The translations under genes and the position numbers were made by a program. DNA of 49,415 nt, from assembly GCA_018714855.1 (NCBI GenBank), contig DVMT01000027.1:1-49415 (forward strand). The letters run 5' to 3'. This document shows positions 1 to 49,415 of the stretch, in pieces (within the stretch, counting starts at the first letter, position 1; each line of letters starts with the position of its first letter). The notes below the pieces were generated by a model that saw nothing but the letters and a program-made list of their open reading frames with translations, was not told the origin of the DNA and made no database searches. Source of the DNA: Candidatus Aphodocola excrementigallinarum (GTDB lineage Bacteria; Bacillota_I; Bacilli_A; RF39; UBA660).

Positions 1-1825
1 TTATCTTATTTAACTCTTTAATATTAATAGGTTTAGATAAATAATCACTAAAACCTGCAGATATGTATTTTTCTTTTAAACCGGTATAAGAATTTGCGGT
101 TAACGCTATTACCGGAGGTAAAAAATATCCAGATTGCTTTAAAAGTTTCATTGTTTGAATACCGTCTAAATCCGGCATCATATGGTCTAAAAATATCAAA
201 TCATATTTTTTCTGTTCAACCATTTCTAAGCACTTTCTTCCACTTAATGCAAAATCAATCTCAAAATTATACTTGCTAAGTAATCTGCTTGCTAATTTTA
301 CGTTTATTTTATTATCATCTACAACAAGCACCTTTTTACCCGTTAAATCAAGTATTTTATCAGAAGATGTCTTTTTATCTTCACTAGAGAAAATATCTCC
401 AATTGGAGTTTCATCAGTTATTTTTTGATTTAAAGAAATAAAGTATTTAGTACCTTGGCCTTTTTCATTTAAAAACTTTATTTCTCCTCCTAACATTCCA
501 AGTAATCTTTTAGCGATTATAAGTCCTAATGTTACGCTATCAATGTTATTTTGAGTACTGTTTTCAAGTTTAACAAAATCATCAAAATCTTTTTCAAAAT
601 CTTCATATTTCATGGCATGACCAGTATTTGATATAGTAACTAAAAATGAAAATGAATCTTCTTGTTTTGTTCCTGTTATATTTAAATCAATTTTACCATA
701 ATTAGTATATTTAAGAGCGTTTGTTAAAGTAAGAACAATTATTTTATAAAACTTAAAATAATCTCCATAATACTTACTTGGTATTGTTTTATCAACTTCT
801 ATTTCAAAATCTAAAACATCTTTGTTTATCTTTGATGAAATAACGCTATTAACCTCAAAAACCAAATTATCTATTCCGTATTCTTTTTCTTCTATCGTTT
901 CTTTTCCTGACTCTATTCTTGAAATATCAAGAATGTTATTTATTAAATCCAAAAGATTTATACTAGCAGTATGAATGCTTTCAACATCTTTTTTTACCAT
1001 GTCTAATGTTAACTTATCCTCACTTAATAAAGACTCACTAAATCCCATTATGGTATTCATAGGGGTACGTATTTCATGAGACATATTTGTTAAAAACTCA
1101 GTTTTTGCATTACTAGTTATTTCAGCTTGCTCTTTTTTCTTTTCAAGTTCATTTAACAATTTATTATCCTGAGATTCAATCGTAAAATACATAGCCGTTA
1201 TTCCAAAAGCAAACACAAAGGTTAAATCATTGAAATCATAATCAAGAAATATTTGAAAAGCCGTAATTACAATGAAAAATATGAATACAAAATATATAGG
1301 TATTCTAGATGATAAAGGAATATTTAATGGATTTTTTAACAAAACAAGTAATATCGTAAGTATCATCACAAAAGAAACAGCATATAAAACATATACAGCC
1401 TCTCCCCCAATTACGTATAAATCTCCGTTTCCACCTTGATAACTAATTGGAAACATACAAGAAACTATAAATAAAACACTAACTATTATAGTTGAAGTTA
1501 TGGTTAAAATAGTCTTTGTTCTTTTAGGATTTTTAGTTCCAAGTGACCATAAATAAACTATTAAGCAAGTGGCCCAAATAATTGCTCCTAATATGTATCC
1601 TCTACATAAAATCTCATTTAAAACTGGTATTTTATCTCTGTTTTTCATAGTAATTACACATACTATTTCAAGAACAAGTAAAAACATAGTAAAAATTAAC
1701 ATAAAACCAAATATGTTATTTTCTAAGTTCTTAAACTTTTTCTTACTTAAGTACATAATAGTTACTAAAAAAAGAAAAACCAAAGCACAAATGGTAAAAC
1801 CCATACTAGAAAACATAGGATACAT
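1..1825 (-). CDS. Hybrid sensor histidine kinase with C-terminal receiver domain (partial, 3' end outside window)
   Basis: Minus-strand frame open from ATG at 1825 to the window edge: [21 protein letters not shown]..., multiple TM segments, H-box [19 protein letters not shown], receiver [16 protein letters not shown]...[14 protein letters not shown]. Missing from the ORF track because no stop lies in the window. Confidence 0.9.
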
Positions 1826-1844
1826 CTAAACCACTCCCTTAATA

Positions 1845-3464
1845 TTATTCTTCAAATTTATCAATTACCTTTTTTAAACTTTCAACAATTTTAGGATTAA
1901 ATATAATACCTTTTCTTTTTTCTATATAAGACAATTTATCACTTACGTTTCTTCTTTTTAAATTATTGTAAGTAATACATACCTGAGCAATCATGGCCTC
2001 TACTGGTATTTCTTCTTCTTTTAAACCATTTGGATAACCAGATCCGTCATAGTTTTCATGATAATATAAAGTTATGTTGTTAGCATACTTTTTATATGCC
2101 TCATCCATTATGTAATTTAACACATACTTAAGCATCTTGCTTCCGAATACAGGATAATTCTTAATTTTTTCTAACTCTTCTTTAGTAAAATCGATTTTCT
2201 TAGATAAAATGGATCTTGGAATTGAATAAAAACCAATATCATAATACATTGATGCATCTGCCATTTTCTCTATTTTATCATTATCCAAGTTATACTCACT
2301 ATAATCATTCATAACCTGATGTGCTAAAATTTTAAAATATTTATTTATGTTTTTTATATTTTCCTCATAGTCATATCTATAGCTTTCTACAAATGGATTA
2401 ATAAGTTCTCGTAGGCTTCTTGATTGATCATTAATTATGTTATTAAGTGAATTACTCGATTTATAAAGATTTATAAAATTACCTATTCTATGTCTTACAA
2501 CCTCAAAATCAAATGGTTTTTCAAGCATGTCGGCAACTCCGTAATTGTATACCCTTGCTTTTGTTTCCTTTTCGTAGTCACCACTTATTATAATAACTGG
2601 TAATCTATATAAATAATTATTTTTACTTAAGTAATCCAAAACCTGAAAGCCATCCATAACCGGCATAGTTAAATCAAGAAATATTCCAAGTACGTTATCG
2701 GATGACTCGGTAATTCCCTTACTTTGGTTTTCTTCTAAATAATCAATCGCTTCCTTACCATTAGTTGCCATAACAATCTTATACTCACCATCAAAGACTT
2801 TTTTAATCATGTTTCTAGTAAGCATATCATCATCTACAATTAATAAAACATCATCTATCCTGCCACTTACGTTAGCGGCATTTGCATTTACGCTTTTTTT
2901 AAGTTCAGGATAAGTACTTGTTAATCCCCTTAAAATAGAATTGATATATTCTTCTATGTTTTTTATGTTGATTTTTTCTTTATCATCTAAATTAAAGACA
3001 TTGTTAATCTTTAAAATAGAATCTGCAAGCCTTCCAATCAAGCCATTATACCTTACACTAGAAGAATTGCTTTTGTTTTCTGTTTGTGCATTTATCTTTC
3101 TTCTTACGGTAATAATTATGTCGTTACCATTTAAGTTAGCAAGGCCACATAATAATTCATAATAATTACCATCTAATGATTGATATTCAAAAGAAGGCTT
3201 AGTATTTCCGCTTTTTATTTCTTCTTTAATTTTAGGAACCGATACCATGTTCATGAAACCTTTAATATAATCTTTTTTGACTTCGTTTTTAATATTATCT
3301 AAATAATTTTGCATAGTATCTGTTTTTTCTTTCGTTACTTCTCCTAATAAAACCGAATATTTATCTACCCTATCATTAATAACGTCAAATACATAAAGTG
3401 TTAAATCATCATTTATTATTAGTTTTTCTAATATGTTTTGTAAGACGTTAGTATCCATAAGCAC
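1845..3464 (-). CDS. Response regulator with REC domain and degenerate HD-GYP domain
   Basis: REC (DDVLLIVDDDMLTRNMIKKVF...GIFLDLTMPVMDGF) followed by HD-GYP-like region (YYDIGFYSIPRSIL...YHENYDGSGYPNGLKEEEIP). Confidence 0.85.
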   Translation of the reverse strand: MLMDTNVLQNILEKLIINDDLTLYVFDVINDRVDKYSVLLGEVTKEKTDTMQNYLDNIKNEVKKDYIKGFMNMVSVPKIKEEIKSGNTKPSFEYQSLDGNYYELLCGLANLNGNDIIITVRRKINAQTENKSNSSSVRYNGLIGRLADSILKINNVFNLDDKEKINIKNIEEYINSILRGLTSTYPELKKSVNANAANVSGRIDDVLLIVDDDMLTRNMIKKVFDGEYKIVMATNGKEAIDYLEENQSKGITESSDNVLGIFLDLTMPVMDGFQVLDYLSKNNYLYRLPVIIISGDYEKETKARVYNYGVADMLEKPFDFEVVRHRIGNFINLYKSSNSLNNIINDQSRSLRELINPFVESYRYDYEENIKNINKYFKILAHQVMNDYSEYNLDNDKIEKMADASMYYDIGFYSIPRSILSKKIDFTKEELEKIKNYPVFGSKMLKYVLNYIMDEAYKKYANNITLYYHENYDGSGYPNGLKEEEIPVEAMIAQVCITYNNLKRRNVSDKLSYIEKRKGIIFNPKIVESLKKVIDKFEE

Positions 3465-3478
3465 TCCCTCCTTAATCT

Positions 3479-3856
3479 TTATAATGTTTTATACTTTTCT
3501 ATTATCTTTTTTACCTCACTTGCAGCATTTAACAACTCAGAATAATGAGCATTAACGTAATTTACGTCGTTTGCCTTACTAGCAAGTTCATGAGCATAAC
3601 AAATGTCTCCAAGCTTCATAAAACCAAAACTTCTGGCATTACTCTTCATAGCATGAACCAAAATTGCATAATTAGGCATGTCACCTTGATTTTTAAAGCT
3701 ATCTATTTTCGATAACTCTTCATCCATACTATTATAAAACTCATCTAACATCTCATTATAAGTTTCAATATCTACCATGTTTGTTATGGCAGCATCAGCA
3801 TCTACTCCCATGTTTTTTAAAAAAGTTATTTTACCATTTTCATCCATTTTATTCAT
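3479..3856 (-). CDS. Hpt (histidine phosphotransfer) domain protein
   Basis: 125 aa helical protein with HAMKSNARSFG Hpt motif; directly upstream of the REC/HD-GYP gene on the same strand. Confidence 0.85.
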   Translation of the reverse strand: MNKMDENGKITFLKNMGVDADAAITNMVDIETYNEMLDEFYNSMDEELSKIDSFKNQGDMPNYAILVHAMKSNARSFGFMKLGDICYAHELASKANDVNYVNAHYSELLNAASEVKKIIEKYKTL

Positions 3857-3892
3857 CCTTTCTATTATAATAATATTTTACTATAAAAAAAT

Positions 3893-3941
3893 TAAAAAAA
3901 CAACGAATACTTAAGACATTCGTAAACCTTAAATATTCGTT
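3893..3941 (-). terminator. Intrinsic terminator downstream of the U32 peptidase gene
   Basis: Minus strand AACGAATATTTAAGGTTTACGAATGTCTTAAGTATTCGTT then GTTTTTTT: about 14-bp stem plus T-tract. Confidence 0.75.
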
Positions 3942-6079
3942 CTAACAGAGTTTACTCCTAATTTATAAAGTTCTTCTTCATCAAACGTTATCTTTTTAAA
4001 ATTATAAATCGTCATATAACTATCGTTATTTACTATTTTATATTTATTTTTGTACTCATCTTCTAAGAAAGCTTCTTTAAATTTATATTTATAACCTAAG
4101 TTGTACTTACAAACCATCGCTTCTGGATAAGAGTCTTTTATAACCTCTACATTAGGATGAGCGTTAAACAAACTTTCATATTCATCTATTAAACACTTTA
4201 TCCCGGCATAATTAAGTTCGTATGATAAAGTAACTTTTTGCGCGCCTAGTTTATGCAAGAAATAAACCGAATAGGAATTGACCACGTTAAATGAAAAGTC
4301 AGTATCAAAGTTTTTATACTTAAGTAAACTTCCAAACTCTCCTACTAATACCTTTTTATTATAATCTTCATATTTATTAATAATTCTAGGAAGTTTAAGC
4401 ACGCATTTGTCACTTAATAAAAGACTTTTATCGCTTACGTAAATAGTATCTGCCTTATCTTTTACTTTAAAATAATCATCTTTACTATTTATTAAAGCAC
4501 TCATCTTTTCTTCTTTTTTAAAATCTTTTATATTAGGTTTAAACTCATTTTCTTTAAAAGGTATTTGATAAAGTCTTTTATCATCAAGCAATAAAAGTGC
4601 TTTTCTTCTTAAGTCATTTAACGCTTTTATATTTATAAAAATATTATCATCCATATTAACTTTTACATTACCTAATTTATATATGGTATTACCCGTTTTA
4701 GATATTTGTTTTATTATTTGATCTTTTGTTATAGAATTATTAATAGCTTTTTCTACTACGTAATTACTTTCATAAGTTACGGTGTTTTTATCAATATCAG
4801 TTACTTTTATTTTTAAAGGTTTATTTTCTTTAGCTTCTATAATTACATCTATTAAAACCCGTCTTTTGTTATCTTTTATTAATTTATCAATTTCTTTTAC
4901 CATGTTATAATCAGTTGTTAGCAAAACGTCTGATCCTTTTTTTATATATTTATCGCACTTTATAGATGCAGCCTCACCCTTATTAGCTACCATTTTCTTT
5001 TCGTTGTTAACACGCATATTAGTTACAACAAAACCCGTATCTTCTTTTTCATCAAGAATTCTTATACCATCATTTAAAGATAACGTACCATTTAACTTAA
5101 TGATTAAATTATCTTTTACTTTACTTTTTACCTTTCCTATTTTAACACCTAAGTGATTAGGCCTTAAATCATTTGCAAATAAGTTGTTTTCTTCTTCTAA
5201 CATAAAACCTTTAGTAAAGCCTCTATTAAACATTTTCTTAAGGTTAATTATGCATTTTTTAAAGTCTATTTTTTTATTTTCATAATAACTATCAATTGCT
5301 AATCTATATATTTTGGTTACCAAGTAGACATATTCTTTTCTTTTCATTCTACCTTCTATCTTTAAGCTGCAAACGCCCGTTTTTATTATTTCACTTAAGT
5401 TTTCTAAAGTGCATAAATCCTTGGTACTTAATAAGTAATTATTGTCATTTAATTTATTATTATTTTTATCATATAAGTTGTATTTTTTTCTACATATTTG
5501 TGCGCACGTACCTCTGTTTGCACTTCTGTTTCCAATTAAAGCGCTAGCTAAACACTGTCCTGAATAACAAACACATAACGCTCCATGAATAAATACCTCA
5601 AGTTCAATATCTATGTCCTTTTTTATTTTTTCTATTACCTCTAAAGGTGTTTCACGCGCCATAACAACTCTTTTAAACCCAAGCTTTTTAGCAAGTAAAG
5701 CTCCCTCATAGTTATGGATATTCATCTGCGTTGATGCATGAATAGTAAGATTAGGAAACTTATTTTTCAAAAGACAAAACATTCCTATATCCTCTATTAT
5801 TACAGCATCAACGTTATTTTGATGTAAAAACCTAACATAATTTAAAAATGTATTAACTTCCCTTTGATATATAATAGTGTTTATCGTAACATATACTTTA
5901 ACACCATAAAGATGAGCATACTTTATTGCTTCTATTATCTCATCATCAGTAAAATTACCTGCAAAACCTCTTGCACTAAATAACTTACCACCGATATAAA
6001 CAGCATCACATCCAGCTTCAATAGCAGCCTTTAAACACTCCATATTACCCGCAGGAGATAAAAGTTCTACTTTTCTCAT
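3929..6079 (-). CDS. U32 family peptidase with long C-terminal extension
   Basis: MRKVELLSPAGNMECLKAAIEAGCDAVYIGGKLFSARGFAGNF; EVFIHGALCVCYSGQCLASALIGNRSANRGTCAQICRKKY; typical U32 signature. Confidence 0.92.
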   Translation of the reverse strand: MRKVELLSPAGNMECLKAAIEAGCDAVYIGGKLFSARGFAGNFTDDEIIEAIKYAHLYGVKVYVTINTIIYQREVNTFLNYVRFLHQNNVDAVIIEDIGMFCLLKNKFPNLTIHASTQMNIHNYEGALLAKKLGFKRVVMARETPLEVIEKIKKDIDIELEVFIHGALCVCYSGQCLASALIGNRSANRGTCAQICRKKYNLYDKNNNKLNDNNYLLSTKDLCTLENLSEIIKTGVCSLKIEGRMKRKEYVYLVTKIYRLAIDSYYENKKIDFKKCIINLKKMFNRGFTKGFMLEEENNLFANDLRPNHLGVKIGKVKSKVKDNLIIKLNGTLSLNDGIRILDEKEDTGFVVTNMRVNNEKKMVANKGEAASIKCDKYIKKGSDVLLTTDYNMVKEIDKLIKDNKRRVLIDVIIEAKENKPLKIKVTDIDKNTVTYESNYVVEKAINNSITKDQIIKQISKTGNTIYKLGNVKVNMDDNIFINIKALNDLRRKALLLLDDKRLYQIPFKENEFKPNIKDFKKEEKMSALINSKDDYFKVKDKADTIYVSDKSLLLSDKCVLKLPRIINKYEDYNKKVLVGEFGSLLKYKNFDTDFSFNVVNSYSVYFLHKLGAQKVTLSYELNYAGIKCLIDEYESLFNAHPNVEVIKDSYPEAMVCKYNLGYKYKFKEAFLEDEYKNKYKIVNNDSYMTIYNFKKITFDEEELYKLGVNSVRTNI

Positions 6080-6110
6080 ACATCTATCACCTTATTTAAG
6101 TATAACATAA

Positions 6111-6136
6111 AAACACACCTTTAAAAGATGTGTTTA
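6111..6136 (-). terminator. Intrinsic terminator of the BspA-like gene
   Basis: Minus strand AAACACATCTTTTAAAGGTGTGTTTTTA stem-loop with T-run. Confidence 0.6.
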
Positions 6137-7216
6137 AACGTTTTTAATAACATAATTATATCTTGGAAAACTTTGAGTTAAAAAATCAATTGAATTTTGG
6201 TCTTTTACATATATTATCGGATTAAAAGACGTACCAAAAAACATATTTACAATATTTGAAACATTAGAAAAATCAAACGATGATAAATCAAGTGTTACTA
6301 AAGAATTACAATTATAAAACATTCTTGCCATTATTGTTACTTTTGATGTGTCAAAAGATGATAAATCTAAATTTGTTAATGATGTGCAATTATAAAACAT
6401 ACTGTTCATATTTGTAACATTAGATGTGTTAAAATTTAATAAGTTAAGTTGTGTTAAACCAGAACAACCATCAAACATATAAGACATAGTTGTTACATTT
6501 GACGTATTAAAACCATTTAAATCAAGTTCTGCTAAACCACTACACCTAGAAAACATTGATGCCATATTTGTTACATTAGAAGTATTCCAATTTGATAAAT
6601 TAAGTTCTATCAAACCACTACATCCAGAAAAAATAGAAGACATATTTGTTAAATTTGATGTATTCCAATTAGATAAATCAAGAATTGTTAAACCAGAACA
6701 ATTATAAAACATATCAGATGCGTTTGTTAAACTAGAAGTGTTAAAGCTACTTAAGTCAAGTTCCGTTAAAGAAGAACAATTTTGAAACATTCTATACATG
6801 CTTGCTACTTTTATGGTATTCCATCCACTTAAGTTTAAATATCTTAACTTTGAACAGTCTTGAAACATTCCGTGATCAGTTGCAAATGAATTAACATTAG
6901 ATACATCAAAGTTACTTAAATCGAGTTCTATCAAAGAAGAACAATTATAAAACATCATTCCCATATTAGTTACATTAGAAGTATTAAATGAAGATAAATC
7001 TAAAGATGTTAAAGCTTTACAAGAACTAAACATGTATGACATATCCGTCATTGATATAGTATTCCATCCACTAAGATTTATTTTTTGAAGGTTAACACAG
7101 CTAGAAAACAAGTTTATTCCTTGCCCTCTTTCACCTGTAATTTTTACATTAGATACATCGAAGTTCGATAAATCAAGTTCTGTTAGACTACTGCAACCTC
7201 TAAACATTCCATACAT
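6134..7216 (-). CDS. BspA-like (DUF285) leucine-rich repeat protein, apparently 5'-truncated
   Basis: Tandem about 26-aa repeats LDLSNFDTSNVTNMSSMFxxCSSLTE; no signal peptide. The reading frame continues upstream to a TGA at about 7270 with LRR-like codons (KDTELSLSSFNTSNVTNM). Confidence 0.85.
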   Translation of the reverse strand: MYGMFRGCSSLTELDLSNFDVSNVKITGERGQGINLFSSCVNLQKINLSGWNTISMTDMSYMFSSCKALTSLDLSSFNTSNVTNMGMMFYNCSSLIELDLSNFDVSNVNSFATDHGMFQDCSKLRYLNLSGWNTIKVASMYRMFQNCSSLTELDLSSFNTSSLTNASDMFYNCSGLTILDLSNWNTSNLTNMSSIFSGCSGLIELNLSNWNTSNVTNMASMFSRCSGLAELDLNGFNTSNVTTMSYMFDGCSGLTQLNLLNFNTSNVTNMNSMFYNCTSLTNLDLSSFDTSKVTIMARMFYNCNSLVTLDLSSFDFSNVSNIVNMFFGTSFNPIIYVKDQNSIDFLTQSFPRYNYVIKNV

Positions 7217-7262
7217 ATTAGTTACGTTTGAAGTATTGAATGAAGATAAACTAAGTTCCGTG
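6134..7262 (-). repeat. 78-bp tandem repeat array encoding BspA-type LRR units
   Basis: Corresponding motifs recur at 78-bp spacing (e.g. ttTgacgtattaaaa at 6499 and ttagaagtattccaa at 6577). Confidence 0.8.
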
Positions 7263-7303
7263 TCTTTCGGTCAAGATTTTCTTACCTTGTGGAAAAAACA
7301 AAA

Positions 7304-7330
7304 AAAAATCAGATTTTTATTCTGATTTTA
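7304..7330 (-). terminator. Intrinsic terminator overlapping the stop of the Rpn-family gene
   Basis: Minus strand AAAATCAGAATAAAAATCTGATTTTTTTTT: 9-bp stem plus T-tract. Confidence 0.75.
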
Positions 7331-8249
7331 ATTTTTCTATTTCACCTTTTGATAATCCAGTAGATGTTGAAATGATTTTTATGTCAATACCTTCCTTAAG
7401 CAAATTCTTTGCTATTTCTTTTTGCGTGTTTAAGGCACCTTCTTTATGACCTTCTTCAAGACCTTCGGCATGACCTTTTTCCATTCCTTTTTCCATTCCA
7501 TCATTATAACCATCTGTCATTGCATATGCTTTTATCTGATCCCTTATAAACGCTTCTTGCTCCTCTTTTAAATAGATCCCTTGCATCTCTTCTTCTTTTG
7601 ATAACTTACTTATCTTCTTTGCCACAGACTCCATCTCCCTACATCCTTTACTTATTTTCCTTAACTCTTCTTTATTATCAGTTGTCATTATTAACAACTC
7701 TTTTTCAAACTTCGTTAACTCTTCTTTATTATAATACTTTTGCCTTACTCTTTTCAAGTTTATATAATAAATTTCTGTATCAGTTACTTTCATGTAGTCG
7801 CTTCTTATTAAGTGTCTTTCTGGATCCATCATTTTAAACTTTATTATTATTCTTTCATCAAACATATCAAAATTATTGAAGTTTATTTGAATTACCTTCT
7901 TTTCTTTGGCAAACTTTTCTTTTTTATTAATCATTCCCTCTTTTAACTTCGTTCCATACCTATCATTTTTATTAAAGAGTCCATCATAATAATACTTATT
8001 CATCTCTAAGTTTATTATGTTTCCTTGCAGTTCTATTAAAAGATCCGTTATCTTTCCTTTTTCTTCTATTTCTTCTTTTGTAAGCTCACTATTTTTAAAT
8101 ACAAGGTTCCTTTTTATATAATCTTTATTTATCATGGTAATACCCTCTATTATATCTACCAAATAATCTTCACAGCTTCTATCTTGTAGTACGCTTTTAA
8201 ATACTGCATCACTCATCATTGTTATTACTTTATCTTTATTTAATAGCAT
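7317..8249 (-). CDS. Rpn family recombination-promoting nuclease / PD-(D/E)XK nuclease-type putative transposase
   Basis: MLLNKDKVITMMSDAVFKSVLQD...TDLLIELQGNIINLEMN; C-terminal GYNDGMEKGMEKGHAEGLEEGHKEG repeats and helix-turn-helix tail typical of Rpn/YhgA proteins. Start placed at ATG 8249 with AAGGAGG upstream; the track start at 8273 is less likely. Confidence 0.85.
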   Translation of the reverse strand: MLLNKDKVITMMSDAVFKSVLQDRSCEDYLVDIIEGITMINKDYIKRNLVFKNSELTKEEIEEKGKITDLLIELQGNIINLEMNKYYYDGLFNKNDRYGTKLKEGMINKKEKFAKEKKVIQINFNNFDMFDERIIIKFKMMDPERHLIRSDYMKVTDTEIYYINLKRVRQKYYNKEELTKFEKELLIMTTDNKEELRKISKGCREMESVAKKISKLSKEEEMQGIYLKEEQEAFIRDQIKAYAMTDGYNDGMEKGMEKGHAEGLEEGHKEGALNTQKEIAKNLLKEGIDIKIISTSTGLSKGEIEKLKSE

Positions 8250-8337
8250 GTTTTTTTCCTCCTTCAAACGCATACTATCACATATTAAATTCTATTGCAA
8301 ACCCTAAAAACACCTATTTTTGCGTGGTTTTTCATAC

Positions 8338-8370
8338 AAAAAAACGATTTTCTTCTTAGAGAAAAATCGC
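8338..8370 (-). terminator. Intrinsic terminator downstream of the PBP gene
   Basis: Minus strand CGATTTTTCTCTAAGAAGAAAATCGTTTTTTT. Confidence 0.75.
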
Positions 8371-8424
8371 CTTTTTGAATCTCTTTTTTTACCAAAATAT
8401 TCCATACTCACAAATTTTATTTTT

Positions 8425-10551
8425 TTAATTAAGTACTACTTCCATATCATTTGAAATTAAAGTCCCTGCTGGTATGCTTTGGGTTTGTACATAACCAGTT
8501 GCGTTACAAGTATAATTTATATTTAGTTTATTAAGTACAACTGATGCATCTTTAACTGAATAATTTGTTAAATCAGGCATTGTTATTACGCTATCATTAG
8601 TAAATACAAACACTTTGTCTTTAGTACTTATTTTTGTTCCTTTATTAGGATACTGATCAACTATCTTTGTACCATTTCCAAACACAACGTAAGTTGCTAA
8701 TAAATTATTTAAGGTTTGTTTTACTTCTTCTGTTTGCTTGTTTTTAAAATTAGCCATTTTATATTCAGTTACTTCTTTATTTAACTCTGGAGTCTCATCA
8801 AAAACTTCTAGATATTTTGCGGTATCTTTAACAATTGTTTTAACAGCTTCTGATAAAACGGTAGAATAATTATAACCTCTTTGCATTGCAACATATATAA
8901 TTACTTGTGGATCATCTTTTGGATACATTCCCGCGAATGAATATACGTAATCAGTAGACCCGGTATAATATTTGCCAGTTTTCGGGTTTGCAATTTGAGC
9001 GGTTCCGGTTTTACCTATCAAATCATATCCATCCATTCGGTATTTATAACCTGTCGTATCAGCTTGATTACCGTTTACAACTTGATACATAAGTTCTTTT
9101 ATTGTCTGGATTGTACTTTTAGACGCTACCCTTTGTCCTTCTTTTACTTCTGATTTATAAGTTACTTCTCCAGTGTCAGAATTAACGGTTTTTTCAACTA
9201 TGTAAGGATTAAGCAAAACACCGTTGTTAGCGATTGCTGTTAAAGCCTTTATTTGTTGTATTGGTGTTGTTGTAATGCCTTGTCCAAAAGCAGCGTTAAC
9301 TACTTCTACGTCATACCTAAAATCAACTTTGCCAACATATTCATTAGGCAAATCAATTCCTGTTAAAGATCCAAAACCTAGTTTTTTATAATAATCCATT
9401 AGAACCTGTCTTGATAAATAGTTTTTAACTAAGTTAGCTACGCACGTATTAGATGATAATGTATATCCTCTTTGATAAGTTATTTCTCCCCAACCAGTAT
9501 CATTCCAGTCACTTACGGTATCTTCACCAATCGTGTATGGTCCAGTTAAACAAGTAGCTGTTGCCGGATTAAAATCCGGATTATTTTCTAAGGTTGCCAT
9601 AAAACTATAAGTTTTCATAACAGAGCCAGGCTCATAAGTATAAGAAACAAGAGGGTTTAGGTAATTTTCTATTTCTTTGGTATTAGGATCAAAGGTAGGA
9701 GAAGTTGCACTTCCTAAGATTTTACCCGTTTTAGCATCCGCTACAACGGCAATCATCCAATCTGACTTGGAGGCGTTTACCGCGTTTGAAACGACCGTTT
9801 CTAAAGACATCTGAACGTTTGAATCAATTGTTAAATAAACGTCATTACCATCTACTTTTTCTTTCCTTATTTCGTTTGAATTTGGAAATTTATAACCATT
9901 TAAATCTTTTTGATACTCAACAAAACCATTAGTACCTGTTAAAGCCTCGTTATACTCCTTTTCAATTCCCATCTCACCTGTCATGTTACCTTCATCATCA
10001 GTTTTGGTATAACCTATAACATAAGATAAAAACGAGTTATTAGGATAATACCTTCTGTGTGTTGTTATAAAATCAATACCATATAATCCTAGGTTTTCTA
10101 TTGCTTCTTTTTGAAGTTCGGTAAGACCTCTTCCTGCCGATCCAAACTCTACTTGATAAGCATCTTTATTTAATATATTTAAAATATCTTCTTTTGACAT
10201 ATCAATTACCGTTGATAATTTTTCAGCGGTAAGTTCTTTATCTACCACGTGCTGAGGAGTTTCATATCCTTCACTTCTGGATGGGTCTAAATACGCGATT
10301 AAGGTATACGAATTAATCGTTTGCGCAAGAACTTCTTCGTTTGCATCATAAATGGTTCCTCTAAGTGAATAAAGTGTTTCCCTTTTAGTGTTTCTTTCGT
10401 TTGCAAAACTTTGCAGGTCTATTCCATCTACTTTACCAGTTAAGCAAAGATATCCTAATCTTAATATAAATACAAATAAAAAAAGAAAAATTATCAAAGT
10501 AAAAACTTTAGCTACATGCATTTTGTTTTTATTTAATAACTCTCTTTTCAT
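8425..10551 (-). CDS. pbpB: Class B penicillin-binding protein (FtsI/PbpB-like transpeptidase) with C-terminal PASTA domains
   Basis: Single N-terminal TM, YEPGSVMKTYSFMATLE (SxxK), LSSNTC (SxN), IGKTGTAQIANPKTG (KTG), PASTA-like tail (MPDLTNYSVKDASVVLNKLNINYTC); located after mraZ-rsmH-ftsL. Confidence 0.92.
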   Translation of the reverse strand: MKRELLNKNKMHVAKVFTLIIFLFLFVFILRLGYLCLTGKVDGIDLQSFANERNTKRETLYSLRGTIYDANEEVLAQTINSYTLIAYLDPSRSEGYETPQHVVDKELTAEKLSTVIDMSKEDILNILNKDAYQVEFGSAGRGLTELQKEAIENLGLYGIDFITTHRRYYPNNSFLSYVIGYTKTDDEGNMTGEMGIEKEYNEALTGTNGFVEYQKDLNGYKFPNSNEIRKEKVDGNDVYLTIDSNVQMSLETVVSNAVNASKSDWMIAVVADAKTGKILGSATSPTFDPNTKEIENYLNPLVSYTYEPGSVMKTYSFMATLENNPDFNPATATCLTGPYTIGEDTVSDWNDTGWGEITYQRGYTLSSNTCVANLVKNYLSRQVLMDYYKKLGFGSLTGIDLPNEYVGKVDFRYDVEVVNAAFGQGITTTPIQQIKALTAIANNGVLLNPYIVEKTVNSDTGEVTYKSEVKEGQRVASKSTIQTIKELMYQVVNGNQADTTGYKYRMDGYDLIGKTGTAQIANPKTGKYYTGSTDYVYSFAGMYPKDDPQVIIYVAMQRGYNYSTVLSEAVKTIVKDTAKYLEVFDETPELNKEVTEYKMANFKNKQTEEVKQTLNNLLATYVVFGNGTKIVDQYPNKGTKISTKDKVFVFTNDSVITMPDLTNYSVKDASVVLNKLNINYTCNATGYVQTQSIPAGTLISNDMEVVLN

Positions 10552-10564
10552 ACGTCTATCACCC

Positions 10565-10855
10565 TTATTTTTGTATTACTATAATATTGTTATTATTATA
10601 CTCCAATCCGCTTTGTGCTGCAACTAGTTGCATGTTTTCTAGCGAAATAAGTTCATTTACCTTCATTGTTAAACTTTCGTTTATGTTTTCTTGTTTTGTT
10701 ACTTTACCTTTTAGTTTTTCTACTTCTATATTAACAGATGATAATTGTGCTTTAAAAAAGAAGACACTTATGAATACACAAAAAATAGTTGTAAATGTAA
10801 GGGTTATCATCATTTTTTCAAATTTTGTTTTCCTTCTTCTTTTACTAGCCATCAT
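10565..10855 (-). CDS. ftsL: FtsL-like small cell-division membrane protein
   Basis: 96 aa, basic N-terminus, single TM, coiled coil; position between rsmH and pbpB matches ftsL in dcw clusters. Confidence 0.65.
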   Translation of the reverse strand: MMASKRRRKTKFEKMMITLTFTTIFCVFISVFFFKAQLSSVNIEVEKLKGKVTKQENINESLTMKVNELISLENMQLVAAQSGLEYNNNNIIVIQK

Positions 10856-10869
10856 TATCCCTCTTTCTT

Positions 10870-11787
10870 TTATCTTTGTTTTATCGCAACTCTTAACGTC
10901 GCACTTCTTGACCTTCTGTTTTTTTCTATTTCTTCTTTAGAAGGTTTTATTTTCTTTAATACTCTTAACTCTGGTAATAAATTATCAGGCACATCTGGAA
11001 GGCCTTTTAGTAACGGATCTTCTTTTGACCTTTCTTTAAATACCGTTTTACATATTTTATCTTCTAATGAATGAAAGGTAATTACCGCAATAACACCACC
11101 GATGTTTAACATGTCAATTGCATCGTTTAGTGCGCCAGGCAATATACCAAGTTCATTATTAACTTCTATTCTAATTGCTTGAAACGTTCTTCTTGCTGGA
11201 TTAGTAAGTCTTTTGTATTTAGCTGGAACACAACTTGAAATAACGTTTGTGAGTTCAAGCGTTGTTTTAATAGGCTTTTTTTGCCTTTCTTCCACTATTT
11301 TTCTTGCGATCTTTCTATAATACTTTTCTTCTCCATAACATTTAATTATTCTTGCTAACTCATCAATAGAATAATTATTTACAACGTCATAAGCACTTTT
11401 TTTAGCACTTTTGTCCATTCGCATGTCGAGCGGTGCATCAGCGTGAAAACTAAACCCCCGGGAAACATCGTCTAACTGTGGTGAAGAAACTCCTAAATCA
11501 AACAAAACGCCATCTATTTTAGTTACGCCTCTTTTTGATAACTCTTCTTTTATATTAGAAAAGTTACTAGGAATTATTTCATAGTTAGTACTTATTTTAC
11601 TTAAAACGTTTTCACTATAGCTTCTTGCATCATTATCCTGATCAAAAGCATATAATTTCCCTTTTTTTAGTCTTTTTAAGATTGCACTTGAATGACCTGC
11701 ATATCCTAAAGTACAGTCTACGTATACGCCATCTTCCTTAATGTTTAAAGCATCTATTGAAGGCTTTAACAAAACACTTACATGCAT
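10870..11787 (-). CDS. rsmH: 16S rRNA (cytosine(1402)-N4)-methyltransferase RsmH (MraW)
   Basis: MHVSVLLKPSIDALNIKEDGVYVDCTLGYAGHSSAIL; GVLFDLGVSSPQLDDVSRGFSFHADAPLDMRMD; RTFQAIRIEVNNEL. Confidence 0.97.
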   Translation of the reverse strand: MHVSVLLKPSIDALNIKEDGVYVDCTLGYAGHSSAILKRLKKGKLYAFDQDNDARSYSENVLSKISTNYEIIPSNFSNIKEELSKRGVTKIDGVLFDLGVSSPQLDDVSRGFSFHADAPLDMRMDKSAKKSAYDVVNNYSIDELARIIKCYGEEKYYRKIARKIVEERQKKPIKTTLELTNVISSCVPAKYKRLTNPARRTFQAIRIEVNNELGILPGALNDAIDMLNIGGVIAVITFHSLEDKICKTVFKERSKEDPLLKGLPDVPDNLLPELRVLKKIKPSKEEIEKNRRSRSATLRVAIKQR

Positions 11788-11790
11788 ATT

Positions 11791-12225
11791 TTAAACCTCC
11801 ATACCATCAAACAAATCTTCTGCTAAATCAGATATATTTTCTTCATTTGCTTTAAAATAATCATTAAACGAATCAGCTGACCATACCTCTAGCCTGTCAT
11901 TTACACCAATTACCACACACTCTTTTTTTAAGCTTGCGTAGGATAAAAGTGGTGCGGGAATAGCAATTCTGCCTTGCTTATCAAAACTAACTTCTTGAGC
12001 TCCAGATAAGAAAAATCTAAGAAAAGTTCTTGCGTCTTTTTTAGTAAACGGAAGTTTATTTAACTTATCTACGATTTTTTGCCACTGGTCTTTTGAATAA
12101 ATAAACAAGCAGCCTTCTAGCCCACGGGTTATAACAAAAGTATCACCTAATTCATATCTAAACTTAGATGGCAAAACAAGTCTTGCCTTTTCATCTATGT
12201 TGTGATGATATTCTCCCATGAACAT
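11791..12225 (-). CDS. mraZ: Transcriptional regulator MraZ
   Basis: MFMGEYHHNIDEKARLVLPSKFR...QGRIAIPAPLLSYASL; AbrB-like MraZ. ATG at 12225 with GGGGG RBS preferred over the track start at 12240. Confidence 0.96.
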   Translation of the reverse strand: MFMGEYHHNIDEKARLVLPSKFRYELGDTFVITRGLEGCLFIYSKDQWQKIVDKLNKLPFTKKDARTFLRFFLSGAQEVSFDKQGRIAIPAPLLSYASLKKECVVIGVNDRLEVWSADSFNDYFKANEENISDLAEDLFDGMEV

Positions 12226-12234
12226 ATTTATCCC

Positions 12235-12279
12235 CCACAATCTACCACTTTATTACACTGGCTACCACAATGATACCAC
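12235..12279 (-). promoter_or_regulatory. Probable MraZ-box direct repeats upstream of mraZ
   Basis: Minus strand ATGTGGTATCATTGTGGTAGCCAGTGTAATAAAGTGGTAGATTGTGGGGG: GTGGTA-like units about every 10-11 bp (plus-strand taccac at 12274, 12263, 12243; ttacac at 12252; ccccac at 12234). Confidence 0.7.
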
Positions 12280-12328
12280 ATTTTAGCTAGTAATGTCCAT
12301 ATAAATAAAATAAAAAATATTACATTTT

Positions 12329-12350
12329 TTCTACTTTACGTAAAGTAGAA
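12329..12350. promoter_or_regulatory. 22-bp perfect palindrome upstream of yidD/znuA-like genes (candidate operator)
   Basis: TTCTACTTTACGTAAAGTAGAA is its own reverse complement. Confidence 0.5.
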
Positions 12351-12409
12351 GATTAACTTTTTAGATCATTACACTATCATTTTTTTAAAAATAATGATAG
12401 AATAGTTAC

Positions 12410-12637
12410 ATGGTAAAAAAAATATTGATTGGATTAATAAAAATTTATCAAAAGATACCAGGTGCATGGCACAGTTACTGCAGGCACATACCAACGTGTT
12501 CTAATTACATGATAGAAGCAGTACAAACGCATGGAACGATAAAAGGCGTTTATTTAGGCATTAAAAGGATCCTTAAATGTAATCCCTGGGGAACTTTTGG
12601 ATACGATCCAGTACCAAAAAAGGAGAATAAAAGATGA
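12410..12637 (+). CDS. yidD: Membrane protein insertion efficiency factor YidD
   Basis: 75 aa, MVKKILIGLIKIYQKIPG...CRHIPTCSNYMIEAVQTHG...RILKCNPWGTFGYDPVP. Confidence 0.95.
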   Translation: MVKKILIGLIKIYQKIPGAWHSYCRHIPTCSNYMIEAVQTHGTIKGVYLGIKRILKCNPWGTFGYDPVPKKENKR

Positions 12638-13512
12638 AAAATAAATTATTACTTATAATAGCAGCTATTTTTATTATGGTAACCTTAAGTGGTTGTTCAA
12701 ATAATAAAGACGAAAATAAAGAAATGACAGCTTATACTAGTGTATATCCGGTTGAATATATTTTAGATAATTTATATGGTGATGAAATTGAAATTTATAG
12801 CATCTATCCAGATGGAACTAATTATAAAAATTATGAATTAACAAATAAGCAAATACAAGATTATAGTAATGCAGAATTATTTGTATACAACGGTACGATT
12901 CAAAAAGAAAAAGATTATGCCGTTGAATTATTAAATGAAAATAAGAATTTAAAAATAATTGATGCATCTCAAGGTATGAATTATACAAATGATGTATCTG
13001 AAAACTGGCTTAATCCATCGAATTATTTAATGATGGCATCTAATATTAAAAATGGTCTTGAAGAATACATAAACGAACGAATTGAAATTGATAAAATTAA
13101 TGAAAATTATGAAAATTTAAAATTTGAACTTACCGAACTTGACGCCGAGTTAAGTGAAGCTGCCTCATCAAGTGATAACCCTACTATAATAGTAAGTGAT
13201 GACACTTTTAAGTATCTTGAAAAATACGGCTTTACCGTTATTTCTTTGGAAGAAAATAATAATTTAACTGAAAAAGTTCTTACGGAAGCTAGAAGATTAA
13301 TTTCTAATGGTACTTGTGATTATATATTTTTAAAAGATGATGAAGAAGAAAACGAAACAATTAAAAAACTTAAAAATTCATACAGTAACATACAAACGGT
13401 TAGTTTAAATACCATATCAACTTTAAGTGCAACACAAAGAAAAGATAAAATAGATTATATGTCTATTATGCAAGATAACATAAACTCAATAAAACTAGAA
13501 GTAAATGATTAA
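12634..13512 (+). CDS. Metal ABC transporter substrate-binding lipoprotein (ZnuA/MntC-like)
   Basis: Lipobox VTLSGCSN; TAYTSVYPVEYILDNLYGDEIEIYSIYPDG; overlaps the end of yidD. Confidence 0.75.
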   Translation: MKNKLLLIIAAIFIMVTLSGCSNNKDENKEMTAYTSVYPVEYILDNLYGDEIEIYSIYPDGTNYKNYELTNKQIQDYSNAELFVYNGTIQKEKDYAVELLNENKNLKIIDASQGMNYTNDVSENWLNPSNYLMMASNIKNGLEEYINERIEIDKINENYENLKFELTELDAELSEAASSSDNPTIIVSDDTFKYLEKYGFTVISLEENNNLTEKVLTEARRLISNGTCDYIFLKDDEEENETIKKLKNSYSNIQTVSLNTISTLSATQRKDKIDYMSIMQDNINSIKLEVND

Positions 13513-13538
13513 AGGATGCATAAGTGCATCCTTTTTTT
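13513..13538 (+). terminator. Intrinsic terminator after the znuA-like gene
   Basis: AAGGATGCATAAGTGCATCCTTTTTTTA. Confidence 0.75.
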
Positions 13539-14478
13539 ATGTTAAAAAATTAGTTATCAAATTTATTAAAATATTCTTTTCATTGGGCTCAGATTCCGCG
13601 ATTAAAATAGTCAAAGCAGCTAATGTGTTGTTATCAATTATTTTTTTATTATTTTTATATAAAATGTCGTAAAACTGAAGAAAATATATAAATAATGTTG
13701 CTGCTATTCTTTTATTACCATCTATAAAAACATGATCTTTAACTATTAAATAAAGAAAATTAGCGGCTTTTTCTTCTAAACTATAATAAACTTCTTTACC
13801 ATCATAAGTCTGATATAACGTGTTTATTATACTTTTTAAGCCTTGACTTCTTTCCAAGGCAAATACATCACTTTCCTCATTAAATCTTAATGTATTTATT
13901 AAGTTTTTACAATCTTCATAAGTTATTACTTTATCACTTATGCTTTCTTTTTTTAATTTCACGTTCTTGTGATCATAATCATCTAATAAATTAAGTGCCT
14001 TAGAATAATCACCAATAACTTTTAATATGTGTTTTGCATCATCACTTTCTAATCTTTCATCTGCCCTATTAGCAATTTCAATTAGCTTAATGGTTTTTTC
14101 TAAATATTCTAATCTTTTATTATTAATTGCATAACCTTTTAATAAATAATCTTTAAGTACTTTGTTAGCCCAGCGTCTAAATGCTATACCACGTTTTGAT
14201 TTAACGCGATAACCAACACTTATTATCATATCAAGATTATAGTAATCTATGTTACGTGATACATCACGATTACCCTCTTTTTGAACTGTTGCAAATTTTG
14301 CAACAGCTGAATAATCCAACTCTTCTTTAAAAGCATTTTTTATATGGCGTGATATTACAGATTTATCTCTATTAAATAATTTTGCCATTTGATCAAGTGA
14401 TAACCAAACAGTATCATCTTTTAAATTCACTTCTAACTTTACATCTTCATCTTCAAATAAAATTATTTCGTTTTTCAA
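13537..14478 (-). CDS. RhuM-family protein with C-terminal Fic/Doc domain
   Basis: RhuM-type N-terminus (VWLSLDQMAKLFNRDKSVISRHIKNAFKEEL...KFATVQKEGNRDVSRNIDYYNLDMIISVGYRVKSKRGIAFRRWAN) plus Fic/Doc motif HVFIDGNKRIAA. TTG start. Confidence 0.88.
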   Translation of the reverse strand: MKNEIILFEDEDVKLEVNLKDDTVWLSLDQMAKLFNRDKSVISRHIKNAFKEELDYSAVAKFATVQKEGNRDVSRNIDYYNLDMIISVGYRVKSKRGIAFRRWANKVLKDYLLKGYAINNKRLEYLEKTIKLIEIANRADERLESDDAKHILKVIGDYSKALNLLDDYDHKNVKLKKESISDKVITYEDCKNLINTLRFNEESDVFALERSQGLKSIINTLYQTYDGKEVYYSLEEKAANFLYLIVKDHVFIDGNKRIAATLFIYFLQFYDILYKNNKKIIDNNTLAALTILIAESEPNEKNILINLITNFLT

Positions 14479-14516
14479 ATTTATTCTCCTTTCCTATCTT
14501 TATTTTTAAATATAAA

Positions 14517-15431
14517 TTATATAATCTTACTTATCTTATTCATTAATAAACCACAAACCTCATTATCTTGCATTAAAGTTATAGAAAAAGTTTTATAACC
14601 TATTCTATTTATGCTAGCACCACAATGATAGATTTTCTTATTATCTAATATGAAATATCTATCATGAAAAGTATTATCATAATAAACTTTTAAATTATGA
14701 TACTGATTATTATACCTTTCTATATCTTGCTTAGTTAAAAAGTTATTTGGTTTAGTTATAATTATTACATCTACTGTTAATTTTTTAATAATATCTAATA
14801 TCGTGTTATCTGCATAAGCATCAACTATTATTATCGTTTTAGTAGCCATTTTAAATATTTCTAATATTTTGTTATAAGCATCAAATATTTGTCCGTTAAA
14901 ATATATTTCGTTAACTTTTCTTTTTTCTTCTATCTTTTTAAATGAATCTTCTAAAGTTTTAATTTTAACATGATCTTCTAAAACTAAGTCATTTATATAT
15001 TTTTGTTCAATTAAATTACTTGAAATATATTTTCTTAATTCTACGAAAGCATCCATTATTCTTATACTAACTTCTTCTGCTACTTTTGTTCTAAGAACTG
15101 TTGCAAGCATTGCGACGCCCTGCTCAGTAAATGCATAAGGTAAAAATTTAGAATATTTACCTTGCTTTAATTCTAAGGTTTCAGATTGAAACCTTAGAAT
15201 TTGATAATACTCTTCTTTTGTTAATCTAAACATAAACCTTTCAGGAAACCTGTTTATATGTCTTTTAACTGCTAAATTAATTGTCTTTGTTCCATTAGCA
15301 CATTCATAAAGTCTTGCTAAATCACTATCTAACATGACTTGTTTTCCTCTTACTTCGTATATTAAATTTTCAACTACTTCCTCATTTTTATTTACATCTT
15401 TGCATTTTGATAAAATTATTTCGTTTTTCAA
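14517..15431 (-). CDS. ORF6N domain protein with C-terminal PLD-like domain
   Basis: ORF6N (IYEVRGKQVMLDSDLARLYECANGTKTINLAVKRHINRFPERFMFRLTKEEY...LPYAFTEQGVAMLATVLRT) followed by KTIIIVDAYADNTILDII...FHDRYFILDNKKIYHCGASINRIG resembling a PLD half-site. TTG start. Confidence 0.85.
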   Translation of the reverse strand: MKNEIILSKCKDVNKNEEVVENLIYEVRGKQVMLDSDLARLYECANGTKTINLAVKRHINRFPERFMFRLTKEEYYQILRFQSETLELKQGKYSKFLPYAFTEQGVAMLATVLRTKVAEEVSIRIMDAFVELRKYISSNLIEQKYINDLVLEDHVKIKTLEDSFKKIEEKRKVNEIYFNGQIFDAYNKILEIFKMATKTIIIVDAYADNTILDIIKKLTVDVIIITKPNNFLTKQDIERYNNQYHNLKVYYDNTFHDRYFILDNKKIYHCGASINRIGYKTFSITLMQDNEVCGLLMNKISKII

Positions 15432-15679
15432 GTTTGCTATCCTTTCCTATTTTTATTTTTTAATGCAAATTAAGGCGTGATGTTTTGTTACCTTAAGTAA
15501 ATTAACCTCCTTTTTTAAACATTTCGTCATTACTTAAATTAAACTACCTTACCTTTTTCTCTTCGTACAAGCGAAGTTTGACCGATATATAACAGTTAAT
15601 ATTATATCAAACATTTGTTCTTTATCCAACGAAAAAACGGCAATTATGATTTTTATATGAGTTTTACATTAGCTTTATA

Positions 15680-15706
15680 TAAAAAAACACTAGCTTTTGC
15701 TAGCAT
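15680..15706 (-). terminator. Intrinsic terminator of trmL
   Basis: Minus strand ATGCTAGCAAAAGCTAGTGTTTTTTT. Confidence 0.7.
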
Positions 15707-16217
15707 CTTTTCCAGTAATTATATAATCTTCTCCTTTAAAAGGTTCCTTTGTTAATAAGTCATTATAATTTTGCTGTCTTAATACCTCATATACCATAAT
15801 CGCCGCACAATTAGATAAATTAAGTGCCCTTACTTTATTAGTCATTGGTATTCTAAGACAGTGATCTAAATCATCTTTTAATATTTCAAGTGGAATACCA
15901 GTTGATTCCTTTCCAAACACTAAATAAATATTTTCATTTTTATTACTATAATCAAACGACGTATGAGATTTCTTTCCATACCTAGTTAAATAATAAAACT
16001 TTCCTTTATTCTTACTTTTAAAATCTTCCCAATTTTCATACAAAGTATAATCACATTCGTTAATATAATTAGCACCACTTCTTTTTATATAACTTTCATC
16101 TAATGAAAATCCAAGTGGTTTAATTAAATGTAGCTTAGTATTAGTAGCAGCACAAGTACGCATTATATTACCAGTATTGCCTGGTATTTCTGGTTCATAT
16201 AAAACTACGTTAATCAC
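15690..16217 (-). CDS. trmL: tRNA (cytidine(34)-2'-O)-methyltransferase TrmL (SPOUT family)
   Basis: MINVVLYEPEIPGNTGNIMRTCAATNTKLHLIKPLGF; LVFGKESTGIP; RIPMTNKVRALNLSNCAAIMVYEVLRQ. Confidence 0.95.
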   Translation of the reverse strand: MINVVLYEPEIPGNTGNIMRTCAATNTKLHLIKPLGFSLDESYIKRSGANYINECDYTLYENWEDFKSKNKGKFYYLTRYGKKSHTSFDYSNKNENIYLVFGKESTGIPLEILKDDLDHCLRIPMTNKVRALNLSNCAAIMVYEVLRQQNYNDLLTKEPFKGEDYIITGKDASKS

Positions 16218-16668
16218 CTATTACACTTCTTTCTTTAAATATCTCTTCAACTTCACTACTTTTATTTAAAGCACTTACATCGATTACGTCTTTTACTTCT
16301 GCATTTTCATAAAAAATAAGCTCCGGAGCATTTTGATAAAAAGGATCCGCAATTGTAGTTTCGTTTATGTTTATGTATATAATATCATTTTCTAAATTAT
16401 ACTCTTTTATAACTGGTATAAATATCTTTTCAAAATCAATTGTTTTTTCTTCACTACTATTTGATACATATATAATTGCACTAGGTTGTTCTATAACATG
16501 ATTTTCTATCTCATCATAGTTTATCTCCGTTAAATAATTACTAATATCAGATGTAGCAAGCGAATTATTTTCTTTGTTTTCATGTAATTTAAGTGCTATT
16601 ATAAGTACCGACAAAGTAACTACACATATTACCACTAGTAAAATAACTCTTTTAGTTTGTTCTTTCAT
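16210..16668 (-). CDS. Membrane-anchored protein, possibly thioredoxin-fold without CxxC
   Basis: N-terminal TM; PSAIIYVSNSSEEKTIDFEKIFIPVIKEYNLENDIIYININE...APELIFYENAEVKDVID resembles thioredoxin-fold strand order. Confidence 0.4.
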   Translation of the reverse strand: MKEQTKRVILLVVICVVTLSVLIIALKLHENKENNSLATSDISNYLTEINYDEIENHVIEQPSAIIYVSNSSEEKTIDFEKIFIPVIKEYNLENDIIYININETTIADPFYQNAPELIFYENAEVKDVIDVSALNKSSEVEEIFKERSVIGD

Positions 16669-16751
16669 AAATATTCTCCTTTATCATATTTATATTTTAA
16701 CACAATTATAAAAATGAATAAAGAAAAAACAAAAGAATTATAATCTTTTGT

Positions 16752-19700
16752 TTAATCTATATCAAGGATGTCTTCTTCTTCATCTTTATTAATTGAAAAA
16801 TCGCTTATGTATTTTACAAGTACTGGTTTTCCACGGTTTATTACAAATAAGAAATCATCATCGATAGATTCTTTAATTTCAGGAGTTCTAACGGATATTT
16901 TCAAGGTGAATTGATCATTTATACCATCACCAATAAAGATTCCATCATTTGGATTAACACCATCTTTAAACCAAGATTCATACTCATATTTTTTAATCTT
17001 ATCTATACTATCTACCAAGATAAAATTAATAATTCCAAGATCTTTTGCCTTTGTAAAGAAATCATTAGCTTTTGCTTTATTATCACTTGATAATTTTGAA
17101 ATAAAGTCTTCTATACCATTAATTACTAATAAAATTGGTTTTTGATTTCTTAAAACAGATATATTATAACCATTTTGAACATATAAATTATAACAATCAA
17201 CTTGGTATTTTAATAATTTTTCAAATATTTGATTATAGTCATTTTTTTCAACCGCTAAATTTGACATTGTATTATCATTTATCTCAACCGCTTCAGAATC
17301 TATTAACATAGTTTGATAAGCAGTGTTTAATTTTAATTCATTTAATAAAGCATTAACAAAATTTGTCATTACAAAACAATCATTAGCAGTTACAATATTT
17401 ATTAAATTCTTTTTAAAGTTGTATGTAGAAACATTAAGATCCTTCTTTTCAATACCTATTATTACATCAAAACTATTTTGATCGTAACTTTCTTCTACTG
17501 ATTCATAAGTTACTTTTAAAGGAAGTACCGGTACGTGTTTAGCCTTTATATTATATTTAGAATTAGTTTCAGATATTTTAGCTTCAATCGTCTCATTTAT
17601 TTTTTCGTTTGTATCCACTGATGCTGTTTGAAATTCATAAACCGCATCTTGCTTTATTATACCTCTTCCAAATATCTTAGATGGATAGTTTTTACCTACG
17701 TTACCTAATATAGTTGAGTAATCATCATCATTGTTTTGTTGCAATGAATAAATAAGTGAGAAATTCTGTTTTAATTTAAATCTTAATCCGTTAGGTGTAT
17801 TACAAGTAATAAAGAAATATATTCCATACTTAGTACACTCTCTTGTTATAACGTTTAATGTATCTTCATATTTTTCATAAGTATCTTGATATGCTTCATA
17901 GTTATTAATTATAACAACTATACTAGGTTCTTTTTTACCACTTTTCAAATTATAATTGAAGAAATTACCACCGTAACTACTAAATAAAGATTTTCTTTTT
18001 TCCATTAAACTATTTATCATTTTATATAAATTACCTATTTTTTCTTCTTCATCAATTTGAATTACATCACCAACGTAATTAGATGTATCATATATTTTAA
18101 GTACTTCTGCACCAAAGTCTAATATATAAAAGTTTATTTCTTCCGTGCTATATAAACACATTGATGAATAAATCATGGTCATTATAAAATTTTCTTTACC
18201 AGAACCGGTAGCACCATACAAAAGCGTATTACCACGCGCGCTTATTGGTACTGTTAAAATATTTTGTTTTTGTTCTTGAGGAACATCATATTCACCTACC
18301 GGAATATCAATAATATTGGCCTTAGGTTTAAAGTTATACTTAGATATTAAATTAACGATGTTAATAAAACTAGGTATTTTATCAAGCCATAATGGTTTGC
18401 ATTTAATCTTTTGTTCTTTAGCTATATCCGCCAAATAATTAACAACGTTTGATAATTCCTCTCCGTATTTTTTCTCATCTTTATTTACTTTCTTTTCTCT
18501 TGTTGCAACGTTTTTAATAACTTGTCCAACATTATTAATAAAATTAATCGCGGTATCTATAGGTTTTTTAGTCTTTTCTTTTGGAACATATTTTCCTCCT
18601 GCCCAAGCAGCTTGTCCTAAAGTAAACACTTCATTATAACCAACCTGAAAGTAAAACCTACCAGTTTGTTTTAAATAAGCAGCATCAGGACATTTAATAA
18701 CCTCGTTTGAATCACTTTTATCTTGAACTCTTAGACATACCCTAAACCTTGTGTTTGACCAAATCTGAGGATCAACAACACCACTTGGTTTTTGAGTTGC
18801 AAGTATTAAGTGAACACCAAGTGAACGACCTATACGAGCGGTAGAAATAAGTTGTTCCATAAATTCTGGTTGCTGTGTTTTAAGTTCAGCAAACTCATCA
18901 CTTATAATAAACAAATGTGATACCGGTTCATCTACTTTCTTTTCTCTATATAACCTTTGATATTTATATATATCAACCGTTGATTCACCAGTTTTATCCC
19001 TTGCGATGTTAAATAATCTTTGTCTTCTTTTTAATTCACTTTCAATAGAAGATAAACTTCTTTTTATCTCACTTGCATCAAGGTTCGTTATCGTACCTAC
19101 TAAGTGAGGTAATTTTTTACCAGAATTAGCATTTTCAAAAGCACCAGCAAGTCCTCCACCTTTGTAGTCAATTAATATAAATTGTACTTCATACGGATTA
19201 TAGTTAACCGCTAAAGACAAAATATAAGTAATGATAAATTCTGATTTACCAGAACCTGTCATACCTGCGACAAGCCCATGCGGACCATGTGCTTTTTCAT
19301 GTAAATCAATGTACTGAATTTCATTATTCTTTCCATAACCAACCGGAGTTGAAAGCGACTCCATAGGATTGCTTTTTTGCCATCTGTTAAGTGAGTTTAA
19401 CTGCTGTACTTTACCTACGTCATACATCTCTAAAAAGCCTACTTTATCTGGTATTTTAGCAACTGAGTTATTAGCGGTTTCAATAGGAATATTAGATAAT
19501 ACTTTGTAGCATTCATTATAATTAATGCCACTTATTAAGTCTATTATAAACTTTTGGTTTTCCTCATTTATAACGTTCTTAGAAAGCTCACCTGATGCAG
19601 CATCAACGGTTATAAAACTCTTACATTGTTCTGGAAGCGTTGATATGTTTCCATTTGAAATTAACAAACTAAAACCATAATTTACTTTTGACTCAAGTAA

Positions 19701-21410
19701 ATCATTAATAAAATCCTGACTTCTTACCATCTTAAAAGAATCAGTTATAACAAGATAAATCTTATCAAATGAATGAGGATTTAAATCCCTTTGGTTTGAC
19801 GCTTCTTTTCTCGCGTTAAATATCTTTTCTAGATATGAACAAACTATGTTATATTCCTCACTTTTAGAAGCAAATAAACGAATCGTTTTATCATCGTCAA
19901 AACAGTGTGGTAAATTCTTTATGTTTTCCCAAGTGTTTTTCTTATCATTATCAGTTAAAATAACTATTTTCAAATCTATATAACTATGGAAAGTTATTAT
20001 CTGAAACAAAAGTTTCTTCAAATAATCACTTCTATTATCATACTGACCAATTATAGAAGATATATAATTATCCATAAAAGAATATACAACAGGAACGTTT
20101 TTTAGTATCTTTGGCTCACGACTTAACTTATCCGCAACATCTTTAAGTTCATCTTCAACCATAGAAAATGACTCTTCAGGATAAGTTATTTTAAGCTTCA
20201 TAGGATAACTCCCAAAACCTAAACTGACTTTTAAAAAGTCTTCATCTTCTATTCTTTTTTGCCATAATACCGTTTCTTTATCAAGTATTATTTTGTTACA
20301 AGTAAGTAAATTAGGATAATTACGATTTAAAATATCAGTTTGATTATTTAATTCATCAATAATTTGCTTTCTTTTACCCTCAATATACTTAGTGTATTTA
20401 TCTATTCTTTCCTGTTCTTTTTTCTTTCTTCTTTTATTTTCAAACTTTCTTGTAATGGTTGGCCATAAAAGCGTCGATGCAACCATTGCAATAGACATAA
20501 CTATAGAAGGAAGTGCAGAAAGCATAGATGAATTACCACTTCTTAAATTTGCAATCGAAGTAAATGCCATAACCATTGATGACATACTCATAGTAAGCAT
20601 TGGTCCAACAGTTAAAATAACTGGCATATCTTGCTCTGGTTCTTTAGCAGGTGGAGCATCTATTTTTATTTCCTTTTCATTTAATTCAGATACAAAGCGG
20701 GGTGTTTTATGAAAATAATCATCATCTTTATACCACTTCATATCAATGTCTTCATCAGCTTCATTAAAACTATCTTCCACGTTATCATAATTAACCGTTG
20801 TAAGACCATTTACCATTAAACTATTACCATAATAATAAATGTTTAACTTAGCATTATACTGATACTTCATATAAACTATCTTTAAACCATTTATAAAGAT
20901 AACGTCTCCATACTCTAAAGCCTTTTTATCAAAAACCCTTAAATTATTTACATAAACACCATACCTATTAGAAGTAGCATATAAAAAATATTTACCGTTT
21001 TCAAAGACTAACTTTGCCTGATTCTGATCTAATCTATTAAATACAACGTTATTGTTGTTAGTACTACCGATAGATATAACAGGAGTTTGATTGGGATTAA
21101 CATAATAATCCACCATCTTATCATCATAAGAAGGAGCAACATAAATTAACATAGATTCATTAGTAGACGCATTTCTAACAGTATAAAAAGAGTATTCCTT
21201 TAAATCAAAAGCCGCTATATAATCATTATTAAAAACACAATAAAACTCCTGATTACTAATAAGCCTCCAAAGCCCATTTTCCTCAGTTATATTAAGTAAA
21301 TTAACCTCTTTACCAGCATCATCATAATCAGTAACCCAAAAGTTACCAGATGGCTCATCTGGTATATTTATACTTCTTATTCTATCCCTTTTTATTAATG
21401 AAACCCGCAT
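16752..21410 (-). CDS. essC: Type VII secretion protein EssC (FHA-like N-terminus, FtsK/SpoIIIE ATPase domains)
   Basis: 1552 aa; FHA-like start, TM pair ([23 protein letters not shown]...), [38 protein letters not shown], second P-loop [18 protein letters not shown], degenerate third domain. Confidence 0.95.
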   Translation of the reverse strand: [1552 protein letters not shown]

Positions 21411-21425
21411 TTTTACTCCTCCGTT

Positions 21426-21737
21426 TTACTTGACTTGATCATTTATATTAGTAAATTCAAAATTTCCTTTAAATAATTCATAATCCGTTAATTTATCATA
21501 TAGTTTAAAGGCTTCATCATCTGTAAAACCAATATCACTTATATATGCCGAAAAATTAGCTGATAAGTTACTCATTTTTTCGTTATATTCTTTATAACCA
21601 TTACCATCCCAATGTTCATTTTTATCTAAATCATTCACAATATTCTTAATATTATTAATACACGTTAACAACTCATTAGAAAAATAATTAAAGTAATCAT
21701 AAAGTTCTAATATTGTATTATAATCCATCTGTTGCAT
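21426..21737 (-). CDS. WXG100-like small protein
   Basis: 103 aa helical; EHWDGNGYKEYNEKMSNL, just upstream of essC. Confidence 0.6.
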   Translation of the reverse strand: MQQMDYNTILELYDYFNYFSNELLTCINNIKNIVNDLDKNEHWDGNGYKEYNEKMSNLSANFSAYISDIGFTDDEAFKLYDKLTDYELFKGNFEFTNINDQVK

Positions 21738-21748
21738 AACTAATCACC

Positions 21749-22033
21749 TCAATCCGTTATAGGTTTATCATATGATTCTTTTAAAGCATCATATATGTCA
21801 TAAACTTTACTCAAAAAAGTATAATAATTATTAAGTTCACTTTCATATTTTTTTAAATCAACCAAAACATCATCATATTTTTTTAAAAAACTAGTCGCAT
21901 CATCACCTTGCCAACTTTGATTAACTACATCTAAATAAAGCTTGATTAGATTTATATTATCACTGATTTTATCTATGTTTTCTTTTATTGATGTAGCATC
22001 TTGGTTTAACTTATCAGATACAGCTATCTTCAC
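21749..22033 (-). CDS. WXG100 family protein
   Basis: VNQSWQGDDATSFLKKYDDVL. Likely start is the GTG after GGGAGGTTAGTA rather than the track start at 22051. Confidence 0.75.
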   Translation of the reverse strand: MKIAVSDKLNQDATSIKENIDKISDNINLIKLYLDVVNQSWQGDDATSFLKKYDDVLVDLKKYESELNNYYTFLSKVYDIYDALKESYDKPITD

Positions 22034-22110
22034 ACTACTAACCTCCCTCACAAAAAAAATGTTAATTATAACATTCTTTTGTCAAAGAGTTTAATAACTC
22101 TTTTAACTAT
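22026..22110 (-). repeat. Duplicated intergenic hairpin/RBS module, copy 1
   Basis: Minus strand AAGAGTTATTAAACTCTTTGACAAAAGAATGTTATAATTAACATTTTTTTTGTGAGGGAGGTTAGTAGTGTG; matches copy at 24303-24385. Confidence 0.75.
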
Positions 22111-23651
22111 TTATTTATAATTTCTTTTACACTAACCCAATTATTTGATGAAGCATTTGTGTTATTTAAATTTATAGCAACTTGTGCTTCATTAACATCA
22201 TATTTTTCACAGAATTCTCGAAATGACATATTACTTGCAAGTTCTGCATTTGAAACATTACCATTTTCATTTATCACAGCAAAACCTCTAACATTAGGAT
22301 TATTATCAATATATTGTGAAATGATTTCATTTGCAGTTTTATTAATAGATGGCCTTTGAGTTTCAGTAGTAGTAACTTTATCATTAGAAGAATTAATTTT
22401 AACTTGTTCTGTTGCTAATTCTTCCTGATTTTCATTTAATTCATTAACGCTTATCCAAGCTTGAGAAGTACCATTTTTATCAGATACGTCAACCGCAACT
22501 CTTCCTATATCAACACCATACTTTTCGCAGTATTCTTGTAGTGATAAGCCATCCGCTCTTTCAATATTGGATACCGTACCATCTTCATTTACTATAGCAA
22601 AACTTTTAAATTTTGAATTATCACTATTAACATATTTATTAATTAAATTACGTGTATCTCTTGCATTAACTGCATCAGCTGCTGACATATGTCCTTTGCT
22701 GACATCAAAATTACCAACTGAAGAACCAATCCTTATATCTGGATATTTAACCTCTTCAACTTTTGCGTTGCTTGCTAATTCATCATCTGAAACTCTGCCA
22801 GGTACCTTTGAAACATTTAATGCAGAATTAGTTTTATCTATTAAAATAAGTTCTGGCATAGTTGACTCTTGACTAGAATAGCCTGATGGACTACCACCGT
22901 TAGCAACGTTAGTACTTGAATAAACTGCTTTTAAAACATTTATTATTTCACTCCATTTATTTAAAATTATAGAATTGTTTTCTTTCATATAATGAAAAAT
23001 TTGATTAATTACATTTTTAAGAATTACAATAACATCGTTATCACATGAATATATATAACCGCTTTCAAACTCATCTATATATTTTGATTGTAATTCACGT
23101 GATAAATCCTCAAAATCATTATAATAGTTTTCGATTTTATCAATATTATAAATCCTATTATCTGTTGAAGAAGATGATAAAGAACCAGGATTTCCTTTTA
23201 AAGCATATCTATTAAAGATATCTATTAATTTCTGTTTTAATTCATTTTTTTTGTTTAAGGCATTGTTATACTCTTTTTTTAAAGAAGCATGCGTACGTCT
23301 TTGATTAGCATCATCATATTGTGCAGCATAAGGAGCACTTGTTTGTAAACTATTACTATTTTCAAAATTATAAAGTGCCATCTTCTTTTCACCAGAAATT
23401 ACCGCTTGCTTTTTATATTCATCTAAATTTGGTAGTGCATCAATACAGTTTTGTAAATACACTCTAAAATCATTAATAAACATTTCTTGACTAGCAATAG
23501 CATCTACTATTACGCTTTTGGTTATGCCAGTCCAAAAAGAATCTTTTAAATTGGAATTCAAATCGAAAAGTTTGTTAAAAAATTTGTCTAATGTTAACAA
23601 GTATTCTAAATCTTCTAAAACGCTATTTTTACTTACATCCTCTAATTTCAT
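22107..23651 (-). CDS. T7SS-locus protein with helical N-terminus and two tandem homologous C-terminal domains
   Basis: 514 aa, SFWTG near the N-terminus; repeats NLINKYVNSDNSKFKSFAIVNEDGTVSNIERADGLSLQEYCEKYGVDIGRVAVDVSDKNGTSQAWISVNEL and EIISQYIDNNPNVRGFAVINENGNVSNAELASNMSFREFCEKYDVNEAQVAINLNNTNASSNNWVSVKEI. Confidence 0.7.
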   Translation of the reverse strand: MKLEDVSKNSVLEDLEYLLTLDKFFNKLFDLNSNLKDSFWTGITKSVIVDAIASQEMFINDFRVYLQNCIDALPNLDEYKKQAVISGEKKMALYNFENSNSLQTSAPYAAQYDDANQRRTHASLKKEYNNALNKKNELKQKLIDIFNRYALKGNPGSLSSSSTDNRIYNIDKIENYYNDFEDLSRELQSKYIDEFESGYIYSCDNDVIVILKNVINQIFHYMKENNSIILNKWSEIINVLKAVYSSTNVANGGSPSGYSSQESTMPELILIDKTNSALNVSKVPGRVSDDELASNAKVEEVKYPDIRIGSSVGNFDVSKGHMSAADAVNARDTRNLINKYVNSDNSKFKSFAIVNEDGTVSNIERADGLSLQEYCEKYGVDIGRVAVDVSDKNGTSQAWISVNELNENQEELATEQVKINSSNDKVTTTETQRPSINKTANEIISQYIDNNPNVRGFAVINENGNVSNAELASNMSFREFCEKYDVNEAQVAINLNNTNASSNNWVSVKEIINK

Positions 23652-23674
23652 AAGACACCTCCATTATGTTAATT

Positions 23675-24004
23675 TTATAAATTATTATTGTTGTTAGACC
23701 AAGTAGTAACTTGATTATAATTATCTATAAAGTTATTCATTTTTTTATCCGTAGTTTTATAATTATCAGCAGCTGTCTTAAGATTGTTAATACAAGGCTC
23801 TAAATATACATTAATTATATCTTCAAACAAATCACAATTCTTCTTTAAATTATCACAGAAATAATCATTTGACCCATCAAATATGTTTTTTACTTTTTTT
23901 CTTACTTGTTTTATTCCATCCATGTCATCTAAAATTTGCTTTTTTAAGTTTTTAGTTTCTTCATAAAGTTCATTTACCTGTTCATAATTAATTTCAGTTT
24001 GCAT
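23675..24004 (-). CDS. WXG100/LXG-partner-like small helical protein
   Basis: 109 aa helical protein in the T7SS operon, VKNIFDGSNDYFCDNLKK (W of WXG replaced). Confidence 0.5.
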   Translation of the reverse strand: MQTEINYEQVNELYEETKNLKKQILDDMDGIKQVRKKVKNIFDGSNDYFCDNLKKNCDLFEDIINVYLEPCINNLKTAADNYKTTDKKMNNFIDNYNQVTTWSNNNNNL

Positions 24005-24014
24005 AAAAATCCTC

Positions 24015-24305
24015 CTAACGAGTTATATTAAGCCTAGTTCCTAATTTTTCTTCGATTTGTTTAAAAATAATATCGTAATGTGATAAATAATAATGATAAA
24101 GTAACATAACATTATAAAAAGTATCAATGTAAGGATAACATCTATTAAACGCATTTAACACACTTGTTGCATCATCACCTTTCCACACAGATGATAAAGA
24201 ATCAAATCTTTCTTTTAATTGATTTGTTTTTGAATGAATGCTTTCAATGCGTTCCTTCATTTGTGCACTTAATTGTATAAATTCACTATCAGATATTAGC
24301 TTCAT
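24015..24305 (-). CDS. WXG100 family protein
   Basis: SLSSVWKGDDATSVLNAFNRC; likely start ATG (MKLISDSEF) after GGGAGGTTAGTAGT. Confidence 0.7.
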   Translation of the reverse strand: MKLISDSEFIQLSAQMKERIESIHSKTNQLKERFDSLSSVWKGDDATSVLNAFNRCYPYIDTFYNVMLLYHYYLSHYDIIFKQIEEKLGTRLNITR

Positions 24306-24385
24306 ACTACTAACCTCCCTCACAAAAGAATGTTAAAATTAGCATTCTTTTGTCAAAAAGTTTAATTATTAAACTCTTATTTTTG
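24303..24385 (-). repeat. Duplicated intergenic hairpin/RBS module, copy 2
   Basis: Minus strand AAGAGTTTAATAATTAAACTTTTTGACAAAAGAATGCTAATTTTAACATTCTTTTGTGAGGGAGGTTAGTAGTATG. Confidence 0.75.
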
Positions 24386-24667
24386 ACCTGATACTGCTCT
24401 ATCAACTGCTTGATATCTAGCAACTGTATTCTTAAGATATGTAGAACAATCAGTTATAGCTTCATAGAATTCATGAAATTTTGCAGCCAAAGTATTAAAT
24501 TCCGCTTTAGCTTGTTCAGCAGCGTCTCCACTCCATACTCCATCAGTTCCTACCTTATCCATTTCAGGCTTAATAGATTCTTCTAATAAAGATTGCATAG
24601 AACTAGCTTTTTGTCCTAACTGATCTGCTATACTACTTATTTCTGTATAAGATAATCCTGAGAACAT
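24377..24667 (-). CDS. WXG100 family (EsxA-like) protein
   Basis: 96 aa, TDGVWSGDAAEQAKAEFNTLAAKFHEFYEAI. Confidence 0.88.
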   Translation of the reverse strand: MFSGLSYTEISSIADQLGQKASSMQSLLEESIKPEMDKVGTDGVWSGDAAEQAKAEFNTLAAKFHEFYEAITDCSTYLKNTVARYQAVDRAVSGQK

Positions 24668-24677
24668 TTTATCCCTC

Positions 24678-24965
24678 CTACTTTATTGTGTTTTCTTCCA
24701 TTGCTTTTTGGTATGCGTTACCTACTTGGATTAAATATGATCCAACTTCATCAATTGTTTGTTGCAACTTATTCATTACTTGTGCTTGTTCTGTTATTTC
24801 ACTAGTATATTTTGTTGCATCATCACCTTGCCAACTTCTTTTCAAACTATCATTAAGATTTTGAATTTCACCTAATAACTTTTTGAAATCTCCAGCATAG
24901 TTTTGAATAGCAGTTCCAGTTTGTCTTGTTTTTTCATAATCAATGTTTAAACTAGTCATTGCCAT
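24678..24965 (-). CDS. WXG100 family (Esx) protein
   Basis: 95 aa, SLKRSWQGDDATKYTSEI. Confidence 0.9.
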   Translation of the reverse strand: MAMTSLNIDYEKTRQTGTAIQNYAGDFKKLLGEIQNLNDSLKRSWQGDDATKYTSEITEQAQVMNKLQQTIDEVGSYLIQVGNAYQKAMEENTIK

Positions 24966-24979
24966 AACCTTTCACCTCC

Positions 24980-25228
24980 TTATACCATCATTATTCGTGC
25001 CCCGTTTTTTATTCCGCTGTCTTTGACGTATACGTTGTTTGAATATTCCATGCCAGTGTCTATATCAAAAAAAAGATACGTTTTTTCCTTAAGTATTCCT
25101 CCAGATAATTCATGGATACTTTTTATAACGTACTTCTTTATGGTACCCATTTTCTTATTAATAGGTATAAACAAATCAAAATTTTGTTCTATAGACGGAA
25201 CTTCAATTGAAATAAGTAACTTATTCAT
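24980..25228 (-). CDS. YukD/EsaB-like ubiquitin-fold T7SS accessory protein
   Basis: 82 aa: KLLISIEVPSIEQNFDLFIPINKKMGTIKKYVIKSIHELSG...NGARIMMV, first gene of the operon. Confidence 0.85.
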   Translation of the reverse strand: MNKLLISIEVPSIEQNFDLFIPINKKMGTIKKYVIKSIHELSGGILKEKTYLFFDIDTGMEYSNNVYVKDSGIKNGARIMMV

Positions 25229-25291
25229 TCATATACGCCTCCATGTGCATAACCGTAAAAGAAGCATACCTGTCTATCTTTTACTATGTTA

Positions 25292-25320
25292 ATAATAACA
25301 TCCCCACGTCTTTCGGTCAA
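25292..25320 (-). promoter_or_regulatory. Predicted sigma-A-type promoter of the T7SS operon
   Basis: Minus strand TTGACC-17 bp-TATTAT (TTGACCGAAAGACGTGGGGATGTTATTAT), upstream of the YukD-like gene. Confidence 0.7.
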
Positions 25321-25393
25321 TATTTTCTGTCTTTTTATGGAAAAAAATGACAATTTTTGTCGTTTTTTGTCATTTTTTTATTATTTTTATTGC

Positions 25394-25420
25394 ATAAAAA
25401 AAGAAGCCTTATGACTTCTT
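25394..25420 (-). terminator. Intrinsic terminator at the end of the herA-like gene
   Basis: Minus strand AAGAAGTCATAAGGCTTCTTTTTTTATG. Confidence 0.75.
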
Positions 25421-27411
25421 TAGTACCATAATCTTGATACATCAACGTTCTGACTCATTGGTTGTGGATATGGCATTTCTAACTTAACAATTGTTGGAAG
25501 CTTGAATGCTGATCCAAACACAACACAAGTACCAGGCTGTAATCCTTTCATTTTTTCTACTATCTCATCGGTTATGAAAGGCACCATCTGTTTAATAAAC
25601 TGCACGTCTTTAGGATGCTGCATTTTAAATATTAAAAAGTTAGAGCACTGTGATAATACGGTTTCACTCATCTCTGAAGGTCTTTGTGAGATGAGTCCTA
25701 AAATAACACCGTACTTTCTTCCTTCTTTTGCAATTCTATCAAATATGTTATATCCAAGTATTTTAGTATCAGAATCTTGTTGTACGTAACGGTGTGCTTC
25801 TTCTAATATTAAGTGTACTGGAAATGATCCTCTTTGTTGAAGTTTAGACGTAAAGTCAAATAATAATTTTGCATATATCTTACATATTGTTTTTGCAAGT
25901 CTATCATCTAGATAACTTATGTTTATATTAATTATTTGAGCTCGTGCGCCATTAGGGGCCGTAATTAGCTCTTTTATAAAGGTTTGTTTATCAATGTATT
26001 TATCAACCTTAAAATACTCAGCGTATTCACCCTTAATTAAAGAGTCTAACCTTACTTTAAGTACGTTTGCTTTATCATATAGTTTATCACTTTTTAAAAT
26101 ACCTTCTGATATTAAAGCAAATTCAAATGCCTCTCTTAGGTTTTCTAAGGTAAAAGGAATCGTTCCATCTGGTAATTCTAGTTTTAAGTCATCGTTTATA
26201 AATTTCTTTATAAATTCTGTTACAAGCTGCATCTCCCCTATTTTACCTTCTTTATCAATTATTAAACATTGTCTTAAGCTTCTTATGTAACCAGGTTGTG
26301 CAATAGGTGTTTCTAAGTTTAAATCCGGTGTGTTAAAAGACGTTAATATTGCAAATATCTGGTCATGTATCTGTGATGCACTGCCGCCGGAATATAAAAC
26401 CTCTAGTATTGCTTTTGCAATTATATCGTTTTTATAAACCTTGGTTTCTTCTTCATTTCCAGAAAACACGGTAACTAATCTTAAGGCTTTTTCAATTATT
26501 GGTAATTGGGTTGGATCCTCGGCTTCAAGCAAAAGAGCAAAATCATCAACGTCTAAAAGCCATAAAGGTAATTTTATTAAAGAATTTGGATTTGTTCTTA
26601 CGTTCGTCGAATATCTTTTAAATTGAACGCTACTATTTGGAATCGATAAAGCACTTTCATACTCACCATAAGCATCAAATATAAACACGCAGGCGTTTCT
26701 TGGAGCTTGATTAGTGTTAAAGAAAATGTTTTGAAATATTCTTGCAACACCACAAGACTTACCAGAACCAGTATTTCCAAAAATAGCAAAATGGTTACTA
26801 AAAAACGTGTTAGTAGGAACGTAAGCAGGGGTATTATTATAAAGTGGCATAGTACCTATTAATACCTTTTTAAGTACGTTATTTTGATCATCTACCACGA
26901 TCATTTTAGTTTCTTCATCAGTTGCGGCAAAGCACCTATTACCAATTGATGGCTTAGTAAGTACTCCAGGAACAAACCTTACGCCTTGTATTTCTCCTAT
27001 TAACGTTATTTGTCCACTGTCCTGGTTTAAACTTATTAAGGTTCCAACTATTCTTTGGTTTGTATTAGTTACAAAAATAACATGATGATCAAGCAAATTC
27101 TTTTCAAAAGCTAAAGAAGAAGTAACTTTAATTGTTACGCTATCAACCCCAACGTTTTGTACGATACCAATTTCATTTGGCATAGGCTGATAAACTGGTT
27201 CTTGAGGCTTATCATCTTGCTTACTAGTATCTATGCTACCTACATCATCAGTTTCTACTTTCTCTTCCCTGCTTTTTTCATCTTCATTATTTTCACTTGC
27301 ATTTAAATCAGTTTTTTCCTCTTCATTTAAATCATCAGATAAAACATTATCCTCGTTTATTTCTTCAACGTCTTCAATTGTGTCTAATTCATTATCTTGC
27401 ATGTTTTTCAC
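25420..27411 (-). CDS. HerA-like (DUF87) hexameric ATPase
   Basis: HAS-barrel-like N-terminus, FGNTGSGKSCGVARIFQNIFF, VHLILEEAHRYVQQDSDTKILGYNIFDRIAKEGRKYGVILGLISQRPSEMSETVLSQC. Confidence 0.9.
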   Translation of the reverse strand: MKNMQDNELDTIEDVEEINEDNVLSDDLNEEEKTDLNASENNEDEKSREEKVETDDVGSIDTSKQDDKPQEPVYQPMPNEIGIVQNVGVDSVTIKVTSSLAFEKNLLDHHVIFVTNTNQRIVGTLISLNQDSGQITLIGEIQGVRFVPGVLTKPSIGNRCFAATDEETKMIVVDDQNNVLKKVLIGTMPLYNNTPAYVPTNTFFSNHFAIFGNTGSGKSCGVARIFQNIFFNTNQAPRNACVFIFDAYGEYESALSIPNSSVQFKRYSTNVRTNPNSLIKLPLWLLDVDDFALLLEAEDPTQLPIIEKALRLVTVFSGNEEETKVYKNDIIAKAILEVLYSGGSASQIHDQIFAILTSFNTPDLNLETPIAQPGYIRSLRQCLIIDKEGKIGEMQLVTEFIKKFINDDLKLELPDGTIPFTLENLREAFEFALISEGILKSDKLYDKANVLKVRLDSLIKGEYAEYFKVDKYIDKQTFIKELITAPNGARAQIININISYLDDRLAKTICKIYAKLLFDFTSKLQQRGSFPVHLILEEAHRYVQQDSDTKILGYNIFDRIAKEGRKYGVILGLISQRPSEMSETVLSQCSNFLIFKMQHPKDVQFIKQMVPFITDEIVEKMKGLQPGTCVVFGSAFKLPTIVKLEMPYPQPMSQNVDVSRLWY

Positions 27412-27536
27412 CCCTATTTATCTACTTTACAAAATAATTATAACATTTGTTTAAAAAAAATAAAATATTTATTTAAAACTAAGTTGACATTTATATAACC
27501 TAAATGTAATATAATAACTAGAAAAGGAGGGTTTTT

Positions 27537-28238
27537 ATGGCTTATATTGAATTTAAATTAGTATGTAAAAATTATGATAGCAACGAAAAAGAAATCAAAG
27601 CTTTAAAAAAAGCCAGCTTTGAAATAGATAAAGGACAATTAGTAGTCATAACGGGCCCTTCGTTATCTGGTAAAACAACTATTTTAAACATTTTAGGTGG
27701 ATTAGATAAACAAACCAGTGGCAACGTTATTGTAGACGGTATCAGCCTAGATAAATTAAAAGGAAGAAAGCTTACTAAATACAGAAGAAACTACGTTGGT
27801 TTAATATTAGATGATTTTAATTTACTTAATAATTTAACATTGTTAGAAAACGTTGAGCTTTCAAGTCAAATATCTAAAGAAAAAAAGGAACCTACTAGCA
27901 TTATAAAAAAACTTTCTTTAACTAAGAAAAAAGATGATTTTATTTACATGTTAACAAAAGAAGAAAAGAAAAAAACTTTAATAGCAAGAGCAATATGTAA
28001 AAACCCAAAACTTATTTTATGTGATAATATAACCGATAACTTAGACGAAAAAAGCAAAAAACAAGTTTTAAAACTTTTACAAAGCTTAAGCAAAAAGGAT
28101 AAAACAACAATTATAATAGCAACTAATGATGAAAGCATACTTCCTATTGCAAATAAAATCATCACTTTAAAAAACGGAACCATATCAGATGTTAAAGTAA
28201 ATAAAAAACCTAAATCAGTAGGTGATCTTACATGGTGA
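27537..28238 (+). CDS. ABC transporter ATP-binding protein (MacB/LolD-like), degenerate motifs
   Basis: Walker A GPSLSGKTTILNILGGLDKQTSGNV; MacB-type topology; overlaps the FtsX-like permease gene; RBS AAAAGGAGGG. Confidence 0.88.
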   Translation: MAYIEFKLVCKNYDSNEKEIKALKKASFEIDKGQLVVITGPSLSGKTTILNILGGLDKQTSGNVIVDGISLDKLKGRKLTKYRRNYVGLILDDFNLLNNLTLLENVELSSQISKEKKEPTSIIKKLSLTKKKDDFIYMLTKEEKKKTLIARAICKNPKLILCDNITDNLDEKSKKQVLKLLQSLSKKDKTTIIIATNDESILPIANKIITLKNGTISDVKVNKKPKSVGDLTW

Positions 28239-30814
28239 AAAACAAAAGCATATTAAAAGATACATTAAGAGAAATTAGTTTTAACAAAAAAAGATTTATA
28301 TTACTTTTATTAATTATAATGATAGGCACCGGTCTTTTCGTTGGCCTAAAATCAACCGCTAAAGACATGAAGCAAACTTCTTTAGATTATTATAATAAGA
28401 CTAATTTATTTGATATTGAACTTACGCAAAAAACTGGTTTTGTAAAAAGTGATGTTGATAAATTAAAAAGCATACAAGGTATAAAAGGAGTTATGCTAAC
28501 AAAAAGCTTAGATGTATTAGCATCAACCGATGATAAAGATTATACTCTAAGATTAAATAGCATAAGTGATAATAAAGATGATAAAAAAGATGATTATATA
28601 AATCATTTGATACTAACTGATGGTACATATCCTAAGACAGTAAACGAAGGTTTAGTTGACGAAGCGTTTTTAAAAGATGCAAATCTAAAAATTGGAGATT
28701 TAGTAACGCTAGAACCAGAAAGTGATAATTTATTAAGGGCAAAAAAAATCAAAATCGTAGGAAGCATTAAAAACAGCTTATACTCTCTTGCTAACAAAAC
28801 GGATGATGAGAAAATAGATTATTACATGTACTTGCCTGAAAACGATTTTACATCAAATCATTATAATTATGCATACATAACTTTAAATAACGCAAATAAA
28901 TATGATACATATAAAAAAGAATATGAAAATTATGTACAAAGTTTTATAAATGATATAAATAATACTATTAATGAAGGTAACAAAGATAAAAAAGAACAAA
29001 TAACTAACGAATTAAACGAAGAAATTGAAGAACTACAAGATGATTTATATAGGTTAAATATATCAAGCGACGAAACTTTAAAAGATGAAAAAGAAGCAAT
29101 TAAAAAGCAAATAAATCAAAATGAAACTAAACTATCAGAAATAGAAAATGATACCTTAACTGTTAACACAAGAAATAATCATAATGGTTTTTATGAATAT
29201 GAGCAAGAAATAAAAAGAATAGAAAATATAAGTAAAGTAGTACCGTTAATATTTTTATTAATGACCATTTTGGTTATTGTAATTTCAACGTATAAAATGA
29301 TACTTAAAGAAAAAAACAGAATTGCAACTTTAAGATCATTAGGATACACAACTTTTGATATTTTATTTAAATACATATTATATGCTTTATTAGCAAGTCT
29401 AATAGGAAGCATATTAGGAAGTTTTCTATTCTGTAAAGTAATTCCTTTAATTATTGGGTATTCTTACTCTATTGTATATGACATGCCAAATATTACCACT
29501 AATTTACAAATGAATTATGTTTTATTTTCAATTTTATTTTCGGTTTTGACAAGCATTTTATTAACAACGTTAGTATTTATTTTAACAATTAAAAACAACT
29601 GTTTAAAACTAATTAAATCTTCTACCCCTAAAAAAGAAGTAAAAAAATTAGAAAATAATAATTTATTTAAAAAACTAGGCTTTTTAAGTAAACTTGCTTT
29701 CAAAAACGTGTTTAGATGTAAAAAAATAACGTTTATAACAGTTATAATAACTTGTTTTATAACTATCCTACTTTTAGTGTCTTTTGGTTATAAAAACTCA
29801 TCTAATAAAACCATAAATAATCAGTTTAACAAGATTAACAAATATGATATGAAAATAGACGTTATAAGTAATAACAGTAATAAAAACATAAATGAAATAA
29901 TAAAAAAACTTGATGATAATAAAAATATTAAGCAAACAAAAAAAGTATATAGCACTAATATAGATATAAACACAAAAAATAATAATGATACATCTTATTT
30001 AATGGTAATAAAAAACAATAAAAACTTAAGTGATTTTATTAATTTAAAAACAGAAGATAACAAAAACATAAAATTATCAAATGATGGTGTTATTATATCT
30101 TCTTCTTTAGCTAATAAATTAAATCTTAAAGTAAATGATAAAATAACAATTAATTTAAATAATAGTAATTTTAAGGTAAAAGTAAGTAACATATTTAAAA
30201 ACTACATAGATAATAACATTTATATGTCTAACAGCTTATATGAAAAACTAACTGATAAAAAAGTTATATATAATAGTATTTTACTAATAAACAATAAATT
30301 ATCTGATAGTAAAACAGAAGATTTAAAATATGAAATATCAAATCTTGATAACGTGTTACAAGTAACTGATAAAAAAAGCGCAATAGAAAGTTATCAAAAC
30401 ATGATTTCATCAGTTAATTACGTATCTTACTTTTTAAGTATATCAACCATAATACTAGCATTTATAATTTTATATTACCTATCGCGTATAAACATTAGTG
30501 AAAGAAAAAATGAAATAGTATCATTAAAACAGCTAGGATTTTATGATAAAGAAATTATCAATTATCTTTTTAAGGAAAGTTTAATTGCAACTATAATAGG
30601 TATTTTAATAGGTTTGGTATCCGGCAGTGTTATAAGTTATTTAGTTATGAAAAACTTTAACATAAGTACGTTTATTTATAGTTTTAACATAAGTATAATT
30701 AGTTATTTACTATCAATAATAATTATTATTATAATATTGTTAATAATATATTTTATATTGTATTACCATTTAAAAAAAATAAATATTGCAGATGAAATAA
30801 ATGAAAATGAATAA
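28232..30814 (+). CDS. FtsX/MacB-like ABC transporter permease
   Basis: 860 aa; N-terminal TM, large extracellular regions with coiled coil, paired FtsX-type TM blocks. Confidence 0.88.
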
Positions 30815-30838
30815 AATCATGTAAAGTAAATATAATAA

Positions 30839-30877
30839 AAATAGCATTGTTGCAGTTGCAACATTGTTATTTTTTTG
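30839..30877 (+). terminator. Intrinsic terminator between the ABC permease and pflB
   Basis: AATAGCATTGTTGCAGTTGCAACATTGTTATTTTTTT. Confidence 0.7.
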
Positions 30878-30918
30878 TTTGTTGTATAATAATATCGTAT
30901 AATAAAGGAGGTATTAAA

Positions 30919-33144
30919 ATGGATCAATGGAAAGATTTTAAAGGCGAAGATTGGAAAAATAAAATAGACGTTAAACAATTTATATTAGATAACTACACGG
31001 AATATAAAGGTGACGAAAGCTTTTTAAAAGGGCCTACAGAAAAAACAAAAAGATTAAATGATAAATATAATAAACTTGCAAAAATAGAAATAGAAAAAGG
31101 TGTTTATGACGTTGATACAAAAACGGTATCAGGAATAAATAATTATAAGCCTGGATACCTAATTAAAGAAGATGAGGTAATCGTTGGTTTTCAAACCGAT
31201 GAACCATTAAAAAGAATAACAAACGCATTCGGTGGAATGCGAATGGTAAAACAAGAATTAGAAGCATACGGTTATGAATTAGATGATGAGTTCAAAAAAA
31301 GATTTGAATACAGAAAAACTCATAATGACGGCGTATTTGACGCATACACAACAGATATTAGAAAAGCAAGACACGCAGGACTTTTAACTGGTCTACCTGA
31401 TGCTTATGGAAGAGGTAGAATAATTGGAGATTATAGAAGAATTGCTCTTTACGGAATAGATTTTTTAGTTGAGGAAAAGAAAAAAGATTTACTTGATCTA
31501 GAAAAAGAAGAGTTAACCGAAGAAATGATTCGTCTAAGAGAAGAAGTATCAGAACAAATTAAAGCCTTAGGCGAAATAAAAGATATGGCTAAAAGTTATG
31601 GTTTTGATATTTCTAAACCGGCTTCTAACGCTAAAGAAGCAACGCAGTGGCTATACTTTGGATATCTTGCTGCCATAAAAGAAAATAATGGTGCTGCAAT
31701 GAGTTTAGGTAGAACATCTACATTCTTAGATATATACTTTGAAAGAGATTTAAAAAACGGTGTGATAACAGAAACTGACGCTCAAGAGATAATAGATCAG
31801 TTCATCATGAAACTTAGAATGGCAAGACATTTAAGAACTCCTGAATATAACGAGTTATTCGCAGGAGATCCAACTTGGGTTACTGAGTCAATAGCAGGTA
31901 TGAGTGAAGATGGTAAATCAATGGTTACCAAAAACTCATATAGATATCTAAACACCTTGTACAATTTAGGATCAGCTCCTGAACCCAACCTAACCATTTT
32001 ATGGAGTGACCGTCTACCAGAAAACTTCAAAATATACTGCGCTAAAGTATCAATTGACACTGATGCTATTCAGTATGAATCAGATGAATTAATGAGACCT
32101 ATTCATGGTTGTGATTACGCTATTGCATGTTGCGTTTCTGCTATGACGGTTGGTAAACAAATGCAATTTTTTGGAGCTAGATGTAACTTAGCTAAAACAT
32201 TATTATATGCAATTAACGGTGGCTATGATGAAATAAAAAAAGAACTAGTTGTTGATGGATTAGATAAAATTCTAGATGAATATTTAGACTATGAAACCGT
32301 TAGAAAAGCATATTCTAAAGCCATGAAAAAAGTTGCAAAAACATACGTTGATGCAATGAACATAATTCACTATATGCATGATAAATACGCATACGAAAGA
32401 GGTCAAATGGCACTTCATGATACAAAAGTAGGACGTTTAATGGCATTCGGTGTTGCAGGTTTTTCGGTTGCAATAGATTCACTTTCTGCAATAAAGTTTG
32501 CAAAAGTAAAACCAATAAGGGATGAAAATGGTATCGCCGTTGATTTTGAAATTGAAGGAGATTTTCCAAAATATGGAAATGATGATGATAGAGCTGACCT
32601 AATCGGAAAAGAACTATTAGAAGAGTTCTATAATGACTTAAAAGAACACCCTGCTTATCGTGGTGCAAAACACACGTTATCTGTTTTAACAATAACTTCA
32701 AACGTAATGTATGGTAAAAAAACAGGATCAACGCCAGACGGAAGAAAAAAAGGTGTAGCATTTGCACCTGGTGCTAACCCAATGCATGGTAGAGATTCAA
32801 GCGGTGCTCTTGCATCACTTAACTCAGTTGCTAAAATGCCTTATACTAATGTTTGTGAAGATGGTATTTCAAATACGTTTTCTATCGTTCCTAGTGCATT
32901 AGGTCATTCTAAGGATGAACAAATAGAAAACCTAGTAAACGTACTTGATGGATATTTTGAAAAAGGTGCTCATCATATAAACGTTAACGTTCTTAATAGA
33001 GAAATGTTAATAGATGCAATGAATCATCCTGGTAAATACCCTACTTTAACCATTAGAGTATCTGGTTATGCCGTTTTATTTGATAAATTATCACTAGAAC
33101 ATAAAAAAGAAGTAATCGCCCGTACGTTCCACGAAAAAATGTAA
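30919..33144 (+). CDS. pflB: Formate C-acetyltransferase (pyruvate formate-lyase)
   Basis: [22 protein letters not shown]...; [26 protein letters not shown]; glycyl radical motif [13 protein letters not shown]. Start moved to 30919 with AAAGGAGG RBS. Confidence 0.97.
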
Positions 33145-33146
33145 TA

Positions 33147-33172
33147 AAGTCAAGTTTTAAGCTTGGCTTTTT
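33147..33172 (+). terminator. Intrinsic terminator of pflB
   Basis: AAGTCAAGTTTTAAGCTTGGCTTTTT. Confidence 0.75.
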
Positions 33173-33173
33173 A

Positions 33174-33409
33174 TATTAACTCATATTCTCTATCTATTAC
33201 GTTGTCATTTGGAACATATTCAAAAACAAATTCATTATCTTTCCTACATAAAATAATGCCTAATGTTGGATTTTGATTGGGTGTCTTTATATTTTTATCA
33301 ATGTAATTTATGTATGTTTTTAAATCACTTCTGTTTTTAGATATATCCTTTACTTTTTATATACCCCGTTATTTATTAATTCGTTTTTTATTTCGTTATA
33401 ATAGTTCAT
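33174..33409 (-). pseudogene. Internally deleted, frameshifted remnant of a DUF1016 (YhcG-like) PD-(D/E)XK nuclease gene
   Basis: Minus strand: MNYYNEIKNELINNGVYKK, frameshift, VKDISKNRSDLKTYINYIDKNIKTPNQNPTLGIILCRKDNEFVFEYVPNDNVIDREYELI*. C-terminal part parallels MYVNYYDRKIK...NPTVGILLSTNKNETVVKYTLP of the intact gene at 39996-41021. Confidence 0.8.
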
Positions 33410-33513
33410 GTAATAGTTCCTTTCGTTTTTTTAGTTTTCTATTATATAAACTATTTTTAAAAAAATTGTTGGATATTGTATTTAATCAATATATAATTAA
33501 GTTGGTGATTAAA

Positions 33514-34227
33514 ATGATAGGAAAAATTAACAGTATAGAGTCGATGGGACTAGTAGATGGACCAGGTGTTAGGTTTGTTGTATTTATGCAAGGATGCCCT
33601 TTAAGATGTAAATTTTGTCATAATCCTGAAACTTGGAAATTAAATGGTAATAAAGATAATTATACTCCAGAAGAACTAATTAAAAAGATACTAAATTATA
33701 AACCATATTTTAAAAGAAATGGTGGGGTTACCTTCTCCGGTGGAGAGCCTTTAATACAAAAAGAGTTTTTACTTGAATGTTTAAAGCTATGCAAAAAAAA
33801 TGATATTAATACATGTTTAGATACCGCAGGAAGCATATTAGATTGTGAAGAAATATTAAAATATACTGATCTTGTTTTATTAGATATTAAAGGTACAAAC
33901 AAAAAAAATTATGAAGAAATGACTCATGGTAATTTTGATAACGCAATTAAATTTATAAAACTATGTGAAAAGTTAAACAAAAAACTTTGGCTAAGAGTCG
34001 TAATAGTACCTGGTATAAACGATACAAAAGAATATATATATGAACTAGTTAAATTTATAAAACCGATTAAAAACGTAGAAAAGATAGAATTTTTACCATA
34101 TCACACTTTAGGAGTTCATAAATATGAAGACTTAAAAATTACTTATCCATTAAAAGGTGTTCATGATATGGATAAAGATAAATGTAAAAAATTGGAAAAT
34201 ATGTTAAAAGAAGAGTTAAAGCGTTAG
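33514..34227 (+). CDS. pflA: Pyruvate formate-lyase activating enzyme (radical SAM)
   Basis: MIGKINSIESMGLVDGPGVRFVVFMQGCPLRCKFCHNPETW; start moved from 33310 to 33514. Confidence 0.95.
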   Translation: MIGKINSIESMGLVDGPGVRFVVFMQGCPLRCKFCHNPETWKLNGNKDNYTPEELIKKILNYKPYFKRNGGVTFSGGEPLIQKEFLLECLKLCKKNDINTCLDTAGSILDCEEILKYTDLVLLDIKGTNKKNYEEMTHGNFDNAIKFIKLCEKLNKKLWLRVVIVPGINDTKEYIYELVKFIKPIKNVEKIEFLPYHTLGVHKYEDLKITYPLKGVHDMDKDKCKKLENMLKEELKR

Positions 34228-35583
34228 CTCTTCTTTTAAATAGTTAACCAAATTAATGAGATTCATACCATGTGATCCCTTAATTAATATAACATCATCT
34301 TTTTTTATTAACTTTTTCAAATAACTTCTTGATTTTTCCTCTCGTTTAAAATGCTTAACGTTAAAACCTGATTTTTTAGCTTCCTTTGCAATTATTTTAG
34401 AGTACTTACCAATAGTAATTAAATAATCAATATTAGTCTTAGATAATTCTTTGCCTATTTTTTTATGAATTATTTTAGATTCTTTTCCAAGTTCTAAAAC
34501 GTCTGCTAAAACAAGTATCTTTCTTTTATTAAATTTATTTAAATAGCCAATAGCTAGTTTCATAGAATCAAAAGAAGCGTTATAAGTATCATCTATTAAG
34601 GTAACGTTATTATTTATGTTAACTTCTTCTAGCCTATGGTTTTTAGTAATAAATGTATTTATACCATCTTTTATCATACCTCTTGATAAACCAAGCATCT
34701 TACCTATTAAGAATGCTGGCAATGCATTATAAATAAAAGTTGTTCCAAAATTTACCTTAAAATCTTTTATGTCTGCTATATCAAAAGTGGTTATAAAATC
34801 GTCTTTAATATTACATGGCATTACGTTACTTAAATTATCAATTCCAAACGTTAAAAGTTTAACACCATCTTTTATGTTTTCTTCTATTTTACTTAAATAA
34901 TCATCATCATTATTAACAATTAAATATCCACTATCCATACCATCTATTATTTCCATCTTAGCTTTTAGAATATTTTCTTTATTTTCTAAACTTTCTATAT
35001 GATTTTCATGTATGTTTGTAATAAGTGCAATATCTGGTTTTGCAATTACTGATAAATTATGAATGTGTCCTAAAGAACTCATCCCCATTTCCAGTACCAT
35101 AACATCTTCATTAGTTAATCTTAAAATGGTAATTGGAAGTCCTATTTGACTGTTTTGATTACCAATTGTTTTTAAGACTTTATATTTATGTTTTAAAACA
35201 TTTGCAATCATCTCTTTAGTAGAAGTTTTTCCAACGCTTCCCGTTACCGCAATCACACAGCCTTTAAATAAACTTCTTTTATAAGCAGCAATATCTTGCA
35301 GGCATTTTTTTACATCATTTGATATTAAAACGGTCTTATCATCATAACCTTTTAGATCTAAATCTTTTAATTTACTTAAAACGCAGATGTCCGCCCCATT
35401 TTTAAATGCCTCTTTATAATATAAGGATCCATCGGTATTACTACCCTTTATTCCAAAAAAACATCCACCGGGCACAACTTCTTTAGAATTTATAAAACCT
35501 TCTTTAATTTCTTTATCTTTATCTCCTATTAATAATTTAGCATCACAATTTTCTAAAACGTCTTTAACGGTTATTTTAACCAT
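34216..35583 (-). CDS. murF: UDP-N-acetylmuramoyl-tripeptide--D-alanyl-D-alanine ligase MurF
   Basis: VIAVTGSVGKTSTKEMIANVLKHKYKVLKTIGNQNSQIGLPITIL; MGMSSLGHI; IDDTYNASFDSM. Confidence 0.93.
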   Translation of the reverse strand: MVKITVKDVLENCDAKLLIGDKDKEIKEGFINSKEVVPGGCFFGIKGSNTDGSLYYKEAFKNGADICVLSKLKDLDLKGYDDKTVLISNDVKKCLQDIAAYKRSLFKGCVIAVTGSVGKTSTKEMIANVLKHKYKVLKTIGNQNSQIGLPITILRLTNEDVMVLEMGMSSLGHIHNLSVIAKPDIALITNIHENHIESLENKENILKAKMEIIDGMDSGYLIVNNDDDYLSKIEENIKDGVKLLTFGIDNLSNVMPCNIKDDFITTFDIADIKDFKVNFGTTFIYNALPAFLIGKMLGLSRGMIKDGINTFITKNHRLEEVNINNNVTLIDDTYNASFDSMKLAIGYLNKFNKRKILVLADVLELGKESKIIHKKIGKELSKTNIDYLITIGKYSKIIAKEAKKSGFNVKHFKREEKSRSYLKKLIKKDDVILIKGSHGMNLINLVNYLKEELTL

Positions 35584-35627
35584 TTATATCACCTAATGAA
35601 TTATATGCATTAAAAAAAGAAGATAAA

Positions 35628-36335
35628 TCATTTTTTCTTAACTGATTTATCATCCTTTATATCTATTATCATTTTTTCTTTCATAAAATTCTTAATTAAC
35701 ATTATTTTATTCATTATTTCATCTTCCAATTGTTTTATGTTTGGCATTAAAATATGTACGTTACAATTATAGTTTTTTAATTCTTCTTTTATCGTATCAT
35801 CAACATAACATCCATCATAGATAAATACGTTTACTTTTTTACCAGTGCAACTTAATTTTTTTACTTGAGTAAGTAACTTTCTTCCGATGTTTTTATATTT
35901 TATTATTTCCTCTACTTTATCTTCATAAAAAACTTCTTTATACCTCTCATCATCAATGTAATTTCTTTTGTTCGCTATTATTTGATGTGCTGCTTTTACC
36001 TCACAATAATTTAATATACCATCAATATCAACGTATGAAATATCGGCCTTTGTAATTACTTTACCCATTTTATCTTTTATTGCCACTTCGTTTTTTACAT
36101 CTTTATATAAGTGCTTGCAATAAGAAGTAGCGATAAAGTTTCCATAAACTCCAAGTAAGTTTTTTGTTACTTCATCAAGCGTTTTTAAACTATAGTTATT
36201 AATTATTTTTTCTTTAAATAATCTTATTATACTTATATCCATTTTTGAGGCATGATAAAAAATATGGCTATTAATACCACAATCTATTAAAAACTCTTTT
36301 AATTTTTCATTAGTATCAATCATTATTTTTTCCAT
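35628..36335 (-). CDS. Hypothetical protein with possible PD-(D/E)XK-type nuclease core
   Basis: KNEVAIKDKMGKVITKADISYVDIDGILNYCEVKAAHQII...GRKLLTQVKKL: D-x(n)-ExK pattern. Confidence 0.45.
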   Translation of the reverse strand: MEKIMIDTNEKLKEFLIDCGINSHIFYHASKMDISIIRLFKEKIINNYSLKTLDEVTKNLLGVYGNFIATSYCKHLYKDVKNEVAIKDKMGKVITKADISYVDIDGILNYCEVKAAHQIIANKRNYIDDERYKEVFYEDKVEEIIKYKNIGRKLLTQVKKLSCTGKKVNVFIYDGCYVDDTIKEELKNYNCNVHILMPNIKQLEDEIMNKIMLIKNFMKEKMIIDIKDDKSVKKK

Positions 36336-36505
36336 CTTCTTTTACCTCTTATAAATATTTTAACACACTTATTAATCTAATTTTACATTAGTCTTAATAT
36401 TTTATTTTTCTTTACATTATTTTCTTTTTTTACCTAATAATTATCATAAAGTCTAAAAATATGCTATAATATTAAGCATGAATTACACAAGTAAGGAGTG
36501 TTAAA

Positions 36506-37942
36506 ATGAATGATAATCAGGTAAAAGAAATAACAAACAGGGATGTTGATTTTGCTAAATGGTACACGGATGTTGTTAAAAAAGCTGACTTAGTTGATTA
36601 CTCATCAGTTAAAGGAAGCATGATAATAAGACCTTATGGATATGCTATTTGGGAAAACATGCAAAGCATATTAGATAAAAAATTTAAAAGTACCAATCAC
36701 GAAAATGTACAAATGCCAATGTTTATACCAGAAAGTTTATTAAACGTAGAAAAAGAGCACGTTAAAGGTTTCGCACCAGAAGTAGCTTGGGTAACTTACG
36801 GTGGTGAAACTAAACTAGAAGAAAGAATGTGCGTAAGGCCTACTTCCGAAACACTTTTTTGTGAACATTTTAAAAAAATTATTAAATCATACAGGGACCT
36901 ACCTCTTTTATATAACCAGTGGTGTACAATAGTAAGATGGGAAAAAACAACGAGACCTTTCTTAAGAAGTCGTGAGATTTTATGGCAAGAAGGACACACC
37001 ATGCATGCTACTGAAAAAGAAGCTAAAGAAGAAACTTTAAGAATGCTTAAAATATATGAGGACTTTCAAAAAAACATTCTTGCAATACCTGTTTTTACTG
37101 GTAAAAAAACCGATAAAGAAAAGTTTGCGGGAGCAGATGAAACATACTCGGTAGAAGCGATGATGTATGACGGTGTTGCTCTTCAAAACGCAACTTCACA
37201 CTATTTTGGTCAGAATTTTTCTAAAGCGTTTGACATTAAGTTTTTAGATAAAGATAATAAGTTAAAATATCCATATCAAACATCTTGGGGATGCACAACC
37301 AGAATGATTGGGGCGCTTGTTATGGTTCATGGTGATAACAGAGGTCTTGTCTTACCTCCTAGAATAGCACCATATAAAGTAATTATAATTCCAATTAAAG
37401 ATGATGAGGAGATAAACAAAGTTGTAAATGATCTAAAAGAAGATTTAAGCGATTCACTAGTTACTTATAAAATAGATAACTCAAATAAAACTCCTGGATT
37501 TAAGTTTGCTGAAGCAGAGGTTAAAGGATACCCTATTAGAATAGAAGTTGGAAAGCGTGATTTAAAAGAAGGATTAGTAACAATCGTAAGACGTGATACC
37601 CTAGAAAAAATAAAAGTACCAATAGATGAGGCGGTAATGAAGGTTAATGAACTTTTAATAAACATCCAAAATGACATGTATGAAAGAGCCTTAAAAAGAC
37701 GCAATAGCATGATATATGAAGCATCTAATTATGAAGAAATGACAAAGATTGCTAAAGAAAAACCAGGATTTATCTTTACTAACTGGTGTGGTGATGAAGC
37801 GTGTGAAAACAAAATAAAAGATGACTTAGGTTTAAAATCAAGGTGCATTCCTTTTGAAGGAGCAGAGCCTGACGGTGATAAAACTTGCGTATGCTGTGGT
37901 AAGAAAGCAACAACTAAAATATACTGGGCTAAACAATACTAA
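36506..37942 (+). CDS. proS: Prolyl-tRNA synthetase (archaeal/ProS type 3-like)
   Basis: VDFAKWYTDVVKKADLVDYSSVKGSMIIRPYGYAIWENMQ; RPTSETLFCEHFKKIIKSYRDLPLLYNQWCTIVRWEKTTRPFLRSREILWQEGHT. Confidence 0.96.
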   Translation: MNDNQVKEITNRDVDFAKWYTDVVKKADLVDYSSVKGSMIIRPYGYAIWENMQSILDKKFKSTNHENVQMPMFIPESLLNVEKEHVKGFAPEVAWVTYGGETKLEERMCVRPTSETLFCEHFKKIIKSYRDLPLLYNQWCTIVRWEKTTRPFLRSREILWQEGHTMHATEKEAKEETLRMLKIYEDFQKNILAIPVFTGKKTDKEKFAGADETYSVEAMMYDGVALQNATSHYFGQNFSKAFDIKFLDKDNKLKYPYQTSWGCTTRMIGALVMVHGDNRGLVLPPRIAPYKVIIIPIKDDEEINKVVNDLKEDLSDSLVTYKIDNSNKTPGFKFAEAEVKGYPIRIEVGKRDLKEGLVTIVRRDTLEKIKVPIDEAVMKVNELLINIQNDMYERALKRRNSMIYEASNYEEMTKIAKEKPGFIFTNWCGDEACENKIKDDLGLKSRCIPFEGAEPDGDKTCVCCGKKATTKIYWAKQY

Positions 37943-37970
37943 ACTTATGAGCAAATCATAAGTTTTTTTA
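37943..37970 (+). terminator. Intrinsic terminator of proS
   Basis: ACTTATGAGCAAATCATAAGTTTTTTTA. Confidence 0.75.
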
Positions 37971-37999
37971 TTATAAATATAATTATAATGGTGATATAA

Positions 38000-38437
38000 A
38001 TGTTAACAAAAGAATATGAGCAAGGTTATATTAGTTCCTTTGCAAAGATCTTTACCGTTTTAAAAGAAGAATATGAATGCTTAGTAAAACAAGGTGAATG
38101 TGAAAATTACGAAATAGAAATAAAAAGTATAAATAATGAAGATATAAAAGATTACTTAAGCATTTGTTTTCAAAAGCAAAATGGTTCATTAATAATAGCC
38201 TCCTCTAAAAACATAAATGAAGAAATAACAAAAAAGGTAGTAAAAGACGTATCACTTGCTTTAAATGAAAGCCCACTTGCTAGTTACAACTTTAAAGATT
38301 TAAAAGATTACGTAATATATCATTTTTCTTATGTAAAAGAAAACGTACTTATTGATAACAGGCAAATACTTAATGATTTAAAAGTTAAAGATGAAATAGA
38401 AAACCTAAACTTTGATATTAATCCATTAACGTATTAA
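38000..38437 (+). CDS. Hypothetical protein
   Basis: 145 aa intact ORF with normal codon texture, followed by a terminator hairpin; no family recognised. Confidence 0.65.
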   Translation: MLTKEYEQGYISSFAKIFTVLKEEYECLVKQGECENYEIEIKSINNEDIKDYLSICFQKQNGSLIIASSKNINEEITKKVVKDVSLALNESPLASYNFKDLKDYVIYHFSYVKENVLIDNRQILNDLKVKDEIENLNFDINPLTY

Positions 38438-38440
38438 AAA

Positions 38441-38470
38441 AACTTACGAGTTAAACTCGTAAGCTTTTTA
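38441..38470. terminator. Terminator hairpin between convergent genes
   Basis: AAAAAACTTACGAGTTAAACTCGTAAGCTTTTTA, T/A tracts on both sides. Confidence 0.7.
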
Positions 38471-39031
38471 TTTATAATAATATTTAGCTTTATATTCATC
38501 TGATAACTCTTTAAACCTGTTATAGTGAACTATTTCTCTTTGTCTTAGCCATAGTAATGGTCCGGTAATATCTGGATCATCGGATAAGTCAATTAAATGC
38601 TCATAGATTGCACGTGCTTTTTGTTCAGCGGCTAAATCCTCTTCTAAGTCTGCTACTGGATCACCCGTTGTTGATATGTAAGTTGCCGTCCAAGCTACAC
38701 CATTAGAATCAGTTGGAAATAAAGCAAGGCCATGTTCAGTGTAATTTCCTTCTAGTCCTGCCGCTTTTAACTCTTCTATAGTTGCTCCTTTCATCATTTG
38801 ACTTACCATCGTGCAAATCATTTCAACGTGAGCAAGCTCTTCCGTTCCGATGTCATTTAAAAGTGCTCTTCCTTTTGCATCTGGCATCGTGTATCTTTGG
38901 TTTAAGTATCTAAGTGCGGCACCAAGTTCACCTTGAGCACCACCGTACTGGCTTATAACGGCTTTGGCCATTTTTAAGTTCTTTTTCTTTATGTTAATTG
39001 GATATTGTAATTTTTTTGAATACTTCCACAT
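38468..39031 (-). CDS. cotJC: CotJC / manganese-catalase family protein
   Basis: MWKYSKKLQYPINIKKKNLKMAKAVISQYGGAQGELGAALRYLNQRYTMPDAKGRALLNDIGTEELAHVEMICTMV; start refined to MWKYSKK after the GGGGGG RBS. Confidence 0.92.
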   Translation of the reverse strand: MWKYSKKLQYPINIKKKNLKMAKAVISQYGGAQGELGAALRYLNQRYTMPDAKGRALLNDIGTEELAHVEMICTMVSQMMKGATIEELKAAGLEGNYTEHGLALFPTDSNGVAWTATYISTTGDPVADLEEDLAAEQKARAIYEHLIDLSDDPDITGPLLWLRQREIVHYNRFKELSDEYKAKYYYK

Positions 39032-39044
39032 GTTTATCCCCCCC

Positions 39045-39554
39045 CTATTCATTCCATGGCCAAGGATTTTCTATCCAAGCCCAAGGTGTCATGCTAAGAC
39101 CTTCGTTATCGGATAAATCAACTGGACCATATTTCCTTTCATATTGATCATTAAGCATTTTCTCTTGCTTATTATATTCATTGTACATTTTTATTGCATT
39201 AGCATCATCTGGATGAGTATCTAAGTATAAATTAATATCATGAGCTGCAAAAGCCATTTCTTGTAACTTATATAAATCGCTTTGTCTTTCACTATTTATT
39301 CTTGGGGTGGCATAGGTCATGTTTTTATAAGGAATATAAGTTCCTGCTTCCATGTTACCTCTTAAAAAGCCTTCTCTAGGGCTTAAAAACTTGTTTTTAT
39401 TTACCATGTTTTGATTATTAAAACTAGCATTAGTGTTTGTTTTACTAATCATGTTCATTTGAGTGTTTAAGTTGGTATTATTTGGCATAACAGCGGGCAT
39501 CATAAAAGTTCTAAACAAAATATCATCCATCCCATACGTATAATTATTTGTCAT
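39045..39554 (-). CDS. CotJA-CotJB fusion protein
   Basis: CotJA-like SPREGFLRGNMEAGTYIPYKN followed by CotJB-like LYKLQEMAFAAHDINLYLDTHPDDANAIKMYNEYNKQ...ERKYGPVDLSDN...WAWIENPWPWNE. Confidence 0.85.
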   Translation of the reverse strand: MTNNYTYGMDDILFRTFMMPAVMPNNTNLNTQMNMISKTNTNASFNNQNMVNKNKFLSPREGFLRGNMEAGTYIPYKNMTYATPRINSERQSDLYKLQEMAFAAHDINLYLDTHPDDANAIKMYNEYNKQEKMLNDQYERKYGPVDLSDNEGLSMTPWAWIENPWPWNE

Positions 39555-39706
39555 TTTCTTACCTCCTAGCCTATTATATACATCTAAAGGCTATGGTGTA
39601 TGGGTAATAAACTAAGTAAATAAATATTTAATAATTTTAAAATAATTAGCATATAATAATCATGTAATAGTTTTCTAAATTCTTTTCATTTTTTCTTGGA
39701 AGGCTA

Positions 39707-39734
39707 TTGACAATATCTTAAAAATAAGTATAAT
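39707..39734 (+). promoter_or_regulatory. Promoter of tRNA-Gly
   Basis: TTGACA-16 bp-TATAAT, 18 bp upstream of the tRNA. Confidence 0.8.
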
Positions 39735-39752
39735 TAAAAATGCCTACTTAAT

Positions 39753-39826
39753 GCAGGTGTAGTTTAATGGTAGAACCACAGCCTTCCAAGCTGTATACGG
39801 GAGTTCGATTCTCCTCACCTGCTCCA
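39753..39826 (+). tRNA. tRNA-Gly (anticodon TCC)
   Basis: GCAGGTGTAGTTTAATGGTAGAACCACAGCCTTCCAAGCTGTATACGGGAGTTCGATTCTCCTCACCTGCTCCA; cloverleaf pairs by eye, CCA encoded. Confidence 0.95.
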
Positions 39827-39836
39827 TATAAAAGTT

Positions 39837-39866
39837 AACAGACTAATTATTAGTCTGTTTTTTTAT
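39837..39866 (+). terminator. Terminator of tRNA-Gly
   Basis: AACAGACTAATTATTAGTCTGTTTTTTTA. Confidence 0.8.
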
Positions 39867-39874
39867 ACTTGTTG

Positions 39875-39890
39875 CTCCCGTATACAGCTT
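39875..39890 (-). repeat. 16-bp inverted copy of the tRNA-Gly anticodon/variable region
   Basis: CTCCCGTATACAGCTT is the exact reverse complement of tRNA positions 39788-39803 (AAGCTGTATACGGGAG); match extends as GGAA/TTCC with a one-base bulge. Confidence 0.8.
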
Positions 39891-39995
39891 AGGAATGATG
39901 CGGTTCGTTTTATATAAAGATTGAGTCATATAACTTTCATTCATATTTTCAATTATATCATCGGCTAAGTTATACCATTTAACTTGTATATAAAT

Positions 39996-41021
39996 TTACT
40001 TGTTTATTTCAAAATTTATTTTTTCCTCTTCAATAGCGGTAATCAATTCTTTTTCTGTCGGCATATGTAATTTGTATTCTGACGAAAATATTGTTTTATT
40101 ATCCTCTGGTAGCGTATATTTTACAACTGTTTCATTTTTGTTTGTTGATAATAATATTCCTACCGTTGGATTTTCATCTTCTTGTTTAATCTTTCTATCA
40201 TAGTAATTTACATACATTTGCATCTGCCCAATATCATGATGAGTTACTTTTCCTATTTTTAAATCAATTATAACAAAGCATCTTAAAAGTCTGTTATAGA
40301 AAACTAAATCAGGATAAAAGTGATCTTCTTCTAATGTTAATCTAACTTGATTACCTACATAACTAAAACCCTTTCCTAGTTCTAATAAAAATTCTTTTAA
40401 ATGTTCTAAAATATTTTTTTCTAAATCAGATTCTAGATAATTTGTATTCTCTTTTATATCTAAAAATTCCAAAACAAATGAATCTTTAACTAGATCTTTA
40501 TTTGTCTTTAAAATTTGCCCTTTTTCAGATAGTTCCAATACTTTTTCTTTATCAGCAGATAATGATAGTCTTTCGTATAATAAAGAATCTCTTTGTCTTT
40601 GAAGTTCTCTTACACTCCATCTAGAGTTTATACATTCATTTATATAGAATTTTCTTTTGGGTACATCTTCTATTTTTATTATTTCAATATAATGAGACCA
40701 ACTTAATTGCGACGACACTGTTGTTGCATTTGGAAAATAAATATAAAATTTTCTCATTCTTTCTAAATTTCTTTTAGAAAAACCTTTACCAAATTCATTA
40801 GTTAATTTTTGAGATAATTTATCAAGTACAGCATCACCATAGTTGGCTCTTTCATCACCCTGTTGTATTTCCATAATTGCTTTTCCAATGTTCCAATATA
40901 AATTAAGCATTTCAGTATTTACGACACTATACACTTTATTTCTACTACTAATAACTAATTTCTTAATATTATCAAATATATTATTAATTTTATTATCATT
41001 TTTAAATAATTGATTATTCAT
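39996..41021 (-). CDS. DUF1016 / YhcG-like PD-(D/E)XK nuclease domain protein
   Basis: VYSVVNTEMLNLYWNIGKAIMEIQQGDERANYGDAVLDKLSQKLTNEFGKGFSKRNLERMRKFY...FYPDLVFYNRLLRCFVIIDLKIGKVTHHDIGQMQMYVNYYDR. Confidence 0.93.
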   Translation of the reverse strand: MNNQLFKNDNKINNIFDNIKKLVISSRNKVYSVVNTEMLNLYWNIGKAIMEIQQGDERANYGDAVLDKLSQKLTNEFGKGFSKRNLERMRKFYIYFPNATTVSSQLSWSHYIEIIKIEDVPKRKFYINECINSRWSVRELQRQRDSLLYERLSLSADKEKVLELSEKGQILKTNKDLVKDSFVLEFLDIKENTNYLESDLEKNILEHLKEFLLELGKGFSYVGNQVRLTLEEDHFYPDLVFYNRLLRCFVIIDLKIGKVTHHDIGQMQMYVNYYDRKIKQEDENPTVGILLSTNKNETVVKYTLPEDNKTIFSSEYKLHMPTEKELITAIEEEKINFEINK

Positions 41022-41329
41022 TAATTACCTCCTCATACTAATTATTAGGCAAAACTTTTAAAATTCCCCTATAAAAATTAAAAAAGATAAGTTTATGTTC
41101 TTATCTTTCTACGTAATATTTTGTATATACATTTTGAAGCTAAATTAGGTTCATAAACCAATGAAAAATGAATAAATCAATTATATTTAGTAATGAATAT
41201 TAAATTAGATTAAATAATTTAATGAAAAAAAATTTAAAAAGTAAGATAAATTATTATCTCAAAAAAGGCAAAGGAACTAATCAATATTTATACTCAAACA
41301 TAAATTTTTATAAGAAAATTCTTATACTC

Positions 41330-42001
41330 CTATTTAAGATAATTATTCAAATAATTTATCCATTCTGGAGCATTTTCTTCTTGAAATAAATGATAAAGAA
41401 AATCAACAACAATTTGATGTCTACTCTTTGCTTCTTTTTTACCTGATGTCGTTAACATTAAATTTTTAAGTTTCAAAATTTTTTCAAATATGTGGCACAC
41501 ACTACTATCAGCGCATTTTCTCGTATATTTTTCAGCTGTCATATCTTCTATTGGAAATGCATCTTTATTGAAAAAAGGTTTTCCGTTTTTCATACTATAT
41601 TTATAAACTCGTAAAATGCCATTAGCACCTAAAGCATCACACATATCTGCATCAGATACAATTTTACCTTCAAGAGTTGTTAGGCAACAACCTTTTAATC
41701 TCTTACTATATCCTATATTATTAAGAGCAAGACATACTTGTTCTTGTATATTTTTATTTACATTACAATCTTCCATAATATTTTTTGCATTTGTTAAATT
41801 CTCAGCATTATCCATACCAAATAATTTATAATCATCAACATCATGGAGTAATGCTATCAAAGAAACAATATCTTTGTTAGCGTTTTCTTTTTCTGCAAAT
41901 TTTAAAGATAGTTCTAAAACTCTATTTATATGATCCATTCCGTGTCCAGAATTATCTTCATTTAATAATTCACTTACTTGTTTTTTTACTTTTTGTATCA
42001 T
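41330..42001 (-). CDS. HD domain hydrolase
   Basis: GHGMDHINRVLELSLKFAEKENANKDIVSLIALLHDVDDYK...KIVSDADMCDALGANGI. Confidence 0.88.
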   Translation of the reverse strand: MIQKVKKQVSELLNEDNSGHGMDHINRVLELSLKFAEKENANKDIVSLIALLHDVDDYKLFGMDNAENLTNAKNIMEDCNVNKNIQEQVCLALNNIGYSKRLKGCCLTTLEGKIVSDADMCDALGANGILRVYKYSMKNGKPFFNKDAFPIEDMTAEKYTRKCADSSVCHIFEKILKLKNLMLTTSGKKEAKSRHQIVVDFLYHLFQEENAPEWINYLNNYLK

Positions 42002-42786
42002 TATTTAATCTCCTTAAACCCATTTCTACTCCATAACCAAAGCGGTGTATGAATATCGATTGGTTTATAATTTGTATTTTTAAATAATTCTTGCCATCTA
42101 TCTATTACAATTTGCTGAACATTGCTAGAATTAAATTCATTATCTGTAATTAATCCTAATTTATGAGTGGCTTTACATACATGGGTATCTGGAGCAACAG
42201 TCAAATTTTCTATATTTTTATACTTTCTATCAGTATATTGATAAATTACATACAGCCAATAATTACATATTTTAGTTCCTGATAAATACGGAAATTTCTT
42301 TTTATTATCCTTTTGTATAAAACGTCTTATTTTATCCACATCATTATCCAAACTGTCAAATAATTTTCTTATGTCTCCATCAAATAATTCTATAAAAGTA
42401 TTGCAAAGTGTCAACCATATTTCAGTTTGCTTTTGTTTTTGTAACGCAACTTTATATTTTATTAAAGCATGCTGAACTTCTTCAAAAGGCTTTTCTAAAC
42501 ACAACTTAGGATCAAATACAAATCTAGTTTCTTCATCAGTATAGGTTTTTAACGCACTTTCCCAAAGTATATAAGAATTTCTTTGATAATTTAGTGCCAT
42601 TGGCAAAGTGAAATATAAATAATTTTCTAAACTAGATTTTTCAAAATGCGGATTTACATCTTCAGGCATTACTTCGCCACCAAGTTCTCCATTTTTATAC
42701 ATTACAATGAGTTTATCAACTTTATCTAATATTTCTTTTTTGTTCGTGACTACATCCACTTGCAAATTAACATAAATAGTTAACAA
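42001..42786 (-). CDS. HhH-DNA-glycosylase-like protein of unknown specificity
   Basis: KKFPYLSGTKICNYWLYVIYQY...LTVAPDTHVCKATHKLGLI aligns by eye with the EndoIII-type LPGVGRKTANVVL...VDTHVxRvsnRLGL; stop overlaps the next start (TAATG). Confidence 0.5.
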   Translation of the reverse strand: MLTIYVNLQVDVVTNKKEILDKVDKLIVMYKNGELGGEVMPEDVNPHFEKSSLENYLYFTLPMALNYQRNSYILWESALKTYTDEETRFVFDPKLCLEKPFEEVQHALIKYKVALQKQKQTEIWLTLCNTFIELFDGDIRKLFDSLDNDVDKIRRFIQKDNKKKFPYLSGTKICNYWLYVIYQYTDRKYKNIENLTVAPDTHVCKATHKLGLITDNEFNSSNVQQIVIDRWQELFKNTNYKPIDIHTPLWLWSRNGFKEIK

Positions 42787-42793
42787 GTAACAA

Positions 42794-43348
42794 TTATAAG
42801 TATTTTAATAATTCAGGAAACTCTGTATATCCACTTTCAGAATTTAAATGACCACCACCTGAAATCATAACCTGATTTTCAGTTATAGTATCTGCAAATT
42901 CTTTTTCTGCTTCATATTTTACATAAGGATCATTATCAGAGTAAAAACATACAATGTCATTACAATATTTTTTTACATCCGAAAGATTATCAAAATACAT
43001 ACTTTCATTAACTGCATCATAATCTTTATCTATTCCAAAATAATTGTTAAAGCCACAAACTAAAACTAATCTTTTAACTTTAATCTTATTTTCAACTATG
43101 AATTTACATATAAAGATAGGCGCTATTGAATGAGCAAATATAATTGTATTTTCGTTTATAATATTTGCTTCAACATAAGTCTTTAAAAGTTTAGACCAAT
43201 TTTCATAACTTTGATAACCAACTCCTGTTGGAAAGTCTGGAGTATAAATTTCTAAATCTTTGCTTTCTATTTCTTTTCTTAGATACGGAATCCAATTAGA
43301 AAATGGACTTCCAAAACTTCCATGGACTAATAAATGATTATTTTTCAC
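42794..43348 (-). CDS. RBBP9/YdeN-family alpha/beta hydrolase
   Basis: NHLLVHGSFGSPFSNWIPYLRKEIESKDLEIYTPDFPTG...TIIFAHSIAPIFICKFIVE; GGGHLNSESGYTEFPELL. Confidence 0.82.
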   Translation of the reverse strand: MKNNHLLVHGSFGSPFSNWIPYLRKEIESKDLEIYTPDFPTGVGYQSYENWSKLLKTYVEANIINENTIIFAHSIAPIFICKFIVENKIKVKRLVLVCGFNNYFGIDKDYDAVNESMYFDNLSDVKKYCNDIVCFYSDNDPYVKYEAEKEFADTITENQVMISGGGHLNSESGYTEFPELLKYL

Positions 43349-44213
43349 TTTCTAACTCCTCCTCAATAAATCTTAAAATATCATTTTTAATTAAATCAAT
43401 ATTATCGTAATAAATTATATCTTTAACTTTTCCACATCCTTTAACAAGCCCCGATATTTTACTTCCGGTTTTTGCAATAATTATTATAGGAATACTTAAC
43501 TTAACCGCTTCTTGCAATTCCATTCCTTGCCCTGTAGATACATTACTCATTTCTGCTATAACAATATCCGTATCTTTTAAAAGATTCATTGCCCTTTCAT
43601 ATCTCTCATAATCATTCCCCGTAAATTTCATTGTATCTAATGGGCTGTAAATTTCAATAGGTATATTTTTTGAATCTATTTCTCTTATTATAGAATCTAA
43701 TTTTACATAAATATTTTTTGAAGATTCATCTGATGCTAAAACAGCTCCTGTTATTAAAATTCTATTTTTAATTTTATCTTTATGTTCTTTTAATGCTTCA
43801 ATAGCTTTATCTCTATGTAGTTCTTTTACTATTTCTATTTTATTCTTAGAGTATTTTACCAATTCATCTATATTAGTAATCATTTCCGGGCAATAGTTAT
43901 CATTGCTATCTTGCAAAGTAGCAGCATAAACCACTTTTGAAAATTCCTCATACAATATCGCTCCCATACACATCATACAAGGCTCACAAGATACATACAT
44001 TATTGCTCCTTTTAAATCACCATAAAGATTTTTGTTTTTGGAAGCGCTTTCTATTGCTTCTAATTCAGCATGAGAATACATACTTGTTTCCATTAAAGTT
44101 TTATCATCACTTCTACCAATTATTTTTCCATCTTTAACAACTATAGCTCCATAAGGATATTTAGCATTTTTGCTAATTTCTATCGCTATAGCAATATATT
44201 GTTCATCAGTCAT
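43338..44213 (-). CDS. Zn-dependent nucleotide/base deaminase fused to nucleoside 2-deoxyribosyltransferase/DNPH1-like domain
   Basis: Deaminase motifs SHAELEAIE and SCEPCMMCMG; C-terminal NRILITGAVLA...DTDIVIAEMSNVSTGQGMELQEAVKLSIPIIII. Start refined to MTDEQY at 44213 (AGGAGG RBS). Confidence 0.82.
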   Translation of the reverse strand: MTDEQYIAIAIEISKNAKYPYGAIVVKDGKIIGRSDDKTLMETSMYSHAELEAIESASKNKNLYGDLKGAIMYVSCEPCMMCMGAILYEEFSKVVYAATLQDSNDNYCPEMITNIDELVKYSKNKIEIVKELHRDKAIEALKEHKDKIKNRILITGAVLASDESSKNIYVKLDSIIREIDSKNIPIEIYSPLDTMKFTGNDYERYERAMNLLKDTDIVIAEMSNVSTGQGMELQEAVKLSIPIIIIAKTGSKISGLVKGCGKVKDIIYYDNIDLIKNDILRFIEEELESEK

Positions 44214-44223
44214 TATATACCTC

Positions 44224-44724
44224 CTATAATTTTTTACCATAATAGTCAACATCAATAACAGTTCCATCAGGATATCTCTCGGAAGATGATTTTATAAATT
44301 CATTAAAACCATAATGTTCATAAATTTGTTTATTTTTTTCTTCTTTCGGCTCAACTCCTAAAGTAACTTTTGTAAAACCTCTTTTTTTCAAATCATCAAG
44401 CATGAATTTAAATAACTTAGAAAAGTACCCCTTACCTTGATATTCTTCTTTAGTTCTAAAAGCGGTTAAATATACTGTCTTATCGTCTACTAAATCTTGA
44501 TAATTCTGAACTTTATTTGGATTTAACATTGCAGTGGCCTCACAAATAATATTTTCATCTAATATACCATAATATGGAATACTATAACCATTTTTAGCAT
44601 TTAAGATTGCTTCTTTTTTCCATATAATCCAATTATTTTTATCACTTTTACTATTTTCAATTTCATAATCCCATTTTACATTCATTTCTTCTATCGATGG
44701 TATCTTACATACAAAATTATTCAT
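44224..44724 (-). CDS. GNAT family N-acetyltransferase
   Basis: LTAFRTKEEYQGKGYFSKLFKFMLDDLKKRGFTKVTLGVEPKEEKNKQIYEHYGFNEF. Confidence 0.88.
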   Translation of the reverse strand: MNNFVCKIPSIEEMNVKWDYEIENSKSDKNNWIIWKKEAILNAKNGYSIPYYGILDENIICEATAMLNPNKVQNYQDLVDDKTVYLTAFRTKEEYQGKGYFSKLFKFMLDDLKKRGFTKVTLGVEPKEEKNKQIYEHYGFNEFIKSSSERYPDGTVIDVDYYGKKL

Positions 44725-44819
44725 TATTTTCTTTTTTACCTTTCATATTTCATTATTCATTATATAATTTTCTTCTTGTTTATTAATTATATATTTTAAA
44801 TATAATAGTTTTCATAACA

Positions 44820-44951
44820 TTAATTTTTTTCATAATGATAATCATCTGAACTAATACGACTAGAAGGAGATTTTTTCACGTTAGCATTAGCATAAGTCTC
44901 TTTTTTTGCTTCAATTAAAAAACTTTCTAGCATCTTTATATCTGTCTTCAT
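44820..44951 (-). pseudogene. Truncated DUF5680-like fragment (43 aa ORF)
   Basis: MKTDIKMLESFLIEAKKETYANANVKKSPSSRISSDDYHYEKN*, with GGAGG RBS; resembles only the first part of DUF5680 domains. Not in the ORF track because it is short. Confidence 0.55.
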
Positions 44952-45040
44952 TAGTTAACCTCCTATAGTACAATTATACCATAATTTAAAAACATATAAA
45001 AATACTCAAGGAAAGCTTTCAACTACTTTCTTTGAGTATT

Positions 45041-46102
45041 TTATTTATAAGGTTTAAAATCAAAGTCAAATCCCGTATATTTAGATGACTTAAAGTTTAG
45101 AAAATCATCTATATCCATTTTGGCAGATTCTGATATTTCATTTATTCTTTTTACACCAGCATTATCCATTACTAAAGGAATGATGTATCTTCTTTTTGGA
45201 TCAACACTTATACAATATTTATCAGTAACTAAAGTATCACTTTTATATACGTCGGTAGAATTCTGAAATTTTAAAAAATTATTTCTAATATATTTATCGT
45301 CACAATTTTTTATTTTTTCTATTATTTCTTTTTCTTTTAAATTATATAAATCATCAACCGTTAAATATCCTTTAACATTCATAGATTTTACAATGTCCGC
45401 TAAAAACTGCATACAAGTTTTATCTTTATCTTGAATCCATGCAGGCCATAACTTTGATACCGTATGGATGTACTTTTCACAAACATCTTTATGTTTAAAT
45501 CCTAATTCATCTATTTTATCTTCATTTTTTAAAATTACAACATCATTATATACCTTTTTTATTTCATCTAAACTCCATACTCTAAAAAACGTTAATCCTG
45601 ATGAAAAATTATATTCAAATCTATCTGCCGATAACTTTGGTGTATCATTATCTGCAATTGGATAAATTTTATAATCACAAACCTCTTCTAACTTTATGTT
45701 ATCTCGTTTTAACAGCTTCATTATTTTTTTAGAATTTTTTATTATATCAACGGTTCTTTCCTCGGTTGATTCTTGTTTTTTATAATCACCATTCATAAAG
45801 TCTATACAATGTTTAAATGCAGGAGTTGCAATATCGTGAAATAATCCCGCTAAAGCCTGTTTTTTATCGTGCGTAAAATGCCATATGATAAGTGCAACCG
45901 CAACACTATGGTCAAGGTTAGAATACCAATATTTAACATCAAAACATTTAGTATAATCAAGCCCACAACTTAAGCTAATGCCACTTAATCTTTTCATTTC
46001 TGGTGTATCAATGTAATCTAGCATCCATTTTGGAAACTCCGGTGATAAAATTTTAAAATATGCCTTTACTTCGTTATTTAAACTTTCTAAATATCCATTC
46101 AT
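45041..46102 (-). CDS. HD domain (dNTPase-like) phosphohydrolase
   Basis: RLSGISLSCGLDYTKCF...YWYSNLDHSVAVALIIWHFTHDKKQALAGLFHDIATPAFKHCIDFMNGDYKKQESTEERT. Confidence 0.82.
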   Translation of the reverse strand: MNGYLESLNNEVKAYFKILSPEFPKWMLDYIDTPEMKRLSGISLSCGLDYTKCFDVKYWYSNLDHSVAVALIIWHFTHDKKQALAGLFHDIATPAFKHCIDFMNGDYKKQESTEERTVDIIKNSKKIMKLLKRDNIKLEEVCDYKIYPIADNDTPKLSADRFEYNFSSGLTFFRVWSLDEIKKVYNDVVILKNEDKIDELGFKHKDVCEKYIHTVSKLWPAWIQDKDKTCMQFLADIVKSMNVKGYLTVDDLYNLKEKEIIEKIKNCDDKYIRNNFLKFQNSTDVYKSDTLVTDKYCISVDPKRRYIIPLVMDNAGVKRINEISESAKMDIDDFLNFKSSKYTGFDFDFKPYK

Positions 46103-46223
46103 TACAACAAGTCAAATCCTTCCTATGATCATTATTTATCTATTACATAATTATGTTTTTCTAAACAGCATCATCCATTGCCAAATGTATGTATAAACAA
46201 AAAAATGTCAATTCTCTTAACAG

Positions 46224-46928
46224 TTAAATACTATACTTATCTAAAATCGTATTTTGTTTATAATTTTGTAATATTTCTACTGGAATAGTATTTAAATTCG
46301 GAAAAACTTCATAAGGATTATCAGTTATTCCTATTAAATTACCCATTTCATCTACGTTATCTTCATGCCCATTTACCCCAACTTTAAAACCACCAATAGT
46401 CTCATTTTTTATAAGCTTATCAAAAAATAAGAAATCAACATCACTTTTTATATCGTTAATACCAAATATTTCTTTACAATGTGCTATATACTCTTCATCC
46501 TCATACTTACTTTCTACCAAACTAAGTGTAAAATCAATCATATACGCTTTATCACCAATATATATAACATTCCAACGGTGGCCAACATTTCCAACGTGTC
46601 CATAAACATAATCTATATTAATGCCCAACTTTTCAAAAACTCTTTTTGCAATTGCGCTAATACTACCACAAGTAGCCAGCCTTTTACCGCTTACTTTATC
46701 TTCTTCAAAAAAGCCTTCTTCTGTAAAAGCTTTACCATATGGGTTTTTATCATAAGGATGATTAATATTATATGTAACAGCATCAAAGCCATAATCAATA
46801 TTATTTTTAACATAATCATCAAAATATAAAATCTGTTTTAAGATTACTTCTTCCTCGCTCCCATCAAAATTTTTGTTTTTTATATCACTAACCAAATTAT
46901 TAACATAATTATCAATATTATTTCTCAT
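46224..46928 (-). CDS. Transglutaminase-like superfamily protein
   Basis: GKRLATCGSISAIAKRVFEKLGINIDYVYGHVGNVGHRWNVIYIGDKAYMIDFTLS: Cys-His-Asp order of the transglutaminase-like fold. Confidence 0.75.
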   Translation of the reverse strand: MRNNIDNYVNNLVSDIKNKNFDGSEEEVILKQILYFDDYVKNNIDYGFDAVTYNINHPYDKNPYGKAFTEEGFFEEDKVSGKRLATCGSISAIAKRVFEKLGINIDYVYGHVGNVGHRWNVIYIGDKAYMIDFTLSLVESKYEDEEYIAHCKEIFGINDIKSDVDFLFFDKLIKNETIGGFKVGVNGHEDNVDEMGNLIGITDNPYEVFPNLNTIPVEILQNYKQNTILDKYSI

Positions 46929-46969
46929 AACAAAATATCAAATCCTTCCTATAATCAATTATACCATAT

Positions 46970-47911
46970 TTATAAATTTATATTCCACTTAGGAGGATAT
47001 ACGTACTGTATTTTACTTTCTTTTGGCTTATATTTTTTCTTAATTTTAGTTCTGTTAGATTTTAAATTAGGCATCTTTTGTCTTAGATATTTATCTAATT
47101 CACAAAAAATATTTTGGCAATCTATTAATTGTAATGGTCTATTACCTATCCTTTTAAAATCTAAATTAAATCTTTTAAACTCTTTATCTTGGTTTTCATA
47201 CATGTATTTAATTATATCCTCGTTTGTCATTTTACCTTTATCTATAAAACATTTTTTTATACCTCTAAGTGATCCGGGACCCGCAATAGTAAACTCATCT
47301 TCCCTCCAGTTCACAACATCACTATAATTTATATCAGTTACTAATTGATAAGCCATGAAATTACCAATTAAAGGATAACTTTTTATTATGTTAAATGCCT
47401 CTTGCATAGTTTTGCATTTTAGTATTTTATGTTGCATTTTATCTTCTATAAACATTTTATTAAGAAGGGCTAAATGATTATCATGCTTTCTATCATATCC
47501 AAAAGCTTTATTAGCACAACTTATATAAGCATCATTATATATTTTAACTCCGTTTGAAATAGCATCTTCTAATACTTTAGAATGCTTTTTCATACTAAAC
47601 GTTTTTAAAGTAACATCACCAAAATTATTTAATAATAATTCCCAAGTAGATTCTTTATTAAATAACTTAAATAAAATTATTCTAAAAATAATATCTTCAT
47701 TAGAATATTTTTTACCATTATATATAACGTTTCTTAATAAATACTGACTTACTCTATCATTTACCCGGTAACTGTTACAAAATTTGTATTCTTGTAAAAT
47801 TTCATCATTGGTCCAAGGCGGCTTTTCACCGTTTAGTTTTTTCCAAAATATATTTTGTCTTTCACATGCAAAATACCAATATAAATCATATACTTCTTGT
47901 CTTTTTTTCAT
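46970..47911 (-). CDS. Nucleotide kinase/5-hmdU DNA kinase helical domain (HMUDK_hel) / aGPT-PPlase-like DNA base hypermodification family protein
   Basis: YDLYWYFACERQNIFWKKLNGEKPPWTNDEILQEYKFCNSYRVNDRVSQYLLRNVIYNG...IKSYPLIGNFMAYQLVTDINYSDVVNWREDEFTIAGPGSLRGIKKCF...GNRPLQLIDCQNIFCELDKYLR. Confidence 0.82.
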   Translation of the reverse strand: MKKRQEVYDLYWYFACERQNIFWKKLNGEKPPWTNDEILQEYKFCNSYRVNDRVSQYLLRNVIYNGKKYSNEDIIFRIILFKLFNKESTWELLLNNFGDVTLKTFSMKKHSKVLEDAISNGVKIYNDAYISCANKAFGYDRKHDNHLALLNKMFIEDKMQHKILKCKTMQEAFNIIKSYPLIGNFMAYQLVTDINYSDVVNWREDEFTIAGPGSLRGIKKCFIDKGKMTNEDIIKYMYENQDKEFKRFNLDFKRIGNRPLQLIDCQNIFCELDKYLRQKMPNLKSNRTKIKKKYKPKESKIQYVYPPKWNINL

Positions 47912-48009
47912 AACTTACCTCAATATCTACAATTTGATTAATTTTATCATATTATAAATACTTTTTCCACAAAAAACTAAAAACCATCTTAATTAGATAG
48001 TTTTTTATT

Positions 48010-48372
48010 TTATATCCACTCTTCTACTCTTTGTTTAGATTGATAAACCATTGAACCTCTTAATGCGCTCCTTTACATACCGCTTCCTGTTCCTTCGTGC
48101 GTTGTAAACGGTCTAATTACTTTTCATGTAAAATCTATACCATTTAAGGTAGTTACCAATTCTTCTAACAAATCTGGCCAGTATACTGAAAATCCTATAT
48201 TAATTACTTCATAATCTTTTGAGTATGAATTTTTTGGTTCAACTTTAAATATAATTGTACCAGTTTTATCCTTTATATATTCTGTAATTACTTCAGTATT
48301 TCCCTTCTCTATATAACCTACTACGTAATTTTCATCAGCCCTACTAAAATAAATAATAATACTTTTTTACTT
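48010..48372 (-). pseudogene. Decayed flavodoxin gene
   Basis: Minus-strand frame SIIIYFSRADENYVVGYIEKGNTEVITEYIKDKTGTIIFKVEPKNSYSKDYEVINIGFSVYWPDLLEELVTTLNGIDFT*KVIRPFTTHEGTGSGM*RSALRGSMVYQSKQRVEEWI*: flavodoxin-like with two in-frame stops and internal deletions. Confidence 0.8.
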
Positions 48373-48465
48373 TCGAAAAAATTTCTAAGAAACGTTTGAT
48401 ATAAAAGTAATATAATGAAGTATATATATCAGGAAATAACTATCCCGATTTTTTTATAATCATAT

Positions 48466-49257
48466 TTATTCTAAAATAACATCCTCTTCATAATTAGATA
48501 AGTAATTATCAATTAATAATAATTTACCATCTTCTATTTTAAATATTGAAACTTCTGGAACATTAATATCTTCTGCTTTTTGATCTATCTTCTCTCTTGT
48601 ATAATATAATTTATCACCCTTTATTTCATATGTACCACTTGATGTTTCTAGTTCTTTTTTAAATACAGACTTCCAAGATTCTTTATTTGGAGTCAAATAA
48701 TAAGCATGTAATGATGCTGAAAAAGTTTTATCATCCAAATCAACGTCATCTAAAAAACCAACCACTAACCTAGGAGTAAATTCCTCGTCTTCTGATAGTT
48801 TAAAGCCTTCACCATTTAAAGTATGGTATCTTTTTAACCCATTTATCTTTTTAGCATACTCATTCATTTTTAAATTAAAACAATAATCACCTTTTCTTAC
48901 CTCATAAGAAATAGTATTATATAAAACGTTGTTTTTTACATTGTAATTTATAATAGTAAAATCATTTTTATCATCATAATAATAAGTTGTATTATTACAT
49001 TTTAATTTATCTAAAGTATTTAAATAATTTCTTATTTCTTTTTTTAATATATTATTACCTCTTAAATTCTTATAAGAATAACTATTATCATTTTCCTTTT
49101 TCATAAATGATAATTTAGGAACACCAAGTTCTACTTTAAAATCTTTTTTACCCGTTAAGTCTTTTTTATCATATCCTAAAGGAATAACTTTGAATACTGC
49201 AAATAAACCTATAAGTATTAAAATTATAACAAATAAAATAACTAATTTCTTTTTCAT
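48466..49257 (-). CDS. Hypothetical membrane-anchored protein
   Basis: MKKKLVILFVIILILIGLFAVFKV TM anchor followed by an extracytoplasmic region; no family recognised. Confidence 0.65.
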   Translation of the reverse strand: MKKKLVILFVIILILIGLFAVFKVIPLGYDKKDLTGKKDFKVELGVPKLSFMKKENDNSYSYKNLRGNNILKKEIRNYLNTLDKLKCNNTTYYYDDKNDFTIINYNVKNNVLYNTISYEVRKGDYCFNLKMNEYAKKINGLKRYHTLNGEGFKLSEDEEFTPRLVVGFLDDVDLDDKTFSASLHAYYLTPNKESWKSVFKKELETSSGTYEIKGDKLYYTREKIDQKAEDINVPEVSIFKIEDGKLLLIDNYLSNYEEDVILE

Positions 49258-49273
49258 AATAATCTCCACTAAT

Positions 49274-49415
49274 TTATTTTACAAAATGATCAATTATCCA
49301 TCTTATGTCTTCTATGGATTTATCCATGTTAAATATACCATTACCAACCGGATAATAAACGGGAAATATCTTATACATATTACCTTTTATTTTCTTTTCA
49401 TAATATGTTTTTCTA
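49274..49415 (-). CDS. C-terminal fragment of an unidentified protein (possibly uracil-DNA-glycosylase-like), 5' end outside window
   Basis: Minus-strand open frame from the window edge: RKTYYEKKIKGNMYKIFPVYYPVGNGIFNMDKSIEDIRWIIDHFVK*; the FPVYYP segment weakly resembles the UDG FPxYHP motif. Confidence 0.35.
   Translation of the reverse strand, partial: RKTYYEKKIKGNMYKIFPVYYPVGNGIFNMDKSIEDIRWIIDHFVK

What the first reader, a model, noticed from the sequence alone, without database searches (positions are those of the whole stretch)
43338..44213. Deaminase-DNPH1/NDT-like fusion in one polypeptide
The N-terminal half has HAE and PCMMC zinc-deaminase motifs. The C-terminal half has the DxVIAExSxxSxGxGxEL pattern of RCL/DNPH1 and nucleoside 2-deoxyribosyltransferases. 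In mammals DCTD and DNPH1 act in sequence on 5-hydroxymethyl-dCMP and hmdUMP; a fusion would couple deamination with N-glycosidic cleavage.
Basis: partly seen in the sequence, partly recalled or inferred. Interest (0 to 1): 0.72.

Follow-up and report, generated by a model that had tools for sequence, protein, structure and literature searches.

The report
Deaminase fused to altered DNPH1-like domain
A gut bacterium carries one protein that joins an intact zinc deaminase to a relative of the human nucleotide-cleaning enzyme DNPH1; the joining is real and under selection, but the DNPH1-like half lacks two of that enzyme's three catalytic residues, so the proposed 5-hydroxymethyl-dUMP pathway is not supported and its true substrate is open.

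Summary
Window 43338-44213 (-) encodes one 291-aa protein: residues 1-145 are a zinc deaminase (PF00383, E 1e-17, Zn ligands and Glu50 intact) and about 149-291 have the DNPH1/RCL fold (Foldseek E 2e-7). The fusion is not an accident. Six other public genomes carry it intact, at 65-84% identity, in two bacterial classes, and both halves are under purifying selection (dN/dS 0.08 and 0.13).

Of the DNPH1 catalytic triad (Tyr24, Asp80, Glu104) only the Glu nucleophile remains (Glu232). Asp80 is Ala208, Tyr24 is Leu153, and the E55/H56 motif is replaced by an invariant SPLDT-KF-G motif. The best PDB match is the D80A mutant. The two DNPH1 phosphate-binding serines (Ser226, Ser254) are invariant, so a 5'-phosphorylated ligand is likely. 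In the deaminase, the Asn shared by guanine, guanosine and TadA deaminases is Asp37.

The NDT lineage also occurs alone and fused to MazG; the deaminase also occurs alone and fused to an inositol-phosphatase-like domain. My best reading is a nucleotide house-cleaning enzyme: a deaminase joined to a divergent nucleotide N-glycosidase-like domain of unknown substrate. It is a new variant of known families.

The parts
43338..44213 (-). Deaminase-NDT fusion gene, 291 aa, ATG at 44213 preceded by AGGAGG
   Evidence: intact relatives
43779..44213 (-). Deaminase half (residues 1-145): Zn ligands H48, C79, C82; general base E50; Asp37 in place of the Asn of GuaD/GSDA/TadA
   Evidence: PF00383 E 1.2e-17; alignments to 1tiy and 7dbf
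43341..43769 (-). DNPH1/NDT-fold half (residues 149-291): nucleophile Glu232 kept; phosphate serines Ser226 and Ser254 kept; Asp80 equivalent is Ala208; Tyr24 equivalent is Leu153; SPLDT-KF-G motif 190-199
42794..43348 (-). RBBP9/YdeN-like serine hydrolase; its GTG start lies inside the 3' end of the fusion gene with GAGGAGG upstream; fused to the NDT half in the relative G092/L061
   Evidence: PF06821 E 1e-18; 1uxo YdeN E 5e-9; neighbour survey
44224..44724 (-). GNAT acetyltransferase, stop 10 bases upstream of the fusion start
   Evidence: PF00583 E 5e-9
42001..42786 (-). 261-aa protein of unknown kind, weak AGOG DNA-glycosylase-like match; next gene in the apparent operon
   Evidence: PF09171 E 0.015, below cut-off; nothing in PDB
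41330..42001 (-). HD-domain hydrolase, overlaps the previous gene by one base
   Evidence: PF01966 E 1e-5

Best explanation
The gene makes a two-domain nucleotide or nucleobase house-cleaning enzyme. The N-terminal half is a working zinc-dependent hydrolytic deaminase (inferred from the intact Zn site and base, and from selection) of the GuaD/GSDA/TadA-like group with an altered base-anchoring residue, so its substrate is probably not plain guanine. The C-terminal half has the DNPH1 fold and, by inference, binds a nucleoside 5'-monophosphate through Ser226 and Ser254 (one of them acting across a dimer), with Glu232 attacking C1' to break the N-glycosidic bond. It does so without the Tyr/Asp pair of DNPH1, so either another group protonates the leaving base (the invariant SPLDT-KF-G segment is the candidate) or the substrate is a damaged or charged base that leaves without an acid. 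The two halves act in one clean-up or salvage process but also persist when separated. Shown: the architecture, fold, residue identities, conservation and selection. Inferred: both catalytic activities, the phosphate ligand and the shared pathway.
For: One ORF, conserved fusion in seven intact copies including the window. dN/dS of 0.08 and 0.13 in the two halves, window versus L060. Deaminase Zn site and base invariant. DNPH1 fold, Foldseek E 2.2e-7. Equivalents of DNPH1 S98, S128 and E104 invariant in 14 of 14. The same NDT lineage is fused to MazG right after a Ham1 gene in L063, follows a NTPase_I-T gene in L071, and lies next to NUDIX genes in L068/L069 and L099. Those enzymes make NMPs from NTPs, the type of substrate the serine pair would bind.
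Against: DNPH1 needs Asp80 and Tyr24 and both are gone, so glycosidase activity may be lost. Standalone forms of both domains exist, and the deaminase swaps partners, so coupling is not obligatory. NUDIX genes are common in these genomes (4 to 23 copies), which makes that neighbourhood evidence weak. The full-length model has low confidence (pLDDT 63), so nothing is known of how the halves pack.
Confidence: 0.42

Rival explanations
1. The C-terminal half no longer cuts glycosidic bonds. It is a nucleotide-binding or dimerisation domain that senses a nucleotide and tunes the deaminase.
For: Tyr24 and Asp80 equivalents are lost and the best structural match is the D80A mutant; the phosphate-binding serines are invariant.
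Against: The nucleophile Glu232 is invariant in 14 of 14 and the domain occurs alone (L071, L072, L081-L083) and with MazG (L063), where there is no deaminase to regulate.
Confidence: 0.25
2. The fusion is a product of gene shuffling in islands of small metabolic enzymes. The two halves do separate jobs and share only a promoter and a linker.
For: Deaminase alone in three relatives at 85-88% identity, fused to an inositol-phosphatase-like domain in L007, fused copy degraded and joined to a hydrolase in G092; fused rows are not one clade in the deaminase tree.
Against: The same order and linker are kept across two classes at about 65-68% identity with purifying selection.
Confidence: 0.2
3. One reading: a DCTD-DNPH1 analogue that deaminates hmdCMP and cleaves hmdUMP.
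For: Same two superfamilies; a PF18723 5-hmdU-kinase-like gene lies 2.8 kb upstream.
Against: [quoted passage not shown] deaminase nearer to GuaD/GSDA/TadA than to dCMP deaminase; PF18723 absent from the 13 other genomes tested with the lineage.
Confidence: 0.06
4. The C-terminal half acts on pyridine nucleotides (NMN, NaMN or NAD), whose base leaves as a neutral group and needs no general acid, as in TIR NADases.
For: Glu kept and acid lost; the standalone copies in L071 and L072 sit beside NadD-like and NadE genes.
Against: No NadD/NadE neighbours seen in the flanks of the fused copies read here or of L098-L100; it does not explain the deaminase partner.
Confidence: 0.07

Closest known systems
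DNPH1/RCL (5-hydroxymethyl-dUMP N-hydrolase)
   Same: Fold, Glu nucleophile (E104/E232), two phosphate-binding serines (S98/S226, S128/S254), AE-x-S-x-x-S-x-G-x-G-x-E motif
   Different: Asp80 is Ala208, Tyr24 is Leu153, Arg30 is Leu159, LTEHV replaced by SPLDT-KF-G, fused to a deaminase
MilB/BlsM CMP N-glycosidases
   Same: NDT-superfamily nucleotide hydrolases; MilB also lacks the Tyr (F17), linked to ribose rather than deoxyribose substrates (PMC10603095)
   Different: MilB binds phosphate with R23, absent here (L159); only 14% identity in the structural match
Guanine deaminase GuaD and guanosine deaminase GSDA
   Same: Zn ligands, general base, SCEPC-x-x-C motif; best PDB matches (1tiy, 7dbf)
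   Different: Base-anchoring Asn (GuaD N42, GSDA N69) is Asp37; the chain runs into the NDT half instead of ending in a capping tail
COG3236 (YbiA-type) N-glycosidase fused to riboflavin enzymes
   Same: Precedent for an N-glycosidase joined to enzymes of a vitamin pathway as a damage-control part (table in PMC4921024; its link to RibD-type deaminases is from memory)
   Different: Unrelated glycosidase fold and pathway
Anti-phage dCTP deaminase
   Same: Deaminase domain of the same superfamily (NF041025 E 1e-5)
   Different: Scores 24.6 against a cut-off of 400; lacks its N-terminal half

Membership tests
DNPH1 | DNPH1 fold | tested here: met
   Foldseek E 2.2e-7, TM 0.64-0.83 across the listed DNPH1 chains
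DNPH1 | Nucleophile Glu104 | tested here: met
   E232, invariant in 14 of 14
DNPH1 | Phosphate ligands Ser98 and Ser128 | tested here: met
   S226 and S254, invariant in 14 of 14
DNPH1 | General acid Asp80 | tested here: not met
   A208; Ala or Val throughout the lineage
DNPH1 | Tyr24 of the catalytic triad | tested here: not met
   L153; Leu or Met in relatives
DNPH1 | Base-recognition R30 and the LTEHV motif with E55/H56 | tested here: not met
   L159 at R30; SPLDT-KF-G in place of LTEHV
DNPH1 | Hydrolysis of hmdUMP | not testable with these tools
   needs an assay
Nucleoside 2-deoxyribosyltransferase (PF05014) | Score above the Pfam gathering threshold | tested here: not met
   16.0 bits against 28.8
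dCMP/cytidine deaminase superfamily (PF00383) | Curated Pfam score and HAE / PC-x-x-C zinc site | tested here: met
   64.1 bits against 25; H48, E50, C79, C82
dCMP deaminase (ComEB/DCTD) | NCBIfam ComEB equivalog score | tested here: not met
   18.7 bits against 219
Guanine/guanosine deaminase | Base-anchoring Asn (GuaD N42, GSDA N69) | tested here: not met
   D37, invariant in the seven fusions of A3
Guanine/guanosine deaminase | C-terminal tail with capping Tyr | tested here: inconclusive
   The chain continues into the second domain; the full model is too weak to place it
tRNA adenosine deaminase TadA | NCBIfam equivalog score | tested here: not met
   50.1 bits against 150

The most novel reading that the evidence does not exclude
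A lineage of DNPH1-fold enzymes that naturally carries the human inactivating-type change D80A together with loss of Tyr24, yet still cleaves nucleotides through a re-built acid site or on bases that leave unaided, and that was joined to a deaminase to form a two-step nucleotide clean-up enzyme.
Probability: 0.27. Interest if true: 0.6.

Novelty: new variant of a known kind. Interest (0 to 1): 0.4.

Why it matters
DNPH1 is a drug target in PARP-inhibitor therapy, and its mechanism rests on a Tyr/Asp/Glu triad. A selected natural lineage with only the Glu shows which parts of that active site can be replaced, and offers ready test proteins. The fusions with a deaminase and with MazG give a concrete lead to an uncharacterised nucleotide clean-up step in gut Bacilli and Clostridia.

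Tried and rejected
Viral contigs held no relative, plasmids none, and phages only the deaminase half at under 50% identity, so a phage origin is not supported. PADLOC gave only weak partial hits to the fusion, so anti-phage defence is not supported. A link to 5-hmdU DNA metabolism through the PF18723 neighbour was tested and failed. The NUDIX neighbourhood was checked against copy number and downgraded. The phylum-level sample was too biased to close relatives to be useful. Papers on a deaminase-deoxyribosyltransferase fusion were searched for with none found in the library.

Full report
What is there. The ORF at 43338-44213 (-) is real, with ATG at 44213 behind AGGAGG and a stop at 43338-43340, giving 291 aa. 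The source genome is a 1.18 Mb, 94% complete assembly. Relatives of the gene carry titles such as uncultured Bacilli, Tenericutes, Clostridia and Eubacteriales.

Deaminase half. Residues 2-97 match PF00383 (E 1.2e-17). The best solved relatives are B. subtilis guanine deaminase (1tiy), Arabidopsis guanosine deaminase (7dbf) and TadA. Zn ligands H48, C79, C82 and base E50 are intact and invariant in the seven fusions; the neighbouring Pro78 is Ser in two. In ungapped alignment the Asn that GuaD, GSDA and TadA share (GSDA N69, a key substrate-anchoring residue according to PMC9739398) is Asp37 here. That argues for a different or modified substrate. Scores against TadA, RibD, ComEB and the anti-phage dCTP deaminase are all far below their cut-offs.

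DNPH1-like half. By sequence alone it is marginal (PF05014 16.0 bits against a 28.8 cut-off), but a 14-sequence profile finds Rcl at E 3e-7 and a predicted structure of pLDDT 77 matches DNPH1 at E 2.2e-7. Human DNPH1 works with a triad Y24/D80/E104, with S98 and S128' on the phosphate, R30 and H56 on the base and E55 on the water (PMC10603095). In this lineage E104 is E232, S98 is S226 and S128 is S254, all invariant in 14 of 14. D80 is A208 (Ala or Val in all members), Y24 is L153 (Leu or Met), R30 is L159, and LTEHV is replaced by SPLDT-KF-G. A profile-profile alignment with DNPH1-like proteins of the same bacterial family places A208 on their Asp (that set of seven sequences included one fragment). 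The best PDB matches by profile and by fold are the D69A-type rat chain and the human D80A mutant (that 2klh is a D69A chain is read from the residue in the printed alignment). So the phosphate site and nucleophile are kept, while base recognition and acid catalysis are changed.

Is the fusion real and selected? The genome-contig scan found 13 loci of the NDT lineage. Six are intact deaminase-NDT fusions (L060, L066, L067, L068, L069, L070). L061 is the same record as G092: a short deletion breaks its N-terminus and the NDT half runs on into the neighbouring hydrolase. L062 is cut by the contig end. L063 is a MazG-NDT fusion, L064 a methyltransferase joined to a deaminase remnant and NDT, L065 has most of the deaminase deleted, and L071 and L072 are standalone, as are L081-L083 from a related family. 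Between the window and L060, dN/dS is 0.083 (deaminase) and 0.131 (NDT). In the window's family only about 4 of 388 genomes carry the lineage in more than a fragment.

Domain history. Close deaminase relatives (85-88%) stand alone in G038, G029 and G115, and one (78%) is fused to an inositol-phosphatase-like domain in G015. In the deaminase tree the fused rows are not a single clade (at least four changes on the best tree, most inner branches weak, one origin not ruled out), so standalone forms appear to be nested among fused ones. Both halves therefore survive without each other, which is the main argument against obligatory coupling.

Neighbourhood. The fusion lies between a GNAT gene (10-base gap) and a YdeN/RBBP9-like hydrolase whose start overlaps its 3' end. 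That hydrolase has one to four copies per genome, yet is adjacent to, fused with, or about 1 kb from the NDT lineage in the window, G092, G233, G760 and G765; the five are partly related, so this is not five independent events. MazG plus Ham1 (L063), NTPase_I-T (L071) and NUDIX genes (L068/L069, L099) lie beside the lineage, but NUDIX genes number 4 to 23 per genome, so I give this moderate to low weight. The nearby PF18723 gene has no counterpart in 13 other carrier genomes.

Conclusion. It works most like a nucleotide house-cleaning enzyme with a deaminase and an NMP-binding N-glycosidase-like half, but it is not a DNPH1 by the residue tests and not a demonstrated dCMP or guanine deaminase. 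Activities, substrates and coupling are inferred and need the assays listed.

Noticed in passing
window 46970-47911 (-): PF18723 5-hmdU DNA kinase helical-domain protein (E 2.8e-106); found in 6 of 59 genomes of the family, in none of 13 other carriers of the NDT lineage.
   Followed up: yes
window 42001-42786 (-): Uncharacterised 261-aa protein with a weak AGOG DNA-glycosylase-like match (E 0.015), next to the hydrolase in the apparent operon.
   Followed up: partly
window 16752-25228 (-): Looks like a type VIIb secretion locus: large FtsK/EssC-like ATPase, several WXG100-like proteins of about 100 aa and a YukD-like protein (read, not searched).
   Followed up: no
window 39996-41021 (-): DUF1016/YhcG PDDEXK nuclease matching the PADLOC candidate defence family PDC-S02 (E 1.5e-137).
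   Followed up: no
window 45041-46102 (-) and L060:4995-6026: HD-type protein of 353 aa with a relative directly downstream of the fusion region in L060; no PDB match.
   Followed up: partly
L063:3638-4411: MazG domain fused to the same NDT lineage, directly after a Ham1-family gene.
   Followed up: partly
L007:1501-2703: Same deaminase lineage (78%) fused to an inositol-monophosphatase-family domain.
   Followed up: partly
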